A DNA stretch of 64,000 nucleotides from Poseidonibacter lekithochrous (GCF_013283835.1 NZ_CP054052.1:2790001-2854000); one strand, 5' to 3'; shown: positions 1 to 64,000, counted from the stretch's first letter. Made by a program: numbers and translations. The notes: generated by a model from the sequence alone, not told the origin.

Positions 1-350
1 AAGTTATCAAAGATTTTTTCTTTTGATTCTACTTTTCTAACATGAGAAGTTTTAACCTCTTTTTTGGGATGTGCTTTTTCTTCAACTCTATTAGAGTCTT
101 CAATTTTTTTAGATACATCTTCAATTTTAATATCTTTACTTTTAAAAGAATTAGATGAAGGTTTCTTTTCATAAGTCTTACAGTTGTTTTTGAAACAAGC
201 CTGAATTACCGCATTCTTTTTTCCAAAGCCAAGAAATCCTTTACTTGGCTGTTGGATAATTTCAATTTCTAAATCAGTAATTGAACACTTAAATTCTGCT
301 GTTGCTAATTCGTATACTTCTTCTAAACACGTTGCTTCAAATTTTTTCAT
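1..350 (-). CDS. jag: Jag/KhpB RNA-binding protein (partial)
   Basis: The first 116 codons are present and the gene continues past the left edge. The N-terminus (MKKFEATCLEEVYELA and a GFLGFGKK loop around residues 38-45) matches the Jag N-terminal domain, followed by a low-complexity Lys/Ser/Glu linker. The KH and R3H RNA-binding domains would lie outside the window. Jag homologues are normally encoded next to yidC, as here (12 nt downstream of yidC on the minus strand), and act as RNA-binding proteins linked to cell-wall and division control in other bacteria. An AGGAA ribosome binding site lies 6 nt before the ATG. Identification is good from the N-terminal domain and synteny; function in this phylum is inferred. 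Confidence 0.85.
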   Translation of the reverse strand, partial: MKKFEATCLEEVYELATAEFKCSITDLEIEIIQQPSKGFLGFGKKNAVIQACFKNNCKTYEKKPSSNSFKSKDIKIEDVSKKIEDSNRVEEKAHPKKEVKTSHVRKVESKEKIFDN

Positions 351-362
351 AATATGTTCCTA

Positions 363-1967
363 TTATTTTTTTGCAGCTCTTTTTTTGTCAAACAGTTTAT
401 TAATGTAGAACTGTTGTGAAATTGTAAATACGTTATTAATGAACCAGTATAATGTTAATCCAGCTGGGAACCATAAGAAGAAGAATGTAAACACTACAGG
501 TAACATTTGGAAAATCTTCTTTTGCATCTCATCTTGCATTGTATTTGGTGTAATTCTTTGTTGTAAGTACATTGAAGCACCCATTAAAATTGGTAATACA
601 AAGTATGGATCCATTTCTGCTAAGTCTTCGATCCAGAAGATAAATTCTGCACCTTTTAATTCGATTGCATTTAATAATACTCTATAGATAGCAAAGAATA
701 CTGGAATTTGAAGAACTAATGGTAAACATCCACCCATTGGGTTAGCACCATGTTTCTTGTATAATTCCATCATATGCATAGATTGTTTTTGTTTATCGTC
801 TTTATACTTAGTTTGGATTTCTTTCATCTTAGGAGCTAATTCTTTTAGCTTGTTCATAGAAACCATACCTTTGTATGATAAAGGATATAAAACTAATTTA
901 ATTAATACTGTTAAGATAACAATTGTCCATCCCCAGTTACCAACATAAGATTGGATAAATTGAAGTAATAAGAACATTGGTTTAGCAATAAAAGTAAACC
1001 AACCGTACTCAATAACATCAGTTAATTCAGGGTTTAAAGCTTTTAAGTCTTTAAAGTTTTTAGGTCCCATGTATCCAGAGAATGTAATATTATCATTACC
1101 ATGAATAAATGCTTGTGGATTAGAGTCTGCATCAGGAAGTAAAGATACAGCTAATGATCTCTCAAAGTTATAAGCTACTGTTGCATAATATCTATCAAAG
1201 TTAGATACAAATTTAATACCAGTAAAGTTTACACTTTTATCTAAATCACCATCTACAGTTAATTCCATAGTTCCATCATTTTTCTTGATGTATAAACCAT
1301 GGTCAGCGTACATATCAGCTAATACATTAGGTCTGAAACCATTTGTAATAAAGAATTTCTTCCCATTAGTAGTTGAAGCAGTTAAATCATAATGCCCATT
1401 AGGGTAGAATGTAAGTTTCTTAGTTAATACAGTATCACCTAAGTTTTGAGTTAAAACTAATACTTGCTTACTAGAAGTAGCATCAATACTCTTTTTATCA
1501 GCAATTGTACTTGCTTTAAAAGCAATATTATTAATACCAGTATCAGCAAATCTTACTTCTAAAGGTCTTAATTGGTTGGCTTCAAATAATTTAATTTGTT
1601 TACCATCTTCGTCTTTATATTTTTCTTCAGTTAATGTTACTTGCGCAACTCTACCTAATTTATCAATTTCAATGATATTTCTAGCAGTTTTAATAACTGT
1701 AACTATGTCAGTTGTAGCAATTGCTTTTGAAGATAAAGCCTCAACTGATTTACTCATGTCAATAGCATTACCTGATACATCAGTTTGAGCCATTCCGTCA
1801 ACACTTGGTGTTGCTTTTTGAGTTTGTTCTTGCTTTGCAGCTTCAGCTTTAGCTTCTTTTTGAGGTTTTAATACTAAAAACTCGTAAGCTAAAAAGAATA
1901 CAAAAACTACTACTGTCATAATTAACATTCGTTTTTGCATACCATTATTTTGATTCATATTGTTCAT
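363..1967 (-). CDS. yidC: Membrane protein insertase YidC
   Basis: The 534-residue product is a full-length Gram-negative type YidC. It has an N-terminal membrane segment at about residues 13-31, a linker, a large periplasmic beta-domain (about 70-320) and a C-terminal core of hydrophobic segments starting near residue 330, with the conserved cytoplasmic hairpin (NKLKELAPKMKEIQ, around 370-385) and the GGCLPLVLQIPVFFAIY segment. YidC inserts inner-membrane proteins alone or with SecYEG. It overlaps yidD by 23 nt and precedes jag, the usual rpmH-rnpA-yidD-yidC-jag order. Identification is secure. Confidence 0.97.
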   Translation of the reverse strand: MNNMNQNNGMQKRMLIMTVVVFVFFLAYEFLVLKPQKEAKAEAAKQEQTQKATPSVDGMAQTDVSGNAIDMSKSVEALSSKAIATTDIVTVIKTARNIIEIDKLGRVAQVTLTEEKYKDEDGKQIKLFEANQLRPLEVRFADTGINNIAFKASTIADKKSIDATSSKQVLVLTQNLGDTVLTKKLTFYPNGHYDLTASTTNGKKFFITNGFRPNVLADMYADHGLYIKKNDGTMELTVDGDLDKSVNFTGIKFVSNFDRYYATVAYNFERSLAVSLLPDADSNPQAFIHGNDNITFSGYMGPKNFKDLKALNPELTDVIEYGWFTFIAKPMFLLLQFIQSYVGNWGWTIVILTVLIKLVLYPLSYKGMVSMNKLKELAPKMKEIQTKYKDDKQKQSMHMMELYKKHGANPMGGCLPLVLQIPVFFAIYRVLLNAIELKGAEFIFWIEDLAEMDPYFVLPILMGASMYLQQRITPNTMQDEMQKKIFQMLPVVFTFFFLWFPAGLTLYWFINNVFTISQQFYINKLFDKKRAAKK

Positions 1968-2292
1968 TCTTGTTTTTCCACTCCCGATTCTTAACTACAA
2001 TATATTTGCCATTTCCTTCTGGAATATACCAGTATATAATTTTAATTTTTTTAAAATTAGTATTTTGGAAATTTGTCAACTTTATGTGGGGATAGTCAAA
2101 TCCACCTGGAAAAAGTTGATTACATTTTAATACGCGTGTTATTGTAAAATAAATAGCCTTAAAAAATGAATTATTATCTAGTTGCCATAGGGCATATTGC
2201 GAACAAGTTGGATAATATCTACACGATCCAAATGAGATAACACTTAAATATCTTTGATAAAATCTAATTAAGTATTTAAAAATCGTTTTCAT
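1945..2292 (-). CDS. yidD: Membrane protein insertion efficiency factor YidD
   Basis: The 115-residue protein carries the YidD core: a short amphipathic N-terminus (FKYLIRFYQRYLS), the motif SCRYYPTCSQYA at about residues 23-34 and the GGFDYP segment near 63-68. YidD is a small inner-membrane-associated protein that assists YidC-dependent insertion. The start codon overlaps the rnpA stop in an ATGA, and the 3' end overlaps yidC by 23 nt, so translational coupling is likely. The C-terminal tail beyond about residue 75 is longer than in many homologues and is Lys/Asn-rich. Confidence 0.93.
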   Translation of the reverse strand: MKTIFKYLIRFYQRYLSVISFGSCRYYPTCSQYALWQLDNNSFFKAIYFTITRVLKCNQLFPGGFDYPHIKLTNFQNTNFKKIKIIYWYIPEGNGKYIVVKNREWKNKNEQYESK

Positions 2293-2624
2293 TTTAAAAG
2301 GTCAAGCCTTTTTAGTGCGAAATCAAAATCTTTTTTTAGTCCTAAAAAATCCCTATCATTGATAGTATTTTTTACTACGAAAATATATTTGCCTGATTTG
2401 ATTTGCTTGTCATAAGTAGTAAATAAAGCTCGCATTCTTCGTCTCGCTTTATTTCGTAATACTGCATTGCCTACTTTTTTTGAAGTAACAAAGGCAGCTT
2501 TTAAGTGTTCATCAGAACTAAAAAAAGCGACAAAAGAAGTGGTATGCCACTTTTTGCCGCTTTTATATAGTTTGTTAAAATCTTTTGAACTATTTAGTCG
2601 GTGATTTTTGCTTAGATAGCTAAT
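2289..2624 (-). CDS. rnpA: Ribonuclease P protein component, apparent AUU start
   Basis: Translation of this frame gives about 111 residues with the RnpA signature ([17 protein letters not shown]) and the expected N-terminal pattern ([21 protein letters not shown]). RnpA is the protein subunit of RNase P, which matures tRNA 5' ends. No ATG, GTG or TTG lies in frame between the upstream TAG (2631-2633) and the conserved N-terminus. The best start is ATT at 2622-2624, inside the last codons of rpmH, with an AAAGG 9 nt upstream. The stop overlaps the yidD start. Family identity is secure; the start codon is inferred, and gene callers limited to ATG/GTG/TTG would miss or truncate this gene. Confidence 0.88.
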
Positions 2625-2746
2625 CTTTTTCTACCTTTAGCTCTTCTAGCTTTGATAACTTTTCTACCGTTTTTAGTTGCCATTCTAACTCTGAAACCAT
2701 GTGTTCTCTTTCTTGGAGTGTTATGTGGTTGATATGTTCTTTTCAT
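2612..2746 (-). CDS. rpmH: 50S ribosomal protein L34
   Basis: A 44-codon frame begins [18 protein letters not shown] and ends GRKRLAI, the classic L34 sequence of the large ribosomal subunit. It is first in the rpmH-rnpA-yidD-yidC-jag operon. A GAGG ribosome binding site precedes the ATG and a TATAAT box lies about 40 nt upstream. Its last four codons overlap the proposed rnpA start. Confidence 0.98.
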
Positions 2747-2782
2747 CTTAGTATTCCTCTATATTCACTAATTAAGTTGCGG

Positions 2783-2788
2783 ATTATA
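2783..2788 (-). promoter_or_regulatory. rpmH: -10 box of the rpmH operon
   Basis: On the minus strand this reads TATAAT, preceded by AC, about 37 nt before the rpmH ATG. Campylobacterota promoters often show a good -10 with little -35. The box lies in the only non-coding gap between rpmH and the upstream kinase gene. Confidence 0.55.
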
Positions 2789-2795
2789 GTTAAAG

Positions 2796-4730
2796 CTAAC
2801 TTAAATATTCTTTAGATTCAAAATGATTTATTGGAAATATTATAGTAAATTGAGCACCTTTATATACTTTTTCTTCAAAATCATAATTAATATTCTCTAC
2901 AGATATACTTCCATTTAGATGTTTTACTAATATCTCTTCACTCATAAAAAGCCCGATACCAGTGCCTTTTGAGTCACCTTTTGTAGAAAAATATGGTTCA
3001 AAAATTCTATCTAAAATCAAAGGATTTACTCCTCCTGCATTATCTTTTATTTTAATTATAATATTTTTGTCATTTTTTTTCGAAGAAATAAAAATTAATT
3101 TTTTTTCATCACTTTTTACTAATTCATCTCTTGCATTATTTATTAGGTTAATAAGTACTTGTATTAATTCATTCTCAAAACCATAAATTTTTTTGTTTTG
3201 AATCTCTTTTATTAAAATAATATTTTCTTTTACTAACTGATTTTCAACTAATTGTAATGTTTTATTTATCATATCTTCTAATTGAAACTCTTTTGCTAGT
3301 TTATTAGGCTTAAAGAAATTACTAAAATCATCTATAGTATTTGACAAATATTCTATATGCTTTTTAATTTTTAGAAATGATTCATTTTCTAGATCTTCAT
3401 CTTTATTACCTAATTCTCTATGTAATCTAATCCCAGAAACTATAGTAGAAACTGTTGAAAGTGGTTGTCTCCATTGATGAGCTATATTGCCTAACATCTC
3501 ACCCATAGCAGCTAGTTTTGATTGCTGAGCTAGAATATTGTCCTTTTTAATATTGTCATTCATTTGCTTTTCTATGCTTTTTTTATAGTTATAAAATTTC
3601 TTTTCCAAAAGTCTTGATAAATATATAAAAATAAATAAAAGCAATAATGTTACAAAAATACTTCCAATGAATAGTTTTTGTAAAGCAAGTTTATTTGACT
3701 CTTCAAGATATTTCTTTTTGATTTCTAAATCTTTATAAAAGTCATCCATATAAAAACCAGTTCCAATAATCCAATTCCAATCTTTTACACTGTCTACATA
3801 AGTTATTTTTTTTATTGTATTTTTATTAAAGGGTTTATCTTTATGTTGATAAGAAAGATAACCACTAGTCATAGCTTTGTCTTTTAGTTTCTTTAAAATA
3901 TTTTCTTGACCTGCAACAATATCAAAGTCAAATAAATTTTTTCCTATATATTTTTTATTGTAATAACTTAAATAATTTCCATCAAAATCTAATATAAATA
4001 CATAACCATCTTCTTTGTATCTAAAATCAGAAATACTTCTAGTGATTTTTTGTTTTAATTGTTTTTCAAAGTCAACTATATATTCTCCCGTACCTATAAA
4101 AAAATCATAAGGTTCAAATTTTTTAAAAAAACCTATTTTTTCATACTCTTTATTTAACTCATCAGGTTTTGTCCAAAACCAATTAAAATATGTAGCTTCT
4201 TTTGCTTGAAGTATTTTATTCATCTCTTGTAATAAATAAGTACCCTTAGTATCTTGATATGACCATAAGTCTTTATTTTCTAAATTAGGTTTTATGGGAT
4301 GCAAGATATTCCTACCAGAACTAATATCATAAATAAAAAAGTATCCCCTATTTTCATTAAAGCGTATTTCCCTCAGAGCATCTTTAATTAGTGAAATAAT
4401 CTCTTCACGTGCAAGTTTGTCTTTATTGTTCTTATATAAAGAATATGCAATATTATGAGCATTGTTTACTTGATTTTGTAGTTCTTTTTTAAGATTTTTA
4501 ATTTGTTCTTTTTTTTCATATAGAATATTGGATTTAATTTTCTCAATTTGGAATTTTGTCAAATCTTTATTTAGAGAAATATACTTTTCTTCTAACTTCT
4601 GATTTTCGCTATGGAATTGATTTATATTTTGATTATATAAGAAATAAGTAAGTAGGCTTGAGATTATTAAAATTAATGCTACTGGTAAGTATTTTATAAT
4701 ACGTAGTATCTCTTTTTCATTATCTTTCAT
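2796..4730 (-). CDS. Tandem-Cache sensor histidine kinase
   Basis: The 644-residue protein has a membrane segment at about 14-31, two successive Cache_2-like extracytoplasmic domains (NRGYFFIYD near 126 and DGYVFILD near 241, each ending in a GTG(E/F)Y turn), a second membrane segment near 352-372 and a cytoplasmic kinase. The H-box is AHQWRQPL with His at about 418. The ATP-binding domain shows an N-box (NLINNARDEL), a G1 box (DNAGGV) and a G2 box (GTGIGL), so catalysis should be intact. Cache domains of this type bind small organic acids or similar ligands, but the ligand cannot be read here. No response regulator is adjacent, so it is an orphan kinase by position. Confidence 0.92.
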   Translation of the reverse strand: MKDNEKEILRIIKYLPVALILIISSLLTYFLYNQNINQFHSENQKLEEKYISLNKDLTKFQIEKIKSNILYEKKEQIKNLKKELQNQVNNAHNIAYSLYKNNKDKLAREEIISLIKDALREIRFNENRGYFFIYDISSGRNILHPIKPNLENKDLWSYQDTKGTYLLQEMNKILQAKEATYFNWFWTKPDELNKEYEKIGFFKKFEPYDFFIGTGEYIVDFEKQLKQKITRSISDFRYKEDGYVFILDFDGNYLSYYNKKYIGKNLFDFDIVAGQENILKKLKDKAMTSGYLSYQHKDKPFNKNTIKKITYVDSVKDWNWIIGTGFYMDDFYKDLEIKKKYLEESNKLALQKLFIGSIFVTLLLLFIFIYLSRLLEKKFYNYKKSIEKQMNDNIKKDNILAQQSKLAAMGEMLGNIAHQWRQPLSTVSTIVSGIRLHRELGNKDEDLENESFLKIKKHIEYLSNTIDDFSNFFKPNKLAKEFQLEDMINKTLQLVENQLVKENIILIKEIQNKKIYGFENELIQVLINLINNARDELVKSDEKKLIFISSKKNDKNIIIKIKDNAGGVNPLILDRIFEPYFSTKGDSKGTGIGLFMSEEILVKHLNGSISVENINYDFEEKVYKGAQFTIIFPINHFESKEYLS

Positions 4731-4802
4731 ATTAACTCTTTTACTCGAATAAGTAATTATAACAAAGAAAAATGATTTATATATAATAAAGTGCTTGAGA
4801 TA

Positions 4803-7379
4803 CTAGCTTATTATAGCTAGTACCTCATCGTTTTGTACATCGAATTTTACTTTAGATCCCTCTTGAATTTTATCTTCTAAAATTAAATCAGCAAGTTTAT
4901 CTTCAACTATTTCATAAATAGCTCTCTTAAGTGGTCTAGCTCCATACACAGGATCAAAACCAGCAAGTGCTACATACTCTTTAGCTTTTGTTGATAAAGA
5001 GATATGAATATCTTTTTGTTCAAGTTTTACTTTAATAGTTTCAAACATAATATCTACTATATTTGTAATAGCCTCAAGTCCAAGTTGTTCAAAAATAACA
5101 ATATCATCTAATCTATTTAAAAACTCTGGTCTAAAGTGTGATTTTAATTCATTTAGAACCTCAACTTTTCTAGATTCTTTATCATCTATTTCAATAATCT
5201 TAGCACTACCAATGTTTGATGTTAAAATTATAATAGTATTTTTAAAATCAACTGTAACACCTTTGTTATCTGTTAGTCTTCCATCATCTAATACTTGAAG
5301 TAAGATATTAAATACATCTGGATGTGCCTTTTCTATTTCATCGAATAGTATTACTGAGTATGGTTTTCTTCTAACAGCTTCTGTTAATTGTCCACCCTCT
5401 TCATATCCAACATATCCAGGAGCAGCTCCTATTAGTCTACTTGCTGCATGTTTTTCCATATATTCACTCATATCAAATCTAATAAGTGATTTTGCATCAT
5501 CAAATAAGAACTTAGCAAGTGTTTTAGCAGCTTCTGTTTTACCAACTCCGGTAGGTCCTAAGAACATAAAAGAACCTATTGGTCTACTTTCATCACTTAA
5601 TCCGGCTTTGTTTCTCTTAATAGCTCTTGATATTGCTTTTAAAGCTTCATCTTGCCCTATGACATCTTCTTTCAGTACTTGCTCAACTCTTAATACTTTT
5701 TGTTTCTCTGAGTCCATCATTTTATTTACTGGAATTCCTGTCCATCTTGAAACTATACTAGCAATTGATTCTTCATCTACTGAGTTTCGAAGAAGTGTTC
5801 CTGCATCTTGCATTCTTTGCCATTTTTCTTCATTGTCTTTTATCTTCTGCTCTAATGTTGGAATTTCTCCATACTCTATAGATGCAGCTTCTTCAAACTT
5901 AGATTCTCTTTTTGCTCTTTCAGCTTTTGTTTTTAGCTCATCTATCTTAGCTCTTAATTCACTTGCTAGATTAAAGGTTTGTTTTTCATTTTCAAATCTT
6001 GATTCTAAACCTTGTTTTTCTTCATTTAGATTAGCTAACTCTTTTTCTATTTCATCTAATCTTTGTTCATTCTTTTTAGACTTCTCCATCTTTAATGCTT
6101 CTTTTTCCACATGGATAGTTTGGATTTGTCTTTTTAGCGTTGAAAGAACAGTTGGCTCTGACTCTATTTGCATTTTAAGCTCTGCTGCAGCTTCATCTAT
6201 TAAGTCAATTGCTTTATCTGGTAAGAATCTATCTGTTATATATCTATTAGATAATTTAGCAGCACTTATAAGCGCTGAGTCATTAATAGTTACATTATGA
6301 TGTGTTTCTAACTTCTCTTTAATACCTCTTAATATTTGTAAGGCTTCGTTTACTGTAGGTTCATCAACATTTACAGGTTGGAACCGTCTTTGCATTGCTG
6401 TATCTTTTTCAAAATACTTTCTATACTCTTTAAGTGTAGTTGCACCAATAGTATGTAATTCACCTCTAGCTAAACTTGGTTTTAAGATATTAGCAGCATC
6501 CATAGAACCTTCGCTAGCCCCTGCTCCTATTATTGTATGAATCTCATCAATAAATAGTATTACATTTCCAGCTTTTTTAACTTCATCTATTACAGACTTT
6601 AATCTATCCTCAAATTCACCTCTATACTTAGCACCTGCAATCATTGCAGACATATCAAGAGTAATTACTTTTTTGTTTTGCAGACTTGTTGGAACTTGTT
6701 TCTCAACTATTCTTTGAGCTAATCCCTCTGCAATTGCAGTTTTACCAGTTCCCGGTTCACCTAATAAAATAGGATTGTTTTTTGTTTTTCTAATTAGAAT
6801 TTGCATCATTCTATTAATTTGTTCATCTCTACCAATTACAGGATCAAGTTCACCATTAATAGCTTTTTGATTTAAATCTATTCCATATTTACCTAAAGCT
6901 TCTAAGTTTTCATCAGAACTTGCAGAATCAATAGTTGCACCGGCTCTCATAGCTTCAAGTTCTTTTTTCGCATCATATAGGTTTATATACTTCCCTAATA
7001 CTTCCTTTAACTCTTTTGAGTCAAAGTTAGCAATAAGCCATGAATCAATAGCAATAAATTTATCACCATTTTTAGCAGCTATTCCTTCTGCTTTTTCTAA
7101 ACTGCCTACAAAGTTTCTTGATAGTTTAATACTCTCTTTTGTTACACTTGAAACTGTAGTTAATTTTGAAGCATAAGATTTTGCTTCTAATTCTATTGCT
7201 GCTTTATCTATATTCATTTTATTTAATAATTGGTTTAGTACTGAGTTTGTATTTGTAAGCATAGCCCATAGAAAGTGAATAATCTCTACTTCTTGGTTTT
7301 TATTATGTAAGCTCAAAGCTACTGATGAATCAATACCTTCAGCCATTTGGTTAGTAAGTTTTTCAAATAATTTATTCAT
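4803..7379 (-). CDS. clpB: ATP-dependent disaggregase ClpB
   Basis: The 858-residue protein is full-length ClpB: an N-terminal substrate domain (about 1-140), a first AAA+ module (Walker [10 protein letters not shown] near 207, Walker B FIDEIHT), a long coiled-coil middle domain (about 400-530), a second AAA+ module (Walker [10 protein letters not shown] near 603, Walker [10 protein letters not shown]) and a C-terminal D2-small domain. It lacks the ClpP-binding loop of ClpA/ClpX. ClpB works with DnaK to dissolve protein aggregates. AAAGGAG precedes the ATG. The gene stands alone, with a strong promoter overlapped by a HAIR-like HspR operator. Confidence 0.97.
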
Positions 7380-7411
7380 ATTAGCACTCCTTTAGTTTAA
7401 CTGCTAAAGGA

Positions 7412-7441
7412 ATTATAGCAACTTGAGTGGATATTTGTCAA
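7412..7441 (-). promoter_or_regulatory. clpB: Sigma70-type promoter of clpB
   Basis: On the minus strand a perfect TTGACA (7436-7441) is followed after 18 nt by TATAAT (7412-7417), itself preceded by TGC as an extended -10. The predicted start is about 7405, giving a leader of roughly 25 nt that includes the AAAGGAG ribosome binding site. A promoter this close to consensus is unusual in this AT-rich genome and fits a gene controlled by repression. Confidence 0.75.
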
Positions 7442-7442
7442 G
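7422..7442 (-). promoter_or_regulatory. HAIR-like HspR operator at clpB
   Basis: The minus strand reads CTTGACA, seven bases, ACTCAAG. The HAIR consensus bound by HspR is CTTGAGT-N7-ACTCAAG, so one half is perfect and the other matches 5 of 7. The site covers the -35 box and most of the spacer of the clpB promoter, where a repressor would block RNA polymerase. HspR is known to control clpB or other chaperone genes in Campylobacter and Helicobacter; its presence in this genome is inferred because hspR is outside the window. Confidence 0.65.
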
Positions 7443-9587
7443 TTATATAGAATAGTCTCCTAAATAGTTACTTTGATATATAGGAAGTGTAATTACAAAA
7501 GTACAACCATAAATAGTATTTGTTTTTTTATTGAAGTTGTTCTTAACACTAATTTTCCCATTCATATGTTTTGAAATTATTTGATGGGACATATATAAAC
7601 CAATACCAGTACCTTTAGATTGGTGTTTAGTAGTAAAATATGGATCAAATATATTTTCAATTATTTGAAGAGGTATTCCACCTGCATTATCTTTTATTTC
7701 AATAATGCACTGATTATTTTTCTTATAAGAAATTACATGTATTGTTTTATCTTCTTTCGTACTCATATCAAAAGCATCTTTAGAGTTATTAAAGATATTA
7801 ATTAATACTTGTAAGAATTCATTTGGGAAACCATCAACATTTAATTCATCATCTAAGATTGTTTCTATATGAATATCTCCATTTTTTAAACTAGGAATCA
7901 TTAAATGAATAGCTTTATTAGTATAATTACTTAAATTAAATTCAACTACAGTTTTATCTTTTTTGAAAAAGTTTCTAAAATCATCGATTGTACTAGATAG
8001 ATATTTTGTATTATTAACAATTAAATCCATTGAACTTACTAGTTTTTCATCCGAGAGCGATGAAAACTCTTTTTCAAACTTAACCCCACTAGCACAAGTA
8101 GTAATAATACTCAAAGGTTGTCTCCACTGGTGAGCAATATTACCTATCATTTCTCCCATAGAAGCCATTTTTGATTGTTGAAACAGTAATTTATCTTTTT
8201 GTTTTAACTCTGATATATCTATAAATGTTAATAAAGAAAATTCTTCTTTATTTATTAGAATGGATTGAGTTTTACCTATACAAATATAATTCCTTTTATC
8301 TTCTGTAGTAATTTGAAATTCAGATATTCTATTAGCATTAATCTTTGTTTTCTCAGTATATTTATCACCAATTAAAAATGACAACTTTTTATCAATTAAA
8401 TCTTTTTTAGTTTTATAACCTAAGAAGTTAACAGCTACCTTATTTACATCAACACAAATACCATCTTTATATAATATTATAATTTCCATAGTTGAATTAA
8501 ATAAAGACTTAAAACTTTTTAATGAAGATTCTAGTTTTTCTTCTCTTTTATCAATTTTTACTTGCATCTTATTAAAACTTTTTAAAAGGTGATTAAACTC
8601 TTTATAATAGGTCTTCTCTAATTTAGCATCATACTTCCCATCAGAAATTGATTTTGTAATTCTTTGTAAATCATCTATAGATTTAAAAAGTTTTTTTGAA
8701 ATTCTTAAAGAGAAGAAAATAGAAAAGATAATAAAGATAAGAATAAATAGAACTATCCCTAAAATCATTTCATTTAACTCATCAAGTATTTCTTGATAGT
8801 TTTCCCTAACTACAATTTTCCAGTTTGTTTTTTTGATTGTTGAATACATACCATATTCATTTGTTTTATTTTTTATTGATTTATAATTTATTTGAGAATA
8901 AGACTTTTGATGATTAATTAATTTAGTGTAAATTTCTGACGAAGTTGCATTAAACCTTTGTAAAACTAATTCACTTGAATCAGGATTTAAAATCATAATA
9001 CCTTCATTATCAAGTATTCTAACCATATGAGAAGAATCATAATTTCTGAATCTAGTAATAAATTGAGATATCTCTTTTAATCTAATCATCATAACAATTG
9101 TTTTATTTTTATATCTATAACTATATGACAAAGATGGCTCTTCATCTACAGTTGAAAGAAAAATGCTTGACCAATAATCTTTGTTTTTACTTTCTCTTAA
9201 GTTTTTAAAATACTTCTTATTTGAATAATCAAATCCTTTATAAATATTTAAATTTGATAAAGCATAAAAATCTTCAATTTTTCCATCTTTATCCAGTATT
9301 AAAATACTTGAAATACTTGCATTAGTACGTACTATATTTTTAAGAATATATTGATCAAATTCATAATTCATAGCAATAAATTCAGTAATATTAGAAACAT
9401 CTAATAAAAACTTATTAACTTCATGTTCAACTTGGGATAATACTTGTTCTTGATTATGTTGTATTATTTTTAGTTTTGAAGTATACAAGTTATACATTGA
9501 AAGTAAACCAACAATAACAATAACTACAATTGAAAATATAATCAATTGTTGAAGAATTTGTTTTTTTAAACTTTTACTTTTAATCAT
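7443..9587 (-). CDS. dCache-HAMP-PAS sensor histidine kinase
   Basis: The 714-residue protein has a membrane segment at about 15-35, a dCache_1-like periplasmic sensor (about 40-270), a second membrane segment near 275-297, a HAMP linker, a PAS domain (about 355-470) and a kinase core. The H-box AHQWRQPL has its His near 487, followed by N-box (NIFNNSKDAF), DNAGGI and GTGIGLYMS. All catalytic boxes are intact. Its start overlaps the binding-protein gene by 4 nt (ATGA), which suggests that the binding protein feeds this sensor. It is similar in architecture and sequence to the kinase at 10743-12896, probably a duplication. No cognate regulator is nearby. Confidence 0.92.
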   Translation of the reverse strand: MIKSKSLKKQILQQLIIFSIVVIVIVGLLSMYNLYTSKLKIIQHNQEQVLSQVEHEVNKFLLDVSNITEFIAMNYEFDQYILKNIVRTNASISSILILDKDGKIEDFYALSNLNIYKGFDYSNKKYFKNLRESKNKDYWSSIFLSTVDEEPSLSYSYRYKNKTIVMMIRLKEISQFITRFRNYDSSHMVRILDNEGIMILNPDSSELVLQRFNATSSEIYTKLINHQKSYSQINYKSIKNKTNEYGMYSTIKKTNWKIVVRENYQEILDELNEMILGIVLFILIFIIFSIFFSLRISKKLFKSIDDLQRITKSISDGKYDAKLEKTYYKEFNHLLKSFNKMQVKIDKREEKLESSLKSFKSLFNSTMEIIILYKDGICVDVNKVAVNFLGYKTKKDLIDKKLSFLIGDKYTEKTKINANRISEFQITTEDKRNYICIGKTQSILINKEEFSLLTFIDISELKQKDKLLFQQSKMASMGEMIGNIAHQWRQPLSIITTCASGVKFEKEFSSLSDEKLVSSMDLIVNNTKYLSSTIDDFRNFFKKDKTVVEFNLSNYTNKAIHLMIPSLKNGDIHIETILDDELNVDGFPNEFLQVLINIFNNSKDAFDMSTKEDKTIHVISYKKNNQCIIEIKDNAGGIPLQIIENIFDPYFTTKHQSKGTGIGLYMSHQIISKHMNGKISVKNNFNKKTNTIYGCTFVITLPIYQSNYLGDYSI

Positions 9588-10687
9588 TGAACTTTTTTGT
9601 ACTTTCCATCTTTAACTTCAAATGTAATAAAATCTCTTATCACATCTCCATACTTATCAAATACAATCATATCTTGCAAACCTTGGAATTTTTCTTGTAA
9701 AAGCAAGTTTTCTTTTAGTTTAGTTTCATCACCTTTTTTAAGTAATTCAATAATTATCGTAGATAGTTCATAAGCTTTAGAAGCAAAAATTGATGGTTTT
9801 TGTTTATATTTATTTTCATATCTTTTTACAAACTCTTTAAATCTTTTATTGTTTGAGTATTCATCATAATCAATATTAAAAATAACACCCTCTGAAGTTT
9901 TACCAGTATTTTCTAGAAAAGATTCTGTCATTGCCCACTCAGAAGAAGCGACTTGTGTATCTATTTTATTTAGCCTTAAATATTGAATTACTCTTGCTGC
10001 ATCAACTGAGTTTGCACAAATAACAATAATATCAGGTTTAGTATTTCTTATATCATCAACCAATAAATCTAAATCTTTATTTGTAGGTGAAAACTTTACA
10101 AAAGAACTTCCTCCATTTGAAATAAAACTTTTTTCAAAATTCACCAAATAATCGTGAGTATAAGTTTTATTAAATGGATCATATATTCCATATACTTTTT
10201 TATAATTTTTATCTTTTATGTATTTTGTAAAGGAGTGAAATCGTTGAGCATTATTTGCCACGTGAACTCTAAAAAATCTATCATCTTTTTTTGTAAATTC
10301 ATTACTAGCAGAAGAGGCAGAAATCATAAACATATCATCATAATTATTAATAATTGACATTGAGACTTTAGACATTGAACTTGTAACATTTCCTATTACT
10401 ATTTTTATACCTTGATCTATAAAATCGTTTACAATTTTTTTGTTTAATTCTATATCTTTTTTATCATCTTTAAATAACAATTCAATTTTTTTATTATCAA
10501 CAGTATAATCTACTTCTTCAAAAGCTAAAAGAACTCCGTTCATCATTGCATTACCTAAAACAGAATATTTAGAAGTTAAAGCACCCACAAAACCTATCTT
10601 TACGGTCTCTTCTTCTTTTCTGAAAAACATAATTAAAACAGTTAACAATATTAGTAAAATAATAATTAGAAGATGTTTCTTTTTCAT
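9584..10687 (-). CDS. Membrane-anchored type I periplasmic binding protein
   Basis: The 367-residue product has an N-terminal hydrophobic anchor (about 6-22, no lipobox or clear cleavage site) followed by a LivK-like type I periplasmic binding fold: VKIGFVGALTSKYSVLG at the start, an IVIGNVTSS strand near 100 and FMISASSASNEF near 118. Such proteins bind amino acids or amides for ABC importers, but no permease or ATPase gene is present here. It sits between two Cache kinases and overlaps the downstream kinase by 4 nt, so a ligand-presenting sensory role is more likely than transport. The ligand is unknown. Confidence 0.82.
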   Translation of the reverse strand: MKKKHLLIIILLILLTVLIMFFRKEEETVKIGFVGALTSKYSVLGNAMMNGVLLAFEEVDYTVDNKKIELLFKDDKKDIELNKKIVNDFIDQGIKIVIGNVTSSMSKVSMSIINNYDDMFMISASSASNEFTKKDDRFFRVHVANNAQRFHSFTKYIKDKNYKKVYGIYDPFNKTYTHDYLVNFEKSFISNGGSSFVKFSPTNKDLDLLVDDIRNTKPDIIVICANSVDAARVIQYLRLNKIDTQVASSEWAMTESFLENTGKTSEGVIFNIDYDEYSNNKRFKEFVKRYENKYKQKPSIFASKAYELSTIIIELLKKGDETKLKENLLLQEKFQGLQDMIVFDKYGDVIRDFITFEVKDGKYKKVQ

Positions 10688-10742
10688 TTGAACCCATTAT
10701 AATAATATAAACTATTAATTATATCTTTTTTCTCTAATTAAA

Positions 10743-12896
10743 CTAAATTTTAAACTCAATTACTATTTCTAATCCTTTGAATTCTTTTTTATCAATTTCA
10801 AATGTTACATTTTTTGCGTAGATAATACCATCCATATGTTTTACAATTATTTCGTGACACATATATAAACCTAAACCTGTACCTTTATATTTATGTTTAG
10901 TAGTAAAATATGGATCAAATATCTTCTCAAGTAAATCATTTTTTATTCCACCAGCTGAATCTTTTATAGAAAGTACATATTTATCAACTTCTTTATATGT
11001 AGAGATTATTAGGTGTCTATTTTGTATTTTGTTTAAAATAAATGCGTCTTTAGAATTATTGAATATATTTACAATAACTTGTGTTAATTCATAAGGATAA
11101 CCTCTTAAGATATTTTTATCTTCGTAAGATATTAAGGTATTGATTTTATGTTTACTAAAAATTGGTTCAAAGAAACTAATAGAATTAGCTAATACATCTG
11201 TTAAGTCAAAGTTTTCAATATCTTTTTTTGGCTCAAAATAATCTGAAAAGTTGTTGATTGTTGTTGATAACATTTGTGTAGTATTATTAATCTGAGATAA
11301 ACCTTCACTTAGTTTTTTCGTTGATAATATATTCAGATCATTCTCTAGTTTCATTCCACTTGAAAGTGTACTAATTGTACTTAAGGGTTGTCTCCAGTGA
11401 TGAGCAATATTAGTAAGCATTTCTCCAATGGAAGCAAGTTTAGATTGTTGAATAATAATTCTTTCTTGGTTTTTAATATTAGTAATATCTAAAAAGGCAG
11501 ATATACGAAGTTTTCTTCCTTCAAATTCAATCTCTTGACCTTTTCCTAATACTGTTTTAATCTTATTGTCTTTTGTTAATATTTGATACTCTATTGGCTC
11601 TTTTGTAAACTTATTATTTTTAAAATGTTTTTTAACTAGGTTTCTATATCTTTTTGAAATATGATTTTCAACAGAAGCTCCTAATAATTCCTCTTTTGAT
11701 TTATATCCTAATAACTCTACTGCTACATCATTAATATCAATACAGGTATTTGTATCATGAATTACCAAACCTTCCATAGTAGAATTAATTAATGTTTTAA
11801 AGTTATCTAGATTGTTTCTTAGAGTTTTTTCCCTAGCATTTATTTCAAATCTCATCTTTTCAAATGATAAAAATAGTTTATTAAATTCATGGAAATACGT
11901 TGGTTCTAAAATATTATTATAATTTCCATTTGCAATATTTGAAGTTTGCACTTGAAATCTATCTAGAGAACCAAAGATATTGTTTAAAAATCTATAAGAA
12001 AAATATATAGCAATTAGAGCAAAAATAATTACTGTAATTAAAATAACAATAATTAAATCAAATAAATATTGTTCCATTAAAGAGTAGTTTTGTCTAATTA
12101 CAATCTTCCAATTAGTTTTTTCAAGATTAGTATACATTCCATAATCCATAGTTCCATGGGATACATTATTAAAAGTTGTAATTGTGTACTCTTTTTCTTT
12201 GTTAATTAAATCCTTATACAAAGTTGTATTAATAGTATTAAACTTCTCTTTTACTAATTTAGGATTATCTTCATTAAGAATAAAAGCACCCTTTGAATCT
12301 AAAATTCTTATCATATATGAACCATCATTATTTTTTAGATTATTACTTAATTGTGCCAATTCATTTAAAGATATATAAACAACAACAATTTCATCTTTTA
12401 ATTTAAAACTATATACGAAAGAAGCGGTTTTATCTAAAGACGAAATTAAAATATCTGACCAATAACTATCAGCCTTTCCATTTAAGTGTTTTACATATAC
12501 CTTTTTTGAGTAATTCTGATAATCTATAATTCTTTTATCACAGTTTGAATGTATAGTTTTAATAGAACCATTTTTATTTAGAATCATAATAGTCGAAATT
12601 GTACTATTCATATTAATTATATTTTCTAAAAATAGATTTGTATTTTTTGTATTTTTTTTCAAATAAAAAGATATTTTTTCCACTTGAAGAATAAACTTAT
12701 TCACATCATATTTTATTTGTTTTAGTAATTGAGTTTGGTTATGTTGCATGGAATTAATTTTCATATTAAATAACGTTAATGAGGAGATTGCTGCAATGGT
12801 AATTGCAAATAACATTGTAAATAAAATCACTAAATAAATAACTGATTTCTTAAGACTTTTCAACTCAAACATTTTTTTTCGTAGATAGTTAAGCAA
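10743..12896 (-). CDS. dCache-HAMP-PAS sensor histidine kinase
   Basis: The 717-residue protein has two membrane segments (about 19-38 and 280-305) around a dCache-like sensor domain, then HAMP, PAS (about 365-475) and a kinase core with H-box AHHWRQPL (His near 492; the residue after the catalytic His is His rather than Gln), N-box (NIFNNSKDAF), a G1 box DSAGGI and GTGLGLYMC. It is a close architectural paralogue of the kinase at 7443-9587, and the binding-protein gene lies between them 55 nt downstream, so the three may form one operon. The G1 box has Ser where the paralogue has Asn (DSAGG against DNAGG). No response regulator is adjacent. Confidence 0.91.
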   Translation of the reverse strand: MLNYLRKKMFELKSLKKSVIYLVILFTMLFAITIAAISSLTLFNMKINSMQHNQTQLLKQIKYDVNKFILQVEKISFYLKKNTKNTNLFLENIINMNSTISTIMILNKNGSIKTIHSNCDKRIIDYQNYSKKVYVKHLNGKADSYWSDILISSLDKTASFVYSFKLKDEIVVVYISLNELAQLSNNLKNNDGSYMIRILDSKGAFILNEDNPKLVKEKFNTINTTLYKDLINKEKEYTITTFNNVSHGTMDYGMYTNLEKTNWKIVIRQNYSLMEQYLFDLIIVILITVIIFALIAIYFSYRFLNNIFGSLDRFQVQTSNIANGNYNNILEPTYFHEFNKLFLSFEKMRFEINAREKTLRNNLDNFKTLINSTMEGLVIHDTNTCIDINDVAVELLGYKSKEELLGASVENHISKRYRNLVKKHFKNNKFTKEPIEYQILTKDNKIKTVLGKGQEIEFEGRKLRISAFLDITNIKNQERIIIQQSKLASIGEMLTNIAHHWRQPLSTISTLSSGMKLENDLNILSTKKLSEGLSQINNTTQMLSTTINNFSDYFEPKKDIENFDLTDVLANSISFFEPIFSKHKINTLISYEDKNILRGYPYELTQVIVNIFNNSKDAFILNKIQNRHLIISTYKEVDKYVLSIKDSAGGIKNDLLEKIFDPYFTTKHKYKGTGLGLYMCHEIIVKHMDGIIYAKNVTFEIDKKEFKGLEIVIEFKI

Positions 12897-13098
12897 TATT
12901 TATTCCAATTTTAATAATTAATTTTTATATTTTTTAATAACCAAAAAATAAAGAAGAAATCATTATATATTATATATTATTAAATTAATGTAGTTTTTTA
13001 TTATAAAAAAGAGTAATTTTGAAATTATTTTTTATTTTATTACTTTATAAAAGTATTTTTGGTACTTTACCCTAACAAATTACACATAAGGAGTTAAT

Positions 13099-13671
13099 AT
13101 GTTATGTGGAATAGATGAAGCAGGACGAGGACCAATTGCAGGACCTTTAGTTGTTGCTGGAGCCATTTTTAAAGAAGAAATATCAGGATTAAATGATTCA
13201 AAAGTTTTAAGTGAAAAGAAAAGAGAAAAACTATTTGATGAAATAAAAGAAAAGACTCATTATCATATTGTATTTACAAGTGCAAAACAAATTGATGAAA
13301 AAGGTATTTCAGCTTGTTTAAAAGACTCAATAAAAGAGATTATGAATAATCTTAAAAAAGAAACTGATGTTTTTTTAATGGATGGAAATACATCTTTTGG
13401 AATTGAAACTCTACAACATAAAATAAAAGCAGATGCAACAGTACCAGAAGTTAGTGCTGCTTCAATTCTTGCAAAAGTTAGTAGAGATAGATATATGTGT
13501 AAAATTGCACCTAATTATGAAAAGTATAACTTCCAAAAACACAAAGGTTATGGAACAAAAGCTCATGTAGAAGCAATTAAAGAGTTTGGTAGAAGTGATG
13601 AACATAGATTTACATTTAGACTAAAAGCTTTGGGTGAAGGTGTAGAAGGGGTTCAAAAAAGTCTATTTTAG
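13099..13671 (+). CDS. rnhB: Ribonuclease HII
   Basis: The 190-residue protein opens with the RNase HII motif GIDEAGRGP (metal-binding Asp and Glu at residues 5-6), has FLMDGN near residue 92 (Asp) and EVSAASILAKVSRDR near 119. The enzyme nicks RNA embedded in DNA at the 5' side of ribonucleotides. AAGGAG lies 7 nt before the ATG. The gene is alone on the plus strand and converges on the thiamine-binding-like gene with a single base between the two stop codons. Confidence 0.96.
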   Translation: MLCGIDEAGRGPIAGPLVVAGAIFKEEISGLNDSKVLSEKKREKLFDEIKEKTHYHIVFTSAKQIDEKGISACLKDSIKEIMNNLKKETDVFLMDGNTSFGIETLQHKIKADATVPEVSAASILAKVSRDRYMCKIAPNYEKYNFQKHKGYGTKAHVEAIKEFGRSDEHRFTFRLKALGEGVEGVQKSLF

Positions 13672-13674
13672 ACT
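13660..13674. terminator. Short shared stem-loop between convergent genes
   Basis: AGTCTA-TTT-TAGACT forms a 6-bp stem spanning the stop codon of rnhB and touching the stop codon of the convergent gene. It is small and AT-rich, so only a weak bidirectional terminator is proposed. Confidence 0.35.
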
Positions 13675-13987
13675 ATTTTGAAACTTCTCCAATATGTTTT
13701 TCTACTGATTTGATTTTATTCTCTAATCTATTTTCATGATTTTTTCTAATATCAAATTTTAAAGAAGCATAAACTCTATTACAATCTAACTCTTCAAGTT
13801 TTTCATAACATTTTTCAACTAAAGCTAAAGCATCTTTAATATTTGTTGTTTCAATAATTGTAGCCATTGCAGTTAATTGGTATGGGAAACCATTATCTTT
13901 AATAACTTTTATTACTTGAGAAACTTCTTTACTTTTACTTTCATTTTTATCTGTTGGGAACATCGACATCTCTAGAAGAACTGACAT
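13673..13987 (-). CDS. MTH1187/YkoF-like thiamine-binding protein
   Basis: From the ATG at 13985-13987 (preceded by AAAGGAT) the product is 104 residues: SVLLEMSMFPTDKNESKSKEV at the start, then a Y-Q-L-T-A-M-A-T-I-I-E segment. This matches the small MTH1187/UPF0045 ferredoxin-fold family, whose members bind thiamine or a related pyrimidine. A start 30 nt further upstream is open but lacks a ribosome binding site. No thiamine gene is adjacent and no TPP riboswitch was seen, so the cellular role is unclear. Confidence 0.78.
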   Translation of the reverse strand: MSVLLEMSMFPTDKNESKSKEVSQVIKVIKDNGFPYQLTAMATIIETTNIKDALALVEKCYEKLEELDCNRVYASLKFDIRKNHENRLENKIKSVEKHIGEVSK

Positions 13988-14155
13988 TTTTATCCTTTTT
14001 ATTACGTTATAAATCATTATTTTTTTATTTTGAAAGACTATTTTAGCATTTAATCTATAAAGGCAAAGGGCTTACTTGGTTATAATATATGTAGTTTTTT
14101 ACTTTTATTTCAAATTTTTTGTGTTATTATATAGAATCAATAAAAGGAGAACTAC

Positions 14156-14494
14156 ATGCAATTAGATGTATCTGCAGAAGTTATATTATCACAATTAGGA
14201 TATTCAAAGAGTGACGCATCGTTACAACAAGCTGAAAAAATGATCTCAGCTACTGGAAACTTTGACAAATTTTCAAAACATATTTTTTCACTAAATGACC
14301 ACTTAAAGAAAATGAATGCTTACGTGGGACTATCAAATAAAACAGATTTTTTAAAAATTAAATGTGACGAAAATGATGCTGCAGAAATTCTAGAAGAATT
14401 TCATGAAGAAGTTTCACACTGGGCTGGAAAGTACAATGTAAAACTTGAACAATTAGATGCTAAACCTATTTATTATATCTTAGGAACACACTAA
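14156..14494 (+). CDS. Uncharacterised 112-residue cytosolic protein
   Basis: I do not recognise this family. The protein is soluble, mixed alpha/beta by composition, without signal peptide, cysteine pair or known motif; there is one Cys near residue 66. It has its own promoter-like sequence (TGTTATTAT, 14122-14130) and an AAAGGAG ribosome binding site, and its codon use resembles the neighbours, so it is probably a real gene. It converges on msrA with a 4-nt overlap. Confidence 0.75.
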   Translation: MQLDVSAEVILSQLGYSKSDASLQQAEKMISATGNFDKFSKHIFSLNDHLKKMNAYVGLSNKTDFLKIKCDENDAAEILEEFHEEVSHWAGKYNVKLEQLDAKPIYYILGTH

Positions 14495-14982
14495 AAAATT
14501 TTATTATAACTATGGCAATAAGGTACCTTTTGGTGCCTGTCATAATAATCCTGATGATAATCTTCAGCTTCATAAAATGGTACTAATTCATATAAAGAAG
14601 TAGCAACCTTATAATTCATATCTTCTAACTCTTTTATCACTTTTTCACTTACTAATTTTTGTTCATCATCTGCATAAAAAATTGCTGATAAATATTGACT
14701 TCCAATATCGGGACCTTGTCCATTAGTTTGAGTAAAGTCATGTATTTCAAAAAATAGTTTTGCTAAAACTTCAAAAGAAACAATACTTTCATCATAATCT
14801 ACTCTTACAACTTCTAAATGTCCAGTAGCTCCGGTACAGATACTTTTATAATCTGGATTTTCTACTTCTCCACCCATATATCCTGAAATAGCTGCTATTA
14901 CACCATTTAATTTTTCAAAATGATATTCAACACCCCAAAAACATCCACCTGCAAAATATGCACTTTTAATTTTTTCACTCAT
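14491..14982 (-). CDS. msrA: Peptide methionine (S)-S-oxide reductase MsrA
   Basis: The 163-residue enzyme has the catalytic GCFWG motif at about residues 12-16 and the HDFTQTNGQGPDIGSQY segment typical of MsrA; a second Cys near the C-terminus (PYCHSYN) can act as resolving cysteine. It reduces the S epimer of methionine sulfoxide in oxidised proteins. It lies 9 nt downstream of msrB, so the two complementary repair enzymes are co-transcribed. No signal peptide is present, so it is cytosolic. Confidence 0.96.
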   Translation of the reverse strand: MSEKIKSAYFAGGCFWGVEYHFEKLNGVIAAISGYMGGEVENPDYKSICTGATGHLEVVRVDYDESIVSFEVLAKLFFEIHDFTQTNGQGPDIGSQYLSAIFYADDEQKLVSEKVIKELEDMNYKVATSLYELVPFYEAEDYHQDYYDRHQKVPYCHSYNKIF

Positions 14983-14991
14983 GAATGCTCC

Positions 14992-15351
14992 TTATTTCGC
15001 TTCAAATTTTAATGACACTGAGTTTACACAATGTCTAGTATTTTTTTCCGTGAAACCTTCACCTTCAAAAACATGTCCTAAATGCCCACCACAAGATGCA
15101 CATACTATTTCAACTCTTCTTCCATCAGCATCAGGTACTCTTGTTACAGCACCTTTGATTTCGTCATCAAAACTAGGCCAGCCACAGCCTGAACTAAATT
15201 TACTATTTGATTTATATAAAGCTGTATTACATTTTCTACAATTAAATGTACCTTCCTCATAAAAATCATTATATTCGCCAGAAAATGGCATTTCTGTACC
15301 TTTATTTTCTATTACTCTTTTTTCTTCATCGTTTAATTTATTAAAATTCAT
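14992..15351 (-). CDS. msrB: Peptide methionine (R)-S-oxide reductase MsrB
   Basis: The 119-residue protein has the MsrB zinc cysteines (CRKC near 38 and CASCGG near 84), the GWPSF motif and the catalytic Cys in RHCVNSVSLKF near the C-terminus. It reduces the R epimer of methionine sulfoxide, the counterpart of MsrA encoded immediately downstream. AAAGGAT precedes the ATG. It is cytosolic, first gene of the msrB-msrA pair. Confidence 0.96.
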   Translation of the reverse strand: MNFNKLNDEEKRVIENKGTEMPFSGEYNDFYEEGTFNCRKCNTALYKSNSKFSSGCGWPSFDDEIKGAVTRVPDADGRRVEIVCASCGGHLGHVFEGEGFTEKNTRHCVNSVSLKFEAK

Positions 15352-15387
15352 TATATAATCCTTTAAAAGTATATAATATACAAAAAA

Positions 15388-16536
15388 CTATTTATCGAAT
15401 CTTATTGAAAGGCAAACACCCTCATTATTTTTTATAACATCTAAAAAACCACCATTTTTTTCAATAAATACACCCATTAAATAAAAACCTAAATCAAAAG
15501 ACTCATTGGAAAATTCAGAATTTAAATCAAACTCATTACTAATGCATTTATCATCATCTAGAGAACAATTATCTTTGTAGTTAATATAAATAGAATTGTT
15601 ATCTTCATTTATATTAAAAGTAATAAACTTTTTTTCTTTATTCATATCTGCAAAGTTTTTCAATGAAAAAGAGAGTAATTTCATAAATATATGTTTTACC
15701 TCATCGTATATAAAATTAAAGTTTATTAGGTTTGAGCCATCAATTGATACATCGATTTTTCTTTTGTTAATTTGATCTTTAAATAAAAATACAACATTAT
15801 CTAATAATACTTTGATATTAACACTTTGTTTTTCAATATCATTTTTAAAAAACTTCTGAAAATTTTGCATAGTATCATCAAGTTTTGTAACTTCTAAAAT
15901 TGTTTTTTCTATCATTTCTTGTGACTGTTTAATATCAATATCTTCTATGGAGAATTGTAAGTTTAATGATTGTAAATATAGTTTGATTATATTAAGTGGT
16001 TGATTCCACTCCCTTGAAATAGCATCTATCATATCACTCATTGCTGATAGTTTAGATTGTTGAAATAAAATTTGTTCTTTTCTTCTTAACTCTTCTACTT
16101 GCTCTTCTACTAAATCATTTAAATTTGTATTCATTACTTTCAAATCTTTTAGAGCATGGGATAAACTAAGATGTAATTCAACTCTTTTTAGAAGAACTTC
16201 TGAGAAAAATGGTTTAGTTATATAATCAACTGCTCCATATTCAAAACCTTTAACAATATCATTTTTATCATCTTTTACAGTAAGGAAAATTATAGGGATA
16301 TTCTTGAATCTATCATCAACTTTAATTCTTTGACATACTTCATAACCATCAAGTGTAGGCATAACAACATCTAGTAATATTAAATCAAAAGCATTAGTTT
16401 CTAGTAACTCTAAAGCTTTATGACCACTTTGTGCATATATTACATTGTACTCTTTTAGAATACTCATTGCTACTTGTAAATTCTTTGCATCATCATCAAC
16501 TAATAAAATTTTACTATTATCTTGTACTCTTTTCAT
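15388..16536 (-). CDS. Receiver domain fused to a degenerate histidine-kinase module
   Basis: The 382-residue protein starts with a complete receiver domain (about 7-120; DD near 15-16, phospho-acceptor Asp in LILLDVVMP near 56, Lys in ITKPF near 107). A coiled linker and a HisKA-like helix follow, but the H-box reads SREWNQPL where the sister kinases in this window have AHQWRQPL: Arg replaces the phosphorylated His. The ATP-binding domain also lacks clear N, G1 and G2 boxes (DNCSLDDD in place of DNAGG, and no GTGIGL). The module is therefore probably a non-catalytic dimerisation or scaffold unit driven by the receiver. It is the last gene of a three-gene operon. Confidence 0.86.
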   Translation of the reverse strand: MKRVQDNSKILLVDDDAKNLQVAMSILKEYNVIYAQSGHKALELLETNAFDLILLDVVMPTLDGYEVCQRIKVDDRFKNIPIIFLTVKDDKNDIVKGFEYGAVDYITKPFFSEVLLKRVELHLSLSHALKDLKVMNTNLNDLVEEQVEELRRKEQILFQQSKLSAMSDMIDAISREWNQPLNIIKLYLQSLNLQFSIEDIDIKQSQEMIEKTILEVTKLDDTMQNFQKFFKNDIEKQSVNIKVLLDNVVFLFKDQINKRKIDVSIDGSNLINFNFIYDEVKHIFMKLLSFSLKNFADMNKEKKFITFNINEDNNSIYINYKDNCSLDDDKCISNEFDLNSEFSNESFDLGFYLMGVFIEKNGGFLDVIKNNEGVCLSIRFDK

Positions 16537-16538
16537 GA

Positions 16539-16949
16539 TTATTCCTCACACGAATTATTAAACAGTTCTTCTAATTGTTTTAAACGTACATAGTTATTTG
16601 CTTTTGTAATTAACTCTATTGTAACAAAAGGTTTAACTATATAATCAACTCCGCCAGATTCATAGGCTAACTCAATATCAGATGTTGCATCTTTTCCAGA
16701 TAAAAATACAATTGGAATATTTTTCATATTCTCTTTTTCTTTTAATATTTTACATACTTCAAAACCACTCATATCTGGCATCATTATATCAAGTAAAATC
16801 AAATCAAATTCATGTTCAGCACATAAAGAAATAGCCATTTCTCCATTTTTTGCATAAAACATTTTATGACCTTCATTTTTTAGAATATTCATTGCCATTT
16901 GAATATTTTTTGGGATATCATCAACAATTAAAATTTTACTATTTTTCAA
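16539..16949 (-). CDS. Single-domain response regulator
   Basis: The 136-residue protein is a stand-alone receiver with the acidic pair in IVDDIP near 8-9, phospho-acceptor Asp in LILLDIMMP near 54, Ser/Thr in FLSGKD and Lys in IVKPF near 106. It has no output domain. It overlaps the upstream hybrid kinase by 11 nt and precedes the receiver-pseudokinase gene by 2 nt, so it is probably a phosphorelay intermediate or a CheY-like diffusible signal. Confidence 0.92.
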   Translation of the reverse strand: MKNSKILIVDDIPKNIQMAMNILKNEGHKMFYAKNGEMAISLCAEHEFDLILLDIMMPDMSGFEVCKILKEKENMKNIPIVFLSGKDATSDIELAYESGGVDYIVKPFVTIELITKANNYVRLKQLEELFNNSCEE

Positions 16950-19900
16950 TCTTTTCCTTTAACACTTCTAATTTTTCTATTACTGAGCTAAAACTTCCTA
17001 ATAAATAATCTACTTTTTCAATATCAAAGGATTCAATATGTGTAGTAATTTCATTTGAATAGTTTTGTAATATACTTATATTATTCTCTATTCCAAGTTC
17101 TTGTATTTTTGAAGCAAAATCTTCAACTAAAGAGAAGTCACCTTTATTTTTAACTTCTTCACACTCTTGTTTAAATTGATTATTAAGTATATGAATTACT
17201 TCATCTAATATCTTTGGATTAATTGTTTCATTAACTAGTATTTCTTTACTATTATCCTCATTTACAAACTTATATGGTAAAAACTTCCCTAACTCTTCTA
17301 TTAAATCATCTAAAATTACTGGTTTTCTAAGATAACCATTAAAACCATATTGAGCTACTTTTTCTAAATCTTTTCCCATAACAGAAGCAGTAAGTGCAAC
17401 TAGAGGTATATTTTTATATTTCTTTTTATTCTTTATATGAATAGCTGCATCATAACCATTCATAACAGGCATTCTTAAATCCATAAGTATTAAATCAATA
17501 TTTACAGTTTCCAATAAATCAATAGCTTCTTGTCCATTCTCAGCCATAATCATATTAAAACCATAATCTTTTAATGAAGCTTCTACTAGTTTTCTATTTT
17601 CACTAATATCATCAACTACTAAGATTGTTGCTCTATCAAATTCAATATTTGAAATATTTAATTTCTTACACTCAAATGACTCACTTACAGAACTTACTGA
17701 AATATCATGAAGTAATACAGTAAAAATAGAACCTTTTCCTTTTGTACTTTTTACAGAAATTTCTCCATTCATCATATGCACTAACTTCGTACATATTGCA
17801 AGTCCTAACCCTGTACCTCCATATTTTGAAGAGCTTTGATCTTTTTGTTGTTCAAAGGCATAAAAGATATTTTCTAAATCATTTTTTTCAATCCCTATTC
17901 CTGTATCTTCAACAGAGAAAATAAGATCGATTTTACTTTTTATATTATCTTTGTAAATATTGTCAACTTTTATTTTGATATGACCTTTTTCTGTAAACTT
18001 AATAGCATTACCAATTAAATTAAAAAGTATTTGTCTAATTCTAACCCCATCAATAATGATATTTTCTGGAATATCTTTATCAATATCTATTATAAAGTTT
18101 ATATTTTTACTTATAATTTTAGAGTGAAATATTGATTCAATTTCTAAGAATAGTTTTGATGGATTTAAAGCTTCATTTTTAATATCTAATTTTCCTGCTT
18201 CTATTTTAGATAAATCAAGAATATCATTAATAATTCTAAGTAAGGCATTCCCACCTTTTTTAATAGAATTTAGATAATCTTTTTGAATTGGATTTGATAT
18301 CTCTTTATCCAATAACTCCGTAAAGCCAATAACTGAATTCATAGGAGTTCTTATCTCATGTGACATATTTGCTAAAAATTCACTTTTTTGTTTTGCTACA
18401 TTTACAGCTTCGTTTTTTGCTTTTAATAAAACTTCATTTAGATTCTCTAACTTTGTAATATCTGTAAACACTGCTGTTTTTAAATCTGATTCTTTTGAAA
18501 TATAAGAAGCTGATATTTTAAAGACATGTGCTTTTTCATCTTTATAAATTAAAGCTTTGTATATATTATTTGGATTATCTAAAACTTCTTCTACCCAAGT
18601 TTTATTTCCTACTTCTGCTTGAATATAAGTATTGGGATCTTTTGTATCAAACAAGTCACAAATACATCTATACTCTTCTTTAAAGCTCTCTAGGGATGAA
18701 TACTCAAAGAAGTCTAAGAATGCACGATTTGCTTGCTTTAACTCCTCTCCTGTAGTTGTAATAACAATATCAACTTGTGAGTTCATAATAGCAAAGGCAA
18801 AATCTCTACTCTCTTTTAGTTTTTTCTCAACTATCTCTTTTTCAACTATCTCAGCTTGTAGTTTTCTATTCCAATAAACTGTACCAGCTAGAATAAATAA
18901 AGCAAACCCAATTACCTTCCAAACTAAATCATAATCAATTTCTCTATCATAATCAATTTTAATCCATTTTCTATATATTTGATCTTTTGAAGATTCAGGT
19001 AAATTATCTAAGAGTTTATTTATTATAGATACTAATTCAGGACTACCTTTTTTCGTACCAAAACCATATTCATAGTTATAACCAGTTGGTCCTACAATTT
19101 TTAGATTACTTAAGCCATATTTTTTAATATAGAATTCAAAAGAAGGTATATCTAAAATAAAGTAATCAATTTGAGAATTAGATAAGCTTTTTAGACCAAG
19201 TAAAGGATTATCAAAAAGCTGTATTCTTTTTAATTTTGGATAATCATGTTTCATCTTTTCAACAACAGAATAACCCTTAACTGTAGCTATTTTCATATTA
19301 ATTATATTATTTAGATTATTCACATATGTATCATTAGTTTTATTAGAAATAATTACAATCTCAGCTCCGAGATACTTACTAGTAAAGTTCATAAATTTAG
19401 TTCTACTTACAGAATAAGAAATAGCATCAATTAAATCTATTTTTCTCTCTTGCATTAAATCCAAAGTATCAGACCATGTTTTCGTCTTAACGTATTGAAT
19501 GTTTATATTTGTATTCTTAAATATTTCATTTACTAAATCAGGAACAATACCTATATACTGCCCTTTATCATCAATAAATGAATAAGGAGGCCAGTGTGAA
19601 TCCCCAGAAATTTTAAAACTTTTATTATTCTCTAACCACTTTTTTTCTTTTTGATTTAAAATATTTTTCATACTTTTTTTCACAGAAAGCATATTATCAT
19701 TAACCCAAAGTTTTTGAATTTCTTTTCTTTTAGATATTGGAATAGAATTAATAGTTTTATTCAAAATTGAATATAAGATTTCATTTTCTTTATTTACAGC
19801 AATTGATAATTCTGCTTTTTTGAAAGGTGCTTTAAAAGATATAGCTATATTTGTAAGAAGATTTTTTTCTGTGAAGTATGAGATAACAGGAAGATTACCC

Positions 19901-20454
19901 ACATAAATATCTGCTTTTCCATAAGATACATATTCTAAGGCTTCTTCATTAGATTTTGTGAAAATATATTCTGCATTTGGAAATCTTTTTATTAAAGCTT
20001 CATGTATAAAATTATCTTTAGGAAGTGCTATTTTATAATTATTTATATCAGCAAAATCATCTAATTCAAAATCTTTTCTAACAGCAACGGCAATATCTAC
20101 ATCAATATAAGAATCAGTGAATTTAAAAAACTCCATTCTTTCTTTATTTTTGCTAGCACAAGCTAACATATGAAGTTCATTGTTTTTAGTTTGATCAAAT
20201 ACCTTTTCCCAAATATTTGAGTGTATCTCGAAGTTTAGACCAGTTTTAGCAGCAATAATACTTAAATAATCAGATGAAACCCCATTATGGTTTCCATAAT
20301 TATCCACATAATCAAAAGGAGGCCAATTCTCATCAACTCCTACTTTTACTATAGGATTATTTTGAATCCATTCTTTCTCGTTGGCGGTAAACTCAACATT
20401 AGCATAGAGATGGAAGAACATAGAAATAATAAAAAAGAGTCTTATGATATTCAT
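16939..20454 (-). CDS. BvgS-like hybrid sensor kinase with two binding-protein domains
   Basis: The 1171-residue protein has a signal peptide (about 1-18), two SBP_bac_3 domains in tandem (about 25-255 and 270-505, each beginning ...VGVDENWPPFDY or ISGDSHWPPYSF), a membrane segment near 515-535, a PAS domain (about 555-690), a HisKA domain with NMSHEIRTPMNSVIG (His near 712), HATPase boxes (NLIGNAIKF, DTGIGI, GGTGLGL) and a receiver (Asp in LILMDLRMP, about 1010). The C-terminal about 95 residues resemble an Hpt-like helical region but lack the expected His. The layout matches BvgS/EvgS. The ligand is unknown. It heads a three-gene operon without any DNA-binding output protein. Confidence 0.93.
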   Translation of the reverse strand: MNIIRLFFIISMFFHLYANVEFTANEKEWIQNNPIVKVGVDENWPPFDYVDNYGNHNGVSSDYLSIIAAKTGLNFEIHSNIWEKVFDQTKNNELHMLACASKNKERMEFFKFTDSYIDVDIAVAVRKDFELDDFADINNYKIALPKDNFIHEALIKRFPNAEYIFTKSNEEALEYVSYGKADIYVGNLPVISYFTEKNLLTNIAISFKAPFKKAELSIAVNKENEILYSILNKTINSIPISKRKEIQKLWVNDNMLSVKKSMKNILNQKEKKWLENNKSFKISGDSHWPPYSFIDDKGQYIGIVPDLVNEIFKNTNINIQYVKTKTWSDTLDLMQERKIDLIDAISYSVSRTKFMNFTSKYLGAEIVIISNKTNDTYVNNLNNIINMKIATVKGYSVVEKMKHDYPKLKRIQLFDNPLLGLKSLSNSQIDYFILDIPSFEFYIKKYGLSNLKIVGPTGYNYEYGFGTKKGSPELVSIINKLLDNLPESSKDQIYRKWIKIDYDREIDYDLVWKVIGFALFILAGTVYWNRKLQAEIVEKEIVEKKLKESRDFAFAIMNSQVDIVITTTGEELKQANRAFLDFFEYSSLESFKEEYRCICDLFDTKDPNTYIQAEVGNKTWVEEVLDNPNNIYKALIYKDEKAHVFKISASYISKESDLKTAVFTDITKLENLNEVLLKAKNEAVNVAKQKSEFLANMSHEIRTPMNSVIGFTELLDKEISNPIQKDYLNSIKKGGNALLRIINDILDLSKIEAGKLDIKNEALNPSKLFLEIESIFHSKIISKNINFIIDIDKDIPENIIIDGVRIRQILFNLIGNAIKFTEKGHIKIKVDNIYKDNIKSKIDLIFSVEDTGIGIEKNDLENIFYAFEQQKDQSSSKYGGTGLGLAICTKLVHMMNGEISVKSTKGKGSIFTVLLHDISVSSVSESFECKKLNISNIEFDRATILVVDDISENRKLVEASLKDYGFNMIMAENGQEAIDLLETVNIDLILMDLRMPVMNGYDAAIHIKNKKKYKNIPLVALTASVMGKDLEKVAQYGFNGYLRKPVILDDLIEELGKFLPYKFVNEDNSKEILVNETINPKILDEVIHILNNQFKQECEEVKNKGDFSLVEDFASKIQELGIENNISILQNYSNEITTHIESFDIEKVDYLLGSFSSVIEKLEVLKEKIEK

Positions 20455-20529
20455 AATATTACTTTATAATAATTTAATTTACTATATTAATATTAACAAA
20501 AATCATCTTAAAAATTATGAATATTCTTT

Positions 20530-22221
20530 TTATTTATCCCTATTCCTATGTAATAAATCATCTTTATTTAATTGGCAAATAGATTTTTTCCCCATTACTG
20601 CAAGTAAACCAATAATTCCAGTAATTAAACCATTATGATAATTTGCAACAGTACGTGCTTTTTGCTCAACTAAATACTTGCCTCTTTTTTCTTTATTCAT
20701 AGTTGCTAGTCCTACAGGACAATCATGTCCAGCTGTTCCAGAACAGTGTCTAGCTCGAATACAACCTGCACTTATCATAAATCCACGAGCAATATTTATA
20801 AAATCTGCTCCATAAATAAATAACTCTAAGGCATCATCCGGAGCTAGTACTTTTTCACTTGCAATTATTTTTATTTCATCTTTTAATTTTTTTTCTTTTA
20901 AATCAGAGATAACAATATCTAAAGCCTCTTTTATAGGGAGTCCTATTCTTCTCATCATCTCCAAAGGAGCTGCACCAGAACCACCATCTCCTCCATCAAT
21001 TGTTAGAAAATCAGGAAAAGGAAGATTATTTTTCTTTGAATATAGTATTTCATTTGAATACTCTTCAAAGTTCTCTTTAGAAGAAATTACTATTTTTATT
21101 CCCACAGGTTTAGAAGATATACTTTGCAGTTTTCCAATAAAATCAAATAACTCCCTCATAGTAGAAGCAAAAGGAAAACGATTAGGAGAGATTAAATCTT
21201 TATTAGCTTCCACACCTCTATAATATGCAACAGAAGCAGTAACTTTATGTGCGGGCAGTTTTCCACCAGTTTGCTTAGCACCTTGAGATATTTTGATTTC
21301 TGTCATACGACAAAAAGTCATTATTTTTTTATATCTGCTTTCATCAAAAGAGCCATCTTTATGTTTTACTCCATATAAACCACTACCCATTTGAAAAACA
21401 ATATCAGCTACATCTTCTGGTATTTGTTTAGGAAACTTATCAAAAGAGGCTTTCCAATTAACCCTATAAAAAAGTACATTCTTTTTATCAAAGTTAAATG
21501 ATTCATCATCTTCTCTTTGTAGAACCATATCGCAATATAGTTTCTTTGCAATCCTAGCTCCTAAAGTTTTTGAAAAAATCCAATACATACTTCTAGCAAA
21601 AATAGTACCTCTTTGTATTTCAAAATACTCTCTATTAGGCAAATATTTATGGGTGATTAAATAGTTTGTAGTTACAGAGCCTTCACCTGTATTTATAGGA
21701 AAGCCAGCCTTTAAAGCAGCTATTGTAAAAGCTTGTGTACCTTCTGGAGAAATTGCTCCATCACTCATGGCACTACGTCCTATTAAACTATTGGCCATAA
21801 AAGGTATTTCTCTTTTAGCACCAAATGTAATAGCACATTTTTCATCTACTTCATCTACATTTAAAACATGATTTGAGTGTTTGAATAATATCCTATTCTT
21901 ATCATAAGGTTTTGAAGGAGAAAAACTATAAAAAGTCTTTTTTTCACTGCTAACTCTATTTATCCAGTCTATTTTTTCATAAGAATCAAAATAATCCTCA
22001 TCTCCAAAATATTGTCGCATAGGGTCACGTAATAAATAGAAGAAATATCGCATTCTTCCAACTAAAGGGTAGTTCTTTAATAGTTGATTATTTCTTTGAA
22101 TAAATCTATCGTAAATATAAATTATAAAAGATAGTATTACAAAGAAAACAAAAAAACCTTTGAAGAACAAACTCCAATTATATGATAAAATTGTGTTTCC
22201 AAATATTGATAATTCATTCAT
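20530..22221 (-). CDS. Membrane-anchored FMN-binding glutamate synthase-like protein
   Basis: The 563-residue protein has an N-terminal membrane segment (about 16-38) and a GltB-type FMN/[3Fe-4S] barrel (about 130-540) with TIDGGDGGSGAAP near 405 and the cluster cysteines in GCIRARHCSGTAGHDCPVG near 485. The N-terminal glutaminase domain and the C-terminal GXGXG domain of bacterial GOGAT are both absent, so this belongs to the single-domain family often annotated as glutamate synthase but without proven activity. The spacing of the last two cysteines is wider than in classical GltB. It is followed (in transcription order: preceded) by a DoxX gene 6 nt away, so the two are probably co-expressed. 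Confidence 0.86.
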   Translation of the reverse strand: MNELSIFGNTILSYNWSLFFKGFFVFFVILSFIIYIYDRFIQRNNQLLKNYPLVGRMRYFFYLLRDPMRQYFGDEDYFDSYEKIDWINRVSSEKKTFYSFSPSKPYDKNRILFKHSNHVLNVDEVDEKCAITFGAKREIPFMANSLIGRSAMSDGAISPEGTQAFTIAALKAGFPINTGEGSVTTNYLITHKYLPNREYFEIQRGTIFARSMYWIFSKTLGARIAKKLYCDMVLQREDDESFNFDKKNVLFYRVNWKASFDKFPKQIPEDVADIVFQMGSGLYGVKHKDGSFDESRYKKIMTFCRMTEIKISQGAKQTGGKLPAHKVTASVAYYRGVEANKDLISPNRFPFASTMRELFDFIGKLQSISSKPVGIKIVISSKENFEEYSNEILYSKKNNLPFPDFLTIDGGDGGSGAAPLEMMRRIGLPIKEALDIVISDLKEKKLKDEIKIIASEKVLAPDDALELFIYGADFINIARGFMISAGCIRARHCSGTAGHDCPVGLATMNKEKRGKYLVEQKARTVANYHNGLITGIIGLLAVMGKKSICQLNKDDLLHRNRDK

Positions 22222-22227
22222 AATAAA

Positions 22228-22659
22228 CTACTTTTTAAATATTAAATAATCTACAGAAAATTTCCCCGCACCATTACTTAAAAATAGACCTAAAAATATT
22301 AAATAATATAAAGGTATTTCAAATCCATTATCCCCTGCACTAAAACCATTACCAATATGAACAGTCAAAATTGCAACAACCATTACAATCATTAATGGAA
22401 TTGACATAATTCTAGTTAAAAAACCAATAGCAATTAATACAACACCTAATAATTCGGCAGTAGAGGCTAAATAAGCACTTAAAGTAGGGAAAGGAATTCC
22501 AAGGGTAGCAAACCATGAAGCAACAGAATTTATATCATTCCATTTCATTAAAGCAGGTTCATAAAACCCATAAGCAACAACTAATCTAGCGATTAGTAAA
22601 AAAATAGATTGTAGGTTATCAAAGAGCCCACATAATTCATTATATATCTTAGCAGTCAT
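22228..22659 (-). CDS. DoxX family membrane protein (paralogue 1)
   Basis: The 143-residue protein has four hydrophobic segments and the DoxX pattern (LFLLIARLVVAYGFYEPALMKW near 18-38, GNGFSAGDNGFEIPLYYLIFLG near 105-126). DoxX-like proteins are small inner-membrane proteins linked to thiosulfate, quinone or redox stress functions in different bacteria. The same window encodes a near-identical paralogue at 24293-24724. Its AAGGAG ribosome binding site sits inside a perfect 13-bp inverted repeat. The glutamate-synthase-like gene follows 6 nt downstream. Confidence 0.88.
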   Translation of the reverse strand: MTAKIYNELCGLFDNLQSIFLLIARLVVAYGFYEPALMKWNDINSVASWFATLGIPFPTLSAYLASTAELLGVVLIAIGFLTRIMSIPLMIVMVVAILTVHIGNGFSAGDNGFEIPLYYLIFLGLFLSNGAGKFSVDYLIFKK

Positions 22660-22664
22660 CGTTT

Positions 22665-22698
22665 ACTCCTTATAATATATTCTATTATTATAAGGAGT
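22665..22698. repeat. Perfect 13-bp inverted repeat over the doxX ribosome binding site
   Basis: The arms ACTCCTTATAATA (22665-22677) and TATTATAAGGAGT (22686-22698) are perfect complements around an 8-nt spacer. In the doxX (minus) direction the 3' arm contains the AAGGAG ribosome binding site and the 5' arm contains a TATAAT. Read on the plus strand, the hairpin is followed by TTTTTATTT and looks like an intrinsic terminator. It may be an operator, a translation-control hairpin or a terminator of antisense transcription. Confidence 0.7.
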
Positions 22699-22732
22699 TT
22701 TTATTTATTCTTTGTTTATAAGAAAAATCTAA

Positions 22733-23347
22733 TTATATAGCTTTAAATTTCTCTTCGATTAAAACTTCACCATCATAAAGTATTCTTCCTAGGAATTCAT
22801 CACCAATAACAAATTTACCAACACCTTTTGGTGTTCCTGTCATTAGGATATCTCCATCATCAAAAGAAAGAAAAGTATTAACCTCTTCTATTATTTCAGA
22901 GGGTTTATTAATCATTAAAGAAGTATCACCTTTTTGTTTTAACTCACCGTTAATAAAAAGCTCAACTTCTAATTTATTTATATCACCATCAAAGTTTACA
23001 AATTTAGAGAAAACAGCAGAGTTATCAAAAGCTTTAGCTCTCTCCCATGGTAAACCTTTTGCTTTTAATTTTGATTGAACTTCTCTTAGTGTTAAATCAA
23101 GACCAAAACCAACTGCTGATATTTTTCCTTCTTCCATTAAAAAAGAAATTTCAGCTTCATAGTGACAAGACTCATGAGCTTTTGGGAAAACTAATTTATT
23201 TGTGATTGAAGAGTTTGGTTTTAGAAAAAAAACCATTTCATCTGGAGTATCGTTGTTTAATTCTGCAATATGTTCAGTATAGTTTCTACCAATACATACT
23301 ACTTTAGATGGGAAAATATTCCCACCTTTTAATATAATATTTTTCAT
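22733..23347 (-). CDS. Fumarylacetoacetate hydrolase family protein
   Basis: The 204-residue protein is the short FAHD type: KVVCIGRNYTEH near 15-26, HYEAEISFLM near 62 (metal-binding Glu residues), NSAVFSKF near 108 and the C-terminal GDILMTGTPKGVG. Members cleave or decarboxylate acyl pyruvates, oxaloacetate or related diacids with a divalent metal in the cytosol. The substrate cannot be told from sequence. It starts 3 nt after the Sel1 lipoprotein gene, suggesting co-transcription, although the functions look unrelated. Confidence 0.88.
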   Translation of the reverse strand: MKNIILKGGNIFPSKVVCIGRNYTEHIAELNNDTPDEMVFFLKPNSSITNKLVFPKAHESCHYEAEISFLMEEGKISAVGFGLDLTLREVQSKLKAKGLPWERAKAFDNSAVFSKFVNFDGDINKLEVELFINGELKQKGDTSLMINKPSEIIEEVNTFLSFDDGDILMTGTPKGVGKFVIGDEFLGRILYDGEVLIEEKFKAI

Positions 23348-23350
23348 TTA

Positions 23351-24220
23351 TTAAATAAGACCTTTATTTTTCAAAATAGCTAATCTCTTCTTCGAATATG
23401 TAGAAGCAGATTTTTCGTACCACATTTTAGCAGTTTCATAGTTTTTTTCTACCACGATACCTTTTTCATTAAAGTAACCTAACCATGACATTGCATATTT
23501 GTTACCTTTTTGGGCTGAATCAGTGAAAAGTTTATAAGCAATATTATAGTTTTTTTCAACTCCATAACCTTTTGAGTATAAATATCCTAATTCAGCTTCT
23601 CCATAATCATTACCTTTGTCAGCAGTTTTTCCATACCAATAAGCTGCTTGCTTATAATCTTTTGGAACACTCCAACCTTTTTTATAGTAATAACCAAGTT
23701 CATTTTGTGCAAAAGTATCATTTTGGAAAGCTGCTTTTTTGAAATAGAAAAAGGCTTTATTAACATCTCTTTTAACACCAGTACCTTTATCATAAAGATA
23801 AGCTAATTCTCTTTGAGCTACTGCATCATCTTGATTTGCAGCTTTTTCAAAATAAGTGAAAGCTTTAGCATAGTTTTTGTCTTTTAAATAGATAATTGCC
23901 ACTTCTCTTTGAGAGTAATAATCTCCAGCATTTGCAGCTTTTTCAAACCACTCAATACCTAAAGCTTTATTTTTTGGAACAATTTTTCCTGAACTAAAGT
24001 AATAACCTAACCAACTTTGAGCTATTGGGTCACCAGCATTTGCTTTTTCTTCGTAACATTCAAATCTAATTATATTTTCTGGATGAACTTTACAATCTAC
24101 AACTTGAATCTTTTTTTCAACTTTAACCACAGGTTTTATTGGTGTAGGTTCTACTTTTTTAGTTGCTGTTGAACATCCAACAAAAAATAGTACCAATATT
24201 AGGGAAGATAAATATTTCAT
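23351..24220 (-). CDS. Sel1-repeat lipoprotein
   Basis: From the ATG at 24218-24220 (AAGGAG ribosome binding site) the product is 289 residues with a lipoprotein signal (SLILVLFFVGCS, lipidated Cys near 16). A start 33 nt further upstream would spoil the signal peptide. After a Lys/Pro/Val linker come about six Sel1 repeats of 36 residues (patterns such as A-x-x-G-D-x-x-A-Q-x-x-L-G-x-x-Y-x-x-G), forming an alpha solenoid for protein contacts on the periplasmic or outer-membrane side. Sel1 proteins of Campylobacterota include Cys-rich HcpA-like members, but cysteines are nearly absent here. The partner is unknown. Confidence 0.88.
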   Translation of the reverse strand: MKYLSSLILVLFFVGCSTATKKVEPTPIKPVVKVEKKIQVVDCKVHPENIIRFECYEEKANAGDPIAQSWLGYYFSSGKIVPKNKALGIEWFEKAANAGDYYSQREVAIIYLKDKNYAKAFTYFEKAANQDDAVAQRELAYLYDKGTGVKRDVNKAFFYFKKAAFQNDTFAQNELGYYYKKGWSVPKDYKQAAYWYGKTADKGNDYGEAELGYLYSKGYGVEKNYNIAYKLFTDSAQKGNKYAMSWLGYFNEKGIVVEKNYETAKMWYEKSASTYSKKRLAILKNKGLI

Positions 24221-24292
24221 AAGAACTCCTTGTAAATAATGGTATTTTAGCACAAAACACCATTATTTAAAGAAGTAAAAAAGGAAGTTTTT

Positions 24293-24724
24293 TTATTTTT
24301 TAGATAAAAAATTATCTAGTGATAATTTACCAGCACCAAATGATGCAAAAATACCTAAAAATAATAAATAGTATAAAGGAATTTCAAATCCGTTATCACC
24401 TGAACTAAATCCATTTGCAAAGTGTACAGTAATAATTGCTACTACCATAGTACCAATTAATGGTAAACTAATTAGTCTTGTAAATAGTCCTAAAGCTAAT
24501 AAAACAACACCTAAACTCTCAAATGTTGCAACCATATACACATTAAGTGTTGAGAAAGGAATTCCCATACTTGCGAACCATGCAGCTGTGTCTTCTATAC
24601 TTTTCCATTTATTAATAGCAGGTTCAAAGAAACCATAAGCAATCGTTAATCTTGCTAAAAGTAAGAATAGACTTTGGAAATTGTCTAATACTGTTGCTGC
24701 TAAATCATTTATTTTACTAATCAT
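24293..24724 (-). CDS. DoxX family membrane protein (paralogue 2)
   Basis: The 143-residue protein has four hydrophobic segments and aligns over its full length with the paralogue at 22228-22659 (for example GFFEPAINKW against GFYEPALMKW, and the shared SGDNGFEIPLYYL / AGDNGFEIPLYYL stretch). The two copies bracket the FAH and Sel1 genes. AAAGGT precedes the ATG. Role as for the paralogue: a small inner-membrane protein of uncertain redox function. Confidence 0.87.
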   Translation of the reverse strand: MISKINDLAATVLDNFQSLFLLLARLTIAYGFFEPAINKWKSIEDTAAWFASMGIPFSTLNVYMVATFESLGVVLLALGLFTRLISLPLIGTMVVAIITVHFANGFSSGDNGFEIPLYYLLFLGIFASFGAGKLSLDNFLSKK

Positions 24725-24765
24725 AATTTTACCTTTGTGTTAATCAATTAATAAGATTATATAAT

Positions 24766-24771
24766 TATAAT
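24766..24771 (+). promoter_or_regulatory. -10 box before the DsrE-family gene
   Basis: TATAAT lies 30 nt before the ATG of the DsrE-family gene in the divergent gap to doxX paralogue 2. No convincing -35 is visible. Confidence 0.4.
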
Positions 24772-24800
24772 ATTTACTTTATGTTTAGTAAAGGACAAAA

Positions 24801-25145
24801 ATGAAAAATAACTTACTTATTGTTTGGACAAGTGGTGATGTGGAGGTAGCTAAAAAGTTTCCTCTATTGTATTCTTCGGTTATGCTAGATAGAAAATATT
24901 GGGAAAAAGCCCATTTAATGATTTGGGGTCCATCTATTTTGTTAGCAAAAGAAAATACTCAAATTAGAGAAAAACTAGTTGAAATTATTAAAACAGGCGT
25001 AAAAATGAGTGCTTGTATTGTATGTGTAGAAGATTATGAAGCAAAAGAAGAACTTGAAGCTTTAGGAATCGAGGTAAATCATACAGGAGAACTTTTTACA
25101 AAAGCTCTCAAAGATGATGATGAATGGGCTGTAGTTACGATCTAA
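24801..25145 (+). CDS. DsrE-family small protein
   Basis: The 114-residue cytosolic protein has the DsrE/F-like fold pattern: a first strand with LLIVWTSGDVEVA, KAHLMIWGPSILLA near 46 and a strand with MSACIVCVEDYEA near 73-86. DsrE-like proteins carry sulfur or act in redox reactions; here CIVC (about 76-79) could supply a reactive Cys, but this is unproven. AAAGGAC precedes the ATG. It converges on the Nudix gene with a 4-nt overlap. Confidence 0.75.
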   Translation: MKNNLLIVWTSGDVEVAKKFPLLYSSVMLDRKYWEKAHLMIWGPSILLAKENTQIREKLVEIIKTGVKMSACIVCVEDYEAKEELEALGIEVNHTGELFTKALKDDDEWAVVTI

Positions 25146-25801
25146 TATTTAGATAATAGATCATTTATGATAACAGAAGTAATTCCCCAAATTACTTCTC
25201 CTTCATATTTATAAACCCATATCTTATGTCTTTTATTTCCCCATGGTTTTTTGTAAGTATCAGGTAAACCTAATTCTTCAACAGGAAATAATACTTCCTT
25301 TTCACCCTCTTCGTTATATCTATATGGTTGTATTTCATGTGATAAAGTATACTCTTCTGCTTTTGTTTCTTTGAAAAAAGATAAAGGAATTAGTATTGTT
25401 TTCTCAACTTCATTTTTATCTATATTCATAGTTTTTAAAGCTCTTTTTTTAACTACTGCTACAAAAGATTCAATTACTGCACCAATTGGAGCTACATAAG
25501 TATCTAATTGTCCAATAATTTTAATATCTTTTTTACCAATACCTAACTCTTCTTTTGTTTCTCTAAGTGCAGTTTGTTTGAAGTTTTTATCAACACCTTC
25601 CTCAAACTTTCCACCAGGAAAACAAATATCTCCACCTTGTCTAATATGAGCAGCGCGTTTTTGAAAAAGAATATAATATTCGCCTTTTATTTTAATAAGA
25701 GGAATTAGTACAGCTGAATTAAAAAATCTATCTCTTCCTAAAACACCCGGCTTTTTTGGTAGGTTAATTGCTAATTCTTTTAAGTCATCTTTTTTCATCA
25801 T
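25142..25801 (-). CDS. Nudix hydrolase, CoA pyrophosphatase type
   Basis: The 219-residue protein has the UPF0035-type motif before the Nudix box (ILFQKRAAHIRQGGDICFPG near 45-64) and the Nudix box itself with metal-binding RETKEELG near 80. This combination is typical of enzymes that split coenzyme A into 4'-phosphopantetheine and 3',5'-ADP. Its start overlaps the bioA stop by 4 nt (ATGA), so it is translated with bioA. The C-terminal segment is longer than in minimal homologues. Confidence 0.84.
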   Translation of the reverse strand: MMKKDDLKELAINLPKKPGVLGRDRFFNSAVLIPLIKIKGEYYILFQKRAAHIRQGGDICFPGGKFEEGVDKNFKQTALRETKEELGIGKKDIKIIGQLDTYVAPIGAVIESFVAVVKKRALKTMNIDKNEVEKTILIPLSFFKETKAEEYTLSHEIQPYRYNEEGEKEVLFPVEELGLPDTYKKPWGNKRHKIWVYKYEGEVIWGITSVIINDLLSKY

Positions 25802-27066
25802 TTACTCTTTATAGTTTTTATTGCTTCTATCATTACTTGTACAACTTTTCTTAAATCATTTTCTTCTATTGTATAAGCAACGATAGAATATATTAGCTTT
25901 CCAAATGGTCTAATCCATACACCATTTTTTACACAGTAATCTTGAATTTCTTGAGCATGAGATTCATCTTTTAACTCAATTACTCCAATTGCACCAATAT
26001 TTCTAATATCTTTTACTATTTTAATATTTTTAGCATCTTTTAGTTCTTCTTGGAATATTTTTTCAATTTTTAAAACTCTTTCTTGCCAAGAAGTTTCTAA
26101 TAATAGATTTATACTCTCAATTGCAACAGCACAAGCTAAAGGATTAGCCATAAATGTTGGACCATGCATCAAAATACCTAAATCAGAATTACTAATAGTT
26201 TGGGATACATTTTTTGATGTAATCATAGCAGCCATAGTCATATAACCACCAGTTAAACCTTTTCCTAGAGTTAGAATATCAGGTTTAATATCTGCCCATT
26301 CACAAGCAAACATTTTTCCTGTATGTCCAAACCCAGTTGCTATTTCATCTGCAATAAAAAGTACATCATATTTATCACAAAGCTCTCTTGCTTTTTTTAG
26401 ATAAATAGGATTATAAATTCTCATACCACCTGCACCTTGTACAATTGGTTCTATTATAAATCCAGCTAACTCTTCATGGTGTTTTTCAAAGTTTAACTCT
26501 AACGCTTCTATTGCCTCACTACAATCACTATCAAAACCTAAAGCAGGAGCTTTTGTAAATATATGTTTTGGTAAGTAAGAGCCATAAATACTATGCATTG
26601 AGTTATTTGGATCACAAACGCTCATTGCTGCAAGAGTATCACCATGATAGGCATGTTCACAAGCTAGGAACTTATATTTTTTAAGTCCTTTTGCTTCTTG
26701 GTATTGAATAGCTGTTTTTAATGAAACCTCAACCGATACAGAACCACTATCACATAAAAATACACTATGTAAGCCTGTAATATCAACTAATAATTTAGAA
26801 AGTACTGCTGCTTTTTCATGGGCTAAACCACCAAACATTATATGTGGCATAATTTCAACTTGTGATTTTAAAGCCTCATTTAATCGTGGATTATTATAAC
26901 CATGGATTGCACTCCACCATGAGCTCATACCATCGATTAATTCTTCACCTGTTTCTAAAAAAATTGTTGTTTTATCTGTACTTTTTACAGGTAAAAGTGT
27001 ACTTCTTGATGGCAATGAATTATATGGATGCCATACGTGTTCTTTATCTATATCTAACCAATTCAA
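25798..27066 (-). CDS. bioA: Adenosylmethionine-8-amino-7-oxononanoate aminotransferase
   Basis: The 422-residue protein is a class III PLP aminotransferase with the BioA N-terminus (DKEHVWHPYNS), SSWWSAIHGYN near 49 and DEIATGFGHTG with the catalytic region TLGKGLTGGY (PLP Lys near 268). It makes 7,8-diaminononanoate from KAPA with S-adenosylmethionine as amino donor in biotin synthesis. No other bio gene is present in the window. It is followed by the Nudix gene with a 4-nt overlap. Confidence 0.95.
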   Translation of the reverse strand: MNWLDIDKEHVWHPYNSLPSRSTLLPVKSTDKTTIFLETGEELIDGMSSWWSAIHGYNNPRLNEALKSQVEIMPHIMFGGLAHEKAAVLSKLLVDITGLHSVFLCDSGSVSVEVSLKTAIQYQEAKGLKKYKFLACEHAYHGDTLAAMSVCDPNNSMHSIYGSYLPKHIFTKAPALGFDSDCSEAIEALELNFEKHHEELAGFIIEPIVQGAGGMRIYNPIYLKKARELCDKYDVLFIADEIATGFGHTGKMFACEWADIKPDILTLGKGLTGGYMTMAAMITSKNVSQTISNSDLGILMHGPTFMANPLACAVAIESINLLLETSWQERVLKIEKIFQEELKDAKNIKIVKDIRNIGAIGVIELKDESHAQEIQDYCVKNGVWIRPFGKLIYSIVAYTIEENDLRKVVQVMIEAIKTIKSK

Positions 27067-27120
27067 TAAAAATCCTATTTATATATATCTTTATATTATA
27101 TCAAAAGATTATTTCATAAC

Positions 27121-29715
27121 TTATTTATCATATAAGACTATTGAGAACTGCGCACCTTTGTAAGAAACGCCATCATATGAATACTCTTTATTTTTTACAT
27201 CTATAACACCATTCATATATTTATTAATGATTTGTTCACACATATATAAACCAATTCCAGTGCCTTTTGACATATGTTTTGTAGTAAAGTATGGTTCAAA
27301 TATTTTATTAATAATATTATCGTCTATTCCACCTGCATTATCTCTTATTTTGATGATAGTTTTATCTTTCTTTCTTGTTATTTTTACAAAGATAAATTTC
27401 TTTTTTCCAGAAGATGTAACTAATGCATCTTTTGCATTATTCAAGATATTAATAAATACTTGAATAAATTCTGTTTCATGACCATTGATTTTCAAGTCTT
27501 CAAAATCACGTATAATTATAATATTTTCAGTATCAAATTTTGAACTTAAAAGATTTATAGTTTTATCTAAAGTAATACTAATACTAAATTCACTTTTCTC
27601 TTTGTTTGGCTTAAAAAAGAATCTAAAGTCATCAATAGTATGAGATAAATATTTTGATGAATTTATTATTGAGTCTAAAGTATTCATAAATAGTTCATCA
27701 TCTAAATCATTTAGTTGTTTTTTGATTTTAAGTCCACTTGCACCTGTACTAATTACAGATAATGGTTGACGCCATTGATGAGCAATATTCTCAATCATTT
27801 GTCCCATTGAAGCCATTTTTGATTGTTGTGTTAGGATTCTATCTTTTTGTAAGTTTTCTTCTACTTCTTTATTGATTCTATTCTCTAAAGTACTATTTAT
27901 TTTTTTTAATTCTTCTGTTTTTTCATCTACTATTTTATTCAATGAAATATTAACTTTATTTAGTAATCTTTGTCTATATAATAAAAACATAAGTACAAAC
28001 ATAACAAATGCAGCCATTTGTAATAATAGTTTTGAATCGAACTCTTTTTGAGATTCTATATGTAACCATTTATTTTTGATTCTTTGTTTATCACTTATAG
28101 ATACAGAACTAACTGCCTTATTAAAAATACTTGTTAATAGTACATCTTCTTTATTAATTGCAACTCTTAAAGCAATTTTTTCTTCTAATTTACCAGTAAT
28201 TTTTAGTTTTGATAAATAATCATTTTGTAATAAATACCAAGCAGCACCTAAAGAAGATATTTGACCTAATAATTCATTTTCGTATACTTTATCAAATCCC
28301 TCTTTTAAATTATTTGTTTCAACAAATTCAATACTTGGGTATTTTCTTCTTAACTCTTCTAATAAAGAATAACCACGAGTAATTCCAATTTTTACTTTTT
28401 TTAATTCACTTAAGTTATCAATAAAAGGAATGTTGTTTTTAGTGATAATCACAGGTCTAATATTAAAATATGAAGAAGTAAAACTCAAATATTTTTTTCT
28501 TGATTCATTAATTGAAGCCATTGGTAGAATATCACATTTATTTTCTTGTATTGATTTTAATGACTCAGCCCAAGATAGTGTTGGATATAAAATGATTTTT
28601 CTATGAATATTTTCTTCTAATAATTCTACATAATCAGCAGCTAATCCAACTAATTTATTATTGCTAATATCACTATATGGCATTCCATTTGGAATTACAC
28701 ACATTTTTATTGTTTTTTTATTTTTTAAGTAATTTAATTCATGTTCATTTAATCTTGTATCTTTGATTCTTCTATGTTCAAAAACAAAATCATCAAGATT
28801 AATAGTCTTATCTGTAAGACCCATAATATTATATAAATCAAAAATTCTTTGTAATTTATCTTTTTTTATTTCACCTAATTTTGAAGTATTAAAATATGAT
28901 AGTTTTTTTAATTCTGTTGCTTCAAAAATAAGTTCGTCTAGTTTTAGTTTTTGATTATTATATTTGTTATATATTAAAGAAGCAGTTTCTTCAATATTCT
29001 CATAAGCGTAACTCCAACCTTTTAATGAAGCCTCTTTAAAAGCTAATACAGAATCAAGATCGTTCTTTATTAACCACTCATTTGTATATAATAAATCACT
29101 ATACATATCAAAACCAAAAGACTTAGGATCAAAAATATTATAATCTATACCTTTTTGATTTAGAATAAAAGGTGTTTTTGAAATATATGCAGAAATAACG
29201 TCTGTATGTCCATCTATTAAATCATTAATATCATGTGTATGTTTAATAAAATTTAAATCTTCAAAGCTTACATTATTTGATCTAATCATTGCTTTTAGAG
29301 ATACTTCACTAGCATCATCTATTGTTGTCATAATTCTTTGATTTTTAAAATCATCTATTGTTCTAATATTTGATTTTTCAGTACTTAATAATATTAAAGG
29401 ACTTGCTTGAAAAAGTGCATATAAAGCCACAATATCTTTACCATTAGACTTTTCTAAAATCAAAGTTTCTCGTCCAACGGCAAAATCTATTTTTTTATCA
29501 CTAACTTCTTGAGGAATATCTGAGCCAAAATCAAAATCAATAATTTCTACATCTAAACCTAAATCTTTATAATAACCTTTTTCTTTTGCAATGTAATAAC
29601 CTGCAAATTGAAACTGGTTAAACCAGGATAGTTTTAGTTTGATTTTCTTTAGTTCTTTTGCATTTGAAAATACCGATAAAAAAATAAATAATAAGATAAA
29701 GATTTTGATTTTCAT
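27121..29715 (-). CDS. Sensor kinase with NMT1/ThiY-like and SBP_bac_3 domains
   Basis: The 864-residue protein has a signal peptide (about 1-19), an NMT1/ThiY-like domain (KLKLSWFNQFQFAGYYIAKE near 24, to about 300), an SBP_bac_3 domain (about 325-555), a membrane segment near 568-585, a coiled linker and a kinase core with H-box AHQWRQPL (His near 645), N-box (NILNNAKDAL), DNAGGI and GTGIGLYMC. Two unlike binding folds in one sensor suggest two ligands, possibly one of them a thiamine-pyrimidine-like or sulfonate-like compound. No response regulator or transporter is adjacent. Confidence 0.92.
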   Translation of the reverse strand: MKIKIFILLFIFLSVFSNAKELKKIKLKLSWFNQFQFAGYYIAKEKGYYKDLGLDVEIIDFDFGSDIPQEVSDKKIDFAVGRETLILEKSNGKDIVALYALFQASPLILLSTEKSNIRTIDDFKNQRIMTTIDDASEVSLKAMIRSNNVSFEDLNFIKHTHDINDLIDGHTDVISAYISKTPFILNQKGIDYNIFDPKSFGFDMYSDLLYTNEWLIKNDLDSVLAFKEASLKGWSYAYENIEETASLIYNKYNNQKLKLDELIFEATELKKLSYFNTSKLGEIKKDKLQRIFDLYNIMGLTDKTINLDDFVFEHRRIKDTRLNEHELNYLKNKKTIKMCVIPNGMPYSDISNNKLVGLAADYVELLEENIHRKIILYPTLSWAESLKSIQENKCDILPMASINESRKKYLSFTSSYFNIRPVIITKNNIPFIDNLSELKKVKIGITRGYSLLEELRRKYPSIEFVETNNLKEGFDKVYENELLGQISSLGAAWYLLQNDYLSKLKITGKLEEKIALRVAINKEDVLLTSIFNKAVSSVSISDKQRIKNKWLHIESQKEFDSKLLLQMAAFVMFVLMFLLYRQRLLNKVNISLNKIVDEKTEELKKINSTLENRINKEVEENLQKDRILTQQSKMASMGQMIENIAHQWRQPLSVISTGASGLKIKKQLNDLDDELFMNTLDSIINSSKYLSHTIDDFRFFFKPNKEKSEFSISITLDKTINLLSSKFDTENIIIIRDFEDLKINGHETEFIQVFINILNNAKDALVTSSGKKKFIFVKITRKKDKTIIKIRDNAGGIDDNIINKIFEPYFTTKHMSKGTGIGLYMCEQIINKYMNGVIDVKNKEYSYDGVSYKGAQFSIVLYDK

Positions 29716-29847
29716 TATAAGCCTTTTTAAAAAGTAAATATTATAACCAAGAAAATAAAAAACTAATCTTATGATTTTTAGAAGTAAAACTTATAATAAT
29801 GTATTACTTTATTTAAGTTCTATCATTTTTTTATCATACACTTTAAA

Positions 29848-29853
29848 TATAAT
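29848..29853 (+). promoter_or_regulatory. -10 box of the 92-residue orphan gene
   Basis: TATAAT lies 25 nt before the ATG at 29879, followed by a TAGGAG ribosome binding site. It is the clearest promoter-like sequence in the divergent gap from 29716 to 29878. Confidence 0.45.
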
Positions 29854-29878
29854 TTAAAAAATCTTCCTAGGAGAAAAA

Positions 29879-30157
29879 ATGGAACATAATGATTTAGAAT
29901 TAAAACATATTGCAACAGTTGATGATAAAAGATATTTTATCTCTACAATTAAAATGCAAGTAAGACACTCTTGGTTAAACCAACACAACGATGTATTTGT
30001 ATATGAAACAATGATATTCAAAAAAGATGGTGATCAAGTAATTTATCACGAACCTATTTTCAATAGAAGATATAGTACTTATGATGAAGCTATTGATGGT
30101 CATGAAAATGCTGTAAATACAATTGGAAGAATTGTAAGAGAAGGTATTCTTTGTTAA
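29879..30157 (+). CDS. Uncharacterised 92-residue protein
   Basis: I do not recognise the family. The protein is soluble and charged, with patterns such as VRHSWLNQHNDVFVYETMIF near 30-49 and a helix-like C-terminal segment (YDEAIDGHENAVNTIGRIV). A promoter-like TATAAT, a good ribosome binding site and a stem-loop right after the stop make this a self-contained transcription unit. There is no signal peptide. It is divergent from the two-domain sensor kinase. Confidence 0.78.
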   Translation: MEHNDLELKHIATVDDKRYFISTIKMQVRHSWLNQHNDVFVYETMIFKKDGDQVIYHEPIFNRRYSTYDEAIDGHENAVNTIGRIVREGILC

Positions 30158-30158
30158 T

Positions 30159-30179
30159 CTCATAGGGTTTCCCTATGAG
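30159..30179 (+). terminator. Stem-loop after the 92-residue gene
   Basis: CTCATAGGG-TTT-CCCTATGAG is a perfect 9-bp stem with a three-base loop starting 2 nt after the stop codon. No long T tract follows (TTACAAAATGG), so it may be a weak terminator or an mRNA-stabilising hairpin. Confidence 0.5.
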
Positions 30180-30271
30180 TTACAAAATGGTTACAAAAAA
30201 GTAATAAAAAAAAACATTTTTTTAAGTAAAAAGATGTCATTATTCCATCGTAATTTTACAAAAGGATTAAA

Positions 30272-30484
30272 ATGACATTTATACCCCTATCAACTCAACT
30301 TCTACAAGCAGTAAAAGCAGACAATGCACACCAAGTAGAAGAACTTATTTCTAACTGTGATTCAAAGAAATCATTAATCGAAGAACATGTATCAGCAAAC
30401 GGACAAGAATCACTTACTAATCTTTTACCAAAGTTTAGAAGTAAAGGTTTGGTTTTAAATATTCAAGCACTACTAAATATCTAA
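30272..30484 (+). CDS. Uncharacterised 70-residue protein
   Basis: I do not recognise the family. The product is small, soluble and probably helical (STQLLQAVKADNAHQVEELI at the start, SLTNLLPKF in the middle). AAAGGAT lies 6 nt before the ATG. Its 3' end overlaps the convergent DUF2161-like gene by 4 nt. Codon use looks like the neighbours. A real but uncharacterised gene is the most likely reading. Confidence 0.65.
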   Translation: MTFIPLSTQLLQAVKADNAHQVEELISNCDSKKSLIEEHVSANGQESLTNLLPKFRSKGLVLNIQALLNI

Positions 30485-31158
30485 GAGATAGGATTACCTT
30501 CTCTTTGTAACCAAAGACCTATTTCTGCTTTTCCTTTAGAAGTTAAAGAATAAACACCCTTTCCTGCTCTATCAAACCAAGAATAATAGTTGTTATACAT
30601 AATCTCTCTAGCTTTGGGTTCATCTAAAGCTTTAGCTATATCTGAGGCTTTACAATCCCCATGCTCTTCTAAATATAAAGCAACTTTTAATGCTTTTTGT
30701 CTATAAGAAGTAAGAACTCCTTTTTTGCTAGCCATTCCACCAAGATTTGGGTCACCAATTCTACTTTGAAATTCGCCTAAAAGTTTCTCTTTTTTTTGTT
30801 TTATTTTTCGTGGTTTATATTCAGATGGATCTAATACAACATCTACTTTATTTTTAACAGTGTCTATTAATATTAGACCAAAACCTAACATCTTTAGAAG
30901 TTTAAGGGAGAGTTTTCTTTTTTTCTTGAAAGCTTTTGAATCGTGAGGAATACCTATGTATATAGTAGAAGATAAAGTAAGCCTATCTACACCTTGAAGT
31001 AAAACATCAAGATTAAGGGAAAGTTTCAGCTCAACTATCACAGGAGCTTCTTCACCTCGGACTGCTACAACATCACAATCACAAACTTCACCTTTTACTT
31101 CATAGTTTTGTGATTCTAAGTATTGTTTTAGTGGTAGATATAAATCAGATTCTTTCAT
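30481..31158 (-). CDS. DUF2161-like PD-(D/E)XK domain protein with C-terminal helical domain
   Basis: The 225-residue protein has a nuclease-like core near the N-terminus: CDCDVVAV with Asp at residue 29 and IVELKL with Glu 43 and Lys 45, the D...ExK arrangement of PD-(D/E)XK enzymes. A basic linker (about 115-130) precedes a C-terminal region that reads as a winged helix (ALYLEEHGDCKASDIAKALDE..., ending GKGVYSLTSKGK). This resembles the DUF2161 family annotated as PD-(D/E)XK-type phosphodiesterase-like, whose substrate is unknown. DNA or nucleotide cleavage is a family-level guess. Confidence 0.72.
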   Translation of the reverse strand: MKESDLYLPLKQYLESQNYEVKGEVCDCDVVAVRGEEAPVIVELKLSLNLDVLLQGVDRLTLSSTIYIGIPHDSKAFKKKRKLSLKLLKMLGFGLILIDTVKNKVDVVLDPSEYKPRKIKQKKEKLLGEFQSRIGDPNLGGMASKKGVLTSYRQKALKVALYLEEHGDCKASDIAKALDEPKAREIMYNNYYSWFDRAGKGVYSLTSKGKAEIGLWLQREGNPIS

Positions 31159-31284
31159 TATGAGTTCTTTTGTATTTAATTTTCAAGTATAGTATATAAA
31201 AATCACTTAATTAGTTTTGTATTTAGGGACATTGTCATAAAAATATTATGCTTAAAACATATAATAAAGAAAAGGAGTTATCAT

Positions 31285-31341
31285 ATGTTTATAGCTATTA
31301 GTTTTTTTGTTGCGGGGTTTTTACTTATTTTTTCTATTTGA
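31285..31341 (+). CDS. Candidate 18-residue hydrophobic membrane peptide
   Basis: An ATG with an excellent AAAGGAG ribosome binding site (7 nt spacing) opens an 18-codon frame, MFIAISFFVAGFLLIFSI, almost entirely hydrophobic and long enough for one membrane span. A TATAAT (31260-31265) and a TATTAT (31244-31249) lie upstream. It ends 6 nt before the stop of the convergent HEPN-like gene. Translation is inferred from the ribosome binding site only. It could be a small regulatory subunit or a toxin-like peptide, or a leader peptide without function. Confidence 0.45.
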   Translation: MFIAISFFVAGFLLIFSI

Positions 31342-31347
31342 GAATAT

Positions 31348-31857
31348 TTATTCCTTACCTTTTAGAAGAGGATATAAAGATTGAGTTTTCAAATAAGATT
31401 TAATTTCTTTTTCATAATCCTCACAAAAATCCATCATTTGTCTATTCCTACTTTCCAATTGTTCATTAATATTAATTAAATCATTGATATTGACTTCTTT
31501 CTCTTCAAGTCTATCAAGTGCACCATTCTTACCTTTTTTTGTCGAGAAAAAATAAACTTTATTATCTTTAACACCTGGCAGTCCATGAAATAATTGATTT
31601 CTAAACTTGAATAAAATAGATAAATTATGAGCTAAATCAAACCAATTCTCTTTATTTTCATCATCAATTTCTAAAATTACCATTCTTCGTAATAATTCAA
31701 TTTTCTGAGACATTGATGATTGAGGAACAAGAAATCTAGTTGCTAATTTTTCATTGGGTTTACATAAAGTTAAAATTAATAAGCGTAAAGAAGATTCTGC
31801 TGAACCAGAATTTAAAACTAATTTACCTAATTGTTCTTGAAACTTAGGATTATCCAT
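31348..31857 (-). CDS. Uncharacterised, possibly HEPN-like protein
   Basis: The 169-residue protein is predominantly helical and soluble. Residues 86-91 read RNQLFH, an R-x4-H motif inside a helix followed by G, as in HEPN-domain proteins, many of which are ribonucleases or parts of toxin-antitoxin or defence systems. The rest of the sequence (SAESSLRLLILTL, SMSQKIELLRRMV) is compatible with the HEPN four-helix fold but gives no family name. No nucleotidyltransferase partner is adjacent. The HEPN assignment is tentative. Confidence 0.6.
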   Translation of the reverse strand: MDNPKFQEQLGKLVLNSGSAESSLRLLILTLCKPNEKLATRFLVPQSSMSQKIELLRRMVILEIDDENKENWFDLAHNLSILFKFRNQLFHGLPGVKDNKVYFFSTKKGKNGALDRLEEKEVNINDLININEQLESRNRQMMDFCEDYEKEIKSYLKTQSLYPLLKGKE

Positions 31858-31901
31858 AATAAATTTCCTTTTGATAATTAATTTTATTTAATAAGAGAAT
31901 T

Positions 31902-31930
31902 AAAGAAACTACTCTATAAGTAGTCTCTTT
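31902..31930 (-). terminator. Terminator of purH
   Basis: The arms AAAGAAACTACT (31902-31913) and AGTAGTCTCTTT (31919-31930) pair over 12 positions with one mismatch around a 5-nt loop. On the minus strand the hairpin starts 7 nt after the purH stop and runs into TTTCTTTAATT. Confidence 0.65.
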
Positions 31931-31937
31931 TAATTTA

Positions 31938-33470
31938 TTAATGTAAGAAGTGTCTTTTGTTTGAGAAGTATAAAGCCATACCAAACTCATTAGCTGCTTC
32001 TATAATTTCGTCATCTCTAATAGAACCACCTGGTTCGATTACACATTTAACACCTGCTTCTTGTGCAGCGTCGATTGAATCTCTGAATGGGAAGAATGCT
32101 TCAGATGCTAAAGCAGCACCAGTTACATCAATACCTAAATCTTCTGCTTTTCTTAAAGCAGCTTTTGCTGCATCTACTCTTGAAGTCATACCCATACCAA
32201 CAGCAACCATTGCAGAATCTTTTACATAAACAACACAGTTTGATTTAGTTAATGAAGCTACTTTATAAGCAATTTCCATATCTTTTTTCTCTTGTGTAGA
32301 TGCCTCTCTAGTTGATTTTAACTCAGAGTTAGTAACCTCATCAGCTTCTACTTTATCAGCGTCTTGGTATACAAATCCACCATCAACAATTTTGAAGTTA
32401 AAGTCATCATTTGCCATTTCTAACTTAGTTGTACCTTGTTTGAATAACTTGATTCTTTTCTTCTTGTTTAATTCAGCTTCTGCTTCTTCTGTGAAATCAG
32501 CAGCGAATACAACTTCTAAGAAAATTTCATTCATTTTAATAGCTAAAGGCAAATCAACAGTACCATTAACAGCAACAACTCCACCAAATGCAGAGATAGG
32601 GTCACATCTTAATGCTTGCTCGTAAGATTCTAATAATGTATCTTTAATAGCAAATCCACAAGGGTTACCATGTTTTACAATACATACAGCGTTATCATCA
32701 CCAAAAGCAGATGCAATTTTTGCAGCTCCTGAGATATCACCCATATTGTTAAATGATGCTTCACCTTTTAAAGTGATGAATTTGTTTGATAAGTGCTTAT
32801 CAAATTCGTATAATGCACCTTTTTGATGTGGGTTTTCACCATATCTAGTATCAAATACTTTTTCACCAACGATGAATTGTTTAGCACCCATACCGTTGTT
32901 GAATCTTTTGTTCATGTAGTTAGCAATCATTGAGTCATAAGCAGCAGTATGCTCATAAGCTTTAATCATCATATCTCTTCTGAACTCAGGAGTATTAGTA
33001 TCATTTTTAAGATTGTTTAATACAACATCGTAATCAACAACATCAGTAACAATAATTACAGAGTCATGGTTTTTAGCAGCAGATCTAACCATAGCAGGTC
33101 CACCAATATCAATGTTTTCAATAATTTCTTCGAAATCATCAGTTTTTTCAATTGTAGCTTTGAATGGGTAAAGGTTTACACATACTAAGTCAATTCCCTC
33201 AACACCAAGTTCTTTTGCTTGATCTAAGTGAGATTGTTTGTCTCTTCTATGTAAAATACCACCGTGAATATATGGGTTAAGAGTTTTTACTCTACCTTCG
33301 AAACACTCTGGAAATTTAGTAACTTCATTTGCTTCGATTACTGCAATTCCTGCGTCTTTTAATTTATTATATGTACCACCAGTTGAGATGATTTCATAAC
33401 CTAATGCAACTAATTCTTTTGCAAAGTTTTCTACACCACTTTTATCACTAACACTAATTAATGCTCTCAT
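31938..33470 (-). CDS. purH: Bifunctional AICAR formyltransferase / IMP cyclohydrolase
   Basis: From the ATG at 33468-33470 the product is 510 residues; 19 further upstream codons are open but do not match the family and lack a ribosome binding site. The N-terminus [16 protein letters not shown] and STGGTYNKL belong to the IMP cyclohydrolase domain (about 1-195), and HGNPCGFA near 255 and [10 protein letters not shown]-like [11 protein letters not shown] near 452 to the transformylase domain. The enzyme performs the last two steps of purine synthesis. It is divergent from nosY and ends in a terminator. Confidence 0.97.
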
Positions 33471-33631
33471 GTAACAATTGCCCTTCTTGTTTGTATATAG
33501 ATAGTTTAATGTCGCGATTATATTCAATTCTTATTTATAAATTGCTTTTATAGTTTGATTATAAAATTTATTAGAAAAAAACCTTACAAAAGGTAAACAA
33601 ATATAAAAAAAAATCATTTATTTGCAATTTA

Positions 33632-33645
33632 TTGACCAAAGACAA
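33632..33645 (+). promoter_or_regulatory. Weak FNR/CRP-like half-conserved site before nosY
   Basis: TTGAC-CAAA-GACAA resembles the FNR consensus TTGAT-N4-ATCAA with mismatches in both halves. Its centre is about 40-41 nt before a possible start downstream of TACAAT (33667-33672). Placement is reasonable but the match is poor. Confidence 0.25.
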
Positions 33646-33755
33646 TGACAATATAATTCATTATTATACAATTTTACAAGAATTTATAATTTTTTATTGT
33701 GCCTTTCTCTCAAATAGCACCTATAAAAATATTATTAAACTAACAAAGGATAATT

Positions 33756-34583
33756 TTGAAAAATTTATCATTAATTGCATTTCTTGATTTGAAAGAATCA
33801 ATTAGAGCCAAATGGTTTGTAATTTATTCACTTGTATTTGGGGGAATGATTGCACTATTTTTTATTGCAGGAGTTACTCAATCACAAGTAATGGGTTTTA
33901 GTGGATTAAGTAGACTACTTCTTATGTATATTCAAGTAACTATTGTTATTTTGCCAATATTTATTTTGATTACTACAGTACGTTCTATTTCAGGAGATAG
34001 AGATAATCATATTTTAGAGTATATGCTTTCTTTCCCTATTTCATTAAAACAATATTATTGGGGTAAAATTTTAGGTAGATTTATTACTGTATTTTTACCT
34101 GTATTTTTTGCTATGGTTATTGCCATTATATATGGTGCATTAATCGGCGCTTCTATTCCGTGGAATATTTTCTTTTTATATACTGGATTATTATTCTCAC
34201 TATCTTCTGCATTCTTAGGAATTGCATTTTTTGTATCATCATTTGTAAAATCAAGTGAAGTAGCTCTTGGAATTTCATTTTTTGTATGGATTTTTCTTTT
34301 AGCATTTATTGATATTGCTTTAATTTCTTTAATGATGCAAAGTAGAATTGATGAAGGTATTATTATCACTATTGCATTACTTAACCCTATGGAAATATTT
34401 AGAGTTGCTGCAATTTCACTTTTTGATCCAGAATTAACAGTTATGGGTCCAGTTGCATTTTATATACTTGATTCATTAAAACAAACAACATTTGTTTTAT
34501 TATCAGTGTTATATCCATTTGTATTAGGATTAATGTTTGCATTATTTGGTTATGCAATATTTGCAAAAAAAGATTTAGTTTAA
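33756..34583 (+). CDS. nosY: NosY ABC transporter permease
   Basis: The 275-residue protein has about six membrane segments and the ABC-2 type pattern (SISGDRDNHILEYMLSFPIS near 78-97). With NosF it forms the ABC transporter that works with periplasmic NosD in building the copper sites of NosZ. The start is TTG at 33756, 7 nt after AAAGGA, giving MKNLSLIAFLDLKESIRAKW. Here nosY opens the locus about 8 kb from nosF, whereas in Wolinella it lies beside nosF. The downstream gene is 9 nt away. Confidence 0.88.
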   Translation: MKNLSLIAFLDLKESIRAKWFVIYSLVFGGMIALFFIAGVTQSQVMGFSGLSRLLLMYIQVTIVILPIFILITTVRSISGDRDNHILEYMLSFPISLKQYYWGKILGRFITVFLPVFFAMVIAIIYGALIGASIPWNIFFLYTGLLFSLSSAFLGIAFFVSSFVKSSEVALGISFFVWIFLLAFIDIALISLMMQSRIDEGIIITIALLNPMEIFRVAAISLFDPELTVMGPVAFYILDSLKQTTFVLLSVLYPFVLGLMFALFGYAIFAKKDLV

Positions 34584-34592
34584 AGGAAATTT

Positions 34593-35078
34593 ATGAAAAG
34601 AAATATTTTATTCATCTTAATTATTAGTTTAATGTCAACATTAACATTAAGTGCTAGTGAAATAATGAACTATGATAAAGAAACACGTGGATTAATTAGA
34701 AAAATCAAAGTATATCAAGACCCAGCATGGGTTGCTAAAGTTGTAACAAAACAAGGTAAAGAAGCATACTTTATTAGTAGTAAATCTTTATTAGAATTTT
34801 ATTATGACCCATATAAATGGCCAAGTATGGATATTAAAGACAAAAATGGAATCAAAGATATGTATGTAACTGATTACAAATCATTAAAACCTATTGATGC
34901 TAAGTATGCATTTTATGTTTATGGAGGTAGACTTATTTCACCTGCTGGTGACGATTTAGTAACTTTCAAAAACATTGAAGATGCAAAAGAATATTCAAAA
35001 ATACATAGAGGACAAAGAATCCTTAGTTTTAATGAAGTAAAAAAAGGTCTAATCCAATTATTAAACGGTGATATTTAA
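34593..35078 (+). CDS. NosL-family protein lacking the copper-binding motif
   Basis: The 161-residue protein has a Sec signal peptide (about 1-21, ending LSAS, not a lipobox) and a NosL-like C-terminal half (AKYAFYVYGGRLISPAGDDLVTFKNIEDAKEYSK near 104-137; NosL proteins have this passage at the same place). The CxxC-x-M copper motif of NosL is absent; there is no Cys in the mature protein. It lies between nosY and nosZ, so a role in NosZ maturation is likely but not by the usual copper ligands. Function is inferred from family and context. Confidence 0.72.
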   Translation: MKRNILFILIISLMSTLTLSASEIMNYDKETRGLIRKIKVYQDPAWVAKVVTKQGKEAYFISSKSLLEFYYDPYKWPSMDIKDKNGIKDMYVTDYKSLKPIDAKYAFYVYGGRLISPAGDDLVTFKNIEDAKEYSKIHRGQRILSFNEVKKGLIQLLNGDI

Positions 35079-35090
35079 TCACTGTTTAAT
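35060..35090 (+). terminator. Strong stem-loop at the end of the NosL-like gene
   Basis: The arms ATTAAACGGTGAT (35060-35072) and ATCACTGTTTAAT (35078-35090) pair over 13 positions with one G-U around a 5-nt loop and include the stop codon. No T tract follows, so termination could be factor-dependent, or the hairpin could protect the mRNA 3' end. It separates the nosY unit from the nosZ promoter. Confidence 0.55.
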
Positions 35091-35188
35091 AACAAAGCAC
35101 TCATAAAATGATAATTTTAGGATAAATTTTATCATTAACTCACAAACTCTCAGATAATTAACAAATAATTAACAGTTTTTAGCACAAA

Positions 35189-35202
35189 TTGACATATATC
35201 AA
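35189..35202 (+). promoter_or_regulatory. FNR/CRP-family operator of nosZ
   Basis: TTGAC-ATAT-ATCAA matches the FNR-type consensus TTGAT-N4-ATCAA at 9 of 10 defined bases. Its centre (35195.5) is 41.5 nt upstream of the start predicted from the extended -10 at 35222-35230, the exact geometry of a class II activated promoter. The regulator is an FNR/CRP-family protein not in the window. Confidence 0.65.
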
Positions 35203-35221
35203 TTTTTTGAATCTCCCAAAG

Positions 35222-35230
35222 TGCTAAAAT
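35222..35230 (+). promoter_or_regulatory. nosZ: Extended -10 of the nosZ promoter
   Basis: TGC-TAAAAT gives a predicted start near 35237 and a leader of about 55 nt to the nosZ ATG. There is no separate -35 box, as expected if the FNR-type site substitutes for it. Confidence 0.6.
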
Positions 35231-35292
35231 TCAATTATATTAGAAAAATTTGTATAACTTAATCTAATGAATCTATTAAAGGAGATTTAGTG

Positions 35293-37890
35293 ATGAATAA
35301 ACGATATAGTAAGCTTTCTTCAGTACTTTTAGGAACTGCACTTTCTGCGACAATTGCGTCAGCAGCTACAAGTGACCTTTCAAAAGTAATGAAAGAAAGA
35401 GGTCTTACAGAAAATGATGTTATCAGAGCTGCAAAAACATATAATCCTACAGGGGTGAAGGATGAGTATGTAATTTTCTCTTCTGGTGGTCAATCTGGAC
35501 AAGTAATTGTTTATGGTGTTCCATCTATGAGAATTTTAAAATATATTGGGGTATTTACACCAGAACCATGGCAAGGTTATGGTTATGATAAAGACTCACT
35601 TAAAGTTTTAAGACAAGGTAATATTAGAGGTAGAGAGATTAACTGGGGAGATACACATCACCCGGCACTTTCAGAAAAAGATGGGAAATATGATGGTAGA
35701 TGGTTAGCTATTAATGATAAAGCTAATCCAAGAATTGCCGTTATCGATTTAGAAGATTTTGAAACAAAACAAATTGTTCCAAATCCAGTATTTAAATCAA
35801 ACCATGGTGGAGCTTTCTTCACACCAAACTCAGAATACATTATTGAAGCATCTCAATATGCTGCGCCTTATGATAATGAATACCACGCGATTGATGATTA
35901 TAAAGAATCATACAGAGGTGGGGTTACTATGTGGAAATTCGACGATAAAATCGGTCGAATTATGCCAAAAGATTCATATACAATCGAAATGCCTCCATAT
36001 CACCAAGATTTAAGTGATGCTGGTAAAGGTGCAAGTTACGGTTGGGGATTTACAAACTCATTTAATACAGAAATGTATACAGGTGGTATCGAAGTTGGAA
36101 ACCCACCAAATGAAGCTGGTATGTCAAGAAATGATACTGACTTCTTACACGTATATAACTGGCAAAAACTTGCGGAAGTTGCAAAAGATCCTAAGAACTT
36201 AAAAGTTGTTAATGGTCACAACATTATTCCTATTGAAGTAGCAGTTAAGAATGAAGCTTTATTCTTAATTCCAGAACCAAAATCACCTCACGGTGTTGAT
36301 GTTTCTCCTGATGGGAAATACATGATCGTTTGTGGTAAATTAGATACTCATGCATCTGTTTACTCGTTTGAAAAAATTAAAAAACAAATTGACAACAAAG
36401 AATACATTGGAAAAGATCCATATGGTATTCCAATTTTAGATATGAAAAAATCTTTACATGGTCAATTAGAGTTGGGTCTTGGCCCTCTACATACACAATA
36501 CTCTCCAGTTGATGGACAAGTATATACATCATTATATGTAGATTCTCAAGTTGTTAAATGGGATTACAAAAACTTAAAAGTTTTAGATAAAGAAAATGTA
36601 CACTACAACATTGGTCACTTAGCTGGTATGGAAGGTAAAACTTCAGATCCTCAAGGTGAGTACATCATTGCATTAAATAAATTAGCAATTGATAGATTCC
36701 AAAATGTTGGTCCATTACACCCACAAAATCACCAGTTAATTGATATTTCTGGTAAAACAATGGATTTATTAGTTGATATGCCATTACCACTAGGTGAACC
36801 TCACCAAGCTGTTGGTATTAGAGCGTCTAAACTTAAACCACATGTTAGATATAAAATGGGTACAAACTCTAAGACTGGTAAGATTCATGTTGGTAAAACA
36901 CTTGCAGGTCAAGAAAGAATTGAGAGAGATGGAAACCATGTAACTATTTATGCTACATTAGTTAGATCTCATATTAATCCTGAAAGAATCACTGTTAATA
37001 AAGGTGATTTAGTAACTATGCACATGACTAACTTAGAAAGAGCGCAAGATGAAACTCACGGATTTACTATTGGTGGATTTGATCAACATGCTTCTTTAGA
37101 GCCAGGTGAAACAACTACTATGGAATTTACTGCTGATATTGAGGGTGTTTTCCCTTACTATTGTACAGAGTTCTGTTCAGCTCTTCACTTAGAGATGATG
37201 GGTTACTTAATGGTTAAAGACCCTAATAAGAAATACGTTTCTGCTACAAAAATGAAAATGAAAACAATGAGCCCTGCTGAATTAAAAGCTGAATATGAGA
37301 AGACTGTTGCTGTAAATGCTGCAACTGATTCTGTTATCCAATCAGTTGTTAAATTCTTAAAAGCTAATGGTTTTGATAAACATAAAGTAGTTGCTGATTT
37401 AGTAACAGATGCATTTGATCAATATGGACAAATTCCTGCTGAAAAGAAAAAAGCTGACGCTGCTGTTGCTTCTGGTGACATGGAAAAAGCTATTTTACAC
37501 GAAGGTATGATTTGGCAATTAATGGTTAAAACTGCTGACGTTGGTATTAGAGCAAAAGATACTCTTGTTAGAAAAATTGCAACTGAACAAAGTCCTGCAG
37601 CAGCACGTGGTGAAACTGCATTTGCTGAGGGTGGATGTAATGGTTGTCACGTTGTTGGAAAAGTATCATCAGGTCCAGATTTAACTGGTGTACTACAAAG
37701 ACATGAAAATGGTGAAGATTGGGTAAGTAGATTTATTCAACATCCTGAAACAATGTATGAAGAACCATACGTTAAAGGAATGATTGACTACTTCAAAATT
37801 AAAATGCCAGATCAAGATATGTCTGAGAAAGAAACAAAAGATATTATCGAATACTTAAAATGGATTGACGAAAACGCTAATTTATTCTAA
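35293..37890 (+). CDS. nosZ: Nitrous oxide reductase, clade II, with C-terminal cytochrome c domain
   Basis: The 865-residue periplasmic enzyme reduces N2O to N2. It has a Sec-type signal peptide without twin arginine (cleavage near 26), which marks clade II. The seven-bladed propeller contributes CuZ histidines (DTHHPALS, SPHGVDVSPDG, LGPLHTQ), and the cupredoxin domain has the CuA motif YCTEFCSALHLEMM near 620. A C-terminal haem domain carries CNGCH at about 782-786 and a Met near KMPDQDM, typical of Campylobacterota NosZ. AAAGGAG precedes both a GTG (35290) and the ATG chosen here. It has its own FNR-type promoter and is followed by an intrinsic terminator. Confidence 0.97.
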   Translation: MNKRYSKLSSVLLGTALSATIASAATSDLSKVMKERGLTENDVIRAAKTYNPTGVKDEYVIFSSGGQSGQVIVYGVPSMRILKYIGVFTPEPWQGYGYDKDSLKVLRQGNIRGREINWGDTHHPALSEKDGKYDGRWLAINDKANPRIAVIDLEDFETKQIVPNPVFKSNHGGAFFTPNSEYIIEASQYAAPYDNEYHAIDDYKESYRGGVTMWKFDDKIGRIMPKDSYTIEMPPYHQDLSDAGKGASYGWGFTNSFNTEMYTGGIEVGNPPNEAGMSRNDTDFLHVYNWQKLAEVAKDPKNLKVVNGHNIIPIEVAVKNEALFLIPEPKSPHGVDVSPDGKYMIVCGKLDTHASVYSFEKIKKQIDNKEYIGKDPYGIPILDMKKSLHGQLELGLGPLHTQYSPVDGQVYTSLYVDSQVVKWDYKNLKVLDKENVHYNIGHLAGMEGKTSDPQGEYIIALNKLAIDRFQNVGPLHPQNHQLIDISGKTMDLLVDMPLPLGEPHQAVGIRASKLKPHVRYKMGTNSKTGKIHVGKTLAGQERIERDGNHVTIYATLVRSHINPERITVNKGDLVTMHMTNLERAQDETHGFTIGGFDQHASLEPGETTTMEFTADIEGVFPYYCTEFCSALHLEMMGYLMVKDPNKKYVSATKMKMKTMSPAELKAEYEKTVAVNAATDSVIQSVVKFLKANGFDKHKVVADLVTDAFDQYGQIPAEKKKADAAVASGDMEKAILHEGMIWQLMVKTADVGIRAKDTLVRKIATEQSPAAARGETAFAEGGCNGCHVVGKVSSGPDLTGVLQRHENGEDWVSRFIQHPETMYEEPYVKGMIDYFKIKMPDQDMSEKETKDIIEYLKWIDENANLF

Positions 37891-37905
37891 AAACCATAAA
37901 CAATA

Positions 37906-37938
37906 AAAAAAGAAGAATTTTAATTATTCTTCTTTTTT
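37906..37938 (+). terminator. Intrinsic terminator after nosZ
   Basis: The arms AAAAAAGAAGAAT (37906-37918) and ATTCTTCTTTTTT (37926-37938) are perfectly complementary around 7 nt, and the 3' arm ends in six T. It begins 15 nt after the nosZ stop. Partial termination here would give more NosZ than maturation proteins. Confidence 0.8.
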
Positions 37939-38010
37939 GTTGATTGGTGTCAACAACAAATTCTACAAAATCCGATACTCTACTAATACAATAAGTTTTA
38001 AAGTATAAAT

Positions 38011-38016
38011 TATAAT
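38011..38016 (+). promoter_or_regulatory. nosB: -10 box before nosB
   Basis: TATAAT lies 40 nt before the nosB ATG in the gap after the nosZ terminator, so the nosB-nosL genes can be started independently of nosZ read-through. No regulator site was recognised. Confidence 0.4.
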
Positions 38017-38055
38017 TTGAGTTTATATTTTAAAACTTTTCACAAGGAAACACAA

Positions 38056-38841
38056 ATGCATCCTAGTTTTATAAAAGCAAGAATATTTGCTACTTTAGCG
38101 TTAATTATTTTAACACTATCATTTACTTTTCCAATGATTTCATTTCATGGAACTTTAAATAAAATTCATGAAGATAAAGCTGATGAAATATCACCATTAG
38201 CTATTAAGGTATGGAACTTTTACAATCAAGGTAGATACAAAAGTACAACTACTCCAGAAGAAGCCCATAACGATTTAGAACAAATGATTGAACACTCTGC
38301 TGAAATTGGTGTTGCATCATTACCTATTTGGTCTTGTTCATTAGAAGCACCAAATTATCCAAAGAAAGCTTTCCCAGAGGGAATTCCTGTTTATTTCCAT
38401 TTTGATGGATTCTCTGGTGAAGTTCATGAGATGAATACAATCAATCACTATGTAGGAATGGATCCTATGTGGAGAGGTGGACAATTAGAGAGAGAAATTG
38501 GTATTTATGCCCTACTTGGATTATCTTTAATTATGGTATTTTTTATTCTATTCAATAAAAAAATACTTACATATTTTATGATTATTCCAGCATCTCTACC
38601 AGTACTATTTATAGCTGATTATTCATATTGGCTTTATTGGTTCGGACACAATCTACATGATTGGGGTGCCTTTAAAATTAAACCATTTATGCCAACAGTA
38701 TTCGGCGATGGAAAAATTGCACAATTTACAACGCATTCTTATCCAACAATTGGATTCTATATGTTAGTTGCTATTGGACTATTAAGTTTATTAGCCTTTT
38801 TAGCTAAATCAAAAGCTATGAAAGAAACAAACCAAAATTAA
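38056..38841 (+). CDS. nosB: NosB membrane protein of the nos cluster
   Basis: From the ATG at 38056 (AAGGA ribosome binding site) the product is 261 residues; a TTG 39 nt upstream is open but lacks one. It has an N-terminal membrane segment, a periplasmic loop rich in Pro/His (SCSLEAPNYPKKAFPEGIPV and HFDGFSGEVHEMNTINHYVG near 90-130) and three or more further hydrophobic segments. NosB occurs only with clade II nosZ and its function is not known; its place between nosZ and nosD is the known Wolinella order. Assignment rests on sequence and synteny. Confidence 0.85.
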   Translation: MHPSFIKARIFATLALIILTLSFTFPMISFHGTLNKIHEDKADEISPLAIKVWNFYNQGRYKSTTTPEEAHNDLEQMIEHSAEIGVASLPIWSCSLEAPNYPKKAFPEGIPVYFHFDGFSGEVHEMNTINHYVGMDPMWRGGQLEREIGIYALLGLSLIMVFFILFNKKILTYFMIIPASLPVLFIADYSYWLYWFGHNLHDWGAFKIKPFMPTVFGDGKIAQFTTHSYPTIGFYMLVAIGLLSLLAFLAKSKAMKETNQN

Positions 38842-38858
38842 GAATAAAAGTGAATATT

Positions 38859-40073
38859 ATGTTTAAATTATTAGCCATTCTTTGTATTGTTACTTTTTCT
38901 TTTGCAAGTAATAATGTTTTACAAAATGCAATTGATAATGCCCCTGAAGGTTCAATTCTAAAACTTCCAGCAGGAGTTTATAAAGGTAAGATTGTAATTA
39001 ATAAACCTTTATCAATTATTGGAAGTACTGAAGGTGAAGTTATTATTGATGGAGAAGGAGAAGGAACTGTAATTATAGTTAATAGTTCTTATGTAACTAT
39101 CAAAAACCTAACTATTACAAATAGTGGAGATAGACACGATAAACTTGACGCTGCTATTAAACTTGAAAAAGTTAAACAGTGTGAGATTTCAAATAATGTA
39201 ATTAAAGATACATTATTTGGAATTGATTTATCAATGGTTAAAAACTCTATTGTTTCACATAATAAAATTTCTTCAAAAGATATTGAATTAGGACTTAGAG
39301 GTGATGGCTTAAGACTTTGGTATTCACATAATAATAAAGTTTTTAAAAATAGTCTAATTAAATCAAGAGATATGGTTGTTTGGTATTCTCATGGAAATGA
39401 GATTTCTGAAAACTATGGAGAACAAAATAGATACTCACTACACTTTATGTACGCGGGTAAAAATATAGTAAAAAACAATACTTATAAAATGAATTCTGTG
39501 GGGATTTTCTTTATGTATAGTAAAGACACTATTGCAACTGGAAATACCATTCAAAGTTCACTTGGAAATACTGGAATGGGTATAGGTTTAAAAGATGTAT
39601 CAAACTTCACTCTTAAAGATAATACTGTTCTTTATTGTGCCCAAGGTATTTATATTGATAGATCTCCATTTGAACCTGATACAAAAAACTGGATAGAAGA
39701 CAATCAAATTTTATATAACTCGGAAGCTATACATTTTCACTCACTTAGTGAAAACAATATACTAAAAGGAAATACAATTCTTGGAAATATTGAAGACATT
39801 GTAAATGATAGTAGAGGAGCTCACACATATAAAAATGAAATCGTTGGTAATTATTGGGATAATTATGAAGGTTTTGATAGAGATGCTGATAATATTGGTG
39901 ACACTTCACATAAAGTATATCAATACGCAGATCAATTATGGGTATACAATAAAGACGTAAAATTCTTTTATGGCTCACCTGTAATTTCATTATTAAATTT
40001 CCTAGCAAAATTAGCACCATTTAGTGAACCAATTTTTCTAATCGAAGATAAGCAACCAAAGCTTAAATTATAA
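38859..40073 (+). CDS. nosD: Periplasmic copper-processing protein NosD
   Basis: The 404-residue protein has a signal peptide (about 1-18, FASNN after it) and a right-handed beta-helix of NosD/CASH repeats (many N-x-I/V-x-x-N turns, for example NVIKDT, NKIS, NKVFKNS, NTYKMNS). NosD is needed to assemble the CuZ centre and works with the NosFY transporter. I place the start at the ATG, 9 nt after a GTG (38850) that is also open. It precedes nosG by 10 nt. Confidence 0.92.
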   Translation: MFKLLAILCIVTFSFASNNVLQNAIDNAPEGSILKLPAGVYKGKIVINKPLSIIGSTEGEVIIDGEGEGTVIIVNSSYVTIKNLTITNSGDRHDKLDAAIKLEKVKQCEISNNVIKDTLFGIDLSMVKNSIVSHNKISSKDIELGLRGDGLRLWYSHNNKVFKNSLIKSRDMVVWYSHGNEISENYGEQNRYSLHFMYAGKNIVKNNTYKMNSVGIFFMYSKDTIATGNTIQSSLGNTGMGIGLKDVSNFTLKDNTVLYCAQGIYIDRSPFEPDTKNWIEDNQILYNSEAIHFHSLSENNILKGNTILGNIEDIVNDSRGAHTYKNEIVGNYWDNYEGFDRDADNIGDTSHKVYQYADQLWVYNKDVKFFYGSPVISLLNFLAKLAPFSEPIFLIEDKQPKLKL

Positions 40074-40083
40074 AGGATAAGGA

Positions 40084-40827
40084 ATGGCATCAATAAAAAA
40101 TGACAGAAGAGATTTTATTAAATTCTCTACACTTGGAATCCTTGGCTTAACTCTTGGAGGCGGGATTGCAATTAGTCCTTATGCACTTCAAGCTGAAATG
40201 AGATTAAGACCTCCAGGTGCTGTTAGTGAAGATGAATTTTTAGCACTATGTATTAAATGTGGTCAATGTTTACAAGTATGTCCTTACCACTCAATCAAAC
40301 TTGCTGATTTTGCAAAAGGTCATGGAGTTGGAACACCATATATAGATGCAAGGGAACGTGGATGTTATGCATGTTCAGCAGTACCTTGTGTATTAGCCTG
40401 TCCAAGTGGAGCACTTGACCACTCTTGCGAAAAACCAGAAGATATAAAAATGGGAATTGCAGTATTAGAATTTCCAAATAAATGTATTGCTATGACTAAT
40501 ACACCAGTACCAAAAGGTCATAGTCAAAGAATACATGACTTTGTAAATGAGCAAAGAAATGTCACTCAATTAGAACGAGACATGTTAGATAAACTTGATG
40601 AATTTGAAGGGAAACAATGTACTTTATGTGCAGATATGTGTCCAATTCCAAGTCCATTAGGTGCAATTTCTATGATACAAGCTTCAAATGGTAAAAAACC
40701 AGAAATTTATGAAGGCTGTATTGGGTGTGGAGTTTGTGAAGAAGTATGTCCAGCAAATGAACCAGCAATTGTTGTAAAACCAAGACTTACATATGAAGAT
40801 TATTATATTAAAGGAATTAAATCATGA
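40084..40827 (+). CDS. nosG: NosG ferredoxin-type electron-transfer protein
   Basis: The 247-residue protein resembles NapG. It begins with a twin-arginine-like motif (DRRDFIKFS, about 7-15) before a hydrophobic segment, and has four [4Fe-4S]-type cysteine groups: CIKCGQCLQVCP near 57, CYACSAVPCVLACP near 97, CTLCADMCP near 179 and CIGCGVCEEVCP near 209. With NosH it is thought to pass electrons from menaquinol towards periplasmic cytochromes c. Its last 4 nt overlap nosC1 (ATGA). Confidence 0.92.
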   Translation: MASIKNDRRDFIKFSTLGILGLTLGGGIAISPYALQAEMRLRPPGAVSEDEFLALCIKCGQCLQVCPYHSIKLADFAKGHGVGTPYIDARERGCYACSAVPCVLACPSGALDHSCEKPEDIKMGIAVLEFPNKCIAMTNTPVPKGHSQRIHDFVNEQRNVTQLERDMLDKLDEFEGKQCTLCADMCPIPSPLGAISMIQASNGKKPEIYEGCIGCGVCEEVCPANEPAIVVKPRLTYEDYYIKGIKS

Positions 40828-41387
40828 TAAAAAAAATATTAATAAATACTGCTGCAATTGCTTTATTAATTACGGGATGTTCAGACAAAGAAGAAGTAAA
40901 AGAGAAGCCAAAAGTTGTAACTATTGAACAAGCTCCTAAAATTGAAATTATCAGTAATGACAATGCAAAAGAGATTAAAGTAACAGAAAAAGAAAAAGTA
41001 GAAGAAACAAATAAAGCTTATTATTTTGATTATAAAGATAAAGAAGACGAAGCAGAGAAAAAACCTAGAAATAAAATTGATGCAAATATGAATGTAAGAA
41101 GTCCATATGAAAAAGTTGAAGTTTCTATGTTAGTAAAAAGTCTAAGTAAAGAGTTTATTGTTAAATGTTCAGCTTGTCATAATGATTATGCAAATGGAAT
41201 TATTGGACCATCATTATTAGATAAAGATTCAAAATTTATCTTTGATACTATCAAAAAATTTAAAACTGATGAAACTGCAAATGTTTTAATGACTGATTTA
41301 GTAAAACAAATGGATGATGAAAATATTCAGAAACTTGCAAACGAAATTTTTGAATTTAATAAACAAATAAAAGAGTTAAGGAAATAA
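40824..41387 (+). CDS. nosC1: NosC1 monohaem cytochrome c lipoprotein
   Basis: The 187-residue product has a lipoprotein signal (ALLITGCSD, lipidated Cys near 19), a long charged linker and a cytochrome c domain with one haem motif CSACH near 118. In Wolinella NosC1 and NosC2 are proposed to carry electrons to NosZ. The start overlaps nosG and the next gene starts 1 nt after the stop, so translation is tightly coupled. Confidence 0.88.
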   Translation: MIKKILINTAAIALLITGCSDKEEVKEKPKVVTIEQAPKIEIISNDNAKEIKVTEKEKVEETNKAYYFDYKDKEDEAEKKPRNKIDANMNVRSPYEKVEVSMLVKSLSKEFIVKCSACHNDYANGIIGPSLLDKDSKFIFDTIKKFKTDETANVLMTDLVKQMDDENIQKLANEIFEFNKQIKELRK

Positions 41388-41388
41388 A

Positions 41389-41877
41389 ATGAAAAACATA
41401 ATAGCTGCAATAGCAACAATTATTGTTATTGTCTTAATGGTAAGTACTTTTATGACTGGACCTGCATTTCAAGGTGGAGAAGCAGGAAATATTATTGAAG
41501 ATTTAAAAATGTTTGATAATAAAAAAGCTTCTAGTAATATGCCAGAAGAAAAAGATATCGAAGCAAATAAAATCAAAGCACTTAAAGATAAAGTTGGAAA
41601 TACAAGTTCCTTCCCAGTTAGTAATGCTTACAAAAGTAAATGTGCTTCTTGTCATGCTGCTAATGGTTCAGGAGAACAAGATGGTAAAAAACTTATGGGT
41701 CCTAAATTAATCGGTCAAAGTGCTGAGAAAATTTACAAAGACTTAGTTGACTTTAAAGCAGGTAGAAAAGAAAACTACATTATGAAAGGCTTATTAATTA
41801 ATTTAGAAGAGCCAGAATTAAGAAAATTCGCAGATGAAATTGGGGATTTTGCAAATAAAGCAGCAGCGCAACAATAA
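41389..41877 (+). CDS. nosC2: NosC2 monohaem cytochrome c
   Basis: The 162-residue protein has an uncleaved or cleaved N-terminal hydrophobic segment (about 3-23) and one haem motif CASCH near 86 followed by a class I cytochrome c pattern (GPKLIGQ near 105). It is likely membrane-tethered in the periplasm and an electron donor for NosZ. It lies 1 nt after nosC1 and 30 nt before nosH. Confidence 0.88.
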   Translation: MKNIIAAIATIIVIVLMVSTFMTGPAFQGGEAGNIIEDLKMFDNKKASSNMPEEKDIEANKIKALKDKVGNTSSFPVSNAYKSKCASCHAANGSGEQDGKKLMGPKLIGQSAEKIYKDLVDFKAGRKENYIMKGLLINLEEPELRKFADEIGDFANKAAAQQ

Positions 41878-41907
41878 GTATTTTATACTTAATACTGGAG
41901 TATTAAA

Positions 41908-42813
41908 ATGGATAAATGGAATCAACGAGCAACAATAGGCAAAACAACATTTGCCTCAACATTTATAGATACAACAAAAGAAGGAAAAAAGTTTCTTAGT
42001 TTTAGATCTAAGAGATGGATATCAGTAATACTAATACACTTACTTTTTTTCTTATCTTTTGCAATTGATATACAAACATTAGAAGGAACATTAAATGGAT
42101 CTAGATTTTTAGGTTTTCATTTAATTGATCCTTTTACAACAATTCAAGTATATCTTTCAACATATCATCTTCCTATAAATATGATAATAGGAACTGCAAC
42201 TATTGTAATAGTATATTTACTAATTGGTGGAAGAACATACTGTTCATGGGTATGTCCTTATGGAATATTAAGTGAGATAGGTGAAAAAATACATAATACA
42301 TTAGTTAAAAAGAAAATAATTAAAAGCAGAAAACTTGACCATAGAGTAAGACATATCTTTTGGGCTATGTTTATGATCATGGCATTCACAAGTGGATATT
42401 TAGTATTTGAAACTTTTAATGTTGTTGGAATTTTAAGTAGATTTATTGCTTATGGTTGGAGTGTGGCTCTATCTTGGGTATTAGTTGTATTTTTAATTGA
42501 AGTATTTTTTGCACGAAGAGCTTGGTGTACATATCTTTGTCCTATTGGAACAACATATGGATACATTGGGAAAGTAAGTGCTACAAGAATTCAATGGAAT
42601 GACAATTGTGACCACTGTATGGTTTGTCATGATGTATGTTTTGAAAATCAAGTTTTAGATCTTACAAGAGCTAAATATGATGAACAAAGAAAAGAAAAAG
42701 GTATAACACAACAGTATGTAACTGGGGCTGATTGTACTTTATGTGGAAGATGTGTTGACGTATGTCACGCTGATGCATTAAAATTTGATTTTAGGTTAAA
42801 AGGTTTAGTATGA
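41908..42813 (+). CDS. nosH: NosH polyferredoxin membrane protein
   Basis: The 301-residue protein resembles NapH: four or five membrane segments, two CxxxCP motifs at membrane ends (CSWVCPYG near 113 and CTYLCPIG near 209) and two C-terminal [4Fe-4S] groups (CDHCMVCHDVC near 233 and CTLCGRCVDVC near 275). It is thought to oxidise menaquinol and pass electrons to NosG or the cytochromes. The ribosome binding site CTGGAG sits in a small AATACT/AGTATT repeat. It overlaps nosF by 4 nt. Confidence 0.92.
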   Translation: MDKWNQRATIGKTTFASTFIDTTKEGKKFLSFRSKRWISVILIHLLFFLSFAIDIQTLEGTLNGSRFLGFHLIDPFTTIQVYLSTYHLPINMIIGTATIVIVYLLIGGRTYCSWVCPYGILSEIGEKIHNTLVKKKIIKSRKLDHRVRHIFWAMFMIMAFTSGYLVFETFNVVGILSRFIAYGWSVALSWVLVVFLIEVFFARRAWCTYLCPIGTTYGYIGKVSATRIQWNDNCDHCMVCHDVCFENQVLDLTRAKYDEQRKEKGITQQYVTGADCTLCGRCVDVCHADALKFDFRLKGLV

Positions 42814-43448
42814 TTCAAGTTTCAAATTTAACAAAAAAATTCGGTCAACACGTATCATTAGATAATGTAAGTATTGATTTTGAGAAAAACAACTATATTG
42901 CTTTAATGGGTCCTAATGGTGCAGGTAAAACTACTCTTATTAGATCAATGCTTGGATATTATCATCCAGATGAAGGTGATGTAAGTATTAATGGTTTAGA
43001 CCCTATAAAAGAGAGAACTGAGGTTTTAAAAGATATAAGTTTTGTTCCTCAACTTCCACCTCCAATTAAATTAAGTCTTAATGAATTAATGCAATATATT
43101 CAAACAAGCTCAGATGTAGATAAAGAGCTGATTATGCATTATGCAAATGAGATGAAATTAGATATTACGGGGAACTTAAATAAATCATTTTTCAAACTAA
43201 GTGGTGGTATGAAACAAAAAATGCTAATTGCAATTTCTTTAGCTAAAAAAAGTAATATCATTATTTATGATGAACCAACTGCAAATCTTGATCCTAAAGC
43301 TAGAGATGATTTCTATAGATTATTAAAACAAAACGAAGATGAAAAGATTTTACTTTTTGTAACTCATAGATTAGATGAAGTTAAAGAAATAGTAAATAGA
43401 CAGGTATATATGGATCTAGGAAAAGTTATATCTGATGAGCGAATATAA
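42810..43448 (+). CDS. nosF: NosF ABC transporter ATPase
   Basis: The 212-residue protein is a complete ABC ATPase: Walker A GPNGAGKTT near 34-42, signature LSGGMKQK near 130, Walker B IIYDEPTANLD near 150 and a switch His in FVTHR near 190. It pairs with NosY, whose gene is 8 kb upstream rather than adjacent. The pair serves CuZ maturation, possibly by exporting a sulfur species. The start overlaps the nosH stop (ATGA). Confidence 0.94.
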   Translation: MIQVSNLTKKFGQHVSLDNVSIDFEKNNYIALMGPNGAGKTTLIRSMLGYYHPDEGDVSINGLDPIKERTEVLKDISFVPQLPPPIKLSLNELMQYIQTSSDVDKELIMHYANEMKLDITGNLNKSFFKLSGGMKQKMLIAISLAKKSNIIIYDEPTANLDPKARDDFYRLLKQNEDEKILLFVTHRLDEVKEIVNRQVYMDLGKVISDERI

Positions 43449-43460
43449 ACGGAGAATATT

Positions 43461-43916
43461 ATGTTAAAACTTTTAAAATCATCACTAGCCATTGCTGTCT
43501 TAGTAACTGCATTTACTGCTTGTGAAAAAAAAGACCCTAATGGAATGAAAAAAATAAATTGGGATAGAGATACTTGTGTACGTTGTGTAATGGTATTAAG
43601 TTACAGAAATCACACCGTACAAATCTCTAATCCAAATGATGGAAAAGTGTACAATTTTGATGATATTGGTTGTGCACTAACATGGTTTGAAGAAGAAAAA
43701 ATTACTTGGAAAAAAGATGCTAAAATCTGGATTGCTGATATAAAATCTGGAGATTGGTTAGATGCTAGAACAGCTCATTATAATACAGGAAATTTAACAC
43801 CAATGGGATATGGTTATGGGGCACATGCTCTTGTAGCTTCTATTGAGGAAAATGAAGAAAGTATTGATTTTAAAGAAGTACAAAAAAGAGTAATCTCTGA
43901 AATGGGAAAAAAATAA
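43461..43916 (+). CDS. nosL: NosL copper chaperone lipoprotein
   Basis: The 151-residue protein has a lipoprotein signal (VTAFTACEK, Cys near 21) and the NosL motif TCVRCVM with Cys 39, Cys 42 and Met 44, followed by the NosL core (DIGCALTWFEE near 75, DWLDARTAHYNTGN near 96). NosL delivers Cu(I) to apo-NosZ in the periplasm. It is the last gene of the nos locus and is followed by a shared terminator. Confidence 0.93.
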   Translation: MLKLLKSSLAIAVLVTAFTACEKKDPNGMKKINWDRDTCVRCVMVLSYRNHTVQISNPNDGKVYNFDDIGCALTWFEEEKITWKKDAKIWIADIKSGDWLDARTAHYNTGNLTPMGYGYGAHALVASIEENEESIDFKEVQKRVISEMGKK

Positions 43917-43920
43917 GATA

Positions 43921-43951
43921 AATATTAAGAAGTTTAAAACTTCTTAATATT
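43921..43951. terminator. Bidirectional terminator between nosL and purL
   Basis: The arms AATATTAAGAAGTTT (43921-43935) and AAACTTCTTAATATT (43937-43951) are perfect complements; the working loop is about TTTAAAA. It lies 5 nt after the nosL stop and 8 nt after the purL stop on the other strand, where it runs into a T-rich tract. Confidence 0.8.
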
Positions 43952-43958
43952 ATTGATA

Positions 43959-46172
43959 CTATAAATCTTGTTCAATCACTTGTTTGAACTTATTGAAATA
44001 TACATCAGATGCAGTTGATAAATCTTTATAAATATCATTAATAGAAATTTTATCTCCATTAACTGCACCAATAGCAACATGATCAATATTTTGAGCTGAT
44101 GCTAATGCTTCGAATGCTTCTACATTAGAAGGATGAACTTCTACAATTGCTCTAGATAAAGACTCAGAGAAAATATCTTTTGATTCTTCTAAAGAAATAT
44201 TAGCTTCAACACCTTTTTGACCAACTACAGCCATTTTAGCTAATGCAATAGCGATACCACCAACATTAACATCTTTTGCAGATTTTAATAAATCTTGTTT
44301 GTTAGCTTCAATTACTGTATTCCATAATGTTAACTCTTTTTTGAAGTCAACTTCTGGGTGAGCACCAGCTACTGTGTCATACATTTTTTTCATGTATAAA
44401 GATCCACCAAATTCAGACTTAGTTTCACCTAAGATATATAAGATGTTTCCATTTTCTTGAACACAAGAAGGTAATACTTTATTTGCATCGTCATTAACAC
44501 CAACTGTTGCAATTGCAGGAGTTGGGAAAACACCAACACCATTAGTTTCATTGTATAAAGATACATTTCCACCAATTACAGGAGTTTCTAATTCTCTACA
44601 AGCAGCTTTAATACCTTCACAAGCTTGAGCAAATTGCCACATTACTTCTGGGTTTTGTGGATTACCAAAGTTAAGACAATCAGTAACAGCTTTAGGAGTT
44701 GCTCCTGTCATTGCTACGTTTCTTCCTGCTTCCATTACAGCAGCAGATGCACCTAACTCAGGGTTAATGTAACATTGTCTAGTATTACAATCAGCAGACA
44801 TTGCTAATGCTTTACCATTTTCTTTAACTCTGATTACAGAACCATCATTTTTACCAGGTCCCTTAACAGTATTAGTTTGTACCATTGAATCGTATTGGTC
44901 ATAAACCCAAGACTTATCTACAACTTCCATATCTGAGAATAAATCATCAAATACAGCTTGGTTAGAGAATTCTTTGTCTAAAGCAATATCTTCAATACCA
45001 TCTAAGTATGCAGGTTTTGAAACTGGTCTATCTAAGATAGGAGATTGTTCAGATACAGGTTGAACAGGTACTTCTGCACATTTTTCACCATGCCAGAATA
45101 ATTCCATATTTCCAGTACTTGTAACTTCACCAATTACAGCAACGTCTAATTCCCATTTTTCAAAGATATCAATAATTGCTTGCTCGCTACCTTTTTTAGC
45201 ACAAATAAGCATTCTTTCTTGTGATTCAGATAACATGAAGTCGTAAGGAGTCATTCCTTCTTCTCTTGCAGGTACTTTATCTAAGTTCATGATCATACCA
45301 GAACCAGATCTTCCAGCCATCTCAAATGATGATGAAGTAAGTCCAGCAGCACCCATATCTTGGATACCAACAATTAAATCTGTTTTGAATAATTCTAAAC
45401 AAGCTTCTAAAAGTAATTTTTCAGTGAATGGATCACCTACTTGTACAGTTGGTCTTTTAGATTCATTATCTTCTGTAAATGAAGCAGATGACATTACAGC
45501 ACCACCTAATCCATCTCTACCTGTTTTTGAACCAACATACATTACTGGGTTTCCAATACCTTCTGCTTTTCCGTAGAAGATTTCGTCAGCTTTTGCAATA
45601 CCTAAGTTAAATGCATTAACTAAGTTGTTGCCTGCGTAACACTCTTCGAAGTTAGTTTGTCCACCAATAGTTGGAACTCCCATACAGTTACCGTATCCAC
45701 CGATACCAGCAACAACACCTCTTAATAAGAATCTGTGTTTTTTAGCAGTTTCAGAATCACCTTCAATTCCAGCGAATTGAATTAAGTTCATAGATGCAAC
45801 AGGTCTAGCACCCATTGTAAATACGTCTCTCATAATTCCACCAACACCAGTAGCAGCACCTTGGTAAGGTTCAATAAATGACGGGTGATTGTGCGATTCC
45901 ATTTTGAATACAGCAGCATAACCATCACCAATGTCAATAACACCAGCATTTTCTCCTGGACCTTGGATAACCCATGGAGCTTTAGTTGGGAAGCCTTTTA
46001 AGTACTTCATACTTGATTTGTATGAACAATGTTCAGACCACATAGCAGAGAAGATACCAATTTCTACATAGTTTGGTTCTCTTCCTAAAATTTCTTTAAT
46101 ATTTTCTAATTCTTCAAGTGTTAAAGAGTGAGCTAACGCTAACTCTTCTAAGTTCATCTCAGTTTTTTGCAT
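43959..46172 (-). CDS. purL: Phosphoribosylformylglycinamidine synthase subunit PurL
   Basis: The 737-residue protein is the small-type PurL (partners PurS and PurQ are encoded elsewhere). It has MWSEHCSYKSS near 44-54, ESHNHPSFIEP near 93 and GGIMRDVFTMGARP near 111, as in the AIR-synthase-fold ATPase. It converts FGAR to FGAM in purine synthesis. It converges on nosL and is monocistronic here. Confidence 0.97.
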   Translation of the reverse strand: MQKTEMNLEELALAHSLTLEELENIKEILGREPNYVEIGIFSAMWSEHCSYKSSMKYLKGFPTKAPWVIQGPGENAGVIDIGDGYAAVFKMESHNHPSFIEPYQGAATGVGGIMRDVFTMGARPVASMNLIQFAGIEGDSETAKKHRFLLRGVVAGIGGYGNCMGVPTIGGQTNFEECYAGNNLVNAFNLGIAKADEIFYGKAEGIGNPVMYVGSKTGRDGLGGAVMSSASFTEDNESKRPTVQVGDPFTEKLLLEACLELFKTDLIVGIQDMGAAGLTSSSFEMAGRSGSGMIMNLDKVPAREEGMTPYDFMLSESQERMLICAKKGSEQAIIDIFEKWELDVAVIGEVTSTGNMELFWHGEKCAEVPVQPVSEQSPILDRPVSKPAYLDGIEDIALDKEFSNQAVFDDLFSDMEVVDKSWVYDQYDSMVQTNTVKGPGKNDGSVIRVKENGKALAMSADCNTRQCYINPELGASAAVMEAGRNVAMTGATPKAVTDCLNFGNPQNPEVMWQFAQACEGIKAACRELETPVIGGNVSLYNETNGVGVFPTPAIATVGVNDDANKVLPSCVQENGNILYILGETKSEFGGSLYMKKMYDTVAGAHPEVDFKKELTLWNTVIEANKQDLLKSAKDVNVGGIAIALAKMAVVGQKGVEANISLEESKDIFSESLSRAIVEVHPSNVEAFEALASAQNIDHVAIGAVNGDKISINDIYKDLSTASDVYFNKFKQVIEQDL

Positions 46173-46434
46173 CTTTAGCCTTAAAATATGGTTGTCTAAG
46201 TAAATGCGATTATATCTAAAAAAGAGTTAATTTTTGTTTTAACATATCTCTAGAATTTTAAGTTTTTTATCTATAAATAAAAAATTAAAGTTTTTTTACT
46301 CTAAAATTTAACAGGATTTATTTATCTTTTATTTGATTAAATACAATAAAAAAGTTGAATTATTAGTATCATAAAGTAAATTATTAATTTGGATATTCTA
46401 AGGAATATATATCCATTCTTAAGTTCTGCAAAGG

Positions 46435-46440
46435 TATAAT
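46435..46440 (+). promoter_or_regulatory. -10 box before the M23 peptidase gene
   Basis: TATAAT lies 24 nt before the GTG start. The 291-nt gap from purL (46173-46464) is AT-rich and otherwise contains only an imperfect GGATATTC/GAATAT...ATCC repeat near 46390-46414. Confidence 0.5.
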
Positions 46441-46464
46441 AATTGCCTTAATATTTGAATAAAA

Positions 46465-47655
46465 GTGAAGATAAACGTGAAAAAAATCATACTATTAATG
46501 TTGTTATTTATTAGTTCTCTACTAAGTGTAGAGATAAAAGAACTACCATGGCCTAAAGGTGAAACCTTTTTAACTTTTCTAGAAAAATATGCTATTCCTC
46601 AAAAGTTATATTTTGATTTAGAAAAAGAAGATAAAGAGTTAGCCTCAGAAATTATGGCAGAACAAAGATACTATTTATATGAAAATGAAGATGGTACATT
46701 AAACCAAGTTTTAATACCAGTTTCAGATGAAATTCAATTACATATTTATGAAGAAAATGGTGTTTATAAATTTCAAACATTACCTATTAACTATAAAGAA
46801 TTCACAGAAACTATAGCTGTTCCTATTACATCTTCTGTATCTTATGATATTCAAAAAGCAACAGGAAATGCAGCGCTAACAGCTCAATTAAAAGCTATTT
46901 TTTCTGGTGTAAATTTCAGAGGTATGCAAAAAGGTGATTTTGTAGTTATTAAATATTCACAAAGATCTTTATTAGGAAGATCTTTTGGATTACCTGATAT
47001 TAAAGGTGCAATGGTTGAAGTTGCAGGTAGAAAATATTACAGATTCAAAAGTAAAAAAGATGATAAGTATTATGATCAAAAAGGTGTAGGTTTCACAAAA
47101 ACTTACTTCTTCAAAGTTCCATTAACATACAAAAGAATTTCTAGTCACTTTACAAAAAAGAGATGGCATCCAGTTTTAAAAAGATATAGAGCTCACTTAG
47201 GTACAGACTTTGCAGCACCTAGAGGAAGAAAAATCTATGCAGCAGGTGATGGAAGAATTGACTTTATTGGAAGACGTGGTGGTTATGGTAAAACAATTAT
47301 TATTAATCACAGAAATGGATACAGAACATTATATGCACATCAAAATGGATTTAGAAAAGGTCTTAAACGTAGACAGAATGTAAAAAAAGGTCAACATATT
47401 GGTTATGTTGGAAGTACAGGACTTAGTTCTGGACCTCACTTACACTTTGGTTTATACAAAAATGGACGAGCTGTTAATGCAATGAAAGTTATTAGAAAAC
47501 CAGATACTAAAGGTCTAAAAGGTAAATCTAAAGCTACATTTATTGCAAATACAAAACATTATATAAAAACTTTTGAAGAAATCATAGCAGATGAAAACAG
47601 AGCAAAAGCAACAAAACTAGATAGAGTGACATACAAAAACGACCTAAACTTATAA
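46465..47655 (+). CDS. M23 peptidoglycan peptidase, Csd3/Pgp3-like
   Basis: The 396-residue protein has a signal peptide (about 8-22), two N-terminal regions like those of Helicobacter Csd3 and a C-terminal LytM/M23 domain with zinc ligands HLGTD near 246-250 and HLHFG near 323. Length (Csd3 is about 400 residues) and layout fit Csd3/HdpA, a DD-endopeptidase and carboxypeptidase that trims cross-links and shapes helical cells. The catalytic motifs are complete. The start is GTG; a second in-frame GTG lies 12 nt further on. The transporter gene mgtE follows after 19 nt. Confidence 0.85.
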   Translation: MKINVKKIILLMLLFISSLLSVEIKELPWPKGETFLTFLEKYAIPQKLYFDLEKEDKELASEIMAEQRYYLYENEDGTLNQVLIPVSDEIQLHIYEENGVYKFQTLPINYKEFTETIAVPITSSVSYDIQKATGNAALTAQLKAIFSGVNFRGMQKGDFVVIKYSQRSLLGRSFGLPDIKGAMVEVAGRKYYRFKSKKDDKYYDQKGVGFTKTYFFKVPLTYKRISSHFTKKRWHPVLKRYRAHLGTDFAAPRGRKIYAAGDGRIDFIGRRGGYGKTIIINHRNGYRTLYAHQNGFRKGLKRRQNVKKGQHIGYVGSTGLSSGPHLHFGLYKNGRAVNAMKVIRKPDTKGLKGKSKATFIANTKHYIKTFEEIIADENRAKATKLDRVTYKNDLNL

Positions 47656-47674
47656 AATCAAAAAAGGAGTCAAA

Positions 47675-49024
47675 ATGCAAAATGACGAAATTATAAAAGA
47701 TCCTAAAAAACTTTTAGAAAATTTAGACTCCCTTCACCCAAGTGACATCGCCAACTCTTTAAAGAAAATAGAAAAGAAAAGTGTTGACGATTTCTTCTTT
47801 ACCCTTAAAAAACTTCCTGATGATATCCTAGGTGATGTTTTACTTGAACTTCCTGAGAACTTAAGAGAAGATGCTTATGAAGAGTTATCAATTGAACAAT
47901 TAACAGAAGCTGTTGATGAACTAGAATCTGATGACCAAACAGATATTCTTCAAGAAATTGAAGAATTAGATGAAGAAAAAGCCAAAGAAATTTATGATGG
48001 TCTTGAAGAAGAAGATAAAAAAGAAATTGACTGGCTTAAAAAATATGAAGAAGATGAAGCCGGTGCATATATGCAAACGGAACTTTTCTCTGCTAAAAAA
48101 AATGAAACTATTGGGGAATCAATAGAAAGATTAAAACTTGCAAAAGCAGAAGATGAGTTAGAAAACATTCATCAAGTATTTATTATTGATGAAGATAAGA
48201 TTTTACTTGCATCTATTTTATTAGAAGATTTAATTATTTTTGATTTTAATAAAACCTATGAAGAAATCCTCTCTGAAGGTGAAAATAAATATAAACCTTT
48301 TCAAGTTGAAGATGATGAAGATATTGATGAAGTAGCAAAAAAGTTCGAAAAGTATGACCTTTCTGTTGTTGCTGTAACTGGATATCAAGGTATGTTAATG
48401 GGAAGAATTACTTCTGATGATATCTTAGATGTTATCGAAGAGAATGCCACTGAACAAATGTACCAATTAGCCGGTGTAGATGATGACTTCGAGCATGAAG
48501 ACAATCTAATGACAACAGCTAAGAAAAGAGCCTTATGGTTGTTTTTAAACCTTGGTACTGCAATACTTGCTTCACTTGTAATTGGACTGTTTGAGGAAAC
48601 ACTTCAATCTTATGTAGCTCTTGCTATTTTAATGCCTATTGTTGCATCAATGGGTGGAAATGCTGGAACTCAAACTTTAGCCGTAATGGTACGACAGTTA
48701 GCTCTTGGGGATATTGAGTTAGAGAATGCAAAAGATGCGGTTAAAAAAGAAGTTGTAATATCCTTATTCAATGGAATACTATTTGCTCTTATAATGGGTG
48801 TAATTGCTTGGATATGGTTTGATACAAAACTTCTAGGTCTGGTAATTGCTATGTCTATGGTAATCAATCTATTTAGTGCAGGATTCTTTGGAGCTTCTAT
48901 TCCATTGATTCTAAAAAAATTAGATATAGATCCAGCTATTGGGTCTACAGTATTATTAACAACTGTTACGGATATTGTGGGATTCTTCTCATTCTTAATG
49001 CTAGCAAAAGTAATACTTTTATAA
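47675..49024 (+). CDS. mgtE: Magnesium transporter MgtE
   Basis: The 449-residue protein has the MgtE layout: an acidic helical N domain (about 1-130), two CBS domains (about 130-255) and five membrane segments (about 285-449) with the pore motif PIVASMGGNAGTQTLAV near 320. Mg2+ bound in the N/CBS region gates the channel. AAAAGGAG precedes the ATG. It ends at a bidirectional terminator. Confidence 0.95.
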   Translation: MQNDEIIKDPKKLLENLDSLHPSDIANSLKKIEKKSVDDFFFTLKKLPDDILGDVLLELPENLREDAYEELSIEQLTEAVDELESDDQTDILQEIEELDEEKAKEIYDGLEEEDKKEIDWLKKYEEDEAGAYMQTELFSAKKNETIGESIERLKLAKAEDELENIHQVFIIDEDKILLASILLEDLIIFDFNKTYEEILSEGENKYKPFQVEDDEDIDEVAKKFEKYDLSVVAVTGYQGMLMGRITSDDILDVIEENATEQMYQLAGVDDDFEHEDNLMTTAKKRALWLFLNLGTAILASLVIGLFEETLQSYVALAILMPIVASMGGNAGTQTLAVMVRQLALGDIELENAKDAVKKEVVISLFNGILFALIMGVIAWIWFDTKLLGLVIAMSMVINLFSAGFFGASIPLILKKLDIDPAIGSTVLLTTVTDIVGFFSFLMLAKVILL

Positions 49025-49052
49025 AAGGTAGAGTTTAAAAACTCTATCTTTT
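49023..49052. terminator. Bidirectional terminator between mgtE and the 112-residue gene
   Basis: The arms AAAAGGTAGAGTTT (49023-49036) and AAACTCTATCTTTT (49039-49052) pair over 14 positions with one G-U; the working loop is about TTTAAAAA. It overlaps the mgtE stop and ends 2 nt before the convergent stop. Confidence 0.75.
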
Positions 49053-49053
49053 A

Positions 49054-49392
49054 TTATAAAATCACTTCTATTTCTAAAGTATCATTACCAAAACAAACAG
49101 AATAAAAACTATTTGACTCAGTACTTTTTTCTTCAACTTTCTGTAATTTATTATAATCAAAACTATTAGCAAAATAATCTGTTTTAAAAGTCACTTCATT
49201 AGCTTCTACTTTTAAATCTAAGAATACTTCACCATTTGCAGAAACATTAGTATTTTCACAAATTAAATAGAATCGATACTCATCTTCAGATATTTTCTCT
49301 GTTCTATTTTCTAACATTATAAAGTTATAAATATATTCATTTTCATCATAATAATTAAATTTTACTTCTTTAATATTTTCTAAATTAAGCAC
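49054..49392 (-). CDS. Uncharacterised 112-residue protein downstream of folE
   Basis: I do not recognise the family. It is a soluble, acidic, beta-rich protein (MLNLENIKEVKFNYYDENEY at the start; SFYSVCFGNDTLEIEVIL at the end) with no signal peptide. It starts 6 nt after folE and ends at a terminator, so it is the last gene of that unit. A link to folate or queuosine precursor synthesis is only positional. Confidence 0.7.
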   Translation of the reverse strand: MLNLENIKEVKFNYYDENEYIYNFIMLENRTEKISEDEYRFYLICENTNVSANGEVFLDLKVEANEVTFKTDYFANSFDYNKLQKVEEKSTESNSFYSVCFGNDTLEIEVIL

Positions 49393-49398
49393 TTCTTA

Positions 49399-49971
49399 CT
49401 ACTTATTAAAAGAAGAAGAAACTATAGATAAAAACTCATCTTTAGTTTTTTTGTTTGATTTGAATAAACCTCTAAGTGCAGAAGTAACAGTAGTAGAACA
49501 AATCTTTTGAACACCTCTCATTTCCATACACATATGTCTTGCATCAATAATAACTGCTACACCTTTTGGTTGTAAGTGTTCATTTAATGCATCACAGATT
49601 TGCTCTGTTAATTGCTCTTGAATTTGTAATCTTCTAGCAAATACATCTACAACTCTAGGAATTTTAGATAAACCTACTACTTTACCATTTGGAATATATG
49701 CAACATGTGCTTTTCCAATTATTGGTAACATATGATGTTCACATTGAGAGTAAAATTCAATATCTTTTACTACAACCATTTCATCATTGCTTGAAGTAAA
49801 TAAAGCTTTTTGAAGAATCGCTTTTGGATCTTCTTTATATCCACCACACATAAACTCATATGCTTTTCTAACACGAGCTGGAGTATCAATAAGACCTTCT
49901 CTGTTTGCGTCTTCTCCAATATATTCTAATACATTTTTTATAGAGTTTTCAAATTCCTCTTGAGTTACCAT
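49399..49971 (-). CDS. folE: GTP cyclohydrolase I
   Basis: The 190-residue enzyme has the FolE signature: zinc-binding CEHHMLP near 78-84, [18 protein letters not shown] near 87-104 and SxLRGLF-like SALRGLF near 170, with a Cys in EMRGVQKIC near 155. It converts GTP to dihydroneopterin triphosphate for folate. The GspF-like gene lies 13 nt upstream on the same strand, so it may share that transcript. Confidence 0.96.
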
Positions 49972-49984
49972 CTGATCTTTCCCT

Positions 49985-51181
49985 TTATGATTTAATCATA
50001 TTGCCCATGTCCCAAATTGGCACAAATATTGCTAAAACGATCCATAAAATCAAGCCCATTAATAGGACTATAAATATAGGTTCTATGATTGATATTAAAA
50101 ATTTTATTTTTTCTTCAAATCTATTCTTGTAAATTTCTTTTATTTCAACTATCGTGATATCTAAAGAATTAGATACTTCTGCTGTATTTATAAGATTTAA
50201 TACTAAATCATCAAATATTAAAGCTTCACTAAAAGAATAATTAATAGTTTTACCATTTTCCAATAGATTCTCAATTAGCGTAATTCTATCTAAAAGGTAT
50301 TTATTTTTTAGTAAAACCTTTGAGGAAATAAGAGCTTTATGAAACTCATAATTAGATTTATGCATAATATCCAAAACTAAAAAGAGTTTATAAGCTTGGG
50401 AAGAGAGATAAATATCTTTGAATAAATAGAGTTTTTTGACTATAAATTCATCAAAATAATATTGCATTTTTTCATTATTTTTATAATATACATATAATAA
50501 AACACTAAGAATAATTAAAAAAAGCAATATGAATAAAATGTAATTAGAATATATATCATGTACAAAAAATAAAACTTTTGTTGATAATGGAAGGGCTTCC
50601 ATATTGCCACTAAATATTGATTTAAAATTAGGTATAACAAAATAAAAAATCATATTTAAAGATAAGAAGAAACTAATAAGCAAGGTAATTGGATAACTAA
50701 TAGCTTTTTTAAAATCATTTTTTATTCTTGCATTTTCATGGAGCAAAATATTAAGTGCTTTAATATTTAGTTTTATATTTCCCCTACTTTGGCATAACTC
50801 TAAAAAAGAGAATACCATCTCATCTACTTCATATTTTTCTAAAGCTTTTGTTATGGGTTTTAGATTTGTAAAAGAGTTTTTTATATCTATTAAAAATTCT
50901 TTTATTATTTCATTTTTTCTATTTTTTATTAAAATATCTAAAGCTTCTGTAAATACTATATTTGATTGAACCATAATATTAAGTTCATAAAAAAGTAAAT
51001 TTAAATCTTTATTTGAAATTTGTTTTTTCTTTGAAAAAATATTTATATTCTTTTTTATTGAAACTTCTTTGATATTCAAAATATTCAATGGTAAAGTTTC
51101 ATTTTTTATATTCTCTGTATTTATTAATAAAGATTTCTTTTTATTATTTTCTTGATATGTGATTTTGTAAGTTTTAATCAT
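49985..51181 (-). CDS. GspF/CtsF-like type II secretion platform protein
   Basis: The 398-residue protein has the T2SF layout: a cytoplasmic N-terminal part, a first T2SF domain (about 65-190) with a membrane segment near 165, a second domain (about 265-385) and C-terminal segments ending in [15 protein letters not shown], the hallmark of GspF. It is the inner-membrane platform for a type II secretion or type IV pilus-like machine; in Campylobacter the counterpart CtsF serves DNA uptake. The start overlaps the ATPase gene by 4 nt. Sequence outside the hallmarks is divergent and Asn/Lys-rich. Confidence 0.85.
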
Positions 51182-52542
51182 TGATTAATTACTTTATAAA
51201 CTTCTTCCATTGAAGTCTCAGCATTATTGACTTTTTTTATTCCATCATCAAATATTGTTTGAAAGTTTATTTCATTTAGATATTTTTTCATTGTATTTAA
51301 ATCTTCTTTTCTAAAAATCATAGAAGATATATTTTCATCTACTTTAAGAGTTTCAGCAATACAGGTTCTATCATAATATTTTGTATAGTTACACTTTTGA
51401 CAACCTTTAGAATCGCAGTATTTACAAAAACTCAAAACTAATCTTTGAGAGATTATTAGTTTTAATGTAGAAGAAACTAAAAAAGGATCTGCATCTAAAT
51501 CAAACAGTCTAGTAATTGTTTCAATACTACTATTAGCATGAATACTTGCTAATACTAAATGTCCAGTTAAAGAGGCCTGTAGTGCAATATCTAAAGAGAA
51601 CTTATCACGTATTTCTCCTATGAAGATAATATCAGGATCTTGTCTCAAAATATTTTTTAGAATTAACTCAAAATTTAAACCTATTTTATTATTCACTTGT
51701 ATTTGTGATATAGATTCTATTTTATACTCAATGGGGTCTTCAACTGTAATAACTTTCTTTTCATTTGATTTTAATTCTTTTAACATTGAATATAAAGTAG
51801 TTGTTTTACCTGAACCAGTGGGACCAGTAATTAGTATTAAACCTTGGGTTAATTTCAATGAGCTTACAATCTCTTTATATATAGAAGAAGATAATCCAAG
51901 AGAATCTAAAGACTTACTAACATTTTTATTATCAAGTATTCTAATTACAATAGATTCAGCTTCTAAAGTAGGCATTGTTGATAATCTAAAATCATAGTTT
52001 TTATTTTTTACTATTAGTGAGAACCTACTATCCATTGGTAATCTAAACTGAGTAATATCTAAGTTTGATAATAGTTTTAAATAAGACGATAGAATTTTAA
52101 AGAGTTTAATATCAAAGGTAAAAAATGTATTTAATCTTCCATCTATACGAAAACGAAATAGTATAGACTCAGAATATTGTTCAAAGTGAATATCACTAGC
52201 TCTAAGCTCAATAGAGAAGCTTAATAATGTATAAATGAACTCTTGTACAAACTTATCACTTGAAGCATTAAAACATATAGCTTTATTAGCAAGATTAAAT
52301 AATTCTATCTTTTCATTTATATGAGATAATAAAAATTGTAAATCTTCTTTTTTTACTTCTTTGAACTTAACTAATTTTTTAATTCTAGATTTTATATCTA
52401 AAAGTTTTGACTCTTTACAAACAATAAAATGAATTGAAATATCATCTTCAAAATATGGCAAAACTAAAGAGTTTTCAAAATACTCTTTTTCCTCAATATC
52501 AAATAATGAATAGTCAATTTTAGTATTCCTGATATTTGTCAT
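51178..52542 (-). CDS. GspE/CtsE-like secretion ATPase
   Basis: The 454-residue ATPase has a short N-terminal domain, ASDIHFE near 117, Walker A ITGPTGSGKTTT near 240, Asp box and Walker B DPDIIFIGEIRD near 300, and a zinc site of four cysteines (CKYCDSKGCQKC near 375). It powers pilin or pseudopilin movement. Campylobacter CtsE is the closest named counterpart by operon and phylum. AAAGG lies 9 nt before the ATG, and the 5' end overlaps the upstream gene by 23 nt. Confidence 0.9.
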   Translation of the reverse strand: MTNIRNTKIDYSLFDIEEKEYFENSLVLPYFEDDISIHFIVCKESKLLDIKSRIKKLVKFKEVKKEDLQFLLSHINEKIELFNLANKAICFNASSDKFVQEFIYTLLSFSIELRASDIHFEQYSESILFRFRIDGRLNTFFTFDIKLFKILSSYLKLLSNLDITQFRLPMDSRFSLIVKNKNYDFRLSTMPTLEAESIVIRILDNKNVSKSLDSLGLSSSIYKEIVSSLKLTQGLILITGPTGSGKTTTLYSMLKELKSNEKKVITVEDPIEYKIESISQIQVNNKIGLNFELILKNILRQDPDIIFIGEIRDKFSLDIALQASLTGHLVLASIHANSSIETITRLFDLDADPFLVSSTLKLIISQRLVLSFCKYCDSKGCQKCNYTKYYDRTCIAETLKVDENISSMIFRKEDLNTMKKYLNEINFQTIFDDGIKKVNNAETSMEEVYKVINQ

Positions 52543-53188
52543 TTTTATAAACCTTTAGTTTTATTTTCTTGTCATCAAAAGATAAAGTTACACTATTTTT
52601 AGAAATAACAATTAATTCATAATCACTAATATATTCACCTAGTTCTAACCACTTATTATTTATTAACACTGTTTTATCAATAATTGCTTTTAATTTAAAC
52701 TTCTTAGATTTACTCTTTTTTACTGTCTCTTTAGAGTTTGGCGTCTTAAAAAAATACTTTTCAAAACTAACTGTAATTTCTAAATTATATTTTTTTGATT
52801 GTTTATTTTTGTCTATGGATAAGTTTTTTATATTTGAGTATGTATTTATATTTTCTAAAAAAGATACAAAGTCTTTTATTTTATTTAAAGATAAAGTACA
52901 ATTAATAAGTATCTCTTTTCTTTCATTATTCATTGAATTTATTTTTATTCTTTTGACACTTGTATATTCTTCTATATTTTTATTCATATCTAAAAGAGAT
53001 TTATCAAACTCCTCTATTTTATAACTAATAGATTTTGTAAGAGTTTTATCATTATTAAAAAGAAGTGGTATATTATAAATAATCAAAGAAAATAGAATAA
53101 AAACTAGTAAATATAGTTCTACTTTTACTTTAAATGAACTATTAATAAAACTATTTTCTAAATGTTTTAATATTCGCATTACAAACAT
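52520..53188 (-). CDS. Bitopic protein resembling GspM/PilO with a GspC/PilP-like end
   Basis: From ATG 53186-53188 the protein has about 222 residues: a short cytoplasmic part, one membrane segment (KVELYLLVFILFSLIIYNI), a periplasmic coiled and beta region like PilO/GspM, and a C-terminal beta segment (INNKWLELGEYISDYELIVI then VTLSFDDKKIKLKVY) with the PilP/GspC pattern. An ATG 39 nt further upstream is open but overlaps the previous gene by 77 nt. The role, linking the platform to the outer membrane, is inferred from topology and from the E and F genes that follow. C. jejuni CtsX is a possible counterpart. Confidence 0.6.
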   Translation of the reverse strand: MFVMRILKHLENSFINSSFKVKVELYLLVFILFSLIIYNIPLLFNNDKTLTKSISYKIEEFDKSLLDMNKNIEEYTSVKRIKINSMNNERKEILINCTLSLNKIKDFVSFLENINTYSNIKNLSIDKNKQSKKYNLEITVSFEKYFFKTPNSKETVKKSKSKKFKLKAIIDKTVLINNKWLELGEYISDYELIVISKNSVTLSFDDKKIKLKVYKNDKYQEY

Positions 53189-54032
53189 AAACCTTTTTAT
53201 CTTTAATAAATTCAATAGAGTTTCCATCTAATTTATCTTTGTAAGTATCTAAAAAAGAATAAATACTATTTCTGTTTTTTGAGAAAAAAGAGAGTTCTAA
53301 TCTATTTTCTTTATATATAAACTCATTTAAGATTAAATCATTTTTTGAAAGCTTTGTTAATAAATATTTTATATCGTCATCTAAGTACTTGTATTTATGT
53401 TTATTTTTATAGTCTAAAAAAGAGTTTTTATTCTGAATATTTATATTCAATAAAAGATTATCTTTTACACTATATAAGTAATATAAATAAACTGAAATTG
53501 ATACTACTAAAAGAAGTACAAAACTCACAAAAAAAGTAAAACTTTTATTTTTTATTTCTGATATATTTATTAGTTTTGTTTTTAAAGAAGACTCTATATA
53601 TTTATTTTTTAATACTTCTCTTTTATCTAAAGAGATCTTATAAATATTGTCTACTTTTAAATTTAGATTTTTGTGAATATATTCTACTAAGTCTTCATTA
53701 TTGATTTCATAGTTTAGTTTTTGATAATAATAAAACTCTTGATTTACATAAAGTACAAAAAACTCATCACATAAAAAAATATCAATAGAATCACTTTTAT
53801 TCTCATAAAAACATTGGAATATATCTAGTTCTAAAAATGAGAACTTTTTATCAAAAATAAATACTTGGTACTTATTAGATTTATATAAATAAGAAGTATA
53901 TAAATTCTCTTGCTTAAGTTCAATATTTTCTAAACTCAAAGAAGTAAGAATAAATTTTCTTAAATTGTTTTGTTTTATTTCTTCATTAACATCTATTAAA
54001 ACAGTATTTATATCTTGGGATTTGGCAATCAT
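53151..54032 (-). CDS. Bitopic protein with GspL-like topology
   Basis: I do not recognise the family. The 293-residue protein has a cytoplasmic N-terminal half of about 165 residues, one membrane segment (FTFFVSFVLLLVVSISVYLY near 167-186) and a periplasmic C-terminal half. This is the topology of GspL or a PilM-PilN fusion, which hold the GspE-type ATPase at the membrane. Its 3' end overlaps the next gene, and GspE- and GspF-like genes follow, so membership of that machine is likely. No actin-like ATP motif is evident. Confidence 0.55.
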   Translation of the reverse strand: MIAKSQDINTVLIDVNEEIKQNNLRKFILTSLSLENIELKQENLYTSYLYKSNKYQVFIFDKKFSFLELDIFQCFYENKSDSIDIFLCDEFFVLYVNQEFYYYQKLNYEINNEDLVEYIHKNLNLKVDNIYKISLDKREVLKNKYIESSLKTKLINISEIKNKSFTFFVSFVLLLVVSISVYLYYLYSVKDNLLLNINIQNKNSFLDYKNKHKYKYLDDDIKYLLTKLSKNDLILNEFIYKENRLELSFFSKNRNSIYSFLDTYKDKLDGNSIEFIKDKKVYVCNANIKTFRK

Positions 54033-54130
54033 TAAATAACTTTTATAATTTTAAAAATTATTTTATATGATTTATATTTGAAGTTAGTTTAAATAATAAT
54101 ATTAATTATTATTTGTAAGTATTTATTAAA

Positions 54131-54156
54131 TTATAAGAAGTAAAGACTTCCTATAA
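54131..54156 (-). terminator. Terminator of era
   Basis: On the minus strand TTATAGGAAGT (54146-54156) pairs with ACTTCTTATAA (54131-54141) over 11 positions with one G-U around a 4-nt loop, overlapping the era stop, then runs into TTTAATAAAT. Confidence 0.6.
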
Positions 54157-55035
54157 TTCGATATCATAACCAAGATCTTTAAGACCTTGCTTATTTTTTG
54201 TCCAACCTTTTTTGATTGAAACGAATAATTCTAGGTAACATTTTCTACCTGTTAATTTTTCGATTTTTAATCTAGCATCTTTACCAATTCTTTTAATTGC
54301 ACTAGCATTTTTTCCAATAATCATACCCTTCTGAGTACTTTTTTGAACAATGATAGTTGCTTTGATTACATCAACCCCTGGTTTTTCTTCTACTTTATTT
54401 ACTAAAACATCTGTTTCATAAGGAATTTCATCTGAAATATTATCAAAAATTGATTCTCTAATAAACTCTTTAAAGATATCTCTTAAGTGTTCAGTAGTCA
54501 TGATCTCAGGATCAAATAAATATGGATGTTCTGGTAAATGTTTAACTACACTGTCTAAAATATTAGCATGAGTTGTAGCTTTTTTAATAGAAACTGGAAT
54601 AACAGATTCATATCTATCTGAGAACTTTTCATATTCTTTCATTTTTGCTAAAACTTCTTCATTACTTACATTATCGATTTTAGTAAGTAATAAAACATGT
54701 TTTACATTCTTTTTATTTTTTACTAAGAAGTCTTCATAATGTGTTAATTTATCAGTAACTGGGGCTAAGAAAAGAATTAAATCACAATCACCCATCGCTT
54801 TTAAGGCTTCTTCTAACATAAACTGATTTATAAGTTTTTCTGTTTCGTGAATACCTGGTGTATCTACAAAGATGATTTGGTCATCTTCATGCATAACTAT
54901 AATATTTGATCTTTTTCTTGTTGCATTCGCCTTGTGTGATACCATCGCAATTTTTTCACCTACAAGCCAGTTAAGCAGTGAACTTTTCCCTGCATTTGGT
55001 CGACCTACAACAGATACATAACCACATTTAGTCAT
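54151..55035 (-). CDS. era: GTPase Era
   Basis: The 294-residue protein has the GTPase motifs GRPNAGKSSL near 11, FVDTPGIHE near 57 and LLTKID near 119, and a C-terminal KH domain (VQKSTQKGMIIGKNASAIKRIG near 228-249). Era binds the 3' end of 16S rRNA and acts in 30S assembly. It lies downstream of the ComM-like gene and upstream of the secretion-like operon but is separated from the latter by its terminator. Confidence 0.96.
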   Translation of the reverse strand: MTKCGYVSVVGRPNAGKSSLLNWLVGEKIAMVSHKANATRKRSNIIVMHEDDQIIFVDTPGIHETEKLINQFMLEEALKAMGDCDLILFLAPVTDKLTHYEDFLVKNKKNVKHVLLLTKIDNVSNEEVLAKMKEYEKFSDRYESVIPVSIKKATTHANILDSVVKHLPEHPYLFDPEIMTTEHLRDIFKEFIRESIFDNISDEIPYETDVLVNKVEEKPGVDVIKATIIVQKSTQKGMIIGKNASAIKRIGKDARLKIEKLTGRKCYLELFVSIKKGWTKNKQGLKDLGYDIEL

Positions 55036-55128
55036 TAATTTTTCTCCTCAAGCTATTTCTTTAGCTTATTTAATTAAAAGAGATAATACCATTTTTGTGT
55101 TTACAAAGTGGTAATACAAATAAATTCA

Positions 55129-56640
55129 TTATCTTCTTCTAAAATTTAGGCTTTTTAGTAGGTCTGTTTTTTCTATTTTTTCATTACCATTTAAATCAGC
55201 AATTGTCCTTGCAACTTTTAAAACTTTGTTTATACTTCTAAAAGATAATTGATAATTTACAATTGCTTTTTCTAATAATTCTGAAGATGTATCATCCAAT
55301 ACACAATATTTTTTAATCTCTTTATCACTTAATTTTCCATTTAACTCTATTTGTCCTCTTTCTTTTTGAACAATAAAAGCTTTTATTACACTCTCATGTA
55401 ACTCTTTTGAGCTAACTTTATTTTTATTGTCTTTAAAACTATCATTCATAACTACATATAAATCAATACGATCTAAAAATGGTTCAGAAAGCCTATTTTT
55501 ATATCTTTGAATTTCCATTTCATTACATCTACACTCTTTTACAGTTGAAAGTAAATTTCCACAAGGACATGGATTCATTGCAGATATAAAAGTGAACTTT
55601 GTGTCATAGGTAGTTTTTGTATTTACTCTTGATATTAAAATTTTATTATCTTCTAAAGGTTCACGTAAAGCCTCAAGAACAGATTTTGAAAAGTGAGGCA
55701 ATTCATCAAAGAATAGAATTCCATTATTTGATAATGCAATCTCACCTATTTTAGCATTTGAACTTCCTCCTCCAAATATTGAAGACTTAGTACTACTATT
55801 ATGAGGTGCTCTATAACTTCTTTGTGGAATAAAATCAACTTCTTTATAATCTAAAGCTTGAAGTTTAGCTTTTTCTAGTATTTCATCCAAACTCATTGGA
55901 GGCATTATATATTTCAATCTTTTAGCAATCATTGATTTTCCACAGCCAGGACTTCCTTCCATAAGCAAATTATGGTTTCCTGCAGCACTAACTAAGGCTG
56001 CAAACTTTGGAATATCTTGACCAAAGATATCTGAGAAATCTTCATCATATTTATTATCAAAGTAAAATTCTTCATTTTTGATAGTGATTTTATCAAAGGT
56101 CATTTCATCTTTTTTAAATCTATATTTTTCTTTATCATCTGACTTAAAAAAATCAATTGCGGAAGAAATATCTTTTATTACATATATTTTAAGATTAGGT
56201 ATTTTTGATATTTTTTTTGCAGTGTTTTCACATACTAAAATAGAATTAATTTCCTTTTGTTTTGCTAGGGATAAAACAATGGGAAAAATAGATGATGTAT
56301 CTTTAATTTTTCCATCTAATCCTAATTCACCAAAAATATAATAATCTTCTAGATTAATATTTTTTTCATTGTATAAACAAATAAGCAAAGCAATTGATAA
56401 GTCAAAATGGGAACCTTTCTTTTTTATTTCAGAAGGGGAAAGATTTACAATTATTTTCAAAGGAGGAAACTTAAAATCATTTGTTAATAATGCTGACTTT
56501 ACTCTCTCCTTCGACTCACTAATACTTGTTGAAATCAAACCAACAATTGTAAACGATGGCAAACCTTTTGTAAATGTAGCTTCAACATTGACACATAAAG
56601 CATCTAAAGAATCTAATGACGCTGATTTTATATATTTCAT
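55129..56640 (-). CDS. ComM/YifB family Mg-chelatase-like ATPase
   Basis: From the ATG at 56638-56640 (GGA 6 nt upstream) the product is 503 residues. An N-terminal Lon-like fold (SSEIKKKGSHFDLSIAL-type passage near 70-90) is followed by an AAA+ domain with Walker A GSPGCGKSM near 233, Walker B ILFFDELPHF near 310 and a C-terminal Mg-chelatase part with the zinc-like CPCGN...CRC cysteines near 360. ComM is a hexameric helicase that promotes branch migration in natural transformation. Its nearness to the competence-like operon agrees with a DNA-uptake role. Confidence 0.9.
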   Translation of the reverse strand: MKYIKSASLDSLDALCVNVEATFTKGLPSFTIVGLISTSISESKERVKSALLTNDFKFPPLKIIVNLSPSEIKKKGSHFDLSIALLICLYNEKNINLEDYYIFGELGLDGKIKDTSSIFPIVLSLAKQKEINSILVCENTAKKISKIPNLKIYVIKDISSAIDFFKSDDKEKYRFKKDEMTFDKITIKNEEFYFDNKYDEDFSDIFGQDIPKFAALVSAAGNHNLLMEGSPGCGKSMIAKRLKYIMPPMSLDEILEKAKLQALDYKEVDFIPQRSYRAPHNSSTKSSIFGGGSSNAKIGEIALSNNGILFFDELPHFSKSVLEALREPLEDNKILISRVNTKTTYDTKFTFISAMNPCPCGNLLSTVKECRCNEMEIQRYKNRLSEPFLDRIDLYVVMNDSFKDNKNKVSSKELHESVIKAFIVQKERGQIELNGKLSDKEIKKYCVLDDTSSELLEKAIVNYQLSFRSINKVLKVARTIADLNGNEKIEKTDLLKSLNFRRR

Positions 56641-56779
56641 AAACAATCCAATAAAATAATTTTCTACAGTATTTTATCTTTATTTCTTATAAAATAACTA
56701 AATTAGTAATTAATATTACTAATTTTTTGAATTATTTAATCAAAGGAAAAAAATTGTCATTTTTTCTATATATTTATGT

Positions 56780-56845
56780 CATTTTAAATATATTTTTAAT
56801 ATAAAAAATAATATTATATTATACATTTTAAATATATATTTAATA
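56780..56845. repeat. Pair of 22-bp direct repeats before the chemoreceptor gene
   Basis: The sequences starting at 56780 and 56824 both begin CATTTTAAATATAT and end TTTAATA; they agree at 21 of 22 positions and start 44 bp apart, about four helical turns. They lie 40-105 nt before the chemoreceptor ATG. They could be tandem binding sites; low complexity makes chance harder to exclude. Confidence 0.5.
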
Positions 56846-56883
56846 CAGAAGTAAGATAATTGAATATAATCAAAGGGGAGAAT

Positions 56884-58116
56884 ATGTTTGGATCAGTATC
56901 AAATGCTCAGTTAGAAATAATTAATGCATACTTTAAGCAATTTGTTGAACTTGTACAATACAGAAAAAATAAGTTTGAATATGTCGAATCAACTGGAAAT
57001 GCAAAAGTTGACAGAATGTTTAATGAGTGGAATCAATTAATACAATCTACAGAAGATCAAATAAAAGTTGATATGAAAGTATTAGGTGAGACTGTATTAA
57101 ACCTAGACAAAGTTGAACAAGGTACATACAATTGTAGAATTAAAAGTAATACAACTAACCCAATGATTCACACTCTAAAAGGTACAATTAATCAAATGCT
57201 TAATTCAGTAGAAAATGATATGACTGATTTAAAAAATGTTGTTAATTCTTATGCCCATGATGATTTTACTTCACAAGTTAACGTAAACCCAAAACTAAAA
57301 GATACTATGTTAGAAGTAGTTACAAGTGTAAATTCACTTGGTAATTCACTAGCAAGCTCTGCTAAATCTAATTTTGAAAATGGTCAAAGTTTAGAAAACA
57401 ATGCTTCTATTATGAAAAACTCAATGCATAACCTTGCAGCAAAAGCTAATGAACAAGCAGCATCACTTGAAGAGACTTCAGCTGCAGTTGAAGAGATTAC
57501 TTCAATTACTAGAAATAATGCTCAAAATGCAACAAAAATGGCAACTTTAGGTCAAACAGTTAAATCAGCAGTTACAAATGGTCAAGATTTAGCTTCTAAA
57601 ACAGCTGAGTCTATGGAAGAAATTAATACAAAAGTTTCTTCTATTAATGAAGCAATTACTGTTATTGATCAAATTGCATTCCAAACAAATATTCTATCAT
57701 TAAATGCAGCAGTTGAAGCAGCAACAGCAGGTGAAGCTGGAAAAGGTTTCGCAGTAGTTGCACAAGAAGTACGAAACTTAGCATCAAGATCAGCGGAAGC
57801 GGCTAAAGAGATTAAAGACTTAGTTGAAGATGCAAATACAAAAGCTAATGAAGGTAAAAACATTTCAGATGAAATGATTAAAGGTTATGAAACTTTAAAT
57901 ACTCATATCTCTGAAACAATTGGAATCATTGAAGATGTAAGTTCTTCATCAAGAGAACAAATGACTGGTATTGAACAAATCAATGATGCAATTACTATGC
58001 TTGATAGAGTTACTCAAGAAAATGCAAGTGAAGCAAACCAAACAACTAATATTTCAAATGAAGTATCTGAAATGGCTAACCAATTAGTTACAGATGCACA
58101 AAATAAGAAATTCTAA
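56884..58116 (+). CDS. Soluble methyl-accepting chemotaxis protein
   Basis: From the ATG at 56884 (AAAGGGGAG, 3 nt spacing) the product is 410 residues; an upstream TTG frame adds 8 residues with no ribosome binding site. There is no membrane segment. The N-terminal about 160 residues are helical and of unknown type, and the C-terminal signalling domain has the hairpin tip [20 protein letters not shown] near 268-287 and [15 protein letters not shown]-like passages. The Aer-type PAS gene follows after 10 nt, so this receptor probably signals for that PAS protein, like CetA with CetB in Campylobacter but without a membrane anchor. Confidence 0.92.
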
Positions 58117-58126
58117 AGGATAGAAG

Positions 58127-58531
58127 ATGGCAGCAGGACAAGAAACAGTATTAGATGATTATGCTTTTTTAGTTAGTGAGACTGATTCTAAAGGTATTAT
58201 CAAATTCGCAAATAATGACTTTTGTAACATCGCAGAATTTACTTTAGATGAATTACTAGATCAACCTCATAGTATGGTTAGACATAAAGATATGCCAAGA
58301 AAGGCCTTTAAATCTTTATGGGATACAGTACAAAAAGGTCAAATTTGGACAGGTTACGTTAAAAATGCCACTAAAAGTGGTGGATACTACTGGGTATATG
58401 CAACTGTATATCCATTTGAATCTTGTGATGGTTCTCAAGGATTTATGTCTTGTAGAAGAAAAGCAAGTAAACAAGAAATTGCAGCAGCAGAAGATCTGTA
58501 TCGGCAATGGAACAAAGAAGAAGGTAGATAG
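58127..58531 (+). CDS. Aer/CetB-like PAS protein
   Basis: The 134-residue protein is a lone PAS domain with close resemblance to the PAS domain of E. coli Aer: GIIKFANNDFCNIAEFT near 24, QPHSMVRHKDMPRKAF near 46, WTGYVKNATKSGGYYWV near 72 and a GFMSCRRKA end. In Aer this domain binds FAD and senses redox state or oxygen. AAAGGA precedes the ATG. Paired with the upstream soluble receptor it makes a two-protein energy-taxis sensor. FAD binding is inferred from the Aer match. Confidence 0.9.
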   Translation: MAAGQETVLDDYAFLVSETDSKGIIKFANNDFCNIAEFTLDELLDQPHSMVRHKDMPRKAFKSLWDTVQKGQIWTGYVKNATKSGGYYWVYATVYPFESCDGSQGFMSCRRKASKQEIAAAEDLYRQWNKEEGR

Positions 58532-58544
58532 AGTTTAACTCTAT
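58528..58544 (+). terminator. Terminator after the PAS gene
   Basis: ATAGAGT-TTA-ACTCTAT forms a 7-bp stem at the PAS stop codon, followed by TTGCTTACTTTTTC. Confidence 0.5.
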
Positions 58545-58620
58545 TTGCTTACTTTTTCACTTATTTTAAAAATCTCTTATAAATAATCTTTATTAAAAAC
58601 TAATCTTTAAAAACTGTAGA

Positions 58621-58626
58621 TATAAT
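58621..58626 (+). promoter_or_regulatory. -10 box of the zinc-ribbon membrane protein gene
   Basis: TATAAT lies 31 nt before the ATG, with TGGAG as ribosome binding site between them. Confidence 0.45.
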
Positions 58627-58657
58627 ATCCTCTTAAATTTACAATGGAGTATATATT

Positions 58658-59029
58658 ATGAATCTTATAAACTGCCCTGAATGTAATCATGAAATTTTAG
58701 ATAGAATTGGAACAATATGCCCTAGTTGTGGTCATAATGTTACATATTTTGAAGGTGATAAAAAAAGAAAATTATATGGTAAGTTTTTTGCTATGTCTAT
58801 ATTTTTTCCCTTTATATCATTTATTACAATAGTATTTACATCAGGGAATTTAATTGCATTATCAATTGCAAGTATATTATATTTATTTTTAGCGACAGTA
58901 TCATGTCCACTAAGATTTAAAGATTTGTTTTTTACAGGATATGAAAAACTTGTTTTTTGGGTAATTTGGGGAGTTGCAAATAGCTTTCTTATAGCTATTA
59001 CATATAATTCTTTTTCTAAGTTACTGTAG
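58658..59029 (+). CDS. Zinc-ribbon membrane protein
   Basis: The 123-residue protein begins with a zinc-ribbon (CPECNHE and CPSCGHN, cysteines near 6, 9, 21 and 24) followed by three hydrophobic segments (about 45-65, 67-85 and 98-117). Such small proteins are common and uncharacterised. It has its own promoter-like box and a strong terminator shared with def. No function can be given. Confidence 0.75.
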   Translation: MNLINCPECNHEILDRIGTICPSCGHNVTYFEGDKKRKLYGKFFAMSIFFPFISFITIVFTSGNLIALSIASILYLFLATVSCPLRFKDLFFTGYEKLVFWVIWGVANSFLIAITYNSFSKLL

Positions 59030-59031
59030 GT

Positions 59032-59073
59032 ATTAAAAGACTAAAAAGAATCTACTTCTTTTTATCTTTTAAT
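59032..59073. terminator. Bidirectional terminator, overlapping the def 3' end
   Basis: ATTAAAAGACTAAAAAGAA (59032-59050) pairs with TTCTTTTTATCTTTTAAT (59056-59073) with one bulge around a 5-nt loop. Either strand gives a T-rich 3' arm. It contains the last codons and stop of def. Confidence 0.7.
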
Positions 59074-59570
59074 CTTCTTTTCCACTCTTTTTCAAATTTT
59101 TTTCTCTTTAAAAAAGATAGGTTTTCAATAAATAAATGACCTTCTAAATGTTCCATCTCATGTTGCCAAGCAACTGCTAAAAAGTCTTCACATTCCATAG
59201 TTTGTTTTTCACCATTTCTATTAAAATATTCAACAATAATATGTTGAGCTCTTTTAACATCTTCGTGAAAACCAGGAACACTTAAACACCCTTCAGTAAA
59301 AACTTGTTCGCCATCTTTGTGAGTAATTACAGGATTAATTGCCTCAATTAACTCTTCTTTATTTTGAACGTCATTTTCATCAGGAATACTTATGATTAAT
59401 ATGTTTAAAGGAATTGATACTTGAATAGCAGCAAGACCTACTCCACTTTGATCAACCATTGTTTCATACATATCATCAAGAAGAGTATGAAGTTCTTCAT
59501 TGAACTCCATTACATCTTCTGACTTTGTTCGAAGTAATTTATTTGGATAAGTAATAACTTCTCTAATCAT
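59052..59570 (-). CDS. def: Peptide deformylase
   Basis: The 172-residue enzyme has the three motifs GVGLAAIQV near 43-51, EGCLSVPG near 92-99 (metal Cys) and QHEMEHLEGHLF near 134-145 (metal His and catalytic Glu). It removes the formyl group from new proteins at the ribosome. It lies 9 nt after clpP in the tig-clpP-def operon, also found in Campylobacter. Confidence 0.97.
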   Translation of the reverse strand: MIREVITYPNKLLRTKSEDVMEFNEELHTLLDDMYETMVDQSGVGLAAIQVSIPLNILIISIPDENDVQNKEELIEAINPVITHKDGEQVFTEGCLSVPGFHEDVKRAQHIIVEYFNRNGEKQTMECEDFLAVAWQHEMEHLEGHLFIENLSFLKRKKFEKEWKRRLKDKKK

Positions 59571-59579
59571 TATCTATCT

Positions 59580-60164
59580 CTATTTGTGCTTTTCGATAAC
59601 TTCATCAACTAAACCGTATTCACAAGCTTCTTGCGCACTCATAAAGTTATCTCTATCAGTGTCTTTTTCAATAGTTTCAATATCTTGACCAGTTTGTTCT
59701 GCAATCATAGCATTTAAACCGTCTTTCATTCTTTGAATCTCTTTAGCTTGAATTTGAATATCAGTAGCTTGCCCTTGAGCTCCACCTAATGGTTGATGAA
59801 TCATAATTCTAGAGTTAGGAAGAGAATATCTCTTACCTTTAACTCCAGAAGATAATAAAAATGCACCCATTGATGCTGCTTGTCCTATACAAATAGTACA
59901 AACATCAGGTTTAATATAATTCATAGTGTCATAAATAGACATACCACTAGTGATAACTCCACCTGGAGAGTTGATGTATAAGTAGATATCTTTATCTGGA
60001 TCTTCTGCTTCTAAGAACAGTAATTGTGCAACTACAGTAGAAGCAACTTGATCATTGATTTCTCCACTTAACATGATAATTCTATCTTTTAAAAGTCTAG
60101 AATAGATATCATAACTTCTCTCGCCTCTTCCGCTTTTCTCAACTACGTATGGTATATAACTCAT
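59580..60164 (-). CDS. clpP: ATP-dependent Clp protease proteolytic subunit
   Basis: The 194-residue protein has the catalytic Ser in [14 protein letters not shown] near 98, His in RIMIHQP near 122 and an Asp near 171. ClpP forms the tetradecameric protease used by ClpA or ClpX. It is the middle gene of tig-clpP-def, joining a chaperone, a protease and a deformylase in one transcript. Confidence 0.98.
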
Positions 60165-60188
60165 TTATTTATCCTATATTTTATTAGA

Positions 60189-61490
60189 TTAGTTACCTAA
60201 TTTTTCGTCTAATAATTTAGAGATAACTCTCTCTTCAATCATTGACATTTTAATAGCTGGTAAATATCCTGCTTCTTCGTATTGTTTTAATACGTCTTGA
60301 GGATTTTGTCCCATTTGCATTGCTTCGAAGTATAATACTTGAGTAACTTCTTGATCAGAAACTTCAACTTCTTCAGCTTTAGCTAATGCATCTACGATGA
60401 ATGTAGCTTTTACAGAAGATTCAGCTTCAGCTTTTAATTCTTCTCTAATTTCTTCAACTTTAGCAGCATCTTCTTGTAATACTTTGATTTCGTCTTCGCT
60501 CATAGTTCTTACTTTGTTGTTTAACGCGTGGTTAACTTCTTGATCAACTACTGAAGATGGTAATGCAAATTGTAATTTTTCAACTAAAGTGTTTAAGTAC
60601 TCAGGTTTTAATTCTTCTCTGTAGTATTTAGCTTTAACTTCGTTTTTGATTTGCTCAGTAATTTTTTCTTTTAATGTATCAATAGTTACATTTTCTTCTT
60701 GAGGAAGCATTTTTTGTGCGAATTCGTCAGTTAATTCAGCAGCAGCTTTTTCTTGAATTTCATGTAAAGTTACTTTAAATACAGCTTCTTTACCAGCTAA
60801 ATCTTTTGATTGGTACTCTTCTGGGAAAGTAACAGTGATATCTTTAGATTCTTCATATTTCATACCAATTACTTGCTCTTCAAATCCTGGGATAAATGAA
60901 CCAGAACCTACATGTAATGGATACTTCTCAGCTTTTCCACCTTCAAATGCAACACCATCAACGAAACCTTCGAAATCGATTACCGCGTGATCTTGATCTC
61001 TAACCATTCTTTTTCTAGTAATTTTTACTAATGGTGCAGATTGTCCAGCCATTTCTTCTAACTTAGCGTTAACTTCGTCTTCAGAAACTGTTTTTTCTTC
61101 AACAGCAGGGATTAATGCTTTGTAATCTCCTAAGTCAACATTTGGTTTAGTTGCAACTTTTACTTCAACTTCAACAGAACCGTCTTCTTTTTTGTCATAT
61201 TTAGTAATTGATGGCTCACCAATTAAGTCTTCATTAGCAATGTTTAATTCTTTTAAACCATCTGCTAAAATAGCTCTTAATGCTTCACCTTCAGCATCTT
61301 CAGTTAACTTATCAGCATATCTTTGCTTAACAACAGCAACAGGAACCTTACCTTTTCTAAAACCTTGGATATCCATAGTTTTAGCAGCTTGTTTCGCTAC
61401 TTTGTCTAAGTTACTTTCGATAGTTTCCTTAGCAATTGATGCAGAAATTACAGCGTTTGCTTCGTCAACTCTTTGTGCGTTAAATTCCAT
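60189..61490 (-). CDS. tig: Trigger factor
   Basis: From the ATG at 61488-61490 the product is 433 residues; a GTG 9 nt upstream overlaps the GGAG ribosome binding site and is less likely. The N-terminal ribosome-binding domain has the signature GFRKGKVP near 43-50, followed by an FKBP-type isomerase domain (DHAVIDFEGFVDG near 157) and a long helical C-terminal domain. It is a ribosome-bound folding chaperone and heads the tig-clpP-def operon. Confidence 0.97.
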   Translation of the reverse strand: MEFNAQRVDEANAVISASIAKETIESNLDKVAKQAAKTMDIQGFRKGKVPVAVVKQRYADKLTEDAEGEALRAILADGLKELNIANEDLIGEPSITKYDKKEDGSVEVEVKVATKPNVDLGDYKALIPAVEEKTVSEDEVNAKLEEMAGQSAPLVKITRKRMVRDQDHAVIDFEGFVDGVAFEGGKAEKYPLHVGSGSFIPGFEEQVIGMKYEESKDITVTFPEEYQSKDLAGKEAVFKVTLHEIQEKAAAELTDEFAQKMLPQEENVTIDTLKEKITEQIKNEVKAKYYREELKPEYLNTLVEKLQFALPSSVVDQEVNHALNNKVRTMSEDEIKVLQEDAAKVEEIREELKAEAESSVKATFIVDALAKAEEVEVSDQEVTQVLYFEAMQMGQNPQDVLKQYEEAGYLPAIKMSMIEERVISKLLDEKLGN

Positions 61491-61580
61491 TAAATTCACT
61501 CCGATTGTTATATTTTTAGCCGTGATTTTAGCTAAAAATTACTAAGGCTTTAATAAAATACTATTTTAAAAGGAGTTATC

Positions 61581-63290
61581 TTGAGTTTTATCTATACAAA
61601 TGTACTTTTTTTAATGCTAATTCCAGCATTATTGCTAATGTTTTTACTAATAAGTAAAAGAAACAATTTTGAACAATATTTTTCAAAAGAAGCATTAGAT
61701 AAGTTATCAGTTTCTAATCAATATTTTTCAAAGAAAGCTAGAAATATTACACTTTTTATTTCACTTATATTCATGATAATTGCACTGGCTCGTCCAGTTA
61801 CAAATGAAAAAGAGCAAAGAGTTAAACAAGAACTTAATACATTACTTGTTGCAATTGATGTTTCAAAATCTATGCTTGCTACTGATTTGTATCCAAATAG
61901 ATTAGATTTTGCTACAAAAAAGTTATTAAGTATAATTGAGAATTCAAAAGATACAGCTATTGCTGTAATACTATTTGCAAAGTCTTCATTTATTTTATCT
62001 CCATTAACAGAAGATTTTCATTCTTTAAAAATTCTAGTTGAGAATTTAGACACAGGTGCAAATTTTGATAATGGTACAAATATTTATTCAACTTTAGAAG
62101 TTACAAATAAATTGCTAAAAAATTCAGCAAATAAAAATCTACTATTACTTACAGATGGTGGTGATAAAAAAGATTTTGAAAAAGAAATAGATTTTGCAAA
62201 AGAAAATAAGATAAATGTCTATACTATAGCTCTTGCTTCAAAAGAAGGATCAGCAATAAAACTTCAAGATGGAAATTTTCTAACTAATAAAAATGGAGAT
62301 ATAGTTACTCTGTCTGTAAATGAAAATATAAAAAAGCTAGCTCTTAGTACTAATGGTGGTTATATAAATTATTCTATAAATAATAGTGATATAAATGCAA
62401 TTTTAAATGATATATTAAAAACATCAAAAAAAGAGAATATTCAATCAAAGAAATATAAAACTTATACTGAACTATTTTATTATCCTTTGGCTATTGGCAT
62501 ATTTTTATTATTACTTGCATTTTCATCACTTCCAAAAATTAGATTCTCTAGGAATAAATCTAATAGTCTCTTTTTAGTTTTATTTGTCTCATTGTTTTTA
62601 ACAAATGATACTTATGCTTCTATATTTGATTTTCAGACCATAGAGCAAGCTAATGCAGATTATAAAGCCAAAGAGTACCAAAATGCTACAAAAGAGTATT
62701 CAAAGCTCTCATCTTCAAAAGAACAACAATACAATCTCGCAAACTCTTTATACAAAGAAAATAAATATAAAGAAGCTATAGAGAAATATAAAAATATTAA
62801 AAGTGAAGATAGAAATCTAAACTTTAACAAATTACATAATATTGGAAATGCCTATGCAAAAAGTAATGACTTACAAAATGCAAAAAAATCTTATGAAGAA
62901 GCATTAAAAATAAAAAATGATAAACAAACACAAGAAAATCTTGACACAGTAAATAAAGCTTTAGAGAAAAAAGAAAAAAAGAAGAAAGATCAAAAAGGTC
63001 AAAAAAAGAATAAAGAAAAAAAACAAGAGAAAAAGAAAAAAGAAGATAAAAAACAAGAAAAATCTAATGACTCAAAAGAGAATAAAAAGAACAAAAAAGA
63101 AAACAAGAAAAAAGATGCAGAAAAAAAAGAGCATAAAGAAAAGAAAAAGTCTGATCAAAAAATAAATAAAAAAGAGATGTCAGATAAAGAAGAGAATAGA
63201 TGGTTAAAACAATTAGAAAAAAAGAAAGCTAATTCTTTATTAAAAAAAATAGAATCATCGCAAGAAGATGATTCTATTAATCCATGGTAA
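61581..63290 (+). CDS. VWA-TPR membrane protein (BatB/BatC-like fusion)
   Basis: The 569-residue protein starts at TTG 61581, 7 nt after AAAAGGAG. It has two N-terminal membrane segments (about 5-23 and 57-75), a VWA domain with metal site DVSKS near 93-97 and TDGGD near 192, a further pair of membrane segments (about 300-345), about two or three TPR units (NLANSLYKENKYKEAIEKY near 385) and a Lys/Glu-rich tail of about 120 residues. This joins what are separate BatB and BatC proteins elsewhere. No moxR or other bat gene is in the window. Function in envelope stress is inferred from the family. Confidence 0.85.
   Translation: MSFIYTNVLFLMLIPALLLMFLLISKRNNFEQYFSKEALDKLSVSNQYFSKKARNITLFISLIFMIIALARPVTNEKEQRVKQELNTLLVAIDVSKSMLATDLYPNRLDFATKKLLSIIENSKDTAIAVILFAKSSFILSPLTEDFHSLKILVENLDTGANFDNGTNIYSTLEVTNKLLKNSANKNLLLLTDGGDKKDFEKEIDFAKENKINVYTIALASKEGSAIKLQDGNFLTNKNGDIVTLSVNENIKKLALSTNGGYINYSINNSDINAILNDILKTSKKENIQSKKYKTYTELFYYPLAIGIFLLLLAFSSLPKIRFSRNKSNSLFLVLFVSLFLTNDTYASIFDFQTIEQANADYKAKEYQNATKEYSKLSSSKEQQYNLANSLYKENKYKEAIEKYKNIKSEDRNLNFNKLHNIGNAYAKSNDLQNAKKSYEEALKIKNDKQTQENLDTVNKALEKKEKKKKDQKGQKKNKEKKQEKKKKEDKKQEKSNDSKENKKNKKENKKKDAEKKEHKEKKKSDQKINKKEMSDKEENRWLKQLEKKKANSLLKKIESSQEDDSINPW
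63248..63278 (-). terminator. Intrinsic terminator of ppk2 inside the convergent gene
   Basis: Arms AATAGAATCATC (63248-63259) and GATGATTCTATT (63267-63278) are perfect 12-bp complements around a 7-nt loop. On the minus strand the hairpin is followed by TTTTTT, about 30 nt after the ppk2 stop. On the plus strand it lies within the last codons of the VWA-TPR gene and lacks a T tract. Confidence 0.75.
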
Positions 63291-63308
63291 ATCTAAAATT
63301 TTCTAGAA

Positions 63309-64000
63309 TTAGTAGTTTTTAGATTTTCTCATTTGAAGTAACTCTCTTTGAACAGAGATGTTTACTTCTTCATTTGGTTCATAATCAAGTGAATAATTTC
63401 TTCCATCATAATCAACAGAATTTAAAATCACTTTCATAGCTTCAAGTCTTGCTTTATGTTTATCATCAGATCTTACAATATGCCAAGGTGCTGATCTTGA
63501 AGTCGTACGTCTAAGCATTTCGTATTTTTTCTCTGAGAATTCATCCCATAAATCTTGTGCTTGCATATCTACTTCTGAGAATTTCCATTGTCTTAATGGA
63601 TCTTCAATTCTTCTATCAAATCTTCTTTTTTGTTCTTCTTTTGATACAGAGAAATAAAGTTTGATTAGAATCATTCCTTGTCTTACTAAATCTTGCTCAA
63701 AATTAACAACATCTTCCATAAAGATTTCATGTTCTTCTTGTGTACAGAATCCAAAAATTGGTTCAACCATTGCTCTGTTATACCAAGATCTATCAAATAG
63801 TACAATTTCTCCACCAGTAGGGAAATGTTCAATATATCTTTGGAAGAACCATTGATTTTTTTGAGTATCTGTTGGTTTACCAAGAGCTACTATTCTGTAA
63901 TGCTTATTATTCATATATCTAGTGATTCGTCTAATAGCACCACCTTTTCCAGAAGCATCTCTTCCTTCAAAAATAATAATCATTCTTTTGTTTTGTGACT
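63309..64000 (-). CDS. ppk2: Polyphosphate kinase 2 (partial)
   Basis: The frame is open to the right edge, so the N-terminal part is missing; 229 residues are visible. It has the PPK2 Walker A FEGRDASGKGGAI, lid RRITRYMN and Walker B LFDRSWYNRAMVEP, followed by the conserved RRFDRRIEDPLRQWKFS and SRSAPWHIVRSDDK segments. PPK2 makes GTP or ATP from polyphosphate and the NDP. An internal ATG at 63983 would omit conserved residues before the P-loop, so the true start is beyond 64000. It ends in a terminator inside the convergent gene. Confidence 0.95.
   Translation of the reverse strand, partial: SQNKRMIIIFEGRDASGKGGAIRRITRYMNNKHYRIVALGKPTDTQKNQWFFQRYIEHFPTGGEIVLFDRSWYNRAMVEPIFGFCTQEEHEIFMEDVVNFEQDLVRQGMILIKLYFSVSKEEQKRRFDRRIEDPLRQWKFSEVDMQAQDLWDEFSEKKYEMLRRTTSRSAPWHIVRSDDKHKARLEAMKVILNSVDYDGRNYSLDYEPNEEVNISVQRELLQMRKSKNY

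Follow-up and report, generated by a model that had tools for sequence, protein, structure and literature searches.

Natural transformation of Campylobacter jejuni requires the genes of the Cts machine (PMC10046745 and the papers it cites), which are arranged as ctsR-D-P-X-E-F in Campylobacter, and cj0683, needed for efficient DNA uptake in the same organism, precedes priA (PMC10046745). In the paper on A. butzleri, ctsT is listed as cj1077 and proC as cj1076 (PMC8308473), a numbering from which it follows that ctsT adjoins proC. A. butzleri itself is naturally transformable and, with the gene assignments as published, has homologues of E and F, and ctsX, ctsP and ctsR were called absent (PMC8308473). 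Among the related machines, MSH loci have been reported in Epsilonproteobacteria (Denise et al. 2019, PMC6668835). The same work describes the use of secretins of the type II secretion system (T2SS) or of Tad by filamentous phages and co-option in the T3SS as well, and reports that secretins have seldom passed from one pilus-type system to another (PMC6668835). Dependence of a competence machine on a T2SS secretin, or a gspD remnant, was not found described in the open-access literature searched, nor was anything relevant on orphan T2SS-type secretins or on secretins in Arcobacter.

The window analysed here is a stretch of 64,000 nucleotides (2790001-2854000) from the genome of Poseidonibacter lekithochrous, which is 3.57 Mb long, assembled in a single contig and, by its gene content, assigned to Arcobacteraceae. 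In a preliminary description of this DNA, four genes with overlapping ends had been noted at 49985-54032, coding for a platform protein, an ATPase and two bitopic proteins, and the open reading frames, the Pfam matches and the transmembrane (TM) predictions bear this out. The four genes, here called L, O, E and F, are located between era and folE, and the features of the locus are the following:

L, 53151..54032, minus strand: 293 aa, predicted GspL/PilN-type bitopic protein, shortened CtsN orthologue
L, parts: cytoplasmic 53541-54032; TM helix ~53484-53540 (~residues 165-183); periplasmic 53151-53483
O, 52520..53227, minus strand: 235 aa, predicted bitopic protein with fused PilO-like and PilP(CtsR)-like parts
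O, parts: PilP-type HR part ~52544-52696; TM helix near residues 38-56
E, 51178..52542, minus strand: 454 aa, predicted assembly ATPase, a short CtsE without MshEN domain
E, motifs: Walker A ~51799-51825; four-cysteine motif ~51391-51426
F, 49985..51181, minus strand: 398 aa, predicted inner-membrane platform protein, CtsF orthologue
era, 54151..55035, minus strand: Era by NCBIfam, upstream neighbour and not a part of the machine
yifB (ComM-like), 55129..56646, minus strand: TIGR00368, neighbour judged incidental

E and F match the Pfam families T2SSE (1.5e-111) and T2SSF (4e-23), respectively, and in E both the GPTGSGK motif and the cysteines C373/C376/C381/C384 are invariant. One TM helix is predicted in each of L and O. 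For O, a start at 53179 appears more likely than the one at 53227, in view of the better upstream site at that ATG and of the agreement with the start used in relatives. The two bitopic proteins are highly divergent, as had been remarked from the start. Pfam returned no match for L and only matches below threshold for O, and profile searches against Pfam and PDB yielded nothing usable for either protein. Their AF2 models, built from a single sequence for L and from a 5-row alignment for O, reached a pLDDT of ~48. None of the genes of the locus encodes a secretin, a pseudopilin or a prepilin peptidase, again as first described; the genome search for secretin and pseudopilins that had been proposed on that occasion found both, and a prepilin peptidase too, encoded elsewhere in the host genome.

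To place the operon, we used as a comparison set the locus of Campylobacter concisus (L099) and 20 further Campylobacterales loci. A scan of the genome contigs with E returned generic GspE/PilB matches, including at least six Campylobacterota loci, enough to identify the Cts operon. The full Cts locus outside the family reads era-N-O-PilP-D-P-X-E-F: N is ~508 aa long, O 215, the PilP/CtsR-like protein 145 and CtsE 583; the secretin CtsD, the AAA ATPase CtsP and the TPR protein CtsX follow the PilP/CtsR-like gene, and a 180-aa protein is often found before CtsE. In a few of the loci compared, P, X or a recognised PilP is missing, and some lack both P and X. In other Campylobacterales, era adjoins the full cts operon or lies two genes upstream of it; this era-adjacent slot is common to both, and the window operon thus occupies the cts slot.

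In the trees, F groups with CtsF, with a support of 0.998-1.0, and apart from the host GspF, and E groups with CtsE with a support that is only moderate (0.75-0.81). In profile-profile comparisons, L matched CtsN over its full length with deeper alignments (prob 96.7, E 3.4e-10; prob 13 with shallow ones) and the T2SS GspL with a prob of 28. The N-terminal part of O matched CtsO (prob 94.7, E 6e-8) and its C-terminal part the CtsR/PilP-like protein (prob 98.7, E 2e-16). As regards a GspL/GspM or PilN/PilO fold, with ferredoxin-like periplasmic domains and an actin-like cytoplasmic domain in L, the profile matches speak for the periplasmic parts only. The GspL-like and PilO/PilP-like topology first proposed for the two bitopic proteins is supported, L being recognisable as a shortened CtsN, and so is the suspicion that the second of them joins PilO- and PilP-type parts: because one half matches CtsO and the other CtsR/PilP, O is, as judged from these profiles, a true fusion, its two halves being encoded by individual genes in other Campylobacterales. 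A similar fusion was seen in one Helicobacteraceae-like locus (L184), in which D, X, E and F are retained.

On sequence grounds, it is nearly certain that the window operon is the Arcobacteraceae form of the Cts (competence) operon and orthologous to it. The two have in common an orthologous ATPase and platform protein, the N/O/PilP matches at profile level, the slot behind era, the pseudopilins at proC and priA, and ComEC in the genome. They differ in that CtsD, CtsP and CtsX are not found at the window locus (P and X are also absent from the inspected loci of the family), O and PilP are fused, N is cut from ~508 to 293 aa, the MshEN domain present in the C. concisus CtsE is absent from E, and the secretin proposed for the window machine is of T2SS type and encoded far off. 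With CtsD, CtsP and CtsX not at the locus, the gene content is not that of a full Cts system; the operon is still its positional and phylogenetic orthologue. Of the initial label, a reduced type II secretion or competence-like operon, the competence-like half stands through the Cts lineage, and the type II secretion half falls with trees that split the operon from the host T2SS. The picture of A. butzleri is likewise refined, in that a CtsR-like part is probably present there, fused to O; earlier work would have found no homologues because the inner-membrane Cts parts had diverged and fused. This would correct the view that A. butzleri is without inner-membrane Cts parts, and fix the minimal inner-membrane set of a competence machine as L, the O-PilP fusion, E and F.

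Within the family, L was found in 83 of 104 genomes, in single copy apart from chance extra matches, and E-type genes were detected in most of the family genomes without an L match. The order era-L-O-E-F-folE was observed, with few exceptions, in 20 loci from many genera, and at none of these 20 inspected loci was a secretin present. Given the frequency of L and the constant L-O-E-F order behind era, the operon is a real conserved unit and not a chance arrangement.

Two secretins are encoded in the host genome: GspD, as part of a complete T2SS operon, and a Tad secretin whose neighbours are TadE-like genes; a CtsD-type secretin was not found in it. The host T2SS, at 2735-2746 kb, lies between cadC-murA-x365-x204-x209 and yigZ-tlyA-ribF-cmoA-prx, and in relatives without a T2SS the same slot reads murA-x365-x204-gspD-yigZ-tlyA-ribF. 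A tblastn search with twelve T2SS proteins found gspD alone in 23 such loci. Among the good genomes that have the operon and no T2SS, a lone GspD-type secretin is present in 44/46, and 34 of these 44 have no further secretin; both genomes without it are fragmented drafts, one of which has an N-terminal GspD piece in a short open frame near the start of a contig. When both the operon and a T2SS are present (34 good genomes), a second GspD-type secretin occurs in 21 and is absent from 13, host included; the extra GspD in the former means that sharing of the secretin is not universal. Every good genome with a lone gspD was found to have the operon or, at the least, its L gene (in G019, G041 and G066, L is present and E was not detected). 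In the complete genome G005 a transposase gene interrupts the operon, O and E are gone and F is shortened, and no GspD-type secretin remains.

The lone secretins of the family and the GspDs of its T2SS form one clade (0.996), separate from CtsD. Among the genera closest to the window, lone secretins and the GspDs of intact T2SS operons in the slot are intermixed in the tree; deeper-branching genera carry a lone secretin of an older lineage, and any T2SS sits elsewhere with its own GspD. Some lone secretins are shortened: of the repeated N domains, one or two are gone, and the pore and N0 are retained. In T2SS and type IV pili, N0 is where the HR/PilP domain docks. If the slot T2SS was ancestral near the window, the tree would imply about five separate T2SS deletions, each sparing gspD; that T2SS genes arrived on either side of a gspD already in place, on three or more occasions, seems less probable.

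By elimination, and from the retention of the slot and the co-loss of the genes, we infer that the competence machine uses GspD and, in the host, shares its secretin with the T2SS. We lean towards the view that the single host GspD serves as the pore for both protein export and DNA import, and that in several related lineages the T2SS was deleted around a gspD still needed for uptake. Alternatively, the lone gspD might be kept for another purpose, such as the export of filamentous phages or of some unknown exoprotein, in which case it would be linked to the operon by phylogenetic coincidence. Co-option of secretins by phages and T3SS is known (PMC6668835), and nearly all members of the family have both genes, which leaves few negatives for a co-occurrence test; however, the lack of any high-quality genome with a lone gspD and no trace of the operon, the disappearance of GspD in G005, where the operon is broken, and the several separate T2SS losses implied by the gene tree, with gspD spared each time, make this explanation improbable. 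Slightly less credible is a Cts-like machine that runs without GspD, either on the Tad secretin, which the host does possess, or with no dedicated secretin at all, considering that in the 34 good operon genomes with a single secretin this is of GspD and not of Tad type, and that gspD is the sole T2SS gene left in the slot.

The distribution of ComEC, encoded at 2168.7 kb in the host genome, bears on the role of the operon in DNA uptake. The intact operon is missing in 5 of 88 good genomes (G005, G048, G053, G089 and G090); ComEC is missing in four of these five, versus one of the 83 with the operon (Fisher p 1.1e-5, a value that ignores kinship, the losses spanning three genera and hence amounting to about three events and not four). 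Three of the four genomes missing both operon and ComEC have a T2SS, so that the ComEC link is to the operon and not to the T2SS. Outside the T2SS, the host has pseudopilin genes at three places: a set of three follows proC, and others are located before priA and behind dnaB; the proC and priA sites correspond to those of ctsT and cj0683 in C. jejuni. The proC set is kept in most of the loci checked; it is not found behind proC in G048, where the operon and ComEC are also missing, and G073 has the operon yet no set behind proC. A PilD-like peptidase is encoded at 3378 kb. The host genome has no PilT-like second ATPase, in keeping with a pseudopilus and not with a pilus that retracts. Given the orthology, the co-occurrence and the fact that A. 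butzleri is competent, DNA uptake is very likely the role of the operon.

An MSH-like adhesion or surface pilus has also to be considered in place of a DNA-uptake machine. Full Cts operons share with the MSHA (MSH) pilus an MSH-like gene order and an ATPase with MshEN, and their MshEN, AAA ATPase and TPR protein resemble MshE, MshM and MshN; moreover, the Epsilonproteobacterial MSH loci are on record (PMC6668835). However, MshEN, MshM-like and MshN-like proteins, MshL and a major pilin are absent from the window locus, so that the features most reminiscent of MSH (MshEN, MshM, MshN) are exactly those that the window operon has lost. Since, in addition, transformation of C. jejuni needs Cts genes (PMC10046745) and the operon co-occurs with ComEC, a pilus of this kind is unlikely, even more so than the two alternatives on the secretin.

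The operon and the host T2SS belong to a shared superfamily, visible in the ATPase, the platform protein, the GspL/GspM-type pair and the HR domain, and the secretin and the prepilin peptidase are proposed here as common to both machines. They differ in the separate clade of F (and E) and in the absence of GspN from the window operon; of the T2SS components searched for, GspC, GspD and the pseudopilins G-K are not in the window operon, and its E and F fall outside the T2SS clade. A second, reduced T2SS that exports proteins via the GspD of the main one is the least plausible of all, although the best NCBIfam scores of E and F are to the GspE/GspF models and the secretin of the family is GspD-like, because F, and less firmly E, groups with Cts and not with the host T2SS, GspL/GspM are much poorer matches to L and O than CtsN/CtsO/CtsR, the locus has neither a PDZ GspC nor a pseudopilin set, and the operon tracks ComEC also where a T2SS is present, three T2SS-positive genomes without the operon being without ComEC too.

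We consider it probable that the products of the operon form the inner-membrane motor of a Cts-type competence pseudopilus which docks onto the T2SS secretin. In such a machine, E would hydrolyse ATP and drive F to build up a short filament in the periplasm from pseudopilins, which the proC, priA and dnaB loci would supply and the PilD-like peptidase would process, with L and O acting as a scaffold and O reaching the N0 ring of the secretin. The machine would have lost its own secretin, CtsD, and the fused PilP-type HR domain of O would dock instead on the N0 of GspD; DNA would then be drawn through the GspD pore into the periplasm and handed to ComEC. In the host, the single GspD of the intact T2SS would serve both machines, and in the relatives without a T2SS, gspD alone would have been retained for DNA uptake. 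As in the known cases of co-option, the secretin of one machine would be used by another; here, instead, it would be a DNA-uptake machine that takes the T2SS secretin, and this stays in the T2SS slot after the rest of the T2SS is lost. If true, this would identify the missing pore through which a whole bacterial family takes up DNA across the outer membrane, and would offer a natural example of a secretin moving from protein secretion to DNA import.

The ComM-like gene yifB, located upstream of era, had been taken in the preliminary description as a hint of DNA uptake. This argument did not survive the comparison of the loci: YifB adjoins era only in Arcobacteraceae, and elsewhere other genes precede era and the cts operon. 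On this synteny, YifB/ComM was rejected as a functional partner of the operon.

A 217-aa fusion of PilO-like and PilP-like parts was also observed outside the Arcobacteraceae, within the cts operon of a Helicobacteraceae-like genome (G287, locus L184, 8423-9076), where the secretin gene is retained; the fusion may, therefore, have had two origins. Cts operons with fewer recognisable genes occur in the Campylobacteraceae genus g43, in which N and O were not recognisable upstream of CtsR/CtsD at five loci (L177, L178, L179, L180 and L191), and two of these (L177 and L178) are also without CtsP.

Within the family, a few genomes carry extra MSH- or type-IV-pilus-like clusters (L186 in G102 and L190 in G051), with an ATPase of 555-565 aa, which are distinct from the window-type operon. 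Near-identical genes for a 454-aa transposase-like protein were found inside this operon in G005 (L188, 4414-5778) and between era and L in G084 (L068, 6243-7607). In one genus, a CorA-like gene of 317 aa lies between F and folE (L057, 2206-3159; L061, 1697-2650), and it is absent from this position in the window.

The P. lekithochrous genome itself (G000) has a complete T2SS operon at 2735-2746 kb (L018), whose GspC has a PDZ domain and whose 3' end encodes an SH3-domain protein (x209), and a Tad pilus locus at 3209-3219 kb (L026), encoding a separate secretin and prepilin peptidase. The window also contains, as we read it, a nitrous oxide reductase (nos)-like cluster, at 35290-37890 and then on to about 43916.
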